Positions 1 through 44,116 of a stretch of 44,116 nucleotides of DNA are shown piece by piece. The stretch lies in contig CACYYS010000006.1 in the NCBI GenBank assembly GCA_902778725.1, positions 1 through 44,116 on the forward strand. Direction: 5' to 3'. This stretch comes from an uncultured Ruminococcus sp. GTDB lineage: Bacteria; Bacillota; Clostridia; Oscillospirales; CAG-272. The first letter of the stretch is position 1. Each line of letters starts with the position of its first letter. Under the pieces are notes generated by a model. The model did not search any database. It had not been told where the DNA came from and saw only the letters and a list, made by a program, of their open reading frames with translations. The translations under genes and the position numbers were made by a program.

Positions 1-2
1 CC

Positions 3-2579
3 CGTCCGTCCGCCGGGCGCGGCGCAAAAACGCAGACCAAGGCCCCCGAGGAGCGCGTGAGAGAACACAAGGCTCCCGACCCCGGGAGCGCGCTGCACAA
101 ATTCCTGCCCTACGTCTTTGCTCTCCTCGCCGTCCTGCTCGTCGTCTTCCTGATCCTCAGCGAGAGCTCCGGCGTGCTCGGCAACCTGATCGGAACCATC
201 CTTCACGGAGCGTTCGGCGCCGCCGGCGCCTGGCTGATCCCGATCATCCTCGTGATCTTTGCCCTCCGGTGGAAAAAGATCGTCGGCGAGGACGCGATCG
301 GAAGCCGCTTTTTCTTCGCTTTTCTCTTTCTCTGCTCCGTCGCGCTGATCGTCCAGACCTTTACGACGGAGGCGCCCGTTTTTGAGCCGAAGGCGTGGCT
401 CTCCGCCCCCGGAGGTGCGGTCGGAGGGTTCCTCTCCTTTATCCTCAGCCGCCTGATCGGCAAGGTCGGCACGCTGATCGTCGGCTTTGTGCTGGCGGCC
501 GTGTCGCTGATGTTTTTGCTGACGATCTCCCTGCACGACATCTGGATCTATCTGAAATACAACTCCAAGATCGCCGCGGAAAAGCGCGAGGAAAAGCGCG
601 AGCAGCGTGAAGCGCAGTACGCCGCGGCGGAGGAGGAGCGCCGCCGCCGCGAGGAGGAACGCCGCCGCGCGATGGCGGACGCGGAGGCGCTGGAAGAGGC
701 GCGCCGCAGGACGGCCGTCTCCCAGGATCCGATCCGGCTGGGGGTCGAGCGCCCGGAGGACTACGAGCCGGATCCCGCTCTGATCCGCGTCAAGGACGAG
801 GACCGGCAGGAAGAGCCGCTCCCCGGGGAGGAGACGCCCGCGATCCCGGAGCGGCCGCTCCCGGAAACGAAAGCAAAAGAAGAGACCGAAGAAAAGCAGA
901 ACGGACCGGAGCGCAGGCTCCTGCCCGACCTCGAGGAGATCTTCGGCGCCGGTAAGGAAGCCGACGCGCTGATGCCGCACGACGATACCGACGCCGTGGA
1001 GGGAGAGCTGGATCTCCCCGTCTCCGGCGCGGCGCCGGCGGAGGAAAAACCAAAACCGAAACCGGTCTACCGCTTCCCGCCGATCACCCTCCTGAAGACC
1101 CCGGAAAAACCAAAAAAAGAGGATCTGACCGCCGAGCTGAACGAAAACGCGAAAAAACTGGTGGATACGCTCAACAGCTTCCACGTCCATACCAGAGTCT
1201 CCGACTACACGCGGGGCCCCACGATCACCCGCTACGAGCTCTCCCCCGAGATGGGGACGAGCGTCCGCTCCATCTCCAACCGCGTGGACGACATCGCCCT
1301 CTCCCTCGCCACCCTCGGCGTGCGCATCGAGGCGCCGATCCCGGGGAAGGCCGCCGTCGGCATCGAGGTACCGAACAAGGTAAAGGCGGTCGTCTACCTG
1401 CGCGAGCTGATCGCGAGCAAGCAGTTCACCTGCGAGGAAAACAAGGGCAAAAAGCTCTTCGCCTGCCTCGGGGCGGACGTGGGCGGCGCGCCGGTCTTCT
1501 GCGATATCTCCAAGATGCCGCACCTGCTGATCGCGGGCGCGACCGGCATGGGCAAATCCGTCTGCATCAACAGCATCATCATCAGCCTGCTCTACCGCTC
1601 CTCGCCGGACGACGTCCGCTTCATCCTGATCGACCCGAAGCGCGTGGAATTTGCGATGTATAACGGCATCCCGCACCTCCTCGTCCCGGTCGTGACCGAG
1701 CCGCAGAAGGCGGCGGGCGCCCTCTCCTGGGCGGTGAACGAAATGGAACGCCGCTTCGGCCTGATCCAGGAGGTCGGCGTGCGCGACATCGCCGGCTACA
1801 ACGCGACCGTCACCGAGGACTCCGGGTATGAAAAGCTGCCCAATATCGTTATCATCATCGACGAGCTCGCCGATCTGATGATCGCCGCGCGGGACACGGT
1901 GGAGGTCTCCATCAACCGCCTCGCCGCCAAGGCGAGAGCCGCGGGCATCCATATCATCATCGGCACCCAGCGTCCGTCGGTCGACGTCGTCACCGGCGTC
2001 ATCAAAGCGAACATCCCCTCCCGGATCGCCTTCACCGTCGCCTCCCAGGTGGACTCCAAGACCATCATCGACGTCGGCGGCGCGGAAAAACTGATCGGCC
2101 GCGGCGATATGCTCTACGCGCCGGTCGGACTGATCAAGCCGATGCGGGTGCAGGGCGCCTTCGTCTCCGACGGGGAGGTGGAGGCCGTCACGACCTTTGT
2201 CCGGACGAACTCCGAGGGCAGCTATTACAGCGAAGAGGCGATCGCCGGGATCGAGCGCGAGGCGCAGAACTGCCAGCAAAACGGCAAGAAGGGCGCCGCC
2301 GCCGAGGACGACGACTTCGACGGCGAGAGCGGCGACCTCGACCCGAAATTCCGCGAGGCGCTGGAGATCGCCGTCCAGAACCAGAAGATCGCCACGTCCA
2401 TGCTCCAGCGCGCGCTGAAGGTCGGCTACGGCCGCGCCGCGCGGATCATCGACGATATGGAGCGCTTCGGCTACGTCGGACCTCCCGACGGGACCAAGCC
2501 CCGCAAGGTGCTGATCGATATGCAGCAGTACCGGGAGCTCGTCGTCAGCGACAACATCGCCAGGGGCGACGGACAGTAA
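3..2579 (+). CDS. ftsK: FtsK/SpoIIIE family DNA translocase, 5' end outside the window
   Basis: Septal DNA pump that moves chromosome ends across the closing division or sporulation septum. Counting from the GTG at 57 (840 residues), about four hydrophobic segments lie within residues 15-165. A long charged Glu/Arg/Pro linker follows to about 345, then the motor: Walker A GATGMGKS near residue 492, Walker B IVIIIDELADL near 600, and a C-terminal winged-helix gamma domain from about 765 (DPKFREALEIA onward). The frame stays open upstream to base 3 with a charged Lys/Thr-rich stretch, and the GTG at 57 has a GGAG only 3 bases away, so the true start is probably left of the window. The family is certain; ftsK versus spoIIIE cannot be settled from sequence alone. 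Confidence 0.95.
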   Translation, partial: RPSAGRGAKTQTKAPEERVREHKAPDPGSALHKFLPYVFALLAVLLVVFLILSESSGVLGNLIGTILHGAFGAAGAWLIPIILVIFALRWKKIVGEDAIGSRFFFAFLFLCSVALIVQTFTTEAPVFEPKAWLSAPGGAVGGFLSFILSRLIGKVGTLIVGFVLAAVSLMFLLTISLHDIWIYLKYNSKIAAEKREEKREQREAQYAAAEEERRRREEERRRAMADAEALEEARRRTAVSQDPIRLGVERPEDYEPDPALIRVKDEDRQEEPLPGEETPAIPERPLPETKAKEETEEKQNGPERRLLPDLEEIFGAGKEADALMPHDDTDAVEGELDLPVSGAAPAEEKPKPKPVYRFPPITLLKTPEKPKKEDLTAELNENAKKLVDTLNSFHVHTRVSDYTRGPTITRYELSPEMGTSVRSISNRVDDIALSLATLGVRIEAPIPGKAAVGIEVPNKVKAVVYLRELIASKQFTCEENKGKKLFACLGADVGGAPVFCDISKMPHLLIAGATGMGKSVCINSIIISLLYRSSPDDVRFILIDPKRVEFAMYNGIPHLLVPVVTEPQKAAGALSWAVNEMERRFGLIQEVGVRDIAGYNATVTEDSGYEKLPNIVIIIDELADLMIAARDTVEVSINRLAAKARAAGIHIIIGTQRPSVDVVTGVIKANIPSRIAFTVASQVDSKTIIDVGGAEKLIGRGDMLYAPVGLIKPMRVQGAFVSDGEVEAVTTFVRTNSEGSYYSEEAIAGIEREAQNCQQNGKKGAAAEDDDFDGESGDLDPKFREALEIAVQNQKIATSMLQRALKVGYGRAARIIDDMERFGYVGPPDGTKPRKVLIDMQQYRELVVSDNIARGDGQ

Positions 2580-2617
2580 GCTTTTTTCGGAATAATTGTT
2601 TTGGGAGAAGGAAAACT

Positions 2618-3181
2618 ATGATCGCGATCCTTTTAGCTGAAGGTTTTGAAGATATCGAAGCGCTGACGCCGCTCGATCTTTTCCGCCGGGTCGGCGCGGA
2701 CGTGCGGCCGGTCGGGATCACCTCCCGCGCGCCGTCCGGCAAATGCTGCGGCGCGCAGGTCGCCTGCGCCATGACGGGGGAGGAGCTGCTCGCCTCCGGT
2801 GAGCGGATCGATATGCTCGTCCTCCCCGGCGGTCTCCCCGGCGCGACCAATCTGGACGCTTCCCCCCTCACCCACCGCATCATCGACAAGGCGGAGAGCG
2901 AGGGCGCCTTCCTCACCGCGATCTGCGCCGCTCCCTTCATCTACGGGAAGCGCGGGATGCTGCGCGGCGTGCGCGCGACCGCCTACCCGGACTTTCGCAA
3001 ATATCTCGACGGCGCGATCGTCCCGGAGGGGGAAAAGGTCGTGCGGGACGGACGCTTCATCACGGCGGCCGGCATGGGCGCCGCTTTCCCCTTTGCCTGC
3101 GAGCTCGTCTCCGCTCTCTACGGCGACGGGCGCGCCGCGGAGCTTGCCCGGCACGAGCAGTATGCTCCCCTCCGGTTCTGA
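2618..3181 (+). CDS. DJ-1/PfpI family protein
   Basis: Member of the DJ-1/ThiJ/PfpI superfamily (187 residues, the usual single-domain length). The nucleophile elbow reads AICAAP with Cys103. The conserved acidic residue that activates it is Glu14 in AEGFEDIEALTPLD. Family members are deglycase/glyoxalase-like enzymes, redox sensors or chaperones, and which applies here cannot be read from sequence. No signal peptide is seen, so it is cytoplasmic. The start ATG has GGAGAAGG upstream. It lies 38 bp after the FtsK gene in the same direction and may be co-transcribed. Confidence 0.9.
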   Translation: MIAILLAEGFEDIEALTPLDLFRRVGADVRPVGITSRAPSGKCCGAQVACAMTGEELLASGERIDMLVLPGGLPGATNLDASPLTHRIIDKAESEGAFLTAICAAPFIYGKRGMLRGVRATAYPDFRKYLDGAIVPEGEKVVRDGRFITAAGMGAAFPFACELVSALYGDGRAAELARHEQYAPLRF

Positions 3182-3247
3182 CCGGAACCGGGCTCTTGGT
3201 TCCCTTTCCGGGACATATTCTGACAAAACGGGAGGCGATCCGCGCTT

Positions 3248-4135
3248 ATGACGGGAAAAACTGAAAAAAAAGCCGTAAAAGCGACCGGCGCCCTCTACCT
3301 GACCGCCGCCGTCTACCTGCTCTGGCTCCTCCTCTCCCTCACGCTGAGAGGGGGCGGGGCGCTCCTTGAGCGCGGCGTGATCCTGCAGATGGCCGTATTG
3401 ATGATCCCCACGGTCTTCTGGTGCGCGCTTCGCGGCGAGGAACAGGGGGCGAAGCTGCGCATCGCCTTTTTCTCCCCCGCGAAGATCGTTTTTCTCCTCC
3501 TCTTTACCGCCGCGATGCTCTGCGCCGCGCTGATCGCGGGCATCCTGACGGACTCCGGCAGCGCGGAAACGGCGATCGGCTCTCCCCTGCCGGAGCAGAA
3601 CAACCTTCTCTCCGTCCTTTGTCTCGCCGTCGTCCCGGCGGCGGCGGAGGAGCTGTTCTTCCGCGGTCTGCTGCTCTCCGAGCTTGAGAGCGCGGGCGCC
3701 GGGACTTCCGTCCTCCTCTCTTCCCTTCTCTTTGCGATGTTCCACTTCAGTCTCTCCGGGCTCCCGCTCTATTTTTTCTGCGGGATCCTGCTCGCGCTTT
3801 GCGTTTACGTCACTCGCTCGCTGCTTGCCTCCGTCGCGGTACATATCGCCTATAACCTGATCGCTCTGCTCGGCGCAAGGCATTTCGCCTCCTTCCTCGC
3901 GATCACGGACAATCCCGCGCTTCCGGCGGCTCTCCTCGGCGTGGCGCTCCTGCTCTGCCTGATCCTGATCGTCGGAGAGTGCCAGCGCACCTACGCCGCC
4001 TACGCTCTGCAAAGCGACCTCTCGCACAAGCCGCCGCGGGGGAGCGCGGCAGCCTTTCTTTCCACGCTCTTTTCTCCGGCCTCCGCCGCCTGCATCATCC
4101 TTTTCATTCTCTCTCTCTTTATCCGGAACAAGTGA
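3248..4135 (+). CDS. CPBP family intramembrane glutamic endopeptidase
   Basis: Polytopic membrane protein of 295 residues with about eight hydrophobic segments. It carries the CPBP/Abi motifs: EELFFRG at 134-140 (motif 1, EExxxR), FAMFHFS at 162-168 (motif 2, FxxxH), and His199 in SVAVHIAYN (motif 3). These are the proposed catalytic residues of Rce1-like intramembrane proteases. Bacterial members are linked to bacteriocin self-immunity, regulated proteolysis or prenyl-protein processing, and the substrate here is unknown. GGGAGG lies 12 bases before the ATG, a long spacing. The C terminus ends in a further membrane segment and a short basic tail. Confidence 0.88.
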   Translation: MTGKTEKKAVKATGALYLTAAVYLLWLLLSLTLRGGGALLERGVILQMAVLMIPTVFWCALRGEEQGAKLRIAFFSPAKIVFLLLFTAAMLCAALIAGILTDSGSAETAIGSPLPEQNNLLSVLCLAVVPAAAEELFFRGLLLSELESAGAGTSVLLSSLLFAMFHFSLSGLPLYFFCGILLALCVYVTRSLLASVAVHIAYNLIALLGARHFASFLAITDNPALPAALLGVALLLCLILIVGECQRTYAAYALQSDLSHKPPRGSAAAFLSTLFSPASAACIILFILSLFIRNK

Positions 4136-4154
4136 CCCAACCGGGAGGATAACC

Positions 4155-5456
4155 ATGAACGAACAAAACAAAAAACCGAAAGAAGCCGGCGCCGCGCGTC
4201 CCTCTCCCGCCGCCGGAACGGACGCGAAAAAAAGCCGGCAGTCCGCCTCGAAAAAACAGGCCCGGGATCTCGCGGCGCAGCGGCGCAACACACGCGAGAA
4301 AAAGCGCGAACTGTCCCGCATCAACAACGCCCTCAAAAAGGAACCGAAGAGAAAACGCCGGGACAGCGCCGTCGGCAAAGGCATCGTCTCCCCGCTTGTC
4401 AAAACGATGATCTATCTCGCCGTCGTCGTCGTGATCTCGATCTTCCTCGGATTTTACCTGATCTCCGTTGCAAACGATCTTTTCGCCTTTGTCAAGAGCG
4501 ATGAGGAGGTCGTTGTGACCGTGCCGGAAAACGCCACGATCGAGGACGTCTCCACCCTTCTGCACGACAACGGCCTGATCCGCTATCCCGCTCTCTTCCG
4601 CCTTTACGCAAAGCTGAAAAAGGATAACGGCAACTTCATCCCCGGAGAATACACCGTCAAAGCGTCGATGAACTATGACCTGCTCCGCAACGCCTTCAAA
4701 TACAAATACACCCGCACGATCGTGCGGCTCACGATCCCCGAGGGATATACCTGCGACGATATCATCGACCTGTTCGTCTCCAAGGGCGTCTCCTCCCGCG
4801 AGGAGTTCATCCAGGCGATCAACCACGCGGATTTCAGCGAATTCGCCTTTGTCCGGGCGCTGGATGAAAATCCGGATCCCGACCGGCATTACCGCCTGGA
4901 GGGGTATCTCTACCCCGACACCTACGAGTTCTACTCGGACGCCTCCGCCGCGCAGTGCCTCTACAAGCTGCTCGAAAACTTCAACAAAAAATTCAAGGAC
5001 GTTTACTACGAGCGCTGCAACGCGCTCGGGCTGACGGTGGATGAAGTCATTACGATCGCCTCCTACGTCCAGAGCGAGGCCTATTACCTCGAGGAGTACG
5101 AGCGGGTCGCCTCCGTCTTCTACAACCGGCTCAACAGTCCCGCCGCCTTCCCCTTCCTCGAGAGCGACGCGACGGCGGCTTACGCCGTGCAGCTCAAGGA
5201 GGGGAAACGCCCCGAGACCGTGACGCCGGAAACGCTGAAGGTAGACTCCCCCTACAACACCTATCTGCACGAGGGACTCTCGCCCGGCGCGATCTCCAAT
5301 CCCGGCTACGACGCGATCGTAACGGCGCTCTACCCCGCCGCCACCCCCTACTACTACTTCTACACCAACAGCAACAAAACGACCGTATTCTCCGCCACGC
5401 TTTGGGAGCATCAGGCGGCGATCGCCGCGGATCAGAACCGGCTCCCGCAATCCTGA
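4155..5456 (+). CDS. mltG: Endolytic murein transglycosylase MltG (YceG-like)
   Basis: Cleaves nascent peptidoglycan glycan strands next to the membrane and so sets their length. The protein has 433 residues: a Lys/Arg/Ala-rich cytoplasmic N terminus of about 80 residues, one membrane helix at about 82-104, and an extracellular YceG domain. Family motifs seen are LEGYLYPDTY (248-257), IASYVQSEA (301-309) with the conserved Glu308, and VFYNRL after it. The position two residues before Glu308 is Gln306, where many homologues have Glu; the Glu I take as catalytic is kept. GGGAGG lies 6 bases before the ATG. The gene is 19 bp from both neighbours, so it probably shares a transcript with the protease and the zinc-ribbon gene. 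Confidence 0.95.
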   Translation: MNEQNKKPKEAGAARPSPAAGTDAKKSRQSASKKQARDLAAQRRNTREKKRELSRINNALKKEPKRKRRDSAVGKGIVSPLVKTMIYLAVVVVISIFLGFYLISVANDLFAFVKSDEEVVVTVPENATIEDVSTLLHDNGLIRYPALFRLYAKLKKDNGNFIPGEYTVKASMNYDLLRNAFKYKYTRTIVRLTIPEGYTCDDIIDLFVSKGVSSREEFIQAINHADFSEFAFVRALDENPDPDRHYRLEGYLYPDTYEFYSDASAAQCLYKLLENFNKKFKDVYYERCNALGLTVDEVITIASYVQSEAYYLEEYERVASVFYNRLNSPAAFPFLESDATAAYAVQLKEGKRPETVTPETLKVDSPYNTYLHEGLSPGAISNPGYDAIVTALYPAATPYYYFYTNSNKTTVFSATLWEHQAAIAADQNRLPQS

Positions 5457-5475
5457 CAAAAGGAGTTTTTCCCCG

Positions 5476-6141
5476 ATGATCCTCTCTCCGAAAGAAACGA
5501 CCGTCGCCTACCGCTGCCCCGTCTGCGGGGAGGGGGTGCTCGCGCCCGTCGGCATCTTTGCCCTGACGGCGGACCGCCTCCGCCTCAAATGCCCCTGCGG
5601 CGGCAGCGCCATGACCGTCACCCTCTCCAAAAAGGAGGGGAAGGTCCGGCTGGATCTGCCCTGCTTTGCCTGCGGGAGCAAGCATCACTCCTATACCGTC
5701 GGCTCCGATCTCTTCTTCTCCCGCGAGCTGTTCGCCCTCTCCTGCTCGATGTCCGGCCTGGACGTCTGCTTCTTCGGGAAAAAGGAAAAGGTCTCCGACG
5801 CGCTGCGCGAGCAGGAGGAAGGTCTGCGGGAGATGCTGCGAAACGAAGAAAACGACGGCGCTCCCGCCCCCTCGCTCGACGAGGAGCAGGACCGCGCTCT
5901 GCGCCGCATCGAGGACGCGGATATCTACAACGTGATCCTTTTCCTGCTCACCGAGCTGAAAAACGACGGCAGGATCTTCTGCTCCTGCGGCGCAAACGGC
6001 GACTACGACGCCGACTGCACGCCGGACGGCAATTCCGTCCGCGTCTACTGCAAGGGCTGCGGTAAGGAAAAATACTTCCCGCTCGCCTCGGTCGAGGACG
6101 CCCGGCGCTTCCTCGATCTCGACGAGATCGTGCTGGAATAA
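5476..6141 (+). CDS. Zinc-ribbon protein of unknown function
   Basis: Soluble protein of 221 residues that I do not recognise by name. It carries several Cys pairs that look like zinc ribbons: CPVC at 14-17, CPC at 39-41, CFAC near 63-66, and a C-terminal pair CSC/CKGC. A charged, probably helical stretch with EEQD and EELR-like segments separates the N- and C-terminal ribbons. There is no signal peptide. It directly follows mltG (19 bp gap, GGAG before the ATG) and is the last gene before a strong terminator, so it likely belongs to that transcript. A structural, nucleic-acid or protein-binding role is possible, but no function can be assigned. Confidence 0.75.
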   Translation: MILSPKETTVAYRCPVCGEGVLAPVGIFALTADRLRLKCPCGGSAMTVTLSKKEGKVRLDLPCFACGSKHHSYTVGSDLFFSRELFALSCSMSGLDVCFFGKKEKVSDALREQEEGLREMLRNEENDGAPAPSLDEEQDRALRRIEDADIYNVILFLLTELKNDGRIFCSCGANGDYDADCTPDGNSVRVYCKGCGKEKYFPLASVEDARRFLDLDEIVLE

Positions 6142-6149
6142 AAAGAAAA

Positions 6150-6181
6150 AAGGCTTTCCGCGAGACGGAAAGCCTTTTTTT
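6150..6181. terminator. Bidirectional intrinsic terminator
   Basis: An A-rich stretch, the stem GGCTTTCC/GGAAAGCC, then seven Ts. It lies between the converging zinc-ribbon and RlmI-like genes and overlaps the stop codon of the latter, so it can serve both strands. Confidence 0.9.
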
Positions 6182-7400
6182 ATACGATCTGGAGGAGAAA
6201 GAATTTCAGATAATCGGTCTCCGGCACGCCGAGCAGCTCCGGGTGGTCGGGCGACTGGCGCCTCTGCTCGATCAGGCGGAGGGAGACGCCCGCGTCCCGC
6301 GCGGCGGCGCGCAGCATGGGCAGGAACCGCTCGCTTTCCATAAAATGCGAGCAGGAGCAGGTGGCGAGATAGCCGCCGCGGGGGAGCAGCTTCATCGCGC
6401 GGAAGTTGATCTCCTTATACCCGCGCTCCGCGTCCCGCGCCGTCCTGCGGCTTTTGGTGAAGGCGGGCGGATCGAGGATGACAAAGTCGTAGTCCGCGCG
6501 CTCCGCGACAAGGCGGGGCAGAAGATCGAACACGTCCGCGCAGAGAAAATCCATCCGGTCGGAGAGACCGTTCTTTTCCGCGTTTTTCCTTGCCGCTCCG
6601 ATCGCCTCGGAAGAGACGTCCACCGCCGTCACGAGGGCGGCGCCGCCCTTTGCGGCGTTGAGCGCAAAGGATCCGGTGTGGGTAAAGCAGTCGAGCACCC
6701 GCTTGCCGCGGGCGAGCCGGGCGACGGCGAGGCGGTTATACTTCTGATCGAGGAAAAAACCGGTCTTCTGCCCGTTTTCCACGTCCACGTCGTAGAGGAT
6801 CCCGTTTTCCCGGATCGCCGTGACCGGGCTCTCCGGATGCGGGAGGGCGGCGTACCAGCCCTTGTGCCGTTCCAGTCCCTCCAGGTCCCGCAGCGCGCCC
6901 TCCGAGCGCTCGTAGATCCCGGCGACGGAGACGCCGCGTGCCGCCAGCTCCGAGACGAGCGCACGGTAAAGGACGTCCTTGCGCAGCTCCATCCCGTAGG
7001 AGAGGATCTGGGAAACGAGAAGATCGCCGTAACGGTCCACCGTTACGCCGGGCAGCCCGTCCGCCTCGCCGAAGATCAGCCGGCAGGCGGAAAAGTCCTC
7101 CCCCATCACGTCCTCCCGGTAGCGGACCGCGTAGGCGACGCGGCGGGCGAAAAACGCCTCCCCGAAGGTCTCGTTCGGATTGGAGGAGAGCACGCGGACG
7201 CGGATTTTGCTTTTTTCGCTCCAAAGACCTGTGCCGAGGTAGGCGCCCTTCTCCGAGAGGACGTCGACAAGCGAGCCGTTTTCCGGGTCGGCGGGCGCGG
7301 AGAGGAGCTCCTCGGCATAGACCCAGGGATGTCCGGCGCGCAGGGACCGTTCGGCCTTTTGCGTCACGGTGCAGGAGGGAAAAATACGTTGTGCTTTCAT
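6180..7400 (-). CDS. Class I SAM-dependent rRNA methyltransferase, RlmI-like
   Basis: Predicted 23S rRNA (cytosine-5) methyltransferase of the RlmI/YwbD type, 406 residues. An N-terminal PUA-like RNA-binding domain spans about residues 5-80, followed by a Rossmann methyltransferase domain. Motifs seen are NGQKTGFFLDQ (209-219), DCFTHTGSF (237-245, SAM-binding loop), DPPAFTKS (310-317) and the Cys-containing TCSCSH (347-352), which holds the likely catalytic cysteine. Its ATG overlaps the stop of the upstream glycosylase gene by 4 bp (7397-7400), so the two are translationally coupled. The exact rRNA position modified is inferred from the family, not seen. Confidence 0.9.
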   Translation of the reverse strand: MKAQRIFPSCTVTQKAERSLRAGHPWVYAEELLSAPADPENGSLVDVLSEKGAYLGTGLWSEKSKIRVRVLSSNPNETFGEAFFARRVAYAVRYREDVMGEDFSACRLIFGEADGLPGVTVDRYGDLLVSQILSYGMELRKDVLYRALVSELAARGVSVAGIYERSEGALRDLEGLERHKGWYAALPHPESPVTAIRENGILYDVDVENGQKTGFFLDQKYNRLAVARLARGKRVLDCFTHTGSFALNAAKGGAALVTAVDVSSEAIGAARKNAEKNGLSDRMDFLCADVFDLLPRLVAERADYDFVILDPPAFTKSRRTARDAERGYKEINFRAMKLLPRGGYLATCSCSHFMESERFLPMLRAAARDAGVSLRLIEQRRQSPDHPELLGVPETDYLKFFLLQIV

Positions 7401-7900
7401 GGTTCCTTTTCTCCGGTCTCCGGCGGGCGGAGCGCCTCCCGCCAGCGCTCCGTCAGCGCCCCAAGGGAAAAGGCAGCGTTGGCGGGGCTGGTCGAGGGGA
7501 GGCGGACCGCCTCCGGCATACCGGGCCTTTTGATATATTTTTCATAGATCCCGGCGGCCTTGCCGCCGTTGAGGCAGATCCGCACGATCCTTGCCGTGCG
7601 GAGGATCGGGGAAAGATCGGTCGGACGGATCTCTTTCATCGCGCTGTCGGCGGAGCCGCGGATCTCGCAAGCCGCCGCCGCGTCCCACAAGGCGATACGC
7701 TCCCGGAGGAGAAACGCTTTTTTCTCCTCGGTCGTCCCGGGGCAGGGGGCGCCGCGGACCGCGGCAAGCACCTGCCAGAACCGGTTGCGGGGATTGCCGT
7801 AGAAAAATCCGACCTCGCGCGAGAGGACGGAGGGAAAACTGCCGAGGATCAGGATGCGGGAGTTTTCGTCATACACGGGCGGGATCGGATGCTCGGTCAC
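7397..7900 (-). CDS. Uracil-DNA glycosylase superfamily, hypoxanthine-DNA glycosylase type
   Basis: Base-excision repair enzyme of 167 residues. The motif 1 region reads ILILGSFPS (about 16-24), followed by FYGNPRNRFW (33-42). The C-terminal motif is LPSTSPANAAFSL. This arrangement matches UDG family 6 (deoxyinosine/hypoxanthine-DNA glycosylase) rather than classical Ung, whose GQDPYH is absent. It would remove deaminated adenine from DNA. The gene overlaps both neighbours by 4 bp (ATGA type), so it sits in a tight operon with an RNA-modifying enzyme and the CCA-adding enzyme. Substrate choice within the superfamily is inferred. Confidence 0.88.
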   Translation of the reverse strand: MTEHPIPPVYDENSRILILGSFPSVLSREVGFFYGNPRNRFWQVLAAVRGAPCPGTTEEKKAFLLRERIALWDAAAACEIRGSADSAMKEIRPTDLSPILRTARIVRICLNGGKAAGIYEKYIKRPGMPEAVRLPSTSPANAAFSLGALTERWREALRPPETGEKEP

Positions 7901-9123
7901 GGCTCTCCCCTCCTTTTGTAATAAGAAAGCAAGGCTTTTTCGCTGTTCTCCGCTTCCCCGTCCACGACCGCGCGGTAGAGGAGGGAAAGCGCGCGTCCCA
8001 CCTCCGGTCCTTCCCGCGCCAGGCCGTGGGAGATCAGCGTTTCCCCGCTGACGGCAAGCTCCTCCCGCCTTGGGGGGAGGGCGTTCTCCGAGCGCAGGCG
8101 CGCGAGAAGCTCGCGGGCGCGGAGCGTCTCCGCGTCGCCGAGAGCGGCAAAGCGGATCCGGAAGGCGGCCTCCGCGCGGTCCGGGGATATCCCGGCGAGG
8201 AAGCGCCGCATCGCAAGTCTGTCCCGCGGAGGCGCTGCTTGCGCCGCCCGGCGGAGCAGGAGCGCCCGCTCGCAGAACCGGCGGGGAAAGCGCGTCTCCC
8301 GGAGCGAGGAAGTCAAGGTCTCCTCGCCGGCGAAAAAGAAGAGATACGCCGTCCGCTCCTCCGGCTCGGGCGAGAGCCGGTCAAGAAGAGAAAGCCCGGG
8401 CAGCGCGCCCTCGAGCGCGGGAAACAGCGCGGTAAGCAGATCGGGGAAAGCGGAAAAGGCCTCCCCGGCGTACCGCCCGGAAAGAGCGAGGCAAAACTCT
8501 CTCTCTTTCCGCTCGGCGGAGAGGACCGACAGTCTGCCGCGCAGGGCGCGCATCGCGGCGGCGGTCGCCGCTTCCGGCGCGAGCCGGTAGACCGAATAAA
8601 AGCGCAGCCCGCGCAGGATGCGCAGCGCGTCCTCCGAGAGGCGTTTTTCCGGATCGCCGACGCAGCGCAGGACGCGCCCCTCCAGATCCGCCAGCCCGGA
8701 AAAGAGATCGACGATCCCCCGCTCCGGCGACCAGGCGAGCGCGTTCACGGTGAAATCCCGGCGGGAAAGATCCTCCTCGAGCGAACGGGTGAAGGCGACC
8801 CGGTCGGGTCTGCGCCCGTCGCCGTACCGCCCCTCGGTGCGGAAGGTCGTGATCTCGTACGGGCGGTCGGAGAGGAGGGTGAGCGTACCGTGACGCAGAC
8901 CGGTCGGCAGGATCCTTGCCCCGGGAAACAGAGCGCGCACCTCCTCCGGCCGCGCGGAGGAGGCGATGTCCCAATCGGCGGGAGAGAGACCGAGCAGCGC
9001 GTCCCGCACGCACCCGCCGACAAAATACGCGCAAAAGCCCGCTTCCCTCAGACGGGAGAGGATCTCCCTTCCTCCGGCGGGCGCTTCGGCTTCGATGCGT
9101 TTTTCGGCTTTTTTGCGGTCCAT
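7897..9123 (-). CDS. cca: CCA tRNA nucleotidyltransferase
   Basis: Class II nucleotidyltransferase, 408 residues from the chosen ATG. The head domain has FVGGCVRD (about 35-42), DWDIAS with the metal-binding Asp pair, then RRDFTVNAL. The neck and body domains follow with EDALRILRGLRFYSVY. It adds or repairs the 3' CCA of tRNAs. Both tRNAs in this window already encode CCA, so repair is the likely main role, although poly(A) polymerase activity cannot be excluded. A TTG at 9144 would add seven residues; neither start has a convincing Shine-Dalgarno and ATG is preferred. It is the first gene of the minus-strand operon. Confidence 0.9.
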   Translation of the reverse strand: MDRKKAEKRIEAEAPAGGREILSRLREAGFCAYFVGGCVRDALLGLSPADWDIASSARPEEVRALFPGARILPTGLRHGTLTLLSDRPYEITTFRTEGRYGDGRRPDRVAFTRSLEEDLSRRDFTVNALAWSPERGIVDLFSGLADLEGRVLRCVGDPEKRLSEDALRILRGLRFYSVYRLAPEAATAAAMRALRGRLSVLSAERKEREFCLALSGRYAGEAFSAFPDLLTALFPALEGALPGLSLLDRLSPEPEERTAYLFFFAGEETLTSSLRETRFPRRFCERALLLRRAAQAAPPRDRLAMRRFLAGISPDRAEAAFRIRFAALGDAETLRARELLARLRSENALPPRREELAVSGETLISHGLAREGPEVGRALSLLYRAVVDGEAENSEKALLSYYKRRGEP

Positions 9124-9158
9124 CTTTGATTTTTCTTTCGGCAATCTTGCAAGACGGC

Positions 9159-9187
9159 TTGTTTTTTCGGAAACGGTATGCTATTAT
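9159..9187 (+). promoter_or_regulatory. Sigma-A type promoter for the E2-like gene
   Basis: -35 TTGTTT (9159-9164), 17-base spacer, -10 TATTAT (9182-9187), about 45 bp before the ATG. The -10 lies in an imperfect AT-rich dyad (GGTAT...ATACC, 9175-9205) that could be an operator. Confidence 0.6.
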
Positions 9188-9233
9188 ATTAAAGTATAAT
9201 ATACCGAACGCTGAAAATCAAGAGGACTTCATT

Positions 9234-10145
9234 ATGCAAGAGAAAGAAACAAACCTCTCCGGCGAAAAAAAGCCCTATAAGCGCAAACGCGGCGACCGCA
9301 AGGAAGGGAGATGGATCCGCTCTCTTTCTCCGGTCAACCAACTCATGGCTTTCATCATGCCGCAGCGCAACGACGCTCTCAATATGTTCCGGGATTCGAT
9401 CGACATCTCCGCCGCGGAAAAGCTGCTCCGCGAGCTGAAGGAGCAGGGATACAAAAACATCGGGATGCTGCACGTCTTCCTCGCCGCTTACGTGCGCACC
9501 GTCGCCTCCACACCCGCGATCAACCGTTTCATCAGCGGGCAGCGCGTTTACGCGCGCCACGGGATCGAGGTGGTCATGACGGTGAAAAAGGAAATGTCGA
9601 TCCAGTCTCCCGACACGGTCATCAAGGTCGACTATACCCCCTGGGACACCCTGACCGAGGTGTACGAAAAATTCAATGAAACGCTGGAAAAAAGCAAGGG
9701 CGCCGAGTCCAATACCGAGTTTGACAAGCTGACAAAGGTCCTGCGCGTCATTCCGCGCCCGATCCTGCGCGGCTTCATCCGTCTCCTTGGCTGGCTCGAC
9801 TACCACGGCTGGCTGCCGCAGTCCCTGCTCAAGCTCAGCCCCTTTCACGGCTCCTTCATCATCACGAGCATGGGCTCGCTCGCGATCCCGCCGATCTATC
9901 ACCACATCTACAACTTCGGCAATCTGCCGATCTTCCTCTCCTTCGGCGCCAAGCGCAAGGAAACTTACGTGGACGAGGACGGCAACATCAAGATCCGCCC
10001 GATGATCGACTTCACCTTCGTCACGGACGAGCGGATCTGCGACGGCTTCACTTACGCTTCCGCCCTGCGCACGATGCGCCGGTATTTCAAAAACCCCTCC
10101 GTCCTCCTTACCCCGCCCGAGACGGTAGCGGAGGATATCGAATAA
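9234..10145 (+). CDS. Stand-alone 2-oxoacid dehydrogenase E2 catalytic-domain-like protein
   Basis: 303 residues resembling the acyltransferase catalytic domain of 2-oxoacid dehydrogenase E2 subunits and chloramphenicol acetyltransferase, without lipoyl or E1/E3-binding domains. Seen are HVFLAAYVRTVAS, GSFIITSMGSLAIP (like the SNLG strand of E2) and, near the C terminus, TDERICDGFTYA. In active E2/CAT enzymes that last motif is HxxxDG; here the His position holds Glu while DG is kept. The catalytic base therefore appears lost. No E1 or E3 gene lies nearby. A basic N-terminal tail (KKPYKRKRGDRK) precedes the domain. The ATG has AGAGG 8 bases upstream. The family is fairly sure; the function is unknown. 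Confidence 0.75.
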   Translation: MQEKETNLSGEKKPYKRKRGDRKEGRWIRSLSPVNQLMAFIMPQRNDALNMFRDSIDISAAEKLLRELKEQGYKNIGMLHVFLAAYVRTVASTPAINRFISGQRVYARHGIEVVMTVKKEMSIQSPDTVIKVDYTPWDTLTEVYEKFNETLEKSKGAESNTEFDKLTKVLRVIPRPILRGFIRLLGWLDYHGWLPQSLLKLSPFHGSFIITSMGSLAIPPIYHHIYNFGNLPIFLSFGAKRKETYVDEDGNIKIRPMIDFTFVTDERICDGFTYASALRTMRRYFKNPSVLLTPPETVAEDIE

Positions 10146-10167
10146 CTCTTGCAAAGGATCATCCGCC

Positions 10168-11334
10168 ATGACGACCGTTACGCTTGTTGCCACCTGCCTC
10201 TTCGGACTGGAAAAATATCTCGGCGAGGAGATCGACGCGCTCGGCTGCAAACGGGTCGAAACGATGGACGGGCGGGTGACCTTTGAGGGGGATCTCTCCG
10301 CGATCGCGCGCGCCAACCTTTGGCTGCGCTGCGCCGAACGGGTCTTCATCAAACTCGGGGAGGCGCCGGCGCGCAGCTTTACCGAGCTTTACGACGCCGC
10401 AAAGAGCCTGCCGTGGGAAGACTGGATCGGCAAAAACGACGCCTTCCCCGTCAAGGGTCACTCTGTCAAAAGCGCGCTTTTCTCCCTGCCGGACTGCCAG
10501 CGCATCATCAAAAAAGCGGTCGCAAAGCGCCTGGAAAACGAGTACGGGATCTCCTGGTTTCCCGAAACCGGGACAAAATATCAGATCGAATTTTTCCTCT
10601 TCCGCGACCGCTGCTCCTTTATGATCGATACCTCGGGCATCGCGCTCCACAAGCGGGGATACCGCCCCGAGTCGGTCGCCGCCCCCCTCCGGGAGACGCT
10701 GGCCGCCGCCCTCGTCTACACGAGCCGCCCGCGGGAGAATGTCCTCTTGTGGGATCCCTTCTGCGGGAGCGGCACGATCGCCATCGAGGCGGCGATGATC
10801 ATGTCCTGCCGGGCGCCCGGCGCCGGGAGGCGGTTCGTCTCCGAGGATTTTGCCAATCTTGACGCCTCGCTCTGGAAGCAGGCGAGAGAAGAGGCGGCTT
10901 CCGTCGTCAAACGGACGGAATTCCGCGCCGCCGCCACCGACATCGACCCCGCCGCCGTCTCCCTGACCGAGGCGAACGCCGCGCGGGCCGGGGTCTCCGA
11001 CTATGTGAAAAGCTTTGTGATGGACGCGCGCAGCCTCCGCTCTCCCGCGCCCGGCGCGCGCGGAACGATCGTTACCAATCCGCCGTACGGCGAGCGCCTG
11101 ATGACCCCGGAGGAGACGGAAACGCTCTACCGCGAGATCGGGCGGGTCTTCACCGCGCTCGACCCGTGGCAGGTCTACCTTCTGACGGCGAACGAGCATT
11201 TCGAGCGGCTTTACGGCCGGCGCGCGGACAAGGTCCGCAAGCTCTATAACGGGATGATCCCCTGCTATCTCTACCAGTATTTCAAATCCGAGAAAAAACG
11301 TCTTTTCACCGCCGACCGGGAGGGCCGTACCTGA
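10168..11334 (+). CDS. THUMP-domain class I RNA methyltransferase, RlmL/YpsC-like
   Basis: 388 residues. A THUMP-type RNA-binding region covers about 1-165, followed by an N-6 adenine/guanine-type methyltransferase domain. Motifs are DPFCGSGT (196-203, SAM binding) and NPPYGERL (304-311, catalytic NPPY). Homologues in Bacillota methylate 23S rRNA guanine (the N-terminal half of E. coli RlmL), so a 23S m2G activity is likely but inferred. It starts 22 bp after the E2-like gene with AGGA upstream of the ATG, so they are probably co-transcribed. Two hairpins directly follow the stop. Confidence 0.9.
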   Translation: MTTVTLVATCLFGLEKYLGEEIDALGCKRVETMDGRVTFEGDLSAIARANLWLRCAERVFIKLGEAPARSFTELYDAAKSLPWEDWIGKNDAFPVKGHSVKSALFSLPDCQRIIKKAVAKRLENEYGISWFPETGTKYQIEFFLFRDRCSFMIDTSGIALHKRGYRPESVAAPLRETLAAALVYTSRPRENVLLWDPFCGSGTIAIEAAMIMSCRAPGAGRRFVSEDFANLDASLWKQAREEAASVVKRTEFRAAATDIDPAAVSLTEANAARAGVSDYVKSFVMDARSLRSPAPGARGTIVTNPPYGERLMTPEETETLYREIGRVFTALDPWQVYLLTANEHFERLYGRRADKVRKLYNGMIPCYLYQYFKSEKKRLFTADREGRT

Positions 11335-11391
11335 CCGTCCGCCCTCCCGGACGGAATTTCGGCGCCGTCTCCGGTGCGCCGAAAACGTTTT
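11335..11391 (+). terminator. Double-hairpin terminator after the RlmL-like gene
   Basis: First stem CCGTCCG/CGGACGG (11335-11354). Second stem TTTCGGCGC/GCGCCGAAA (11357-11384), followed by ACGTTTT. The second has the form of an intrinsic terminator. Confidence 0.65.
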
Positions 11392-11398
11392 CCCCCTC

Positions 11399-11474
11399 CG
11401 GGGTGTAGCGCAGTTGGCAGCGCGGGTGCTTTGGGAGCATCAGGCCGGGAGTTCGAATCTCCCCACTCCGACCA
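11399..11474 (+). tRNA. tRNA-Pro, anticodon UGG
   Basis: 76-nt cloverleaf. Acceptor stem CGGGGTG pairs with CACTCCG, discriminator A, encoded CCA (11472-11474). The anticodon loop TTTGGGA sits on stem GGTGC/GCATC, giving TGG. The T arm contains GTTCGAATC. A terminator and a hairpin array follow immediately, the usual kind of site for accessory DNA. Confidence 0.97.
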
Positions 11475-11478
11475 ACAA

Positions 11479-11515
11479 AAACGCCTCATTTGTCTGCCAA
11501 ATGAGGCGTTTTTGA
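11479..11515 (+). terminator. Intrinsic terminator after tRNA-Pro
   Basis: Stem AACGCCTCATTTG/CAAATGAGGCGTT with a short loop, followed by TTTTT. It starts 5 bases after the tRNA CCA. Confidence 0.92.
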
Positions 11516-11698
11516 ATGATGTTTGCCCTGACGGGCAAATGATGCGTGCTTCGCACATGATGCCGCCTGCGGCAATGATGCGTGCCTGCGGCACATGAAG
11601 GGCAAATATCGCATCATTGCGAGTGAAACGAGCAACATCATTTCGGAGCGCAGCGGAGAAGCATCATCAGCCGCCATGGGCGGCGACATCATTTCTTT
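11516..11698. repeat. Array of short hairpins separated by ATGATG/CATCAT spacers
   Basis: A 180-bp non-coding stretch of small inverted repeats. Clear stems: TTTGCCC/GGGCAAA (11522-11539), GTGC/GCAC (11546-11556), GCCGC/GCGGC (11562-11573), GTGCC/GGCAC (11582-11594) and GCCGCC/GGCGGC (11670-11684), with weaker ones near 11618-11633. Spacers read aATGATG in the left part and CATCATt in the right part, so the array as a whole is roughly palindromic about position 11605. It is not a CRISPR: units are hairpins of differing sequence, not identical repeats. Confidence 0.7.
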
Positions 11699-11706
11699 GC
11701 AACCGG

Positions 11707-11735
11707 TTGAAAAATTCACGCTTTTTGTGTATAAT
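11707..11735 (+). promoter_or_regulatory. Sigma-A promoter for the AT-rich orphan gene
   Basis: -35 TTGAAA (11707-11712), 17-base spacer, -10 TATAAT (11730-11735). The start codon lies 52 bp downstream. Confidence 0.8.
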
Positions 11736-11787
11736 GATATAATGAAATGAAAAGAGATCGACAAATCGGGATTTATAGGAGAAACGT

Positions 11788-12213
11788 ATGAAACGATTAG
11801 GGAATATATCTTTGGAAAAAATCTGGGAAGATGACGATTTCTTTGAAGTAAAGATAATTATTGAATCAGAGTATGTCAAGGCGTGGCAGAACTGTTATTT
11901 CGGTGCCGTTTCATTAAGTGAGCTCAGTTCGTTCATTGCTGATTATTGCAATGGCTCCGGTAATACCGATTATTACGAAAGCGGACCCAAACAAGGAAAA
12001 TATGCGCCTTCTTTCTCAATACGTTTGAAGAATGATAATACAGGTCATGTTACTATCGAAACGGATTTGGAAATAGATGATACTGAAGACAGAACGCATA
12101 GATGTGTCTGCAATTTATATACAGAACTAGGTCTACTCGAACGATTTTCAAAAAGGATACCCAAACTAATCCAAGCGGAAATCGGATTTGCCGTTTCTTT
12201 GCTTGACGATTGA
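11788..12213 (+). CDS. AT-rich orphan protein of unknown function
   Basis: 141 residues, no signal peptide or membrane segment. I do not recognise it. It has predicted beta strands at both ends (FFEVKIIIESEYVKAWQN; GHVTIETDLEID), an acidic centre and a helical C terminus. It is a real gene: consensus promoter upstream, GGAG 6 bases before the ATG and a terminator downstream form a single-gene unit. Base composition is clearly more AT-rich than the housekeeping genes either side, and it follows the tRNA-Pro/hairpin array, so it is probably acquired. The compact, acidic, monocistronic form resembles orphan immunity proteins, but that is only a suggestion. Confidence 0.7.
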   Translation: MKRLGNISLEKIWEDDDFFEVKIIIESEYVKAWQNCYFGAVSLSELSSFIADYCNGSGNTDYYESGPKQGKYAPSFSIRLKNDNTGHVTIETDLEIDDTEDRTHRCVCNLYTELGLLERFSKRIPKLIQAEIGFAVSLLDD

Positions 12214-12310
12214 AACTGACAAATTCCGGTTTAGCGAGGCGGCAAAAGACGTTTCGTTTGTACCTTCTTACCTTGCTTTCGGTACGTTTGTATACTCTGT
12301 CACAAGAAAG

Positions 12311-12345
12311 AAGCCTCTTTCGTCCACCGGGCAAAAGAGGCTTTT
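12311..12345 (+). terminator. Intrinsic terminator
   Basis: Stem AAGCCTCTTT/AAAGAGGCTT (12311-12343) ending in CTTTT. It closes the AT-rich gene unit on the plus strand. Confidence 0.8.
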
Positions 12346-12367
12346 GTTGACTGCGCGCTTTGTGTTT

Positions 12368-13807
12368 TTATGACTTCAACCGGTACGTTCTGTTGCGGTT
12401 GGCGCCTTCGGCGACCACGATCTCCTCGGAGATGAGCTTGTTCAGCGCGGCGCGCGCGCGGGTCTTGCTGACGCCCGTCAGTTCCGCAATTTCCGAGCTT
12501 TTCGCTGATACGCGGTCGGTCAGATAGGCGACGATCATCTCTTTCTGAACGCCGTAATCCCTTTTTCCGCTTGTTTTTATCTTCTGCTTTTTACCGTCCT
12601 TTTTTTCAAACGGAAGCGATAACGTGGTTCTGTCCGGGTCAAACGACTGGGTAAATATCGGCTCTGCCCATTTGCGGTCGTGCCAGACGCGGAGTATGTT
12701 CGGGATCCCGCTGCCGACGCGCTCCCCGATACCGATCATGTTCAGCATCTTGTGCATCGTTCCGTTTCTCGGATCGGAAAAACCGCCGCTCCGCGCCTCG
12801 TCGAGTCCGATACGGAAGCCGCCGGGGTTGCTCATCGTTACGGCGTTCCGCTCCCTGATCACGGCAACGCCGCCTTCGCCGTAATAATCGGCGTTTATCA
12901 GGCAGTTCGCGAGCGCCTCGCGCAGCGCTTTGCGCACCGGCTTACCGTCACCGTCTTCCGTTTCAGACGGGATCTTCAGACCCAGCTGAAGCTTGCGGCA
13001 TACTCTGAAATAGAAGTCATAAACGTTTCCGCTCCAGTCTCCGGAAGAGGAAACGATCCGATCGGTCCGGCGGCGGATATCGCCGTACTCCTCTCTGTAC
13101 TCGAGAGAATACCGCGGATACTCGCGGACGATCTCGCGCTCGTTTCCGAACATCAGCAGGCCGGCGGACGTCGGATGCCGCTTCCCGTCCTTGCCGACGC
13201 CGATCGCGCCGATTTTCAGGAAAAATTCCTCGTCTTCCAGCGAATCCCAGACGTGCCCGGGGCGGGCCGCTCTCATCCGCCGCCGATAGGAACGCAGACT
13301 TTCAGCGTTCAGGACGTCCGTTCCAAGACGGTCGAAAACAAGCATATCCTGCGTTCCGGCCGACGCGTCGCGGCGCATCGCTCTGAGCTCCTCGTCTGTA
13401 CACTTATAGTCCCCCTCGCCGTTCCGGCGGTAACTGTTGCGCGGGTCTCCGTCTATATACACGGGCTTGTTTGACCTGTCTGCGCGGGGAACGGAAATGA
13501 CGATGATCCTCTTTCCGTTTACCCGTTCCACGGCGACATCCTTTGCCGCAAGCACGTTGACGCTCGCTTTCCGGGCGTTGTTGACCATGCTCCAGAACTC
13601 CTCGATCATCGCTTCCGGATCGGGGAGATCGACGGCGTGCAGCGACTTGTCCCGATGCTCCTCAACGCCGAGCAGAATGATCCCGCCGAGCGTATTGGCG
13701 AAGGCGGAGTACGTCTCCCAGATGCTGTGCGGCAGTCCTCCGAGCGCCTTTTTCGCTTCTATGCGGTTGTTTTCCCTGTATTTTCCAAGATTGTTCAGGT
13801 CGATCAT
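12368..13807 (-). CDS. AlbA_2 (Schlafen-like) ATP-binding transcriptional regulator
   Basis: 479 residues. An N-terminal AlbA_2/Schlafen-type domain (about 10-140) has the signature FANTLGGIILLGV. A GHKL-like ATPase region follows at about 290-400 (REALANCLINADYYG, then NPGGF and GSGIPNILR). A winged-helix domain lies at about 405-479 (SSEIAELTGVSKTRARAALNKL). This is the common putative DNA-binding/ATP-dependent helicase family of Clostridia, found mostly in accessory regions; its ligand is unknown. The start is the ATG at 13807, with GGAGG 5 bases upstream; in-frame codons further upstream lack a ribosome site. It lies downstream of the ABC exporter genes on the same strand, separated by a structured 110-bp gap. 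Confidence 0.88.
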   Translation of the reverse strand: MIDLNNLGKYRENNRIEAKKALGGLPHSIWETYSAFANTLGGIILLGVEEHRDKSLHAVDLPDPEAMIEEFWSMVNNARKASVNVLAAKDVAVERVNGKRIIVISVPRADRSNKPVYIDGDPRNSYRRNGEGDYKCTDEELRAMRRDASAGTQDMLVFDRLGTDVLNAESLRSYRRRMRAARPGHVWDSLEDEEFFLKIGAIGVGKDGKRHPTSAGLLMFGNEREIVREYPRYSLEYREEYGDIRRRTDRIVSSSGDWSGNVYDFYFRVCRKLQLGLKIPSETEDGDGKPVRKALREALANCLINADYYGEGGVAVIRERNAVTMSNPGGFRIGLDEARSGGFSDPRNGTMHKMLNMIGIGERVGSGIPNILRVWHDRKWAEPIFTQSFDPDRTTLSLPFEKKDGKKQKIKTSGKRDYGVQKEMIVAYLTDRVSAKSSEIAELTGVSKTRARAALNKLISEEIVVAEGANRNRTYRLKS

Positions 13808-13857
13808 ACGTTCCTCCGCCCGGATCCCAAACGCTTCTTTTTTCATACGGCCGCTTT

Positions 13858-13914
13858 GCTTTTCGGGACGCGGCCTTCGCCGCGGATCCGCCGAACGGCG
13901 GAAAAGCGAAAAGC
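13858..13914 (-). other. Predicted three-way-junction hairpin element
   Basis: Outer stem GCTTTTC (13858-13864) with GAAAAGC (13908-13914) encloses two GC-rich hairpins: CGCGGC-CTTC-GCCGCG (13869-13884) and TCCGCC-GAAC-GGCGGA (13887-13902). It sits between the permease stop codon and the AlbA_2 gene. It could be an mRNA 3' structure, a processing site or an interspersed palindromic element; there is no T tract to make it a classic terminator. Confidence 0.55.
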
Positions 13915-13916
13915 CT

Positions 13917-14672
13917 TTACTGCGCGCGCATCCTGCGGCCGAAAACGAAAACGCCGAGCGCGTAGACCGCCGCGGCATAAGCCAGAACGATGAACAGCGG
14001 CGCCGGATGCGCGCCGTCCCACGTCCCGAGCGAAACGCTCCGGACCAGATCCACGGCGTTTTTGAAGGGCAGCGCCTTCATCAGTGTGACGATACCGCCG
14101 TCCAGCCCGTCGAGCGGGAACCACATCCCGCTGAGGACAGACTGCCCCGCGATCACGGCGGAAGCAACGCCCCCTACCGAACGCTCGCCGCACAGGGAGC
14201 CGATCAAAAGACCGCAGCCGATGAAAAAGACCGCCGGGAGAAGGCTGACAAGGACGGCGGGGATCATCCTCGCGCTCCAAATGGAGGGATCAAGGATCCC
14301 GCCGACAAGGAAAAAGAGAGCCGACTGAAGGAACGTGACCGGCAGAAGCGCCAGCGTATAGCCCAGGACAAACTCGTGCGCCTTTGCGCGGGACACGTAA
14401 AGCCGGGTAAGGAAAGCCGTGTTCCGGTCGATGCTGATCAGGATCCCGGAAAACAGGGAGAGGAACGACTGCGCGAACACGACGATCCCCGGCGCGAGAT
14501 ACTTCATCTCGAACTGCGGCGTCATCTTGTGAAAAAGATAATAGAAGAGGATCTCCAGGAGAAGCGGCATCCCGAGCAAAAAAATGAAGGAAAGAGGATC
14601 CCGCAGGATCTCAAGGACGTTACGCTTTGCCAGTGTGACGGTACGGGAAAAGGATCCTTTTTTCTTATTCAT
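13917..14672 (-). CDS. ABC-2 type transporter permease
   Basis: Membrane subunit of an exporter, 251 residues from the ATG at 14672, with six hydrophobic segments typical of the ABC2_membrane (DrrB/NodJ-like) family. Examples are PLSFIFLLGMPLLLEILFYY near the N terminus and AAAVYALGVFVF near the C terminus. GGAGG precedes the ATG, which overlaps the ATPase stop codon by 8 bp, so translation is coupled. Together with the ATPase it should export a drug, lipid or polyketide-like compound; the substrate cannot be told. Confidence 0.88.
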   Translation of the reverse strand: MNKKKGSFSRTVTLAKRNVLEILRDPLSFIFLLGMPLLLEILFYYLFHKMTPQFEMKYLAPGIVVFAQSFLSLFSGILISIDRNTAFLTRLYVSRAKAHEFVLGYTLALLPVTFLQSALFFLVGGILDPSIWSARMIPAVLVSLLPAVFFIGCGLLIGSLCGERSVGGVASAVIAGQSVLSGMWFPLDGLDGGIVTLMKALPFKNAVDLVRSVSLGTWDGAHPAPLFIVLAYAAAVYALGVFVFGRRMRAQ

Positions 14673-15399
14673 TGTCTCCGCCTCCGCAAACGATCTCAAG
14701 GAACGCGTCTTCCACTCTCTTTTTCCCCGTCCGGGAAAAAAGCTCCTCCTTTGTGCCGACGAAAAGCAGCCGTCCGGCTTTCATGATCCCGATCCGGTCG
14801 GAAAGCGCCTCCGCCTCCTCCATATAGTGCGTCGTGAGGATGATCGTCATCTTCCCTTTCAGGGAACGGATCGTCTGCCAGAGCTCCCGGCGGGCGATCA
14901 CGTCGAGCCCGAGCGTCGGCTCGTCGAGGAACAGGACCCGCGGATCCGTGGCCAGCGCCAGCGCGACGGACAGTTTGCGTTGCCAGCCGCCGGAAAGACG
15001 GGACGCCCGCTGTTTTGCGACCGCGTCCAGCCCGAACGCTTCGTACAGACGGCGTTTCGTTTTTTCGCATTCTTCCCTGCTCTGCCCGTTGAGCGCGGCA
15101 TAAAAAGCGATATTCTCCTCCACGGTCAGCTTCCGCGCGATAGCGGTCTCCTGCAGGGAGATATCGACCAGTCCCTTGACCTGCTCCCGCTCCGAAAGGA
15201 TGGAATGCCCGCAGATCCACGCTTCTCCTGCGGTCGGCCGGAGAAGCGTGGAGAGCATCCGCACCGTCGTCGTCTTTCCGGCGCCGTTCACGCCGAGAAG
15301 GGAGAAAAGCTCCCCTTCCCCGATCTCCAGGTCCAGCCCCTCCACGGCGACCAGCCCTTTATACTCTTTTCTCAGGTTCCTTGTCTGAATCGCTGTCAC
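14665..15399 (-). CDS. ABC transporter ATP-binding protein, DrrA/CcmA-like
   Basis: Nucleotide-binding subunit paired with the ABC-2 permease. It has Walker A LLGVNGAGKTTTV, signature LSGGWQRKLSVALAL, Walker B VLFLDEPTLGLD and an H-loop in TTHYMEEAE. The C terminus is short. The GTG at 15399 is preferred because GGAGGG lies 7 bases before it; an in-frame ATG at 15423 lacks a good site. The start lies inside the end of the AbrB-type gene (about 40-bp overlap), so the regulator and exporter form one operon. Confidence 0.9.
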   Translation of the reverse strand: MTAIQTRNLRKEYKGLVAVEGLDLEIGEGELFSLLGVNGAGKTTTVRMLSTLLRPTAGEAWICGHSILSEREQVKGLVDISLQETAIARKLTVEENIAFYAALNGQSREECEKTKRRLYEAFGLDAVAKQRASRLSGGWQRKLSVALALATDPRVLFLDEPTLGLDVIARRELWQTIRSLKGKMTIILTTHYMEEAEALSDRIGIMKAGRLLFVGTKEELFSRTGKKRVEDAFLEIVCGGGDNE

Positions 15400-15595
15400 G
15401 GAACATCCCTCCCATCCTGTCATAAAACTCTGTCGCTTTGACGATCGCCATCCCGCGCGCGCTGTCCCCTATCACAAGCAGGCTCTCGCCCTCCTCGATA
15501 CCGAACATCCGTCTCGCTTCGACCGGGATCGTGATCTGACCCTTCGGTCCCACCTTGACGCTGATGATGAATCTGTCCTGTTCGACCTTCTTCAC
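15359..15595 (-). CDS. AbrB/MazE/SpoVT swapped-hairpin DNA-binding protein
   Basis: Small regulator of 78 residues. The AbrB-type fold is shown by VKVGPKGQITIPVEARRMFGI (split: VGPKGQITIPVEAR, then GIEEGESLLVIGD). The C terminus is an acidic tail. The GTG at 15595 is chosen because AAAGGAGA lies 5 bases before it. As first gene of the operon with the ABC exporter, it probably autoregulates and controls the exporter, as AbrB-type repressors beside ABC-2 genes often do (inference). The untranslated leader holds three TAAGAAAA-like repeats. Confidence 0.88.
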   Translation of the reverse strand: MKKVEQDRFIISVKVGPKGQITIPVEARRMFGIEEGESLLVIGDSARGMAIVKATEFYDRMGGMFRDSDSDKEPEKRV

Positions 15596-15631
15596 GGCGT
15601 CTCCTTTTCTTACTTTTCTTATTTTTCTTAC

Positions 15632-15660
15632 ATTATACGCCGTCCGGCGGAGATTGTCAA
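15632..15660 (-). promoter_or_regulatory. Consensus sigma-A promoter of the AbrB-ABC operon
   Basis: On the minus strand: -35 TTGACA (15660-15655), 17-base spacer, -10 TATAAT (15637-15632). A perfect match to consensus suggests that repression, not promoter weakness, limits expression. Confidence 0.9.
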
Positions 15661-15733
15661 GCATTTTTTCCCCGGCGCGCATATTCTGTAACGAGGATCC
15701 CGCGCACCGCGGGACCGGGAAAGGAGAGAAAAG

Positions 15734-16885
15734 ATGAGAGGGATAGACGTATCCCGCTGGCAGGGAGAGATCGACTGGGAGGAGGTCGGGCGCGCCGGCG
15801 TCCGGTTTGCCATGATCAAGGCGACGGAGGGAGCGGAGGGCGCCGATCCCTGCTTTGCCGCCAATATCAACGGCGCCGGCGGCGCGGGGATCGCCTGCGG
15901 GACCTACCACTACCTGCGGGCGACGCAAAAGGAGGACGCGATCGCGGAGGCGGATCATTTTGCCGACGTGATGGATCCTTTGCGCGAGGAGATCTCCCTG
16001 TGGGCGGCGCTCGACGTGGAAACGGAGGAACACCGCCGCCTCGGGAAAAAGAAACTGACCGATCTCGTGATCCTCTTCTGCGAGCGGGTGAGAGCGCGCG
16101 GCTACCGGCCGATGCTCTATACCAACAACGACTTTATCGCCTCCTGCTACGACTTTGAGCGTCTGACCGTCTATCCGATCTGGCTCGCCTGCTGGTACGA
16201 CGGGGGCGAAAACGACCGGCCGGTCCGGGATTTTTCCTATCAGATCTGGCAGCAGGGAGTGACCCGCGTGGACGGGATCTCCGGGGACGTGGACAACGAC
16301 TACGGATATTTTGCGCTGCCGGAGGAGCCGGAGGAGATCCGGCCCGGCGACGTTGTGCGGATCCGGCCCGGCTCCCGCTACTACGGAACGGACATCCCCG
16401 TCCCGGAGGGGGTTCTTGAGCGGGCGTGGATCGTGGACTCCGTGGACGGGGACCGCGTGGTGATCGACCGCTCGGAGGACGGGACGATGGCGATCGACTC
16501 CGCCGTCGCCGCGGGCGACCTTATCCCCGTCGGAGAGGCGGAGGGAACGCCGGAAAGCCCGGAGGAAAACGGCGGCGCGGGCGAGCCGGAGGCGCCGGAC
16601 GGAGACGGCGAGAGCGGCGATCCCGCCGCTCCGCCGCAGAGCGATCCCTCGGCGGGAGAGACCCCGCCGGACGGAAGCGCCCCGGACGCGCAGCCGGACA
16701 CCCCGACGGAAGATCCGCCGCCCGGGCAGCCGGATCCCCCGACGGCCGGGCAGGACGCGGACCCCGGCGAAAAGGAAGCCGCCGCGGAGGAGGAAGCGAT
16801 GGAAAAAGGTCTGGCCGCCTTCTTCCGGATGGTCTTCCGCGCCGTCCGCACCGCTCTCCGGGCGGTGTTTGGGAGAAAAGAATAA
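15734..16885 (+). CDS. GH25 lysozyme with SH3-like domain, Pro/Asp-rich linker and amphipathic tail
   Basis: Predicted muramidase of 383 residues. The glycoside hydrolase family 25 domain occupies 1-195: DVSRWQGEIDW at the start and the catalytic LDVE (Asp94, Glu96). An SH3/KOW-like wall-binding module follows at about 200-265 (GDVVRIRPGSRYYG ... VVIDRSEDG). Then comes a low-complexity Pro/Glu/Gly/Asp linker (265-355) and a last segment (357-383) that forms a basic amphipathic helix (FFRMVFRAVRTALRAVF). There is no signal peptide: the enzyme begins directly with MRGIDVSRW, as phage endolysins do. GGAG lies 8 bases before the ATG. No holin or phage gene is nearby, so it may be a domesticated endolysin. 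Confidence 0.92.
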   Translation: MRGIDVSRWQGEIDWEEVGRAGVRFAMIKATEGAEGADPCFAANINGAGGAGIACGTYHYLRATQKEDAIAEADHFADVMDPLREEISLWAALDVETEEHRRLGKKKLTDLVILFCERVRARGYRPMLYTNNDFIASCYDFERLTVYPIWLACWYDGGENDRPVRDFSYQIWQQGVTRVDGISGDVDNDYGYFALPEEPEEIRPGDVVRIRPGSRYYGTDIPVPEGVLERAWIVDSVDGDRVVIDRSEDGTMAIDSAVAAGDLIPVGEAEGTPESPEENGGAGEPEAPDGDGESGDPAAPPQSDPSAGETPPDGSAPDAQPDTPTEDPPPGQPDPPTAGQDADPGEKEAAAEEEAMEKGLAAFFRMVFRAVRTALRAVFGRKE

Positions 16886-16921
16886 AAAGGATCCCGAAAG
16901 CGCTTTTGCGCTTTCGGGATC
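16885..16921 (-). terminator. Intrinsic terminator for the small lipoprotein gene
   Basis: Stem GATCCCGAAAGCGC/GCGCTTTCGGGATC (16890-16921) followed on the minus strand by CTTTTT. It lies between converging genes and may also stop plus-strand transcripts. Confidence 0.85.
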
Positions 16922-16942
16922 GGCTTTGATCGGGAAAGGGGA

Positions 16943-17317
16943 TCAGTCGAGCGTCAGGCCCATCGCCGCGTAGAGGAGGGCGGCGTTCTCGCGGGTCGTA
17001 ACGGTAAAATCGGCACTGCTGTCCGCGGGGACAAAGTATACGTCCCAATGTTCCGGGTCGGTTTCCTGCAGGATCTCCGTTTTCGGCACATAGACGACTT
17101 TTTCGATCAAGTCCAGGTTCAGGACCGTTTCCCCGCCGTTCGTTGTCTTCAGTTTGACAAAGCGACTCTGCGTCTGCGCCGCCGCGCCGCTCTGCGCCTG
17201 CTTCCCCGCCGCCGTGGTCTGGGACAGGCCCGCGCTTCCGCCCACGATCGCGCAGGAGGAGAGGATCAGAGCCGCCGAAAGCGCAAGGATCAATACAAGA
17301 TACCGTTTTTTCATCAT
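16943..17317 (-). CDS. Small lipoprotein of unknown function
   Basis: 124 residues. A type II signal peptide ends in the lipobox ILSSC (Cys22). A Ser/Ala/Gln-rich linker follows, then a compact domain from about residue 55 (FVKLKTTNGGETVLNLDLIEKV...) with alternating strands, ending in a helix. Two adjacent ATG codons share GGAGGAAG; the second (17314) has the better spacing, the first is given here. It is monocistronic, facing the GH25 gene. Function unknown; the end domain resembles small beta proteins that follow a single conserved residue pattern, but I cannot name it. Confidence 0.75.
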   Translation of the reverse strand: MMKKRYLVLILALSAALILSSCAIVGGSAGLSQTTAAGKQAQSGAAAQTQSRFVKLKTTNGGETVLNLDLIEKVVYVPKTEILQETDPEHWDVYFVPADSSADFTVTTRENAALLYAAMGLTLD

Positions 17318-17341
17318 CTTCCTCCGTTTTTTCTTTTTTTG

Positions 17342-17451
17342 AACTCTTCACTTTTTCACTCTTTCCTCTTCCTTCTTACCTCCTGAAAATCCCGTGCGGG
17401 AAGAGAGACGAGGGACGAGTGAAAAGTAAAGAGTGAAGAGTGAAGAGTGAA
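17342..17451. repeat. Imperfect inverted repeat with GAGTGAA heptamers
   Basis: The left arm CTCTTCACTTTTTCACTC (from 17344) is the imperfect complement of a right arm with three tandem GAGTGAA units (17431-17451). The inner part has CCCGTGCGGG (17391-17400). It is non-coding, between the lipoprotein gene start and the tRNA-Gly terminator. It could be a small mobile palindromic element. Confidence 0.5.
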
Positions 17452-17456
17452 TAAGG

Positions 17457-17486
17457 AAAAATCCCACGCTGCCGCGCGGGATTTTT
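17457..17486 (-). terminator. Intrinsic terminator of tRNA-Gly
   Basis: Stem AAAAATCCCGCG/CGTGGGATTTTT on the minus strand with one mismatch, directly at the 3' CCA end of the tRNA. Confidence 0.85.
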
Positions 17487-17559
17487 GGAGCGGGTGACGG
17501 GAATCGGACCCGCACGGCCAGCTTGGAAGGCTGGAATTCTGCCATTGAACTACACCCGC
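17486..17559 (-). tRNA. tRNA-Gly, anticodon UCC
   Basis: 74-nt cloverleaf on the minus strand. Acceptor stem GCGGGTG/CACCCGC, discriminator T, encoded CCA. Anticodon loop CTTCCAA gives TCC; the T arm has GGTCCGATTCC. Confidence 0.97.
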
Positions 17560-17573
17560 AGATTTGCTTATTT

Positions 17574-17603
17574 ATGATAGCACATCTCCCGGCGGATTGT
17601 CAA
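17574..17603 (-). promoter_or_regulatory. Promoter of tRNA-Gly
   Basis: Minus strand: -35 TTGACA (17603-17598), 18-base spacer, -10 TATCAT (17579-17574), 15 bp before the tRNA. Confidence 0.85.
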
Positions 17604-17692
17604 GGCTTTTTTGCCGAAAAAGGCTCTCCGGGAAAAGCAAAAGCGAAAAAAGAAAAAAGCGGCGGATCCGCTCCGAAAACGCATCCTCCCTC

Positions 17693-17721
17693 TTGCGTTT
17701 TTTGCCGGAATGTGCTATATT
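17693..17721 (+). promoter_or_regulatory. Promoter for the acyltransferase gene
   Basis: -35 TTGCGT (17693-17698), 17-base spacer, -10 TATATT (17716-17721). About 110 bp of leader precede the GTG start. Confidence 0.65.
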
Positions 17722-17836
17722 GTGAACAATACAGACTCTCTCCCGCCCACCCCGCGCTTTTCCCGCGCAAACTGTACGGCGTTTTTCCCGCGCAAAATCT
17801 CACCGGTCGCAAGACCGTCACGGCAAGGGGGCTCTC

Positions 17837-19108
17837 GTGAAAACAGAATTCAAACGCTTCGATATGTCAAAAAAGCCGGTCAGCACCAAGTGGTATCTGC
17901 GGCCGCTGACCTGGCTGCTCAGCATCCCGGACGTCAAAAAGCACCGCGCGATCATCAAAAAGACCGGCGTGGAGGGGCTGAAGCCCCCCTATCTCCTGCT
18001 CTGCAACCACAACGCCTTCCTCGACTTCAAGGTCGCGACGGCGGCGATCTATCCCCACCGCGCCAACTATGTGGTGGCGATCGACGGCTTCATCGGGCGG
18101 GAAAAACTGCTCCGCGATGTCGGGTGCGTCTGCAAGCGGAAGTTTACCAACGACGTCTCCCTGATCTTCAAGCTGATCCGGGCGGCGAAAGCGGGCAACG
18201 TGGTCGTGATCTATCCGGAGGCGCGCTACTCCCTCTGCGGAACGACCGCGCTCCTCCCCGAGTCGCTCGGCGGGTTCTGCCGCCTGCTCGGCATCCCCGT
18301 CGTGACCTTTATCTGTCACGGACACCACGTCACCTCCCCCTTCTGGAACCTCCACGATCGCGGCGTGAAGCCGACCGAGGCGGAGATGACGCTGCTCTAC
18401 ACCGCCGAGGAGGTAAAAAAAGCCGACCCCGACGAGATCAACCGGCGGCTGGTCGAGGCTTTTCAGTACGACGACTTTGCCTGGCAGAAGGAGCGGGGGA
18501 TCCTGACTCCTTACAAAAAGCGCGCGGAAGGGCTGCACAAGGTCCTCTACCAGTGCCCCGCCTGCGGTACGGAATATGAAACGGACAGCAAGGACGACAA
18601 GATCTTCTGCCGGCACTGCGGCAAGAGCTGGACGATGCGGGAGGACGGCTCCCTCTCCGCCGACTCCGGCGAGACGGAGTTCTCCCATATCCCCGACTGG
18701 TACGAGTGGGAGCGGCAGAACGTCCGGCGCGAGGTGGAGGAAGGGCGCTACTCGACCGGCGAACTGCCGGTGACGGTAGACACGCTGCCGAACGCAAAAC
18801 GCTTCATCCGGCTCGGCGAGGGGGTGATGATCCACGACCAAAACGGCTTTACCGTGCGCGGGACCGACGTGGACGGAGACCCCTTTGAGATGATCAAGCC
18901 CGTCCCCTCCCTCTACTCCTGCCACATCGAGTATAACTATCTCGGACGCCACGGCGACTGCGTGGATCTCAACACGCTCGAGGACACCTGGTATATCTAC
19001 CCGCACGGCCGTCCCTTTTCCGTGACGAAGATGGCGCTGGCGACCGAGGAGCTCTACCTGCACTACAAGCGCGGCGAGGGCAAGCCGATCCATCCCGGCC
19101 TCGCCTGA
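17837..19108 (+). CDS. PlsC-like acyltransferase with zinc ribbon and C-terminal beta domain
   Basis: 423 residues. The N-terminal half is a lysophospholipid acyltransferase domain: NHNAFLDF (HX4D motif) near residue 57 and YPEARYS near 130 (the EGxR-like block). A zinc ribbon follows at about 237-258 (CPAC ... CRHC). The rest (about 265-423) is a beta-rich domain with repeated Tyr/Trp, without recognisable signature. Plain PlsC enzymes are 200-250 residues, so this is a fusion. It probably acylates a glycerolipid or another membrane lipid. The GTG at 17837 has GGGGG upstream; the ATG nine codons later has no ribosome site. Confidence 0.82.
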   Translation: MKTEFKRFDMSKKPVSTKWYLRPLTWLLSIPDVKKHRAIIKKTGVEGLKPPYLLLCNHNAFLDFKVATAAIYPHRANYVVAIDGFIGREKLLRDVGCVCKRKFTNDVSLIFKLIRAAKAGNVVVIYPEARYSLCGTTALLPESLGGFCRLLGIPVVTFICHGHHVTSPFWNLHDRGVKPTEAEMTLLYTAEEVKKADPDEINRRLVEAFQYDDFAWQKERGILTPYKKRAEGLHKVLYQCPACGTEYETDSKDDKIFCRHCGKSWTMREDGSLSADSGETEFSHIPDWYEWERQNVRREVEEGRYSTGELPVTVDTLPNAKRFIRLGEGVMIHDQNGFTVRGTDVDGDPFEMIKPVPSLYSCHIEYNYLGRHGDCVDLNTLEDTWYIYPHGRPFSVTKMALATEELYLHYKRGEGKPIHPGLA

Positions 19109-19113
19109 AAAAG

Positions 19114-19150
19114 AGAAAACGCTTTCCGAGGAAAGCGTTTTCTTTTTTTT
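19114..19150 (+). terminator. Intrinsic terminator after the acyltransferase gene
   Basis: Stem GAAAACGCTTTC/GAAAGCGTTTTC, loop CGA-type, then eight Ts. It reaches the stop codon of the converging FtsX permease gene. Confidence 0.93.
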
Positions 19151-21842
19151 ACAGGTTTTCGTTGCGCAGGGCGTCGACGGGATTGTCGCGCCGTATCCTG
19201 CCCGCGGCGTAGAGCATCGTGGCGAAGACGACGGCAAAAACGCTGCCGACGGCAATGGCGACGCTGTACCACGGAACGTAAAAGCGGAATTCAAAGGCGC
19301 TGCTCGTGACCCTCCAGAGCGCCCAGGTCACAAGAAAAGCGGCGGGAAGACCGAAAAGCAGTCCCTTTGCGCCGTAGATGACGCACTCGTAGTTCATCAT
19401 CTTCATAAACCGGCGTTCGGAGAGCCCGATCGAGCGGAGCATCGCAAACTCGCGCCGCCGCAGGAGGATGCTGGTGGAGATGGTGTTGAAGACGTTGGCG
19501 ACGGCGATCAGCGAGATCAGCGTGATAAAACCGTAGGAAAAAACGTTGACCACGGTGACAAGCATCCGCTGGGTCTCCCGGTCCTCCGCGATATCGTAGA
19601 TCTCCGGGCTTGTATCGGAGAGCGTCTCCTTGAGGCGACCGAACTCCTGCGCCGTCCTTGCATGATCGTCGGAGGTAAACAGGAGGGTGAGATCCACCGT
19701 GTCGCGCTCCCCCTGCATCGCAAAATAACGGGAGTAGGGGAGGATCAGGCAGGGACGCCTGGAGTCGGCGCCGAGGGGCGGATTTGCGGAGAGCGCGGCG
19801 ACACGGACGCGCGTCTCTTCCACCGCTTCCTCCCGCGCAAGGACGATTGCGGCGGAGCGGTCAAGGGAGGAACCCGATCCGTCATAATGCTCGGAAAAGT
19901 ATTCCTCGGGGAAAAAGTAACAGTGCTCCGGATCATCCGGGAAAGTCATGGGGGCGTAATTCTCCATCCTCTTCAGCCGGAGAGTGCTCCCCTCGGCGGG
20001 CAGCGCCCCGCTCCGGAAGAATTCGTACGGCGTCCAGTTCCTGCCGTTTTCCCCCAACAGGACGTCCACGCCCCGGTTGAAGGCCAGCGCGACCGGCTCC
20101 TCCCCGAGGAAAAACAGGTCGGGGTCCGCGCCGTTTTCCCGGCAGAGCGCACGGAACCCGGCGTCGTCCAGATAATAAAGGGAGAAATAGGAGCCGCCTT
20201 CCGTGAAAAGCGTTCCCGCCTGCTCCGTCTCCTGCTTTTGCAGCGCCGCCTCCGTGATCAGCGCGGGATCGAAGAGGATATTCTGCCCCGCCTGGGCGTA
20301 ATAGAAGCCGGAGGTGACGCCGGCCGCGCCCGAGAAGAGCCGGAGCAGCTCCTCCTCCCCGCCGCGTCCGACCCGGGCGCTGACGGCAACGTCAGCCCCC
20401 ACGTCGCCCGCCGCGGTCGTCTCCACCGAGCGGGTCAGATAGGAGCAGAAGGAGGAAGCGGAAATAAAGAGCGTCACGCTGAGAAAGAGCGAGAGGACGG
20501 TCGAGCGGTAGCGCTTGCGGTTGCGTTTGAAATTTTTTGACGCCATCATCCCCTCAAAGCCGAACAGTTTTGCCGTCAGGGGGGAGGTGCGGACGCTGCC
20601 GGAACGGATCTTCACGTCTCCTGTCTGGCGGATCGCGTCGACCGGGGAGACGCGGATCGCGCGGCGCGCGGGGATCCAGGCGGAGATCAGCACGGTAACA
20701 AGGCAGACCGCAGCGGCGCCGAGCAGCGCCGGCGCGCTCGGGGCAAGGCGGATCGTCACGTCCCGGGCGCCGGAAAAGCGCCCGAACGCGTCGCGCAAAA
20801 AGTAAAAGGTAAGGGAAAGTCCGCCGCAGCCGCAGAGCATCCCGACGGGGATCCCCGCGCCGCCGAGCAGCAGCGCCTCCCAGAGGACGGAGGAGAGGAT
20901 CTGCTTTTTCGTCGCGCCGACCGACTTGAGGATCCCGAACTGCCGCGTCCGCTCGCTGACCGAGATCGCAAAGGAGTTGTAGATCAGGGAGATCGAGCCG
21001 AAGACGATCAGCACCGTCAGCACAGCCGCAAAGCCGTAAAGGACGGAGGCGAGGCTCCCCTCCCGCAGCGCGCCGTAGAGGCGGACCAGATCGCCGTGCT
21101 CGTACCACTCGTCCGAGACCGCATTTTTCCTGATAAAGGAATAAAACGCCCCCGTATCCTCGAGAGAGAAGAAAACGCCGTACGGCTCGCCGCCGGCGCC
21201 GACGGTAAGCGCCGTGTAGGCGGCGCTGCCGTAAGACTCCGCGGGAGCGGAGAGACGCTCGCAGATCCCGACAACGGTATAGGTCTTTTCCTCCGCGTCC
21301 TCGATCCGTTCCTCTCCCCCGTCGCCGTAAGCGACGCGCTCGGAGAGGGCTCCCCCCTCCCCGGCGCGGGATCCGACCGAAAGAGTGACGCGCTCGCCGA
21401 CCCGATAGCTGCCGCCGTTTGCGATCAGATGCGCGGGCAGGAGGAGCTCTCCCTCCCTCTCTGGCATCCGCCCCTCCCGCAGCCGGACCGCGACAAGATC
21501 GGTGAAATTGTCGGAGATGCTTTTGATCAGGAGATACGGCTTATAGTCCTTTGTCTCGACGTCGGCCTCCGCCCAGCCGACCTGAGACCAGAAGGCGACG
21601 TCCTCTACCCCCTTTGTCTCTTCGACCCGCCGCATCTCCTCCCCGCCAAGGAAGGGATAAAAAGCGGCGTAGGTGCCGCTCTCTTTTTCCTCGCAGCGGA
21701 TCAGATAATCCTGCATGCTGAAGATCGACTCGAACACCGCGGTGAACATCGCCATCGACAGAACGATGCCGATGACCGTGACGACGGTGCGGGAGCGGTT
21801 CTTTTTCAGCGTGCGGGCGGTATAACGGAAAAACACGTTCAT
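19149..21842 (-). CDS. FtsX/MacB-type ABC transporter permease
   Basis: 897-residue membrane protein with two FtsX-like blocks. An N-terminal helix (VVTVIGIVLSMAMFTAVFES) precedes a large extracellular MacB-type region. A first FtsX block lies around 275-410 (ERTRQFGILKSVGATKKQI), a second extracellular region spans about 450-750, and the last FtsX block is C-terminal (RRREFAMLRSIGLSERRF). This layout fits exporters or mechanotransmission pumps for peptides and antibiotics. Its ATG overlaps the ATPase stop (21839-21842), so the two are made together. The upstream two-component system on the same strand probably controls it. Confidence 0.92.
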   Translation of the reverse strand: MNVFFRYTARTLKKNRSRTVVTVIGIVLSMAMFTAVFESIFSMQDYLIRCEEKESGTYAAFYPFLGGEEMRRVEETKGVEDVAFWSQVGWAEADVETKDYKPYLLIKSISDNFTDLVAVRLREGRMPEREGELLLPAHLIANGGSYRVGERVTLSVGSRAGEGGALSERVAYGDGGEERIEDAEEKTYTVVGICERLSAPAESYGSAAYTALTVGAGGEPYGVFFSLEDTGAFYSFIRKNAVSDEWYEHGDLVRLYGALREGSLASVLYGFAAVLTVLIVFGSISLIYNSFAISVSERTRQFGILKSVGATKKQILSSVLWEALLLGGAGIPVGMLCGCGGLSLTFYFLRDAFGRFSGARDVTIRLAPSAPALLGAAAVCLVTVLISAWIPARRAIRVSPVDAIRQTGDVKIRSGSVRTSPLTAKLFGFEGMMASKNFKRNRKRYRSTVLSLFLSVTLFISASSFCSYLTRSVETTAAGDVGADVAVSARVGRGGEEELLRLFSGAAGVTSGFYYAQAGQNILFDPALITEAALQKQETEQAGTLFTEGGSYFSLYYLDDAGFRALCRENGADPDLFFLGEEPVALAFNRGVDVLLGENGRNWTPYEFFRSGALPAEGSTLRLKRMENYAPMTFPDDPEHCYFFPEEYFSEHYDGSGSSLDRSAAIVLAREEAVEETRVRVAALSANPPLGADSRRPCLILPYSRYFAMQGERDTVDLTLLFTSDDHARTAQEFGRLKETLSDTSPEIYDIAEDRETQRMLVTVVNVFSYGFITLISLIAVANVFNTISTSILLRRREFAMLRSIGLSERRFMKMMNYECVIYGAKGLLFGLPAAFLVTWALWRVTSSAFEFRFYVPWYSVAIAVGSVFAVVFATMLYAAGRIRRDNPVDALRNENL

Positions 21843-22531
21843 TTCCGCTCCCCCCGCAGGCGCTCGTCGCGCACGATGCGCCCGTCCTCCACGGCGATCA
21901 CACGGTCCGCCTGCAGCGCGATCGACTCGTCATGGGTGATGACGATCAGCGTCTGGGCGTATTTACGGTTCGAGAGCTTCAAGAGCTCGACGATCTCCCG
22001 GCTGTTCTTTGAGTCGAGGTTGCCCGTCGGCTCGTCTGCCAGGACGAGCGCCGGCGCGTTCATCAGCGCACGCCCGATGGAGACGCGCTGCTGCTGACCG
22101 CCGGAGAGCTGGTTCGGCAGATTGCCTTTCCGATCGGTGAGAGAGAGGGTCGTGAGCAGCTCGTTCAGCCGCTCCTCGTTGACCTTCCTGCCGTCCATCA
22201 GCACCGGGAGGGTCATATTCTCCACGACGTTCAGCACCGGGATCAGATTATAGAACTGATAGATCAGCCCGACCTGCCGGCGCCGGAAGACCGCGAGCTG
22301 CTCCTCGTTTTGCGCGTATACGTCCTGTCCGTCCATCCAGACCTTGCCGGAGGTGGGACGGTCCACGCCGCCGAGGATGTGCAGCAGCGTTGACTTGCCG
22401 GAGCCGGACGGCCCTATGATCGCGAGGAACTCCCCCTTCTCCACCGAGAAGGAGACGCCGTCCAGCGCCCGCACCTCGCCCTCCCCCGAGCCGTAGATCT
22501 TGGTAAGATCCTCTACTTTCAGAATTTCCAT
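21839..22531 (-). CDS. ABC transporter ATP-binding protein, MacB/LolD-like
   Basis: 230 residues from the ATG at 22531 (GGAGG 8 bases upstream). It has Walker A GPSGSGKST, signature LSGGQQQRVSIGRAL and Walker B VLADEPTGNLD, the NLD ending typical of the MacB/LolD/BceA group that pairs with FtsX-like permeases. In-frame codons upstream run through the regulatory hairpin and are not used. It couples ATP hydrolysis to the 897-residue permease. Confidence 0.93.
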   Translation of the reverse strand: MEILKVEDLTKIYGSGEGEVRALDGVSFSVEKGEFLAIIGPSGSGKSTLLHILGGVDRPTSGKVWMDGQDVYAQNEEQLAVFRRRQVGLIYQFYNLIPVLNVVENMTLPVLMDGRKVNEERLNELLTTLSLTDRKGNLPNQLSGGQQQRVSIGRALMNAPALVLADEPTGNLDSKNSREIVELLKLSNRKYAQTLIVITHDESIALQADRVIAVEDGRIVRDERLRGERK

Positions 22532-22554
22532 CCGGAATCCTCCTTTGTGCTTTT

Positions 22555-22620
22555 TCTCTACCAGTATAACAAAGAAAAATGACGCCTCGGTGACTTTTTG
22601 AAAATTTGTCACCGGGCGTC
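22555..22620 (-). promoter_or_regulatory. Hairpin/operator and -10 element before the ABC exporter genes
   Basis: A 13-bp stem with one bulged A, GACGCCCGGTGAC/GTCACCGAGGCGTC (22620-22581), is followed on the minus strand by ATTTTTC and then TATACT (22567-22562), 31 bp before the ATPase ATG. No good -35 precedes TATACT; the dyad sits where the -35 and activator would be. It may be a terminator of the regulator transcript, an operator for the response regulator, or both. Confidence 0.6.
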
Positions 22621-23620
22621 AGACGGTACTTTTGTAAAAGCGAAGCGTGAACTCCGCGCCGCCGGACGACGCGTTTTTCGCCGTGAGGGTGCCGTTCTGC
22701 GCCGCGGCGATCTCGCGCGCGAGAGCAAGCCCGATGCCCACGCTGTCTGGAGCAGCGTTCCGCCCGCGGTAGAACCGCTCAAAGAGCCGGGGCAGATCCT
22801 CGGGAGAGAAGCCCTCTCCGCCGTCGCGCACGACGATCTCGGTATAGAGAGGATTTTCCGAAGCTCCGATCCGGATCTCCCCGCCCTCCGGCGTATGCTC
22901 GATGCAGTTTTTGATCAGGTTGCCGAGCGCCTCCGCGCTCCAGAACGGGTCGCCCTCAAAACTCTCCTCCCCGACCGAGACGGTCAGCCGCTGTCCTCTC
23001 GCGTCCGCGAGGAGCAGGAGCGGCTCGGCCGCCGCCGATACCAGCTTTGAGACCGGAACGGGTTCCCGCCGGAAGACCGCGGTCCCCGCGTCGATGCGGG
23101 AGAGCTTGAGGAGAGCGTCGATCAGCCGGTCGATCCGGTTGAGCGAACGCTTGAGCGAGCGGAGGAGCCCTGCGCGCTCCTCCCTCGGGAGATCCTCCTT
23201 TGAGAGCAGGGAGACGGTCACGCCGATGGCGGTGAGCGGCGTGCGGAGTTGATGGGAGACGTCCGCCAGCGCGTCGCTCAGGCGCCTGCGGTCCGCGATC
23301 AGAGCGTCCGCCTGCTCCGAGAGACGCAGCGTCATCTTGCGGATCTCACTGCAGAGGATCGCCAGCTCCCCCTCCTCCTCGGAGAGCGGGAGCCTCTCGC
23401 TGCCGTGGAGGATCCGGTCAAGCTCCTCGGAGAGTGCGGCGATCGCCCGGTAGCGCCGGACCGTCGCATATGCAAAAAGGGCAAAAGAGACCGTGGCGGT
23501 CGCGAGGACCAAAAGGCCCGCGCGCACGTCGAGCAAAAAGCCGAGAAGAGAAAAAAGAACGCTCCCGGCAAAAAAGAGGAAGAGCGGCAAACGCAGCTCC
23601 GGATTTTTCAGCCATTTCAT
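22619..23620 (-). CDS. Sensor histidine kinase, intramembrane-sensing type
   Basis: 333 residues. Two membrane helices (about 10-29 and 34-53) are separated by only a few residues, so no extracellular sensor domain exists, as in BceS-like kinases. The dimerisation box is DVSHQLRTPLTAIG with phospho-acceptor His123. The HATPase domain has NLIKNCIEHTPEG (N box), RDGGEGFS (G1) and GIGLALAREI (G2). It starts directly after the response-regulator stop codon. Kinases of this kind often sense through a partner FtsX-type permease, and such a permease is encoded next. Confidence 0.93.
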   Translation of the reverse strand: MKWLKNPELRLPLFLFFAGSVLFSLLGFLLDVRAGLLVLATATVSFALFAYATVRRYRAIAALSEELDRILHGSERLPLSEEEGELAILCSEIRKMTLRLSEQADALIADRRRLSDALADVSHQLRTPLTAIGVTVSLLSKEDLPREERAGLLRSLKRSLNRIDRLIDALLKLSRIDAGTAVFRREPVPVSKLVSAAAEPLLLLADARGQRLTVSVGEESFEGDPFWSAEALGNLIKNCIEHTPEGGEIRIGASENPLYTEIVVRDGGEGFSPEDLPRLFERFYRGRNAAPDSVGIGLALAREIAAAQNGTLTAKNASSGGAEFTLRFYKSTV

Positions 23621-24289
23621 TCAGTCCACCCGATACCCGAGTCCCCGCACCGTTCTGATGACCGCGGGCGAGGCGGGGTCGTCCTCGATCTTCTCCCGCA
23701 GGCGTTTGATATAGACGGTAAGCGTGTTGTCATTGACAAAATCACCCGCCGCGTCCCAGATCTCGTCCAGCAGGCGCTCCCGGGAGAGGAGCTTGCCCCT
23801 GTTCTGGGCGAAGGTGAGCAGGATGCGGTACTCGAGCGCGGAAAGCGGCAGAGGCTCTCCGTCCTTGGTCGCGACGCCGCGGTCGGCGTCCACAAAGATC
23901 CGTCCCAGCGCGATCACCCGGTTCTCCTTCCCGCAGCGGCGGAGAACGCCGCGGATCCGGGACAGCAGCTCCCTCGGACGGAAGGGCTTTGCCACATAAT
24001 CTTCCGCACCGAGCTCCAGTCCGCTGACGGTGCTGCCCTCGTCTCCGGAAGCGGTGAGAAAGATCACCGGGAGAAGGTAGCGCTCCCGTATCTCGCTGCA
24101 GAGGGAAAATCCGTCCCCGTCCCGCAGCAGCACGTCCAGCAGCACAAGATCGAAGCTCTCCGTCTCAAGCAGCCGGAGAGCCGCGCGCCTGCCGTCCGCG
24201 TGCGCCGTCAGGAAGCCCTCCGCCGTTAGAAAGGCGGAAAGAGAGGAGACGATCTCCCCGTCGTCCTCGACCAAAAGGATCCTTGCCAT
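23621..24289 (-). CDS. OmpR/PhoB-family response regulator
   Basis: 222 residues. The receiver domain has acidic pocket VEDD at 7-10, phospho-acceptor Asp52 in LLDVLLRDGDG, and Lys in VAKPFRP near 101. The DNA-binding winged helix spans about 128-222 and ends with RTVRGLGYRVD. First gene of the RR-kinase-ATPase-permease cluster. The likely target is the dyad upstream of the ABC genes (inference). ATG with GGAG upstream. Confidence 0.94.
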   Translation of the reverse strand: MARILLVEDDGEIVSSLSAFLTAEGFLTAHADGRRAALRLLETESFDLVLLDVLLRDGDGFSLCSEIRERYLLPVIFLTASGDEGSTVSGLELGAEDYVAKPFRPRELLSRIRGVLRRCGKENRVIALGRIFVDADRGVATKDGEPLPLSALEYRILLTFAQNRGKLLSRERLLDEIWDAAGDFVNDNTLTVYIKRLREKIEDDPASPAVIRTVRGLGYRVD

Positions 24290-24327
24290 AGACTGCTCCT
24301 TTCCCGCTTCTGTATCCCGATGATCCT

Positions 24328-24356
24328 ATTGTACTCTTTTTTCCCGGAAAAGGCAA
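24328..24356 (-). promoter_or_regulatory. Promoter of the two-component operon
   Basis: Minus strand: -35 TTGCCT (24356-24351), 17-base spacer, -10 TACAAT (24333-24328), 38 bp before the regulator ATG. Confidence 0.72.
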
Positions 24357-24388
24357 GAGAAAAAGGATGCCGCAAAATGCGGCATCCC
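24356..24388 (-). terminator. Intrinsic terminator of the surface-protein operon
   Basis: Stem GGATGCCGCA/TGCGGCATCC (24366-24388), then TTTTTC on the minus strand. It touches the -35 of the next operon. Confidence 0.9.
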
Positions 24389-24410
24389 TGCGATCTGTTT
24401 CGGGAGGAGA

Positions 24411-27400
24411 TCACTGAAAATCATTGTCGCAATAAGCGTTGCCGTCGAGCCATTTGGTATTGGCAAGAGCCGACTCGGTAAACGGAGCGGAAGCCGGGCT
24501 CCCCTCCGCCACAAGACATTCCTGCGCGGCGGGCGGCCCGTAGCGCCAGGACCATCCGCTCTGCGTAACGCGATAACGGCCGACCGGCAGATCCTTGACC
24601 GTAGCCGAGGATACTCCGCGAGCCGGATCAAGAAGGACGCGGAGATCCACCCAGTTGTTGTCTCCGTCCAGCCCGCGCACGGCGAACAAAAACGCCTGTC
24701 CGCCCGACGCGGTCGGTACGTCGGTAACGGAAACGGTCAGATCGCCCCGGTGAAAATCATAGAGCGCGTAGAACGAGCGGTCGGAATCGGAGGGCAGGGG
24801 CAGCAGCGCGTTTTGCGCGCCGGGGGCGACGGGAGTCAGGACGTACTCCGAGCCGTAAAGCGTATTGTCCACCGGCAGAGTGCAGTCCTCGTCGTAATAC
24901 CAGCCGACAAAGGTATAGATCGGATTGTCAAGAACGGCCGCAGAGCGCTCGGTCGGTCTCTCCCCGATCACCGCCACCTCCTGGTTGAGGGAAAGGAGCT
25001 TCGGGTTTTTCGGATCGCCGAGGATGCGCGTATTGCCGCGCGGAAGGACCGCGTAATACCGGTATACGACTTCATTGAGCGCCGTGTAAAGGAAGACGAT
25101 CCGGTTGTTCGTCATCTCCGCGTCGTCGTCCGAGACGATCCGCGTCCTCGTCTCGTTCCCCGAGAGAAGGAATCCGGGCATATCGGGCGCCGTCTCGACG
25201 TGGGTCGTGTTGTATTTCTGCGGAGCCGTGACCTTATAAAACCGTTTGTAATACACCGTCCCGCCGATCGTGACGGGATCCTCGTGCTGCAGGCCCGCGA
25301 TCCCCTTCGCCTCGATATCTTCATTGAATTCCCGGATCTTCTCTTCGTCGGTGGAGGAGATCTGATAGATCACCTTGATCGGGAAGGTTTTTTTCCGGTA
25401 ATAAATATGAAGTTCCTTGCTCGAGAGCGCCGGATCCATCACAAGGTCAACGGACGCCGCGTCCGCCGCAAGCCCGACGAACGCGCCGCCTGACGCGTCG
25501 CCGGCCATATCGTAGTCGATCTCCGCATAGCCGCACACGTCATACCCGGGATAGGTATTGACGCTTACCGTCTGCGTCGTTCCCCGCTCGTCATACCCGT
25601 CGATGAAGTTCTTCTCCCGGAAGGTCAGCGTGTCGCCGCCGACCGTCTGCGTGACCGTGCCGTTCTCATCCTCCAGCATATACTTGATATGATAGGGCAT
25701 ATTGACCGTGTCCTCGCGGTAGTAGAAGACGATCACGTTCTGCGCCGCCTCTTCCGCCGGATCGTCGGAGACGATCAGGGTCTTTGAGAGATAGTACGCC
25801 GTCGGGATATAGCCCGGCACATGCAGGAAACGTTCGGTCACGACGACCTTGCTGTTGGTCGCCACGGTTTTGACCGGCAGGAGCTCCTCTCCCGCGCGCG
25901 CGCCGTCGAGCGCCATATACTTGACGGTATACGGCACGTTATCCCGGTAGGTATACCAGAAGGTCTTGGTATTGAGGGACTCGTCCCCCCGCATCAAAAT
26001 CGAGGTGCTCGCCCGGTCGGGGAAATAATGCGACTCGTACCCGTCGTTGAGCGCGTCCTCCAGTTTTGCCGGAAAAGTCCTCGTCAGACCGACAAAGGAA
26101 TAGCCGAAGGTCTCCGGCGCGACCTCGGTCGTCGTGTTTTTCACGTAATAGTACACGTGGAAGTTTGCCGGAACGTTGGAAGACCAGCGCATAAAGAGGT
26201 GCATCCCGAAGGAGACCGTCATCGTCGCGGGATCGAAGGCGTGCAGATTACCCTCGCCGTCGTAATAATACCATCCGGCCCGCGCGGCGTTATAGTTGCC
26301 CGTGCTCGACGTGATCTCCGGCGCCGTCAGCTCGCCCTCCGCGGCGGTCGTATCCAGGTTTTCCCCGTACGTCCCCTCGCCGACGGAGATGGGCGTTCCG
26401 TTCAGATACGCGCTCTCGTCGTTGTAGTACACGATCTCATAGGTCTTCGGCTTCCAGTGCGCGTATACGATGACGTCGTGATCCGGCATCTCCTCGCTCC
26501 AGTCGAAAAGATGATCGTAGGTAGACGAATCGTACCAGCCGTCAAACTCGTAGCAGTCCGGCTCCAGACCGGCGGGATAGGGCGGCTCGGCGGCGGGCTC
26601 GAAGCCGGAGAGAGACTCGCCGAACGGGATCGCCGAGGTATCCGTCCCGGTCGAATAATAGGCGTTGTAGTTGTAATATCCGAGGGAATGGGTATTGCGC
26701 CGGTAGTGGAAGTCCGTCGTCCAGACTCCGCCCTCCTGATAATGCCCCGGATCGCTGCCGTTGTTGTTGTAGGACATAACGTGGCCGGCCGCTTCCTCCG
26801 GGATAATGGTATAACCCGTATAGACGAAGGGGTCGATCCTCGTCGTGGTATTGTGCGCCGCCACAAGCTCCAGCGTACGGTCGAGCAGATAGTAGACTCC
26901 GTTATACTCGACCGCGCCGGGAGCGGCTGGATCGGTCGTCTCGTAATAGATCTTGAAGCGGTGCGCCGAGATGTTGTCGGACGTGGTGCCCCACCAGGCG
27001 TACAGGTTCTGCGCGACCTGATCCGGATTTGCGGGGTCGTACACCGCGGCGGGATCCACGATCATTTCGGCCGACATATAGGGATAACTGCCGACGATGT
27101 TCGCGTGGTCGGAATAGCGTGCGCGGTATCCGGACCCCTTCTCGGTACTCCAGGAGCCGAAGAAGTTGGTGCCGCTCACGGAGTTGAGCACGTCGGCCGG
27201 CCAGAGATCCTCGATCTCGGCGTTGAACTCCGCCACAAGCTCGACGTAGGGCATCGTATAATCGGTGTTGCCGATCCTCTTGACGACGGTCCCCTGCGTG
27301 AGCGTGCATCCCGCTTTCACGGTGGGCATCTCCGGGATGGAACGCCATCCGAATTTTGTGATGTCGCCGTCCGACGTCCGGTTTGCCACAGCGACGTTCG

Positions 27401-28967
27401 CATATCCGGGCACGGTGGTGTAAGCGCCGGTGTCGGGATCCGCGGGGATCAGCTTGTAGGCGCCGCCCGCGTCGCTGAAGTTTGCAGAAGGACCGGCGTA
27501 TTTGCTCTTTTGACCCTTATCGTTGAGGCAGTAGCTTCCCTGTCCGATCGTCCACTCCGCCGTCCGCGTCGTGTGCTGCGCGATCGCCGTGGAGACCGGA
27601 TCCGCGGAAAGATATGCCTTTGCGGACGTGATCACAAGATACCGTCCGTCGGACGCCTGCAGGTAATAGCCGCCGCTGCCGTCGTCGATCAGGGTCCAGA
27701 CGTTTGCGGGATCGGCCGCCAGAGTGACGGTGGAAAGATAGTCGGGATTATCGGACACATTCGGCGTCACGACCTTTCCCGACCGGGTGTTCTGCAGATA
27801 GTAGGTCCCCGCCGCGACCGTCTGGGCCGTCTCCGGAATAACGGTCCCGCCCTGGGAACGCGCATAAATGAAACGGAGCTTATAGACGTTGCGGGAGTAA
27901 TAGAGCCTCACGACGGTCGACCCGTCGCTCCGGATCCGGACGGAGGCGCTGTTCTTTGCGGCGGTGGCCGCCGCGTCAAAGGTAAAATACCGGTAATCGG
28001 GGAAAGAGGTGATCTGATCCTTGTTGGCGGCGATCAGCTCGTCCAGGGTGTAAACGGTATCGGGCATCGCGGTCAGCTGCCGCTCGCCCCAGTGACTGTA
28101 CTTGGTTTCTCCGCTTCCGTCAGAGAGGTCCGCGTTGCAGTAGACGACCGTGTAGCCGACCTCGCTGACCGCTTCCCAGCGGGCCGTGCAGCGGATATCG
28201 TACGCGGGGCAGAGCGCGGGCAGAGAGGCGAGCGGTTCGTTCGTATCTCCGCGCACATAATCCCAGCCGCGGAAAACGTAGCCCGTTCTGGTCGGCGTCC
28301 CGAGAGAAAGCGGGTACTCGTACGGCACATACATCGACTCGACTCCGTAGCCTCCCGCCCCGAGGTCAACGTCGATCATATAGTAATTGCGGTCATAGTA
28401 GCACTCGAACTCCGTCGAGCCGTCCGCCGCGATGACCTCCGGCACGTGATACATCAGCGTAAAACCGTCGTAAGCGTTCTCCAACGTCCGGCCTCCCAGC
28501 TGGACGATAGGGAACGCTTCGCCGAATTCGACGGGCTCGGTCCCGGTGACGCCGGTCCCGTTGATGATCTCGGAAACGGAATAGGTATCTCCTCCGAGAT
28601 CCTGCTTGTTCAGCCGGATGACGTAGGAAACTTCAACGGGAAAATAAAATACGTCCGTTTCGTTATCGGCGTCGAACGACACGGTGACCGCGCTGAGCGG
28701 CGTTTTGTCGATCGTGTAGGGAGCAAAGCCGAGAACGGTCGGACTTTTTTGCGTAAGAGAAGAAGACCCCCTCGGCATGTTCGCGACAAACGCCGGAAAA
28801 GGGGCAGCACCTTTATGGTCGATCCTGTCTTCGTCGTAATAATAATAATTGATGGTGGCCGTCACCACGTCGGACTCCTCCGCCGAAACGAACCAAACAA
28901 CGGCGGCGAAGAAAGCCAGGACGAGCGCGAGCACGGTCAAAAAGAAACGACCCGATCTCAAACGCAT
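24411..28967 (-). CDS. Giant secreted beta-repeat protein (InlB B-repeat / MucBP-like)
   Basis: 1518 residues. An N-terminal signal or anchor helix (FFLTVLALVLAFFAAVVWF) is followed by many beta-rich modules. Listeria-Bacteroides B-repeat-like modules are seen (GYVFRGWDYV ... CTARWE near 215; CYEFDGWYDSS ... VYAHWKPKTYEIVYYN near 815-850). MucBP-like modules occur from about 1000 onward (YTVKYMALDG, then FLHVPGYIP; YHIKYMLEDENG). An internal lectin-like segment lies near 375-435 (YYLQNTRSGKVV ... GYYLQASDGRYLVI). The C terminus looks like a pilin-type beta domain ending in KWLDGNAYCDND. No LPXTG, SLH or membrane anchor is visible. It likely forms a cell-surface adhesin or fibre and follows two SipW-type proteins on the same strand. 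Confidence 0.85.
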   Translation of the reverse strand: MRLRSGRFFLTVLALVLAFFAAVVWFVSAEESDVVTATINYYYYDEDRIDHKGAAPFPAFVANMPRGSSSLTQKSPTVLGFAPYTIDKTPLSAVTVSFDADNETDVFYFPVEVSYVIRLNKQDLGGDTYSVSEIINGTGVTGTEPVEFGEAFPIVQLGGRTLENAYDGFTLMYHVPEVIAADGSTEFECYYDRNYYMIDVDLGAGGYGVESMYVPYEYPLSLGTPTRTGYVFRGWDYVRGDTNEPLASLPALCPAYDIRCTARWEAVSEVGYTVVYCNADLSDGSGETKYSHWGERQLTAMPDTVYTLDELIAANKDQITSFPDYRYFTFDAAATAAKNSASVRIRSDGSTVVRLYYSRNVYKLRFIYARSQGGTVIPETAQTVAAGTYYLQNTRSGKVVTPNVSDNPDYLSTVTLAADPANVWTLIDDGSGGYYLQASDGRYLVITSAKAYLSADPVSTAIAQHTTRTAEWTIGQGSYCLNDKGQKSKYAGPSANFSDAGGAYKLIPADPDTGAYTTVPGYANVAVANRTSDGDITKFGWRSIPEMPTVKAGCTLTQGTVVKRIGNTDYTMPYVELVAEFNAEIEDLWPADVLNSVSGTNFFGSWSTEKGSGYRARYSDHANIVGSYPYMSAEMIVDPAAVYDPANPDQVAQNLYAWWGTTSDNISAHRFKIYYETTDPAAPGAVEYNGVYYLLDRTLELVAAHNTTTRIDPFVYTGYTIIPEEAAGHVMSYNNNGSDPGHYQEGGVWTTDFHYRRNTHSLGYYNYNAYYSTGTDTSAIPFGESLSGFEPAAEPPYPAGLEPDCYEFDGWYDSSTYDHLFDWSEEMPDHDVIVYAHWKPKTYEIVYYNDESAYLNGTPISVGEGTYGENLDTTAAEGELTAPEITSSTGNYNAARAGWYYYDGEGNLHAFDPATMTVSFGMHLFMRWSSNVPANFHVYYYVKNTTTEVAPETFGYSFVGLTRTFPAKLEDALNDGYESHYFPDRASTSILMRGDESLNTKTFWYTYRDNVPYTVKYMALDGARAGEELLPVKTVATNSKVVVTERFLHVPGYIPTAYYLSKTLIVSDDPAEEAAQNVIVFYYREDTVNMPYHIKYMLEDENGTVTQTVGGDTLTFREKNFIDGYDERGTTQTVSVNTYPGYDVCGYAEIDYDMAGDASGGAFVGLAADAASVDLVMDPALSSKELHIYYRKKTFPIKVIYQISSTDEEKIREFNEDIEAKGIAGLQHEDPVTIGGTVYYKRFYKVTAPQKYNTTHVETAPDMPGFLLSGNETRTRIVSDDDAEMTNNRIVFLYTALNEVVYRYYAVLPRGNTRILGDPKNPKLLSLNQEVAVIGERPTERSAAVLDNPIYTFVGWYYDEDCTLPVDNTLYGSEYVLTPVAPGAQNALLPLPSDSDRSFYALYDFHRGDLTVSVTDVPTASGGQAFLFAVRGLDGDNNWVDLRVLLDPARGVSSATVKDLPVGRYRVTQSGWSWRYGPPAAQECLVAEGSPASAPFTESALANTKWLDGNAYCDNDFQ

Positions 28968-29000
28968 TAATGTTTTCTCTTTCTTGGATCAATCTGAGGA

Positions 29001-29585
29001 TCAATTTGAAAAATCGAATCCCCAGGCATGATAATAAGCGGGGAGAGGCGGCGTGCCGGCGTCGGTCGTTCCGACCGCCTGGATCGTCTGCGCCGCGATC
29101 TCCGCGTGCAGCGTGTAACCGGCGGGGCCGGCCCTGAGCTGCTTCAGTTTTTGTCCGTCGCCGATGAAAGCGGGAGAGAGCGACCCGCTCCCGACAGGCG
29201 AGGTGCAGTAGTAATATCCGTCCGCGCTGTTATAGCGCCAATCCGCCGTGTTGTATTCCAGCTGATAGTCATAGCCGGGATACGGCTGCTCGCCGTAGAC
29301 CCGGCCGGATCCGTCCCGCCAGGTCAGGACGAGCGCCAGACGGGCGTACACGGCATATCCGGTATCGTCCGCCCGTACGGCGACGTTGGTCTTGTAGCGG
29401 AAGCCGTCCGTGTCTGTCAAAAGCTCCTCTTCGACGGACGGCGAGCCGTAAGGCGAAGGCGTGAAGGTCTCCTCAAGAGGGTTGGAGCCCTTGATATATC
29501 TGGCGTATACCGCGGCCGCAAGCACGATCAAACAGACAAGGACCGATACGGCAAGCGCGACCGTCCGCATGCGCTTTCGTGGCAT
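29001..29585 (-). CDS. SipW/TasA-type small exported protein A
   Basis: 194 residues. A basic start MPRKRMR precedes one hydrophobic helix (VALAVSVLVCLIVLAAAVYARY), then a beta-rich exported domain with many Tyr. The YARY after the helix is the position of the A-x-F/Y-type processing motif of alternate (SipW-dependent) signal proteins such as TasA. ATG 29585 is preferred over TTG 29588 because GGGGGAG lies 7 bases before it. The sipW-like peptidase that should process it is not in the window. It is 33 bp upstream of the giant repeat protein, in the same operon. Biofilm or pilus-like fibre subunit is the working role (inference). Confidence 0.72.
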   Translation of the reverse strand: MPRKRMRTVALAVSVLVCLIVLAAAVYARYIKGSNPLEETFTPSPYGSPSVEEELLTDTDGFRYKTNVAVRADDTGYAVYARLALVLTWRDGSGRVYGEQPYPGYDYQLEYNTADWRYNSADGYYYCTSPVGSGSLSPAFIGDGQKLKQLRAGPAGYTLHAEIAAQTIQAVGTTDAGTPPLPAYYHAWGFDFSN

Positions 29586-29610
29586 CAAAAACTCCCCCCT
29601 TTCCCTGAAG

Positions 29611-30231
29611 TCAGTCGATCTGCAGCAGATAGGCGTACACGTCGAACCGGAAAGGCGCGGCGTTTTTCCCCGGATTCGTCTTGTCGCGGAAGGTGTCGCT
29701 GACCGTGAGCGTGTTCCCCCTCAGGATATAGCCGACGGTCTGCTGTGTGTTCGGCGGGATCGGTTGGGAATACTTGTATACCGTTCCGCCGTGCTGCGGA
29801 GACACCTCGGAAGTCGGCGCGAAGCTGGTACCGACGGTATAGGAGACCTCGTCCGGAGCGTTGGTAAAGATCTCGATATACAGATCGCAGGCTACTTCGT
29901 TGCTCCCGTCCAGATCGACGTACGGGTCCTTCGGGATATCCGTTCCCGGCAGGACCGCGTCGTAGGTATTGCCGTGGACGACGGTGCTCATATCCAGCGT
30001 ATAGCGCCCGCCGTCAAGGACGGCTCTGTGTTCGCAGAGCTCGGCCTGCGCCATCCTTGCGACCCTTGCCGGCTCGTCCAGCGTCCCGCTTTGCCGATAG
30101 CGGGCATAAAACGTCCGGATGAAAGGGGTCGCAGCAAGCGAAAGGAGGAGGAGGACCGACGCGGTCCGGAAAAACCTTCCGGAAAGCGAGGCGCTCTCCC
30201 CGGATCCTTTCCTCAATCCGTTTTTCTTCAT
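29611..30231 (-). CDS. SipW/TasA-type small exported protein B
   Basis: 206 residues. A basic N terminus of about 20 residues precedes a membrane helix (ASVLLLLSLAATPFIRTFYARY), then a beta-rich domain that begins with RQSGT. Like its neighbour it carries YARY after the helix, so the two are a paralogous pair by layout, though the mature domains differ. The exported part mentions no Cys pair and no anchor. First gene of the trio (206 aa, 194 aa, 1518 aa) on the minus strand with gaps of 25-33 bp. A weak promoter candidate is TTGACG/TACCGA near 30270-30240. Confidence 0.72.
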   Translation of the reverse strand: MKKNGLRKGSGESASLSGRFFRTASVLLLLSLAATPFIRTFYARYRQSGTLDEPARVARMAQAELCEHRAVLDGGRYTLDMSTVVHGNTYDAVLPGTDIPKDPYVDLDGSNEVACDLYIEIFTNAPDEVSYTVGTSFAPTSEVSPQHGGTVYKYSQPIPPNTQQTVGYILRGNTLTVSDTFRDKTNPGKNAAPFRFDVYAYLLQID

Positions 30232-30339
30232 TGTTTCCTGCAGTTACTCATCTTCTGTCGGTATGCTCCTTCGAGCGTATCGTCAAAGCAAGAGCCGCAG
30301 AGCTGAGCGCTGAGCGACTCTTGCAACCGGTCAAAACCG

Positions 30340-31074
30340 TTATTTCGCGGCGGCGACGGAGGTGATGTGGGGATTGGCGCCCTCGTACCAGTAGAGGAAG
30401 CCTTCCATATCGATCTTGTCGCCGACCTTCAGCGCTTCGACCGCCTTGTAGACGTCGGTGTCCTTGCCGCAGAGGTAGGACTCAACGGTGAAGGTGTAGG
30501 TCTTGCCGCCGACGGAGACCTTGAAGTAAAGGTCGTCGCCCTGCTTGCCGGAGCCGTCCCATTTGTAATTGAACGCATCGCCCTTATCGTTGTACGCTTC
30601 GACGGTCATGCCTTTGAAGGAAACGAACTTGTTCATTTCTTTGATCAGAGCGTCGGTGCCGAGCAGGGAGGTCACGTCCTTGGCGGAAGCGGTCCAGGTC
30701 TTGGAGGTATCGATCTTGTAGGTCGCCTCGGTGATCTCGATCTCACCGTTGACTTCCGGCCACATAGACTTGACGCCGTTCACGCGGATCTTGGTGCCGG
30801 GAACCAGTTTGTCGTAATCTTCCTTGCTGCAAGGCATGTTGTAAAGGAAGTACGCGCCGTCCTCGTTCTGCGTATAGAAGGAAGCGACGCCGACGCCGTT
30901 ATCCTCCCACCAGCCCTGCTTGGCCTGGACGTAAGTCTCGACCGTGACCTTCGACTGCAGGGCAGCCGCCTCGAACTGGGCGTAGGTCATCGCGGCGTCT
31001 TCCGTCTTCGCGCAGGCGCTCATCGCGGACATTGCCAAAACAAACGCCAAAACAAGAATACAAAACTTTTTCAT
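30340..31074 (-). CDS. Lipoprotein with OB-like beta domains
   Basis: 244 residues. Lipobox AMSAC gives Cys21. Two beta modules follow, at about 35-125 (SKVTVETYVQAKQGWW ... KIRVNGVKSMW) and about 140-240 (VSFKGMTVEAYND ... KIDMEGFLYWYEG). Both have the strand order and KI-V/M-G motif of OB-fold lipoproteins of gut Clostridia. Function unknown; a surface or small-ligand-binding role is likely. It has its own strong promoter overlapping the end of the sugar-binding-protein gene, and lies upstream of the SipW-type trio, separated by a weak hairpin region. Confidence 0.8.
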   Translation of the reverse strand: MKKFCILVLAFVLAMSAMSACAKTEDAAMTYAQFEAAALQSKVTVETYVQAKQGWWEDNGVGVASFYTQNEDGAYFLYNMPCSKEDYDKLVPGTKIRVNGVKSMWPEVNGEIEITEATYKIDTSKTWTASAKDVTSLLGTDALIKEMNKFVSFKGMTVEAYNDKGDAFNYKWDGSGKQGDDLYFKVSVGGKTYTFTVESYLCGKDTDVYKAVEALKVGDKIDMEGFLYWYEGANPHITSVAAAK

Positions 31075-31118
31075 GATTTTTCTCCTTTTCTCATTCCCTA
31101 ATTGAGATTGTACTTTTT

Positions 31119-31147
31119 ATTGTAACACGGTTTGTTCTATTTTTCAA
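31119..31147 (-). promoter_or_regulatory. Promoter of the OB-like lipoprotein gene
   Basis: Minus strand: -35 TTGAAA (31147-31142) lies in the last codons of the binding-protein gene; 17-base spacer; -10 TACAAT (31124-31119). Confidence 0.85.
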
Positions 31148-32744
31148 TAGATTTTTTGTTTTTCCTGCGTTTTTCCCGTAGTTTTCCGGAGAGGAAGACC
31201 GCCGCGATCCCGATCCAGACCGCGCCGAGCAGGGAGAGGAAAACGACCGACGCTTTCGGCAGCGGACCGAGATCCCCGCCGATGGGTTTCCCGATCCGGT
31301 CAAGCTTTTTGAGAGCGGCGACGTCCCGGTAAAGCTTTTTGAAATACGCGTCGTCCGCCGTCTCGCGGCGTCGGGCGGATTTTACAACGTTTTCCACAAG
31401 CTGGCCCGCCGCGTCGCGCAGAGAGGCGGAGCCGTTGAAGACCGGCGTGACGAAGGTGCGGCCGATGTTCTCCCGCAGAAGGCGGACCGCCGCGATCTTG
31501 ACCGGATAGTGGAGGGCGTTGTCCTCTCCCGCGCGGGCAAGGTAATCCTGATACGCGGGATCCGCCAGCGCCGTTTCGGTGACGGGGAGATACCCTTCCG
31601 TCTCGGAATAGGCGATCTGCACGCCGTTTGTCAGGAGGTACTGCATAAAGAGCCAGGAGGCGAGCACCTCCTGCGGATCCTTTTTGCCGAAGAGGCAAAG
31701 CGAAGGTCCCTGCGAGATCATCTTCGGATTCTCGGGATCAAGCTGGGGAACGGTCATGACGGCGGTCTCGAAGGGAACGATCCGCTCCCGGTCGATATCG
31801 ACGAGCGGCGCGTCGGATCCCATCCAGGTCGAGCCGGCGGTCGAGTCGACGGCGAAGATGCACTGCCCGGCGTTGAGAAAGTTTGCGGGATAGCTGGAGA
31901 TCTTGAAGGTCGAGAAGGCGCCCGTCGCGGCGTGCGCGAAGACCTCCCGGAGAAACGCCTCCGTCTCGGAGGAAAAGATCCCGATCTCCCCGGAGGAGGT
32001 GGAGTAGGGAGCGTCCTTCTGCGCGAGCCAGGTGATCGTCATATTGTCGGTGGACTTGTAAATGAAGGGGATCATCACCTTCTGGCCGTTGACGAGGTAG
32101 TTCCCCTCCCCGTCCTTTTGCATCGCCGCCTCCGAAACTTCCCACACAAAATCCCACGTCAAAGTCTCCGGCAGCGTGTACCCGAGCTTTTCCACGTAGG
32201 TCTTGTTGATATAGCACGCTTCGGTGGAGCGCATGAAAGGCAGCGCGTAGGTATGCCCGGCGAACGCGCACTCGCCGAGGAACTTTCCGACGATCTCCTC
32301 CTTCTTCGGCGAGGAGAAGCGCAGCTCGGAGCCGCCGAGCCCGCAGCGCCCGTCCTCCATCAAAAGATCGAGCGGGACGACGGTGTTCTCCCCCGTAAGA
32401 TAGGTGGCGATGTGATCGGGGTAGGTGATGCAGACGTTCGGCGTCGTGCCGGTGGCGAGGTTGGTGATCACGTCGTTGAAGATCTGCCCGTAATCGGTGT
32501 AGGAACGGAGAACGACCCGGATCTCGGGGTAGAGCGCCTCAAAGTCCGCGATCGCTTTTTCGTAGATATCCGCCTGCGTTTTATTGGTATCGTTCTTCGC
32601 CCAGAAGGTGATCTCGTAGCGCCGCGTCAGATCGAAGGTCTCCGGCAGCTCGAACGCGCGGCTGTCGCGGGAGCCGTGGCAGGAGGCAAGGAGCGGCAGG
32701 AGCAGCGCCGCGAGCAGAAAAAACGGGATCAGTCTGCGTTTCAT
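31137..32744 (-). CDS. Sugar ABC transporter substrate-binding lipoprotein with C-terminal membrane helix
   Basis: Family 1 extracellular solute-binding protein, 535 residues from the ATG at 32744 (longer in-frame starts lack support). Lipobox LLASC gives Cys22. The binding fold begins YEITFWAKNDTNKTQ and has DFEALYPEIRVVLRSY, typical of carbohydrate binders. Unlike usual members (400-450 residues), it continues past the domain and ends with a membrane helix (about 499-519, VVFLSLLGAVWIGIAAVFL) and a very basic tail. It would then be anchored at both ends. The start overlaps the permease stop by 4 bp, placing it last in the operon. Confidence 0.9.
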   Translation of the reverse strand: MKRRLIPFFLLAALLLPLLASCHGSRDSRAFELPETFDLTRRYEITFWAKNDTNKTQADIYEKAIADFEALYPEIRVVLRSYTDYGQIFNDVITNLATGTTPNVCITYPDHIATYLTGENTVVPLDLLMEDGRCGLGGSELRFSSPKKEEIVGKFLGECAFAGHTYALPFMRSTEACYINKTYVEKLGYTLPETLTWDFVWEVSEAAMQKDGEGNYLVNGQKVMIPFIYKSTDNMTITWLAQKDAPYSTSSGEIGIFSSETEAFLREVFAHAATGAFSTFKISSYPANFLNAGQCIFAVDSTAGSTWMGSDAPLVDIDRERIVPFETAVMTVPQLDPENPKMISQGPSLCLFGKKDPQEVLASWLFMQYLLTNGVQIAYSETEGYLPVTETALADPAYQDYLARAGEDNALHYPVKIAAVRLLRENIGRTFVTPVFNGSASLRDAAGQLVENVVKSARRRETADDAYFKKLYRDVAALKKLDRIGKPIGGDLGPLPKASVVFLSLLGAVWIGIAAVFLSGKLREKRRKNKKSIEK

Positions 32745-33616
32745 CCCTTCAGCCCTCCTCTCGACACGCCCTCCATGACCTTGCGGCGGAAGACAAGGAA
32801 CAGCACGATGAGCGGCACGGAGATGACGACGACCGCCGCCATCATCGCGGGAACGTTTTCCCGGCCGAAGCCGTTTTCCCGGATCTCCTGGATGCCGTTG
32901 GAGACGAGATAGTACCGCTCGTCGTCGGTGATCAGACGGGGCCAGACGTAGGAGTTCCAGCACTCGATGATCTTGAGGATCGCCACGGTGACGAGGGTGG
33001 GACGGCACATCGGGATCATCACCCGGAAGAGATAGCGCAGATCGGTGGTCCCGTCCACCTTGGCGGCGTAATACAGATCGTCCGGGATCTGCGCGAAGTT
33101 CTCCCGCAGAAGGTAGATATAAAAGACCGAGGTGACCGAGGGGAGGATCAGACCGGTGAAGGTGTTGCGCAGACCGAGATCGGTGATCGTGACGAAATTG
33201 GTGATGACGACGAGCTCGTTCGGGATCATCATCAAAGCGAGGAAAAGCGTGAAAACGAGATCCCGCCCGCGGAAGCGGAGCCGGGCGAAGGCGAACGCCG
33301 CCAGCGTGATGACGGCGAGCATCAGCGCGGTCGTCACGAGGGTGAAGATCAGCGTGTTGAGAAAATAGCGCCCGAGCGAAACGGCGGTAAAGGCGTCCCG
33401 GTAATTCTGCAGGGTGGGCGAAAGGGTGATGAAGCGCGGGATATACTCGGCGTTGTAGGCGCCGTAGCTCTTGACGGAAGTGAGGATCATCCAGTAAAAG
33501 GGAAAGAGGACGATCAGCGCCCAGAGCGTCAGGAAAAAGCCGACGAGGATCCCCGGCAGGTTCACTCTCTTCCCCGCCGCGCGCGCGGCGGACGCGGTCT
33601 TCTGCGTACGTTCCAT
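32741..33616 (-). CDS. Carbohydrate ABC transporter permease, MalG/UgpE-like
   Basis: 291 residues, six membrane helices. The EAA loop contacting the ATPase reads AAKVDGTTDLRYLFRVMIP, followed by MCRPTL. The N terminus is cytoplasmic and basic. GGGGGGAG lies 6 bases before the ATG. It is 14 bp after the partner permease and overlaps the binding-protein gene by 4 bp, so these three form one transcript for a CUT1 sugar importer. Confidence 0.93.
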   Translation of the reverse strand: MERTQKTASAARAAGKRVNLPGILVGFFLTLWALIVLFPFYWMILTSVKSYGAYNAEYIPRFITLSPTLQNYRDAFTAVSLGRYFLNTLIFTLVTTALMLAVITLAAFAFARLRFRGRDLVFTLFLALMMIPNELVVITNFVTITDLGLRNTFTGLILPSVTSVFYIYLLRENFAQIPDDLYYAAKVDGTTDLRYLFRVMIPMCRPTLVTVAILKIIECWNSYVWPRLITDDERYYLVSNGIQEIRENGFGRENVPAMMAAVVVISVPLIVLFLVFRRKVMEGVSRGGLKG

Positions 33617-33630
33617 TCTTCTCTCCCCCC

Positions 33631-34521
33631 TTAATAATGCACGTGCTTTTTGCTGATCAAGAGGTTGATGCAGGTGACGGTGAGGACGACCGCGAACAGG
33701 AGGATCGCCGCGGCGGACGCGTAGGAGGGGTAGCCGCCGCTGTTGCCGTAGAGCATATCGTAGACGTAACCGACGATCGTGTTCATCCCCGCGGCGTTGA
33801 GGTCGGTGCCGAAGAGAGCGACCGCGTCGCTGTACGCCTTGAAGGCGCCGATGAAGCCGGTGATGATCAGATAAAAGACGGTCGGGGAGATCATGGGCAG
33901 AGTGATGCGGGAAAAGACGCGGGACCGGGAAGCGCCGTCGAGCTTTGCGGCGTTATAGTAGACGGGATTGACCGAGGCGAGGGCGCTGGTGAGAATGAGG
34001 ATCTTGAAGGGGAGAACGATCCAGACGACGTAAAAGCAGAGGACGAACATCTTGGCCCAGTAGGGGCCGTTGATGAAATCCACCGCGTCTCCCCCGAACA
34101 TCCCGATCAGCAGATTGACGAGCCCGTCGCTGTACGGCGTCGGCTTGAAGAGGATCATAAAGACGAGTCCGACGGCGAGCGTGTTGGTGACGTAAGGAAG
34201 AAAATAGACCGTCTGGTAGAGGCTGCGCAGCTTTTTGAGCGAAGAGAGCCCCAGCGAGATCAGGAGCGCCAGCCCCGTCGAGAGCGGCACGGTGATAAGG
34301 ACGAGGAGGACGGTATTCTTCAGCGCCTGCAGGAAATAGGGGTCCCGCAGGACGTAGGAATAGTTATAGAGCCCCACGCCCGTATAGGTCTGGGACGCGG
34401 AGTGATAGCCCTCCTCAAAGGAATAGATAAAGACGTCGACGAGGGGATAAACCAGGAAAAAACCGAGGAAAAGGATAGCGGGCAGCAGGTAGAGCCAGCC
34501 CTTGCGGTCGTTTTGTTCCAT
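33631..34521 (-). CDS. Carbohydrate ABC transporter permease, MalF/UgpA-like
   Basis: 296 residues, six membrane helices (first GWLYLLPAILFLGFFLVYP). The EAA loop is AAKLDGASRSRVFSRITLP. Partner of the MalG-like subunit in the CUT1 importer. First gene of the operon, 40-60 bp from a consensus promoter. The sugar cannot be told; neighbouring surface glycan enzymes suggest an oligosaccharide or a glycerophosphodiester-type ligand. Confidence 0.93.
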   Translation of the reverse strand: MEQNDRKGWLYLLPAILFLGFFLVYPLVDVFIYSFEEGYHSASQTYTGVGLYNYSYVLRDPYFLQALKNTVLLVLITVPLSTGLALLISLGLSSLKKLRSLYQTVYFLPYVTNTLAVGLVFMILFKPTPYSDGLVNLLIGMFGGDAVDFINGPYWAKMFVLCFYVVWIVLPFKILILTSALASVNPVYYNAAKLDGASRSRVFSRITLPMISPTVFYLIITGFIGAFKAYSDAVALFGTDLNAAGMNTIVGYVYDMLYGNSGGYPSYASAAAILLFAVVLTVTCINLLISKKHVHY

Positions 34522-34554
34522 ATCAGGCCTTTCTTTGCGCTTCGGTATGCCTTT

Positions 34555-34583
34555 ATTGTAGCCTCTCCGCCTTTTTTTGTCAA
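34555..34583 (-). promoter_or_regulatory. Promoter of the CUT1 permease operon
   Basis: Minus strand: -35 TTGACA (34583-34578), 17-base spacer, -10 TACAAT (34560-34555). Confidence 0.9.
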
Positions 34584-34584
34584 C

Positions 34585-34600
34585 AAAGCGCGCGCGCTTT
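34585..34600. promoter_or_regulatory. Perfect 16-bp palindrome between divergent promoters
   Basis: AAAGCGCGCGCGCTTT sits exactly between the -35 boxes of the permease operon and the ATPase gene. It could bind a regulator acting on both promoters, or form a hairpin; on the plus strand it is followed by a T-rich run. Confidence 0.5.
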
Positions 34601-34614
34601 TTTTATTTTTCTAC

Positions 34615-34643
34615 TTTACAGAACGGAAAAAACGTGTTATCCT
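34615..34643 (+). promoter_or_regulatory. Promoter of the sugar ATPase gene
   Basis: -35 TTTACA (34615-34620), 17-base spacer, -10 TATCCT (34638-34643), 43 bp before the ATG. Confidence 0.75.
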
Positions 34644-34686
34644 TTTCTTGTATTTCCGACTCTCCCGAAAGAAAAAGGAAAAAACG

Positions 34687-35778
34687 ATGAAAGTTACGCT
34701 TGAACATCTGACCAAGATCTTCCCCTCCCGCAAAAAGGGCGGCGCCGACGTCGTCGCGGTAAGCGACTTCGCCTTTGAACTGCCGGACGGCAAGCTGATC
34801 GGCCTGCTCGGCCCTTCCGGCTGCGGAAAAAGCACCGTCCTCAATCTGATCTGCGGACTGGAAAAGCCGACCTCCGGCAAGATCCTCTTCGACGGGGAAG
34901 ACGTGACCGACCTGCCGCCCGAGCGGCGCGGCGTGGGGATGGTGTTCCAGCAGTACGCGCTCTATCCGCACATGACCGTGCGGCAGAACATCCTCTTCCC
35001 GCTCGAGAATCTCCGGGGCGCGGAAAAGCTCACGAAAGACGAGATGCTCGCGCGGGTGGAAAAAGCGGCCGCGCTGGTCCAGATCTCCGAGCTGCTCGAC
35101 CGCAAGCCGGGCGAAATGTCCGGCGGGCAGCAGCAGCGGGTGGCGATCGCCCGGGCGCTGGTCAAAACGCCGCGCGTCCTTTTGCTGGACGAGCCGCTCT
35201 CCAACCTCGACGCCCGTCTGCGTCTGCAGACCCGCGAGGAGATCCGCCGTATCCAGCGGGAGACGGCGATCACGACCGTATTCGTCACCCACGACCAGGA
35301 GGAAGCGATGAGTATCTCCGACCTGATCGTCGTGATGCGGGACGGGGTCGTCCAGCAGATCGGGCATCCGCAGGAGGTCTACGACTCGCCCGTCAATCTC
35401 TTTGTCGCAAAATTCCTCGGCACGCCGCCGATCAACGTCTTTGACGGCCGCGTCGCGGACGGGACGCTCTATCTCGGCGGGGACGCGGTCCTGCCCGTCC
35501 CCGGAGCGCCGGACGGCGAGGTCTCCGTCGGGATCCGCCCCGAGGGGTTCCTGCCCGACGGGGAGGGTCCGCTCCGCTGCCGGTTCCTCGGCGTCAACGT
35601 GATGGGGCGCGATCTCTCCGTCCTCTCCTCCCACCCGGCGGCCGCCGCCGATATCCGCGCGATCATCACCTCCGAGAGCCGGATCGACACCGCGGCGGAG
35701 ACCGTCCGCTTCTCTCTGAAAAAAAACAAGGTCTTCCTCTTCCGCAAAGAGAGCGGGGAACGGATCCTTTTCTCTTAA
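34687..35778 (+). CDS. Sugar ABC transporter ATP-binding protein, UgpC/MsmK-like
   Basis: 363 residues, the length of MalK/UgpC/MsmK proteins. Walker A LLGPSGCGKST, Q-loop VFQQYALYPHMTV, signature MSGGQQQRVAIARAL, Walker B VLLLDEPLSNLDARLR, H-loop FVTHDQEEAM. A C-terminal TOBE-type domain follows from about 240. The ATG at 34687 has AAAGGA upstream. It is transcribed divergently from the two permeases and the binding protein. MsmK-type ATPases often serve several sugar importers, which would fit the separate promoter. Confidence 0.93.
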   Translation: MKVTLEHLTKIFPSRKKGGADVVAVSDFAFELPDGKLIGLLGPSGCGKSTVLNLICGLEKPTSGKILFDGEDVTDLPPERRGVGMVFQQYALYPHMTVRQNILFPLENLRGAEKLTKDEMLARVEKAAALVQISELLDRKPGEMSGGQQQRVAIARALVKTPRVLLLDEPLSNLDARLRLQTREEIRRIQRETAITTVFVTHDQEEAMSISDLIVVMRDGVVQQIGHPQEVYDSPVNLFVAKFLGTPPINVFDGRVADGTLYLGGDAVLPVPGAPDGEVSVGIRPEGFLPDGEGPLRCRFLGVNVMGRDLSVLSSHPAAAADIRAIITSESRIDTAAETVRFSLKKNKVFLFRKESGERILFS

Positions 35779-35785
35779 AAAAGGG

Positions 35786-35812
35786 CAGACCGGCGCACCG
35801 GTCTGATTTTTT
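35786..35812 (+). terminator. Intrinsic terminator after the ATPase gene
   Basis: Stem CAGACCGG/CCGGTCTG with loop CGCA (35786-35805), then ATTTTTT. Confidence 0.92.
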
Positions 35813-35894
35813 CGGTTTTTTCAGATTTTTTTCAGTTCCGTGTGTATGATAAAGGCAGAAACAAAAGGGAGAAAACTCCCGGAAAGAGGCCCGT

Positions 35895-36851
35895 GTGAAA
35901 CGTTCCACCCTGCTCTCCCTCCTCTTTGCCCTCCTGCTCCTGCTCTTTTCCCTCTACGTTCTGCTCGACGCCTTTGTGATCCCCCGGGTCTATGAGGAAG
36001 TTGCGGAAACCGCTCCCGCGGCGGAGGATCCGGCGGACGCGGAAACGGAAGCGGAAACGGAAGCGGTGACGGAAGCGGAGACGGAAGCGGAAACGGCCGC
36101 CGTGCCGCACGATCCCGTCATCACCGAAAACAGCTACGACGACGGCGTCCTCACGATCCGGCTGACCGACTACCGGCAGTATGACACAACGATCCACGTG
36201 GCGGAAGTGACCCTCTCGGATCTCTCCCGTCTGAAGACCGCTCTCGCCAAAAACGCCTACGGAAAGAACATCACCCAGAAGACCTCGGCGATGGCGGCCC
36301 AGAACCACGCGATCCTCGCGATCAACGGCGACTACTACGGCGCGCGCAACAAGGGCTACGTCATCCGCGGGGGCGTGATGTACCGGAGGACCCCCATGAG
36401 CGCGGATACCGAGGATCTCGTCATCTGGGAGGACGGCAGCTTCAGCGTCGTCCGCGAGGGCGACTACACCGCAAAGGAACTCTTCGATCTCGGCGCACGG
36501 GAGGTGCTCTCCTTCGGTCCCGGGCTGATCTCGGACGGCAGGATCACCGCCGACAGCGACAGCGAGGTCAAGCGGGAAAGAACGGACAATCCCCGGACCG
36601 CCGTCGCGATGATCGAGCCGGGGCACTACCTCTTCGTCGTCGCCGACGGGCGGACCTCCGAAAACAAAGGGCTCTCCCTCTACGAGCTCGCGGAATTTCT
36701 CCTCTCCTTCGGCGCGCGGGAAGCGTACAACCTCGACGGAGGCGGTTCCTCGACCATGGTCTTCAACGGCAAGGTCGTCAACGTCCCCACGGCGAACGGC
36801 CAAAAGATCACAGAAAGGAGTATCAGCGACATTGTATACTTCGGATCCTGA
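35895..36851 (+). CDS. Phosphodiester glycosidase (NAGPA) family exported protein
   Basis: 318 residues. An N-terminal signal anchor (LLSLLFALLLLLFSLYVLLDAF) is followed by a linker with Glu-Ala-Glu-Thr repeats (about 40-72). The NAGPA domain then shows AINGDYYGARNKGYVIRGG (about 136-154), LSFGPGLISDG, AMIEPGHYLFVVADGR and NLDGGGSSTMVFNG (about 281-294). The family cleaves phosphodiester-linked sugars, for example in teichoic-acid-like or exopolysaccharide glycans. The start is GTG with GAGG upstream. It overlaps the small membrane-protein gene downstream by 20 bp. It probably works at the cell surface. Confidence 0.88.
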   Translation: MKRSTLLSLLFALLLLLFSLYVLLDAFVIPRVYEEVAETAPAAEDPADAETEAETEAVTEAETEAETAAVPHDPVITENSYDDGVLTIRLTDYRQYDTTIHVAEVTLSDLSRLKTALAKNAYGKNITQKTSAMAAQNHAILAINGDYYGARNKGYVIRGGVMYRRTPMSADTEDLVIWEDGSFSVVREGDYTAKELFDLGAREVLSFGPGLISDGRITADSDSEVKRERTDNPRTAVAMIEPGHYLFVVADGRTSENKGLSLYELAEFLLSFGAREAYNLDGGGSSTMVFNGKVVNVPTANGQKITERSISDIVYFGS

Positions 36852-37227
36852 ACGGCAGAAAAGCGCCTCCCGCCTCGTCGCGGTCTACGCGGGCGTCACC
36901 CTCTTCTGCGTCCTTTTCTCCGTCGTCTACGAGCACTTCAGCCACGGCGTCTACTCCGCCGATATGGTCTTCCTCTTTGCTTATCCCGTCCTCGGCGGCC
37001 TGCTCCCCTTCACCGCGCTCCTGCTCGCAAAGCGCGTCCCCTACCCCGGGGACGGCGCGCGCGCCGCGTGGCACTGCGGGATCGCCGCCCTCACGGTCCG
37101 CTCCTGCCTCTCCGGCGTCTTCGAGATCTACGGCACCGACTCGCCCTGTCTCCCCTACCTCCTCCCCGTCGGGATCGCCCTCCTCCTCGGCGCCCTGCTC
37201 GGATGGTTCTCCCGGGCGAGAGCGTGA
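36832..37227 (+). CDS. Small four-helix membrane protein of unknown function
   Basis: 131 residues with four hydrophobic segments (LVAVYAGVTLFCVLFSVVY; FLFAYPVLGGLLPFTALLL; a middle helix near AALTVRSCLSG; YLLPVGIALLLGALLGWF). I do not recognise it. The start appears to be TTG at 36832 inside the end of the NAGPA-family gene, with AAAGGAG 11 bases upstream; no better start exists in frame. The tight overlap suggests it is translated with the glycosidase and may assist it at the membrane (inference). Confidence 0.65.
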   Translation: MYTSDPERQKSASRLVAVYAGVTLFCVLFSVVYEHFSHGVYSADMVFLFAYPVLGGLLPFTALLLAKRVPYPGDGARAAWHCGIAALTVRSCLSGVFEIYGTDSPCLPYLLPVGIALLLGALLGWFSRARA

Positions 37228-37252
37228 AAAACAGGCATAAAACCCGCACAAG

Positions 37253-37335
37253 AGCCGGCCGCGTCCGCGGCCGGCTTCTCCCGTTCGCGGCGCCCGGGAG
37301 CAAGCCCCGTCCTGCTTCCGGGCTCTTTTGTGCGG
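37253..37335 (+). terminator. Two GC-rich hairpins after the membrane-protein gene
   Basis: First AGCCGGCCGCG/CGCGGCCGGCT (37252-37276). Second GCCCGGGAGCA/TGCTTCCGGGC (about 37290-37323), followed by TCTTTT, the intrinsic-terminator form. Confidence 0.7.
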
Positions 37336-37537
37336 GCGGAAAGCTGAAAACTACAAAACAAAATGTTGAAAAGAAGATTCCCTTTCCGTCTTTTCTTTTG
37401 TTATACTGTATTCGGATCCCGCCGCGCAAGGTCACGGAAAAGATCAGCCGGCGAAGTCCGAAATTATGGATCCTATTATGAAAGGAGACGGCTTTTTTGT
37501 CCGTTCGTTCGGAAAAACGCCGCTTTACCGAGGTCTT

Positions 37538-39301
37538 ATGAAAAAACGTATCCTTCTCCTTCCGTTCTTTTTGCTCCTCTCCCTGCTCCTGCCGCTGTTT
37601 GCCTCCTGCGCTCCGAGCGCGCCGGAGGAATCGACGCAAGCGCTGACAGAAGAGCGGGAGACCGCGCCCCGGGTAACGGAGACGCCTGAAACGGCCGACT
37701 CGCCCGGCACAAAACCGGCGGAAACGGCGCCCCCGGCGACTGAGACGCCGGAAACGGCCGCCGCGCCGGAAACCAAAACGACCGAAACGGCCGCGCCGGA
37801 GACGGCGGCGGAAACCGATCCGCCGGCGACAAGCGCGGCAAAAGACACAGAGGAGAAACCGCCCGTGGAAAAAGACATCCTGTTCTCAGTCCCCGACGTG
37901 ACCGCGTGGGTGGGGTATCCCGCCTCCGATTTTTATCCGGTCTTCAACGACGGGGCGGCCGAAGAAAAACTCACGTTTGAGTACGACCGCGGCGTCCTGG
38001 AGATCGACGCCGGCAAAAACACCGTAAAGGCGCTGAAGGAAGGGACTTACGAGGTCCGGGCGTCTTCCGAACACTCGGCGGAAACGGTCTTCACCGTGCG
38101 CGCCAAAGCGGTCGACCGGTCGGCAAAAGACGGCAAGGAAAACTCCAAATGGAGCGCCGGAAGCTTCGCCTCCCGCGCCGCAAGCCGGGCAAACACCTGG
38201 AAAGAAAGCGGCAACGCCGGCGTGACGACGGTCTTCATCGGCGACTCCTTCTTTGACGACGGCTTCTGGACCAATTTCTATACAGGCGATTATTACGGCG
38301 GCTATGACGCGCTCCGTCTCGGCATCAGCGCCACCACCACCTACGACTGGGAGACCTGGGCGAAGGGCTGGCTCGCCGATACCGACCCCCGCAATATCGT
38401 GATGCACATGGGCACGAACAACGTATACGACGACGGCGACGACAGCGAGACCGCCTCGGACGGACTGAAGCGGCTCTTTACCATGATCCACGACAGTCTC
38501 CCGGACGCAAAGATCTACTGGTTCTCCATCTCGCAGAGATCGTACGACGCGAAAAGGCAGGCGACCGTAAAAGAGGTCAACGAAGAGCTGAAGAGCTGGT
38601 GCGCGCAGAGAAGCTATATCACCTATATCCATACCGCGGACACGCTGACCGCCGGCATGCTGAAGGACGGCACCCATCCGAAGCCCGAATACTACACCGT
38701 GTTCCGCGACGCGCTTGCGGGGACCGATATCAGGATCGAGAAAAAAGAGACCGCCGCCGGGATCGGCGATATCCGGATCGCGCAGAGCCAGACCATCGCG
38801 GCGGGCACGGGCGTCCATCATATCTCCTACAAGAGCGGCGTCCTCGACCGCAACTATATCCTCCGGGGCACGCTTGAGATCACCGCGAGCGGGACCAACG
38901 CCCACATCGAGTTCGGGATCAACAACGCAAAGGAGCGCATCCTCCTCTGGGACAACGCCACAAAAAAGACCTTTAAGCTCTGCATCCCCTATGTGACCGA
39001 CGGCGTCCCGGAAGAGGATATCTACCGTCTGGAAGCCGGCAAAGCGCTGACCCTCGACTGGAAGATCGTGATGACGGACGACGATCTGTACTTCTTCATC
39101 GGCGACGAGCTGAAGATCGTCTACACCGGCCTCGGCAGCGGTCCGCTTGTGATCGGCTCCGAAAACGCCGCCTGCACGTTCCGGGATATGACGGCGCTGA
39201 CAAAGACCGACGACGGCGCGGACTACGAACAGGCGCTCGCCGAGTACGCCGCCTATCTCTCCGAATACGGCAGCCGACCCGCCGCCAAGATCCGCGTGTA
39301 A
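37538..39301 (+). CDS. SGNH/GDSL hydrolase lipoprotein with Ig-like and C-terminal beta domains
   Basis: 587 residues from the ATG at 37538. Type II signal peptide with lipobox LFASC (Cys24), then a Thr/Pro/Glu-rich linker (to about 110), an Ig-like module (about 115-190) and the SGNH hydrolase: block I GDS (nucleophile Ser237), block III GTNN near 292, and block V DGTHP (Asp377, His380). A C-terminal beta-sandwich of about 180 residues follows. Such proteins de-esterify glycans or polysaccharides outside the cell. An in-frame ATG at 37466 would add 24 residues before the signal peptide and is unlikely. Confidence 0.88.
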   Translation: MKKRILLLPFFLLLSLLLPLFASCAPSAPEESTQALTEERETAPRVTETPETADSPGTKPAETAPPATETPETAAAPETKTTETAAPETAAETDPPATSAAKDTEEKPPVEKDILFSVPDVTAWVGYPASDFYPVFNDGAAEEKLTFEYDRGVLEIDAGKNTVKALKEGTYEVRASSEHSAETVFTVRAKAVDRSAKDGKENSKWSAGSFASRAASRANTWKESGNAGVTTVFIGDSFFDDGFWTNFYTGDYYGGYDALRLGISATTTYDWETWAKGWLADTDPRNIVMHMGTNNVYDDGDDSETASDGLKRLFTMIHDSLPDAKIYWFSISQRSYDAKRQATVKEVNEELKSWCAQRSYITYIHTADTLTAGMLKDGTHPKPEYYTVFRDALAGTDIRIEKKETAAGIGDIRIAQSQTIAAGTGVHHISYKSGVLDRNYILRGTLEITASGTNAHIEFGINNAKERILLWDNATKKTFKLCIPYVTDGVPEEDIYRLEAGKALTLDWKIVMTDDDLYFFIGDELKIVYTGLGSGPLVIGSENAACTFRDMTALTKTDDGADYEQALAEYAAYLSEYGSRPAAKIRV

Positions 39302-39318
39302 AGAGAGAAAAAAACGCC

Positions 39319-39355
39319 CTGCTTTTCTGAAGAAAAGCAGGCAAAAGACTTTTTG
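39319..39355 (+). terminator. Hairpin after the SGNH hydrolase gene
   Basis: Stem CCTGCTTTTC/GAAAAGCAGG with loop TGAA (39319-39342); TTTTT follows 8 bases later. Possible terminator or mRNA 3' structure. Confidence 0.6.
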
Positions 39356-39407
39356 GAAAGGGCAAAACGCCCCAGCGTGTTTTACCCCGCCCGAAAGCAA
39401 GACGATC

Positions 39408-39438
39408 AAAAGCCGACCCGTAAACCGGGTCGGCTTTT
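39408..39438. terminator. Bidirectional terminator between converging genes
   Basis: Stem AAAAGCCGACCCG/CGGGTCGGCTTTT with loop of five bases, A- and T-rich flanks on both strands. It separates the SGNH hydrolase from the leucine-rich-repeat lipoprotein. Confidence 0.85.
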
Positions 39439-39466
39439 GGCTTGGATATAATAGGTAAAAACTGCT

Positions 39467-41491
39467 TTATTTCCCACCTTTGGATGCCTGTGAAGTGCCA
39501 TTACTGCAATATACCGTAACTAAATTAGCGTAATCAGTTTGGTAGGAAGAAATATTGTAATCTTGATATATCACACCCCAAGTTTCTTTTGACGCGTCGA
39601 AATCAATTCTCTCCAAATTGTAACAACTGCTGAAAGCCATTTTCTCAACACTCGTCACACTATTTGGAATCGTAATACTCTGCAAGGCGGTACAGAAAGA
39701 GAAAGCAGAGCGCCCTATGCTCGTCACACCTCTCGGGATCGTGATGTTTTGCAAAGCAGTGCAGCGGTAGAAAGCCTCTCCTGCAATCAATCTCGTTTTT
39801 GGATGCACGGATTTTGTCGCAGTATCCGCTTTTATCAGTACCATATAGGGGTTGCCGTTATTCCCAAGGTATTTTGCATCGTCATAAATACTATAAAAGA
39901 GATTGTTGCAACTTTTAAAGGCATCGTAGCCAACGCTTGTGACGCCATCGGGGATCGTAATACTTTGTAAAGCAGTACAACCCTGAAAAGTTCCATCCTC
40001 AATGCTTGTCACAGTATTTGGAATCGTAATACTTTGTAAAGCAGTACAACCCAGAAAAGCTACCTCTCCTATGCTTGAAACGCCATCGGGGATCGTAATA
40101 CTTTGCAAAGCAGTACAACCCCGAAAAGCCCCAGCCTCTATGCTTGTCACAGTATTTGGAATCGTAACATTTTTCAGTTTCGTACAATCCAGAAAAGTCC
40201 CAGCCTCTATGCTTGTTACACCTTCCGGGATTATCACGCTTGTTACCCCTGTCCCCCTAAAACCTCCAATCCCCGTTACAGCTCTGCCGTTATAACTGCT
40301 AGGGATATTAACAGAAGCAGCTGATCCATAGTATTTTGTAACTTTGTAACCGCCGCCGTTTTCAACTCTCTGGAATTCAAAATCGCTGATATCAATCACT
40401 GTTATCCGGCACTCAGCCGTCATTCCGTTTTTTGTTTTTGCAAAAATCGAGGCGTTCCCCTGCGCCCGCGCCGTAACGATACCGTTCACAACCGCGGCGA
40501 CAGAAGAATTTGAGCTGGACCAGAAAACAGCGGAATCCGCAGCGTTTTCCGGCAAAACAGCACAGGCCAGCGTCACGCTCTCGCCTATTGTCAGCGTGAT
40601 ATTCGATTCGTTCAAGGCAACAGAAGAAACCTCCACACGAGGCGCGCTTGTCTCTATCGGCTGCGTTTCCTCCGGTCTCGGAGCAGGCGGCTGCGTCTCA
40701 ATAGGCTTGGTCTCCCGACCGGGAGTCGGCGGCTGCGTCTCGACCGGCTTTGTCTCCTGACTTGAAATCGGCGAGACCGTTTCCGGCGGAAGTTCTTCTT
40801 GACCATTTTTTGCAATCACCTTCACGTTGCACATAGCGATCTTCCCGTTGCCGCTTGCCGCTATTACAGTTGCCGTCCCGGGCGAAACCGCTTTCACCAC
40901 TCCGTTGGAAGCGGTTGCAACGCCGAGGGCGGAACTGGTCCAGGCGACCTCTTTTTCGGTCGCGTTTGACGGTGCGAACCCGACGTGGAGCGTATAGGTT
41001 TCCCCCTCCTGCAATGTCAATTCCGTTTCAGAGAGAAAAAGCGATTCAACAGGAATCATCGCAGCTTCCTGCACAGGGGAGGTCTCTTGTGTGATACCCG
41101 GTCTGGTTGGGGTTGTTGTAACATCACTTTTTCTGCTCTCGGATGATTCGGATTTTGAAGAAAGCCGCTCGTACTCCAGTGTCATACTGCCAGCGCCGGT
41201 CAAGGTAACGTCGCCCGTAAGGGCAAGCCGGTCTCCCTTTATGACATAATCATAATCAAGGGATTTGGACAGCCCAAAAAAATCCGTTTCAATATGCAGT
41301 TTCCCGGCGTCCGTTGTGTAAGTCCCTGTGTAATTCAGCGTATTGATATTGGCAAAAAAAGTCCCGTCGTCATTGAACTGCCATGTATTGGCGCCGAACG
41401 CCCATTTGCCGACCAAGCTCTCACCGGAACAGGAAGAAAACAGAATTGCCGTTATACAAATAACAAAAAGAACAAACCATCTCTTTTTCAT
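39467..41491 (-). CDS. BspA-like leucine-rich-repeat lipoprotein with Big_2 domains
   Basis: 674 residues. Lipobox LFSSC (Cys21). A lipocalin-like beta region follows (about 25-110, LVGKWAFGANTWQFNDDGTF). Two bacterial Ig-like (Big_2) domains lie at about 150-225 and 290-365 and are joined by a Pro/Glu/Thr linker with TKPVETQPPTP-type repeats. The C-terminal half has LRR_5 units of 23 residues (CTALQSITIPNTVTSIE). Surface adhesin or protein-binding role is likely. It is AT-richer than the core genes. The gap to the upstream orphan gene is 26 bp, so they share the promoter at 42176-42205. Confidence 0.9.
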   Translation of the reverse strand: MKKRWFVLFVICITAILFSSCSGESLVGKWAFGANTWQFNDDGTFFANINTLNYTGTYTTDAGKLHIETDFFGLSKSLDYDYVIKGDRLALTGDVTLTGAGSMTLEYERLSSKSESSESRKSDVTTTPTRPGITQETSPVQEAAMIPVESLFLSETELTLQEGETYTLHVGFAPSNATEKEVAWTSSALGVATASNGVVKAVSPGTATVIAASGNGKIAMCNVKVIAKNGQEELPPETVSPISSQETKPVETQPPTPGRETKPIETQPPAPRPEETQPIETSAPRVEVSSVALNESNITLTIGESVTLACAVLPENAADSAVFWSSSNSSVAAVVNGIVTARAQGNASIFAKTKNGMTAECRITVIDISDFEFQRVENGGGYKVTKYYGSAASVNIPSSYNGRAVTGIGGFRGTGVTSVIIPEGVTSIEAGTFLDCTKLKNVTIPNTVTSIEAGAFRGCTALQSITIPDGVSSIGEVAFLGCTALQSITIPNTVTSIEDGTFQGCTALQSITIPDGVTSVGYDAFKSCNNLFYSIYDDAKYLGNNGNPYMVLIKADTATKSVHPKTRLIAGEAFYRCTALQNITIPRGVTSIGRSAFSFCTALQSITIPNSVTSVEKMAFSSCYNLERIDFDASKETWGVIYQDYNISSYQTDYANLVTVYCSNGTSQASKGGK
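39950..40210 (-). repeat. 69-bp tandem repeats inside the leucine-rich-repeat gene
   Basis: Nearly identical 69-bp units (23 codons) recur at about 39954, 40023, 40092 and 40161. Two variants alternate (IPNTVTSIE and IPDGV-SIG types), giving a 138-bp higher-order repeat. Near identity at DNA level implies recent duplication or gene conversion. Confidence 0.85.
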
Positions 41492-41517
41492 CGATTATAT
41501 CACTCTTTTCCAGCGTT

Positions 41518-42141
41518 TTATTGTTTTATCGTGTTCCACAGCATATTGTCCAGAACCCCCATCATCGGGACTTGCCACCCGCTTTTTTGTTCCATTAAGT
41601 TATACTGTTCTAAAATCTTTTCTTTTTTATTATCAAAGCAATCACAAACCTTGTTCAAAGCCCCTCGGTTTATTCCTGAAACCCCCAATCCTGTTCTGAC
41701 TTTCCCATCAAAAGCAACAACGCAAGAAAGCGTGCCAAGCAGCATCTTGCTGATCAATGCATCTGTTGGACTTCTTCCGTCTTTGACAAGACTGTTTTTC
41801 ACTTTTTCTTTCAACTCCAAGAGAAGACGTATATACTCGTCCCGATCAAATTCCGGAGAATACGGATCGACATCCATCAGTATTTTATTTGCGTCTGAAA
41901 ATTCAAAGATTTCTTTCAAAGGATGGATCAAACACTTATAATTGCGTTTCATCAAAATACTGTCGCGCACAATCATCCCCCACGACGCAAGAAAAGCCTG
42001 AAGATGCAACGCCAAATAGTCATAGTCGTTCTTTGCGCTGTCGGTTTTCATTGCTTTCCGAAATTCTTCGTGGCAAAATCGATACGCGTTCCAGCGTTCA
42101 TTTTGTTCAAAGCCAAAAACAAGTTCTCCTTGCAACTCCAT
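41518..42141 (-). CDS. Orphan accessory protein (LASWGM-containing family)
   Basis: 207 residues from the ATG at 42141, chosen for AAGGAG 6 bases upstream. No signal peptide. Helix-rich and acidic, with a central LHLQAFLASWGMIVRDS followed by MKRNYKCLIHPLKEIF. From memory a widely scattered bacterial family of unknown function carries a similar ASWGM-R-S / K-Y-H block; I cannot check this here. Clearly AT-rich compared with the housekeeping genes. It is first gene of an operon with the leucine-rich-repeat lipoprotein and diverges from an XRE repressor, the layout of a regulated accessory module. Confidence 0.7.
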   Translation of the reverse strand: MELQGELVFGFEQNERWNAYRFCHEEFRKAMKTDSAKNDYDYLALHLQAFLASWGMIVRDSILMKRNYKCLIHPLKEIFEFSDANKILMDVDPYSPEFDRDEYIRLLLELKEKVKNSLVKDGRSPTDALISKMLLGTLSCVVAFDGKVRTGLGVSGINRGALNKVCDCFDNKKEKILEQYNLMEQKSGWQVPMMGVLDNMLWNTIKQ

Positions 42142-42175
42142 GGTTTTCTCCTTCACCATTTTAAGACTATTTCTT

Positions 42176-42205
42176 ATTATATCGCGTATTGTTGATAAAA
42201 GTCAA
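42176..42205 (-). promoter_or_regulatory. Promoter of the orphan/leucine-rich-repeat operon
   Basis: Minus strand: -35 TTGACT (42205-42200), 18-base spacer, -10 TATAAT (42181-42176). Confidence 0.85.
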
Positions 42206-42207
42206 CA
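42190..42207. promoter_or_regulatory. Dyad operator TGTTGA-N6-TCAACA
   Basis: A perfect 6-bp inverted repeat with a 6-base centre, covering the -35 of the minus-strand promoter, about 80 bp before the XRE regulator gene. Typical size and position for a dimeric XRE repressor site. Confidence 0.7.
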
Positions 42208-42215
42208 CTACACGC

Positions 42216-42244
42216 TTAATTTTATCCTGTTTTGTGGATATAAT
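42216..42244 (+). promoter_or_regulatory. Promoter of the XRE regulator gene
   Basis: -35 TTAATT (42216-42221, weak), 17-base spacer, -10 TATAAT (42239-42244), 43 bp before the ATG. Confidence 0.65.
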
Positions 42245-42286
42245 TTAACAAGAGGGCAAAACGCAACAGGATACAAGGAGGGCGGT

Positions 42287-42622
42287 ATGCAGGAAACGGA
42301 TCTGTGCCTTGCAGAGATCGGGCGGCGCATCGCACAGCGGCGCAAGCAGCTCGGGCTGACGCAGGAAAAGCTGGCGGAACAGGCAAACGTGACAACGCAG
42401 TTCGTCTCCTACGCGGAAGCGGGCAAGCGCGCGATGCGGCCCGAAAATCTCAAAAAGATCTCTTTGGCGCTCGGCGTGAGCGCCGACTACCTCCTCACCG
42501 GAGACGCGACCGACAAGGATCTGCTCCTCCTCTCCCGCAAGCTGGCGCTGCTGACTCCCGCCCAGCTCCGGAGCGTGGAGACCATCGTTGACGAGTGTGT
42601 CCGTCTCAACTCGGCACAATAA
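42287..42622 (+). CDS. XRE-family helix-turn-helix regulator
   Basis: 111 residues. The HTH_3 domain spans about 9-63 (IGRRIAQRRKQLGLTQEKLAEQ, with the recognition helix region VTTQFVSYAEAGKRAM). A short helical C terminus (ALLTPAQLRSVETIVDECV) probably dimerises. The ATG at 42287 has AAGGAGGG upstream. It diverges from the orphan/leucine-rich-repeat operon and the dyad between them is its likely operator, so it should repress that operon. No peptidase domain or toxin partner is seen. Confidence 0.9.
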   Translation: MQETDLCLAEIGRRIAQRRKQLGLTQEKLAEQANVTTQFVSYAEAGKRAMRPENLKKISLALGVSADYLLTGDATDKDLLLLSRKLALLTPAQLRSVETIVDECVRLNSAQ

Positions 42623-42626
42623 ATCA

Positions 42627-42658
42627 AAAAAAGACCGCCGCCGGGCGGTAAGTCTTTT
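42627..42658 (+). terminator. Terminator after the XRE regulator gene
   Basis: A-rich 5' side, inner stem CCGCC/GGCGG, outer AAAAGAC/GTCTTTT. Confidence 0.75.
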
Positions 42659-42663
42659 CCCGG

Positions 42664-42741
42664 CTCCGGTTTTCCAGTATACAATAAAAAAAACGGAAAG
42701 TCATATGCTGGCAGCATAATCCGGAGAATTCTTTCCGTTTT
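42664..42741. other. Non-coding element with two alternative stem sets
   Basis: Set A: AAAACGGAAAG (42690-42700) with CTTTCCGTTTT (42731-42741), enclosing TATGCT-GGC-AGCATA (42704-42718). Set B: CTCCGG (42664-42669) with CCGGAG (42721-42726), enclosing CCAG/CTGG. The two long-range sets overlap and cannot form together. It lies between converging xre and hprK 3' ends. Confidence 0.5.
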
Positions 42742-42756
42742 CCCAAGGATCCGCAA

Positions 42757-42802
42757 AAAAAAACGCGGGGGCTTTCGCTATGCGGAAGCCCCCGCGTTTT
42801 TC
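42757..42802. terminator. Strong bidirectional terminator at the hprK 3' end
   Basis: Stem AAAACGCGGGGGCTT/AAGCCCCCGCGTTTT, A run before and T run after. Serves hprK on the minus strand and any read-through on the plus strand. Confidence 0.93.
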
Positions 42803-42807
42803 CCTTT

Positions 42808-43770
42808 TTACCGGTCCCCGTCCCCGTCGTCCGCGGCGTCGGTTTTCTTTTCATAGCGCTTCATCAGCCGCTTGTTGAACTCCACGGCGGTGTCGTAGCC
42901 CATCTTTTTCTGGCGGTTGTTCATCGCCGCGATCTCGAGGATCACGGCGAGGTTCCGCCCGGGACGGACGGGGGCTGTGATGGTCGGGACCCGGATGCCG
43001 AGGATCTCGGTCGTCTCGGTATCGAGCCCGAAGCGGTCATACATCTTGTTCTGCTCCCAGTGCTCGAGCTTGATGATCAGGTCGATCTTTTCGGTCATTT
43101 TGACCGCGCCCATGCCGAAAATGCGGCGCACGTCGACGATCCCGATGCCGCGCAGCTCCACGTAGTGCCGGATGATCTCCGGCGCGGAGCCGACGAGGGT
43201 CTTGGCGGAGACCCGCTTGATCTCCACGGCGTCGTCCGCGATCAGACGGTGGCCGCGCTTGACGAGCTCGATCGCCGTCTCGCTCTTGCCGATGCCGCTG
43301 TCCCCGAGGATGAGGATCCCCTCGCCGTACACCTCCACGAGCACGCCGTGCCGGGTAATGCGCGGGGCGAGGCTGACGTCGAGGAAGGCGATCAGCGCCG
43401 CCATGAAGCTGCTGGTCGTATCGGCGGTGCGGCAGAGGGGCACCTTATAGCGCTCCGCGCAGAGGCGCATCTCCCCGAAGATCTCGATGGAGCTGGTCAC
43501 GATCACGGCGACCGGCTTGTGCGCGAAAAAGGCGTCCAGCCGCGTCATCCTCTCCTCGGGGTCCATCTCCTTCAGATAGTTGTATTCCACCTTGCCGATG
43601 ATCTGGATCCGCTCGCTCTCGAACCGGTCGAAATACCCGACCAGAGGCAGCCCCGGGCGGTTGACCGCCGGGCAGGAAACGCGGATCTCCTCCGCCGGCG
43701 CGGGCAGCCAGATCTCCTCCAGATTCAGTTCCTTGATGATACGGTCAAGGGATTCCGTGATCTTTTCCAT
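42808..43770 (-). CDS. hprK: HPr kinase/phosphorylase
   Basis: Phosphorylates and dephosphorylates Ser46 of HPr and so controls carbon catabolite repression in Bacillota. 320 residues: N-terminal domain to about 130, then the catalytic domain with His141, Walker A GDSGIGKS (156-163), LIADDAV, and the HprK signature region VELRGIGIVDVRRIFG (203-218). The Lys/Asp-rich C-terminal tail is longer than usual. It has a consensus promoter 28 bp upstream and is monocistronic in view. It fits the sugar importer nearby, which would be under catabolite control, but no clear cre site was found. Confidence 0.96.
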   Translation of the reverse strand: MEKITESLDRIIKELNLEEIWLPAPAEEIRVSCPAVNRPGLPLVGYFDRFESERIQIIGKVEYNYLKEMDPEERMTRLDAFFAHKPVAVIVTSSIEIFGEMRLCAERYKVPLCRTADTTSSFMAALIAFLDVSLAPRITRHGVLVEVYGEGILILGDSGIGKSETAIELVKRGHRLIADDAVEIKRVSAKTLVGSAPEIIRHYVELRGIGIVDVRRIFGMGAVKMTEKIDLIIKLEHWEQNKMYDRFGLDTETTEILGIRVPTITAPVRPGRNLAVILEIAAMNNRQKKMGYDTAVEFNKRLMKRYEKKTDAADDGDGDR

Positions 43771-43797
43771 CGTCTTCGCTCCGTTTTGTTTTTTTCT

Positions 43798-43826
43798 ATT
43801 TTACTCTTTTTCCCCTCTCCTGTCAA
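43798..43826 (-). promoter_or_regulatory. Promoter of hprK
   Basis: Minus strand: -35 TTGACA (43826-43821), 17-base spacer, -10 TAAAAT (43803-43798). Confidence 0.88.
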
Positions 43827-43875
43827 CGAGGAACGCGGTTTTTTTGCCTCCCGGGGGAAAAAGAAGCGTTTTGGC

Positions 43876-43903
43876 TTGCAAAATCGGAAAAATATGTTAT
43901 AAT
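43876..43903 (+). promoter_or_regulatory. Promoter of the first repeat unit
   Basis: -35 TTGCAA (43876-43881), 16-base spacer, extended -10 TGT-TATAAT (43895-43903). It fires into the structured repeat, away from hprK. Confidence 0.7.
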
Positions 43904-43991
43904 ATACGCAGAAAGTCTTGCTGCGCAAGCCTTTAGGCGTTCGCCTCCGTGCGCTTTGCGCGCGCTGCGTTATTGACGGCTTTGCAAAAAT
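43893..43991 (+). repeat. Direct repeat copy 1, candidate small RNA gene
   Basis: 99-bp unit starting TATG-T-TATAAT. Downstream hairpins: CTTGC-TGC-GCAAG (43917-43929), AGGCG-TT-CGCCT (43935-43946), CGTGCGC-TTT-GCGCGCG (43948-43964, one T-G wobble). A terminator hairpin follows at once. No ribosome site plus ORF on the plus strand makes it a likely non-coding RNA of about 105 nt (inference). Confidence 0.7.
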
Positions 43992-44015
43992 GCCCTTGCG
44001 AGCAAGCATTTTTGC
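43984..44015 (+). terminator. Strong intrinsic terminator of repeat copy 1
   Basis: Outer stem GCAAAAATGC/GCATTTTTGC (43984-43993, 44006-44015) with inner CTTGC-GA-GCAAG: a 15-bp hairpin, A-rich on the left and T-rich on the right. Confidence 0.85.
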
Positions 44016-44017
44016 TT

Positions 44018-44116
44018 TATGGTATAATATACGCAGAAAGTCTTGCTGCGCAAGCCTTTAGGCGTTCGCCTCCGTGCGCTTTGCGCACGCTGCGTTATTG
44101 ACGGCTTTGCAAAAAT
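44018..44116 (+). repeat. Direct repeat copy 2, cut by the window end
   Basis: Identical to copy 1 at a period of 125 bp except two bases: G for T at 44022 (the free base of the extended -10 TGN-TATAAT) and A for G at 44087 (T-G wobble becomes T-A in the third hairpin). The terminator hairpin is expected just past the edge, since the last bases GCAAAAAT match its left arm. Confidence 0.8.

Follow-up and report, generated by a model that had tools for sequence, protein, structure and literature searches.

Three adjacent genes in the stretch of DNA analysed here, a window of 44,116 nucleotides (contig C6) from an uncultured Ruminococcus sp., are a sipW-less, mobile branch of the SipW-dependent matrix clusters of related Clostridia. 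Homology, a conserved gene order, sipW loss, insertion of the trio and SipW-type matches confined to another contig of the same genome (C11) were demonstrated. The reading that we favour, with a probability of about 0.62, is that the trio serves a SipW-dependent matrix or adhesin system as an accessory cassette and was inserted without sipW, that its two small products, P1 and P2, are cleaved in trans by a C11 SipW and polymerise, and that its giant product, P3, is adhesive or bridging. The layout is as originally predicted, with all three open reading frames on the minus strand, gaps of approximately 22-33 bp between the genes, and one hydrophobic stretch followed by YARY in each of P1 (FYARYRQ) and P2 (VYARYIK). 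The features of the trio are as follows.

29611..30231, minus strand: P1, exported protein of 206 aa, divergent BsaA/TasA-superfamily relative (open reading frame, family alignment, hhalign, paralogue on C11 of the same genome)
30103..30231, minus strand: candidate SipW-type signal peptide of P1, cleavage proposed after FYA (A43) from the sequence
29001..29585, minus strand: P2, exported protein of 194 aa, divergent BsaA-family relative (open reading frame, TIGR04090 in the family, hhalign)
29502..29585, minus strand: candidate SipW-type signal peptide of P2, cleavage likewise proposed after VYA (A28)
24411..28967, minus strand: P3, giant of 1518 aa with InlB-type repeats (open reading frame, PF09479 and TIGR02543 above cut-off)
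27627..27818, minus strand: ricin-type lectin-like stretch of P3, residues 384-447, match below cut-off
26442..26558, minus strand: best InlB/List_Bact repeat of P3, residues about 804-842 (PF09479, TIGR02543)
24411..24698, minus strand: C-terminal domain of P3, ending in the shared tail WSWRY...WLDGNAYCDNDF (sequence, comparison of giants)

The P2 reading frame encodes 195 aa from a TTG codon (29001-29588) and 194 aa from the ATG at 29585. At the proposed cleavage sites, Y45 is invariant in the P1 family alignment, and A28 of P2 is nearly invariant in one family alignment and invariant in another. No curated model names the window P1 or P2, neither of which matches TIGR04090 or TIGR04088 at E<=1. 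Thirteen of 19 P2-family members, the window P2 not among them, match TIGR04090 (BsaA family) at E<=0.001, and none of 17 P1-family members matches any NCBIfam model at that threshold. The families were also compared with a SipW-cognate reference set of 17 TasA-like proteins from related clusters, in which TIGR04088 is matched by 9/17, TIGR04090 by 7/17 and PF12389 by 8/17. Hhalign related the P1 family to this set at 99.1% (E 6.9e-19) and the P2 family at 99.4% (E 9.4e-22), while the control comparison of the two families with SipW peptidases gave 4.3% and 11.7%, respectively; P1 and P2 compared directly are weakly related (48%). The predicted likeness to SipW-cognate matrix proteins is thereby borne out, and at the level of sequence profiles the P1 and P2 families are shown to be homologous to SipW-cognate BsaA/TasA-like proteins. 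In the AlphaFold models of both P1 and P2 (mean pLDDT 81.1 and 87.6, respectively), a helix at the N-terminus is followed by a stretch of poor prediction and a strand-rich domain. Foldseek searches of the PDB with these models gave no match at E<=0.001, and all VIA-align comparisons gave Z < 8. The P1 model aligns with the TasA fibre 8aur_A over 125 residues (Z 5.4, rmsd 3.6), which is one of many tied rows; for the P2 model the best Z, 6.1, is to chains other than TasA, and the TasA fibre is not among the rows. Searched against the PDB by sequence, the P2 profile gave weak unrelated chains only (E>=0.34) and the P1 profile none.

Two studied systems can be compared with the trio. The C. perfringens sipW-bsaABCRSD operon (PMC7395162) has, in the same way, a SipW-type peptidase, small BsaA-family proteins that are kin of the P2 family, and further secreted proteins. 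BsaA forms filaments in this species and is retained in the cell in a sipW mutant, which shows SipW dependence in a related system. The operon holds sipW, bsaA-D and a two-component system with a sortase gene adjacent, whereas the window has no local sipW; unlike the operon, the trio includes a 1518-aa InlB-repeat giant, and the two-component system of the window belongs to the insertion flank. The B. subtilis tapA-sipW-tasA system combines a signal peptidase with small beta-sandwich matrix proteins, as in the system proposed for the window, and its TasA uses an N-terminal strand for donor-strand exchange (PMC9674648). The window differs in that sipW is absent locally, neither P1 nor P2 matches a TasA model, and a giant repeat protein is present. 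Clusters of related Clostridia, of which C11 carries the version in the same genome, contain the same protein families as the trio, which is set apart by its P1-P2-P3 order, a P1 clade of its own (100/99) and the lack of a local sipW. The suggestion of an undescribed system was therefore too strong: related genomes group sipW, TasA-like genes, a giant and a P2-like gene together, and the trio is a sipW-less branch of this widespread kind. Text searches of the literature found no description of such a cassette.

At its N-terminus, P3 has a Sec signal of ordinary appearance (VSA followed by EE). Its description as an InlB-repeat/MucBP-like giant can be kept in its first half, with matches to the PF09479 List_Bact_rpt/InlB-type repeat (39.3 bits, cut-off 27, in three stretches) and to TIGR02543 (50.8 bits, cut-off 20.95), and dropped in its second, as no MucBP family match was found at E<=1 in a search whose HMMER filters can drop weak matches. 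The C-terminus reads without an LPXTG motif or a transmembrane tail, in line with the predicted lack of an anchor motif; of the hallmarks of a sortase-assembled pilus, neither a sorting signal on the P3 C-terminus nor a sortase on C6 was found. Giants are a near-constant presence beside P2-like genes. After removal of one duplicate contig, 32 distinct close homologues of P2 (E<=1e-50) remained, of which 29 adjoin a same-strand open reading frame of at least 480 aa. In two of the other three the contig ends within the giant, and in the last (L085) a sortase takes its place. The tail signature W.[WF]R ... W[LM] is present in 23 of 28 complete giants and absent in five, and the signature-bearing frames (24 with the duplicate included, among 96 long open reading frames) all adjoin P2 homologues; these counts are a description and no independent test, because the signature was derived from the same giants. 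Both the near-constant adjacency and the common tail would also suit a system whose main adhesin is P3, with P1 and P2 limited to a short anchor or chaperone complex and no long fibre. In C. perfringens, bsaB and bsaC are dispensable for BsaA polymers (PMC7395162), so that a gene sharing the operon of a fibre protein does not have to encode a fibre subunit. The studied superfamily members TasA and BsaA nevertheless form filaments (PMC9674648, PMC7395162), and we regard the short complex as possible but the less probable arrangement.

A P1-family scan of named genomes gave 20 loci. The trio is conserved as a unit, as had been expected of it: P1, P2 and the start of P3 recur in the same order in two other metagenome-assembled genomes (MAGs), one from sheep omasum (L082, where the contig ends within P3) and one designated Tb.RUG.108 (L083), both with sipW ahead of P1. 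Their small proteins are 57-64% identical to those of the window, and the C-terminal part of P3 (67% identity) lies on a separate contig of the L082 genome. Since orthologues of P1, P2 and P3 all exist, the trio is not a chance assembly. In a third MAG, Tb.RUG.165 (L084), P1 stands at a contig end with no sipW beside it, and a SipW cluster lies on another contig (L097, the same stretch as L014). Among more distant P1-P2 pairs, the next gene is a giant in L088 and a class B sortase in L085 (11268-12005, directly after the pair; TIGR03064, E 1.4e-70). Among 146 genomes of the family, with that of the window counted, P2 is found in 18, P3 in 14 and P1 in five; in the class, 20 of 291 genomes match the P2 profile at E<=1e-10. 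An over-cut-off TIGR02228 match is present in 17/18 P2-positive genomes versus 55/128 others (Fisher p 2.3e-5), a co-occurrence that is to some extent inherent, most P2-like genes being located in sipW-containing clusters. The related Clostridia clusters hold SipW, TasA-like genes, a giant and a P2-like gene, some with a Cna-B anchor-like protein and a sortase-like gene in addition. The Cna-B-rich protein of L064 (8209-10041; similar in L067 and L070) has an ending that resembles a sorting signal (QTGQLNWPIPVL) and is followed in all three loci by the sortase-like gene; it is a possible cell-wall anchor in these other clusters. Genes in the other loci were called with a simple script and no standard gene finder, with plain open reading frames used for L071, where the script chose the wrong strand; in the window, the script miscalled two genes near 33-35 kb that the list of open reading frames shows.

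The insertion of the trio could be delineated by comparison with congeners, of which G110 gives the boundaries below.

24373..30339, no strand: inserted segment of 5967 bp, replacing 28 bp of G110
30340..31074, minus strand: upstream flank, small exported protein of 244 aa, a host gene outside the cassette
23621..24289, minus strand: downstream flank, response regulator, a host gene outside the cassette
24363..24389, minus strand: intrinsic terminator after P3, 12-pair stem with a T-rich tail whose T tract is matched in the alignment by the T tract of the empty site
31119..31147, minus strand: sigma-70-like promoter, 10 of 12 positions, before the upstream gene (consensus scan only)

G110 aligns at 85-87% on both sides of the segment, which in this alignment falls between the upstream gene's stop and the T tract in the terminator of that gene. 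The genes on either side of the trio are approximately 112 bp apart in G110 and G057, so that the sites there are empty; empty sites were demonstrated in these two congeners and not in the other three. Both genomes (97-98% complete) contain no P1, P2 or P3 and no TIGR02228 match, and P1 occurs in one of six genomes of the genus. Occupied and empty sites in close relatives are what a mobile insertion leaves. The only gene calls within 24373-30339 are P1, P2 and P3, with no integrase or transposase, and a script scan found no shared words of 9 to 14 bases at the two segment ends. A recent foreign composition was rejected, the GC content of the segment being 0.596 versus 0.599 in the rest of the window. 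The downstream flank continues as a response regulator, histidine kinase, ABC ATPase and FtsX permease in succession (19149-24289, minus strand); because the terminator directly follows P3, the genes of the response regulator and the ABC transporter seem to constitute a unit of their own. G110 has a site similar to the upstream promoter (11 of 12). The consensus scan found no promoter-like site between 30231 and 30340, directly before P1, so that the trio may be transcribed by read-through from the promoter of the upstream gene. Elsewhere in the window are another surface protein, of the BspA-type leucine-rich repeat kind with Big_2 domains (39467-41491, minus strand), and a glycosyl hydrolase family 25 (lysozyme-type) protein (15734-16885, plus strand).

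The genome of the window comprises 2.10 Mb in 96 contigs and is 85% complete, so that absences outside C6 are provisional. A profile search found two TIGR02228 (SipW-type) matches, both on C11, and three PF04203 sortases, on C5, C12 and C22. The window contig thus has neither enzyme, as the original prediction held, and the genome-wide check that it called for places the SipW-type peptidases at one distant locus only. This locus (G000:C11, L081 6768-19188) is an old, paralogous, full SipW cluster. Besides the two peptidases, it encodes two TasA-like proteins, a membrane protein of 263 aa, a P1-like protein, a giant of 1935 aa and a P2-like protein. The SipW near its P1-like gene has Ser57 and His93, both invariant across 15 aligned homologues. 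As the only SipW-type peptidases found lie elsewhere in the genome, the trio probably depends on an enzyme from another locus. A point against cleavage in trans by SipW is that the VYA site of P2 also suits ordinary signal peptidase I: with RY after it, it fits an A-X-A-like site, and another S24/S26 match in the genome, located on C58, looks like an ordinary peptidase. Together with the lack of sipW in the gene cluster of the trio, this could mean that P1 and P2 are cleaved by signal peptidase I and act as secreted beta-sandwich helpers of P3, SipW being irrelevant here. We consider this unlikely, as the orthologous trios of L082 and L083 have sipW immediately upstream, P1 and P2 share profile homology with SipW-cognate proteins, the FYA site of P1 has a bulky residue at -3, and the two trio-free congeners have no TIGR02228 match.

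The separation of the trio from sipW can be followed in trees and in one relative. Window P1 and those of L082, L083 and L084 belong to a single clade (100/99) that excludes the C11-type P1s. The C11 P1 being in this other clade (100/100), the window trio is no recent copy of the C11 cluster, and a recent duplication was ruled out. In the sipW tree, the L083 sipW falls within the C11-type clade (100/100) and the L082 sipW outside it; L083 is therefore a natural pairing of a C11-type sipW with P1 and P2 of the trio type. The P1 DNA of L083 and L084 is 98% identical over 407 bp, versus 74% in the core purA-purB-guaA, which were named by our reading of the proteins. The shared stretch starts in the last 25 nt of sipW, where 23/25 positions are identical versus 15/60 just upstream, and L084 hence keeps the scar of a lost sipW. 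Two features precede its P1.

L084 8793-8821: consensus promoter, 12 of 12 positions, before P1
Within L084 8946-9043: 3' scar of sipW, 25 nt, ahead of P1

Every junction is internal to its contig, which makes it probable that both arrangements are real at the DNA level; as the relatives are MAGs in which binning errors are possible, the assignment to species rests on binning, and a chimera is possible. A sipW remnant upstream of the window P1 was rejected, as alignment scores of 8-10 against four targets are in the range of shuffled sequences (mean 8.5, max 12; control run against one of the four targets). The scar in L084 and the missing sipW beside window P1 could also point to a decaying remnant that has lost its peptidase and leaves P1 and P2 uncleaved in the membrane, but this is improbable, since P1, P2 and P3 are intact in the window and, where not cut by a contig end, in the three trio relatives, the L084 P1 has a full consensus promoter, and SipW-type enzymes exist on C11.

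In the mechanism that we propose for the inserted cassette, it would have been gained by insertion with its own sipW missing. P1 and P2 are probably exported with SipW-type signal peptides, which the SipW-type peptidases of C11 would cleave in trans. Donor-strand exchange between the beta-sandwich subunits, enabled by the freed N-terminal tails, might then build a polymer, as it does in TasA fibres. P3 would be exported by ordinary Sec and signal peptidase I and may be the adhesive or bridging element, bound to the fibre through its conserved C-terminal domain and tail; as the near-constant neighbour of the giants, P2 is the most likely adaptor for this tail. A bolder and tentative version is that a mobile, peptidase-free matrix cassette uses the SipW-type peptidase of its recipient, the giant being captured by a pilin-like adaptor, P2, via a new C-terminal docking tail (W.WR[YF] ... 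WLxG), a non-LPXTG mounting on Gram-positive fibres.

If the favoured reading is true, SipW-dependent surface systems would be modular, and their substrates would move between genomes without the peptidase and be served in trans. Operon-based annotation would miss such systems, because the substrates travel apart from the peptidase. Related clusters occur in many gut and rumen Clostridia MAGs, and with the shared tail of the giants and their near-constant small partner, a mounting of giant adhesins that is free of sortase signals becomes testable.

Follow-up and report, generated by a model that had tools for sequence, protein, structure and literature searches.

The window (the whole 44,116-nucleotide stretch of DNA that was analysed) ends in a tandem repeat, of which two copies of 99 nt each, 98% identical and 125 bp apart from start to start, are located at 43893–43991 and 44018–44116. 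A divergent neighbouring gene outside of the repeat (42808–43770, minus strand) reads as an HPr kinase/phosphorylase from its protein sequence. The repeat, like all its parts described below, lies on the plus strand. It is preceded by a host promoter -35 element, TTGCAA (43876–43881), 16 bp upstream of the left extended -10 (TATGTTATAAT, 43893–43903) that belongs to the host promoter at the insertion point; the same -35 is kept at two loci of sister species (L240 and L242), where it stands directly before a prsA-like gene. The window also contains a 138-bp tandem repeat with a 69-bp half-unit (39935–40231), probably within a repeat-protein gene, and a strong symmetric hairpin between two genes (AAAAAACGCGGGGGCTT..AAGCCCCCGCGTTTTT, 42755–42801) that is likely a two-way terminator.

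A first-pass annotation, made from the sequence alone, had read the two copies as a self-contained small RNA gene repeated in tandem. Its description of the copies and their period was borne out, and the extended -10 (TGNTATAAT) at the start of a copy, the three hairpins, and the terminal A5/T5 hairpin (43984–44015) were all found in the sequence. The copies differ at just the two positions that had been reported: a T to G change at the free base of TGN (43897 compared to 44022), and a G to A change in the third hairpin, by which a T-G pair becomes T-A with pairing kept. The annotation overlooked a fourth stem, formed by ACGCAG (43906–43911) and CTGCGT (43965–43970), which encloses the three hairpins and so gives a cloverleaf.

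Based on empty sites in related genomes, unit 1 of the element consists of the 119 bp between two -10 hexamers (43904–44022); the covariance model R1, described below, matches it at 43904–44017 with 111.9 bits. The cloverleaf (43906–43970), defined by covariation and by minimum free energy (MFE) folding with DNA parameters, is made up of the basal stem (43906–43911/43965–43970) and hairpins at 43912–43934, 43935–43946, and 43948–43964. It is followed by a linker of conserved alignment columns (TATTGACGGCTTT, 43971–43983) and by a right-end hairpin, GCAAAAATGC-CC-TTGC..GCAA-GCATTTTTGC (43984–44015), again defined by covariation and DNA-parameter MFE folding, which likely doubles as an intrinsic terminator. 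The right end, TTTATGG plus the -10 TATAAT (44016–44028), is at the same time the left -10 of unit 2. Unit 2 (44029–44116) is cut by the contig end and continues on another contig of the same genome (G000:C77), which opens with a 64-bp exact overlap of the unit; there it ends TTTATGGTATACT and is followed by the prsA-like gene. The array runs beyond the window, as had been supposed. When the contig was extended in this way to count the units, as the annotation had proposed, the most likely number was two, since the joined flanks match contiguously in two sister species.

Distribution of the unit

A nucleotide search located the unit at five places in the same genome, and R1, which was built without the TATAAT boxes, also finds this genome's units. 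The covariance-model search of related genomes that had been suggested as a check found units in dozens of genomes: 35 of 394 across the order, 39 of 391 (approximately 10%) across the class Clostridia, and 3 of 398 in a phylum-wide sample, the window's own genome among them. Recurrence at five places in one genome and in dozens of others excludes a chance origin of the repeat, and what had been offered as "perhaps dispersed" is indeed so. The distribution is patchy, with 1 to approximately 13 copies per genome, and copies occur singly or as tandem arrays of two or three units. Searching with the exact right-end pattern gave matches in assemblies titled Clostridia, many of them from animal guts; one pattern searched against viral contigs had no exact match. 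No Rfam family was matched by the unit at gathering or relaxed thresholds, consistent with the annotation having recognized no known RNA family.

Units are located at the -10 boxes of unrelated promoters

When 162 distinct copies were aligned, their outer flanks were found to be unrelated except at orthologous loci and in a few subfamilies, and the bases preceding the unit formed a -10 hexamer in nearly all. For the 114 first units with a recognizable left -10, a TTGACA-like -35 (a match at four or more of the six positions) was present at exactly 17 bp in 46%, compared to approximately 5% at other offsets. The left hexamer was preceded by TG in 88% of cases, compared to 18% of 707 other TATAAT sites from the same loci, and the third base of TGN was G in 70% compared to 34% of control TGN sites. 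The -35 frequency of 46% at element sites is that of element-free TGN-TATAAT sites (43%), so this measure does not separate a targeting of active promoters from a targeting of the sequence TRTGNTATAAT.

The right end of the unit reads CATGGTATAAT, an extended -10, and is then typically followed by the host leader, ribosome binding site (RBS), and start codon; an RBS and open reading frame were found downstream of 95 of 138 terminal units, compared to 24 in a reverse-strand control. The downstream genes are mutually unrelated, and include those for enolase, DXP synthase, trigger factor, ParA, a GTPase, alcohol dehydrogenase, a PPIC-type (prsA-like) foldase, and an amino-acid-kinase-family gene that reads as pyrH.

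Several variants were observed among the copies. Many arrays (L055, L060, L083, L113, L116, L125, L162) end in a truncated last unit that extends 10 to approximately 80 nt past the final -10. At L110, L142, L143, and L109, copies from different families have long flanks in common (upstream GTTTGCCGATTTTGATATTTACATA, downstream CTGGTAACGGG), and judging from these sequences the copy may ride inside a larger repeat. A subfamily (L145, L150, L154, L155, L157) starts TTGACACATAC and ends CTGGTAAAATGATTT, with an extra 30 nt or so downstream that is common to several genera, so that the unit looks longer there.

Filled and empty sites

Empty sites were sought by joining the flanks of a copy and searching relatives for contiguous matches, the genomes compared being assemblies with one strain per species. 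Comparison of filled and empty sites at eight loci placed the insertion at the TATA(A) of a promoter, with a -10 box left on both sides. Two loci (filled/empty pairs L129/L175 and L132/L178) carry the element in G468 but not in G436, a genome of the same genus, at 95–98% identity; at L132 the duplication is 17 bp instead of 5–6 bp. Within the window's family, nine genomes lack the insertion at L051, and L093 and L044 have empty sites in several genomes. Another copy from the window genome (L005) has an empty site in the sister species G003. In genome G354, a non-coding region (L045) is present in several copies, of which one is filled and another empty: the empty junction reads TTGTGC-TATAAT-GATGG and the filled one TTGTGC-TATAAT-[element]-CATGG-TATAAT-GATGG. 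An assignment of the L045 locus to an rRNA operon was dropped, there being no rRNA match.

At the window locus, the flanks joined by way of C77 match sister species G003 and G002 end to end, and in both of these the -35 TTGCAA and a -10 TATACT are found directly before the PPIC-type gene. The array of the window genome ends on C77 in the same TATACT. The empty sites of L051 are mostly TATAAG; at the filled site this G is retained in the right box, and the left box ends in T instead. These matches to the empty sites indicate that the right -10 box is the host's. The L051 boxes additionally indicate that the join occurs after TATA or TATAA, with the last base or bases of the left hexamer contributed by the element and those of the right hexamer by the host. 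A target-site duplication is present, TATA(A)/TATAAT being found on both sides of the element and as a single copy at empty sites. These comparisons show that the inserted block starts immediately past TATA(A), runs to ...CATGG, and has a second TATA(A) behind it. To its left remain the host -35, spacer, and extended TG, and to its right the host leader and gene. The comparisons also show that the copies are dispersed and that their presence varies between sister species.

The conserved fold appears to be selected as DNA

The pairing consists of a basal stem around three hairpins, then a linker (ATTGACGG), and then a long hairpin. In two sets of copies, 94–95% of cells were paired and double-sided changes were found at 32 of 39 pairs in one set and 38 of 39 in the other, values reached by none of 500 shuffles. 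The hairpin sequences drift freely between genomes while pairing is kept, and the cloverleaf and long hairpin are conserved by Watson-Crick compensation.

Three observations bear on the nature of the folded molecule. G-T makes up 1.6–2.1% of the pairs and is no commoner than A-C (40 compared to 57 cells, and 65 compared to 59). As a control, tRNAs from the same loci had 8.6% G-T, with 34 G-T and 0 A-C, although this control is small (19 tRNAs) and A-C is disfavoured by the model with which ARAGORN finds tRNAs. The basal stem covaries at bases 3–6 after the hexamer, upstream of the transcription start expected from the usual spacing. MFE folding of 150 copies recovered a median of 0.90 of the conserved pairs with DNA parameters compared to 0.79 with RNA parameters (P ~1e-7, an optimistic value given that the copies are related); unit 1 of the window folds into the cloverleaf with DNA parameters and does not with RNA parameters. 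The rarity of G-T, the covariation of the basal stem upstream of the start, and the better recovery with DNA parameters suggest that the fold is selected as DNA. By these computations the element has folded-DNA hairpin ends, a feature of REP and IS200/IS605 elements.

A probable mobile element and its possible mechanism

The unit is a previously unlisted mobile element of approximately 120 bases from gut Clostridia, not simply a duplicated small RNA gene. We consider it likely that this element is short, non-coding, and presumably non-autonomous, and that it inserts into the -10 hexamer of sigma-A promoters. The active form would be folded DNA, single-stranded or cruciform, which a nuclease or recombinase would probably excise or copy and then join on the 3' side of TATA(A). 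A -10 box opened by RNA polymerase may be a preferred site; the melted -10 of the open promoter complex is a plausible entry point, and recognition of TRTGNTATAAT would fit the data equally. Tandem arrays could arise by re-insertion at the TATAAT of the element's own right end, and a right end joined to a left end would read ...CATGGTATAAT-ATACGCAG.... With an extended -10 at its right end, the element leaves the downstream gene with a promoter, and this would account for the tolerance of insertions before housekeeping genes. RNA from the old promoter would probably be terminated at the right-end hairpin, and the unit probably gives rise to a short terminated transcript as a by-product. A simple cut-and-join predicts neither the duplication of 17 bp at L132 nor the frequent truncation of the last unit; these may reflect remnants of deleted tandem units or copying that stopped early.

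The IS200/IS605 Y1 transposase and the IS110 DEDD recombinase were considered as movers, and both were rejected for lack of association. Y1_Tnp (PF01797) was found in 10 of 26 element-bearing and 8 of 25 element-free genomes, and was not found in G468, G436, G032, G054, or G000, some of which have recent insertions. The IS110 DEDD recombinase was found in 3 of 26 element-bearing and 5 of 25 element-free genomes, and IS110 transposases were not found in genomes with recent or many insertions. A search of 14 genomes for a larger autonomous relative sharing the right end matched four, and those compared were ordinary units, one matched unit having been missed by the covariance model; this is a weak negative, the pattern being too specific for the other ten genomes.

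Alternative explanations

A small RNA gene acting in trans, present in tandem duplicates and at dispersed sites, would account for the extended -10 in front of the unit, the terminator-like end hairpin, and the strongly conserved pairing. The annotation that proposed it was correct about the repeated unit, its tandem and dispersed occurrence, the extended -10, and the conservation of pairing; the self-contained gene is the part that is not supported. The left promoter is that of the host site, with a -35 and spacer that vary between loci, so that no promoter of its own travels with the unit, and at the empty sites of relatives the same promoter drives the next gene with no unit in between. In its conserved pairing the unit behaves like DNA, with almost no G-U, and part of the basal stem is upstream of the expected start site. 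The hairpins drift freely if paired, and no conserved unpaired seed is evident outside the linker. We therefore regard a small RNA gene as quite improbable. A cis-acting leader or attenuator that regulates the downstream gene is suggested by the position of most copies between promoter and gene and by a right-end hairpin that could terminate transcription, but the downstream genes are functionally unrelated, orthologous promoters in relatives lack the element, and the second -10 bypasses the hairpin, making this role very improbable indeed.

Two other explanations concern how the element spreads. It could be a REP- or PATE-like derivative of IS200/IS605, with hairpin ends and moved in trans by a Y1 (HuH) transposase that cuts 3' of TATAA. 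The absence of terminal inverted repeats, the end hairpins, the fixed short target on the left, and the repetition of this motif at the right end are consistent with such an origin, as is the precedent of REPs as possible non-autonomous elements processed by the HuH protein TnpA-REP (PMC8266576). Against it are the similar frequencies of Y1_Tnp in bearing and free genomes and its absence from the five genomes named above, and we give this explanation some weight without favouring it. Gene conversion by the host, or template switching from one -10 region to another, could also spread copies and would need no dedicated enzyme, and the direct-repeat ends, truncated terminal units, and 17-bp match at L132 are in favour of this; the homology, however, is just 5–9 bp at most targets and insertions are otherwise precise across unrelated loci, so we think it unlikely. 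The reading that we prefer remains a mobile DNA element that inserts at the -10 hexamer.

Other hairpin families and significance

A second hairpin family, unrelated in sequence, was observed in G032 (L167, L266, L168, L033), where it lies between -10 boxes with a period of approximately 104 bp and the layout TATAAT|AAAGAACAG..CTGTTCTT..GAAAAAAGCG..CGCTTTTTTC..GGTGCGAAATTCATGG|TATAAT. It has the right end TTCATGGTATAAT in common with the window family and occurs in tandem and mixed arrays, which suggests that this kind of element may be broader than the window family. A third repeat of approximately 125 bp, seen in the upstream flank of L130 and present in many copies per genome in G468, G436, and G585, has palindromes around GGTATAATATACGC and ends GTTTATGGTATAAT. 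As a tentative proposal, there may be a new class of folded DNA cassettes, with at least two families sharing the right end TTCATGGTATAAT, that enter the melted -10 by way of a recombination system not yet described, each bringing a replacement -10 and accumulating harmlessly before essential genes.

An element that homes to and rebuilds the -10 box, rewiring housekeeping promoters in many gut Clostridia, would open a new way for promoters to evolve and add a new specificity of insertion. With filled and empty versions of the same sites at hand, the mechanism can be tested directly, and the covariation at the DNA level serves as a useful case in which folded DNA may pass for a structured RNA.

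Comparison with known systems

A literature search gave no relevant account of MITEs that target promoters or of a matching RNA motif, a negative that carries little weight given the limited library. Pneumococcal BOX elements are modular, dispersed intergenic repeats with hairpins near genes. The element resembles them in each of these respects and differs in sequence and host; to our knowledge, insertion into a -10 box has not been described for BOX. MITEs such as Correia elements or RUP are small, dispersed, non-coding, and promoter-carrying, with a duplicated target site, all of which holds for the element. Its duplicated TATA(A), however, belongs to a specific promoter box, and inverted repeats are lacking at its termini: by inspection, ATACGCAGAAAG at the left does not match CCATGAAGCAAAA, the reverse complement of the right. 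For want of such repeats it does not qualify as a typical MITE.

PATEs, derived from IS200/IS605, have no terminal inverted repeats, have structured ends, and insert 3' of a fixed short motif. The element likewise has structured ends without terminal inverted repeats, and its target motif recurs at the right end, but it carries no internal IS remnant or linked transposase, targets the -10 hexamer, and has a cloverleaf at its left end. No GTAG-type guide is present 5' of the hairpin in the element, where the conserved linker is found. REP/BIME elements with TnpA-REP are similarly short, dispersed palindromic DNAs, intergenic and often clustered, and are regarded as non-autonomous elements whose single strands are processed in folded form (PMC8266576). 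The element differs from these in being a cloverleaf plus hairpin of approximately 120 nt rather than a palindrome of 20–50 nt, in its location within -10 boxes, and in showing no association with Y1 transposase genes. With its folded DNA, fixed target motif, and lack of inverted repeats, the element works most like REP or IS200/IS605-derived elements, and we place it among the dispersed non-autonomous hairpin elements, with the -10 box as a new target.
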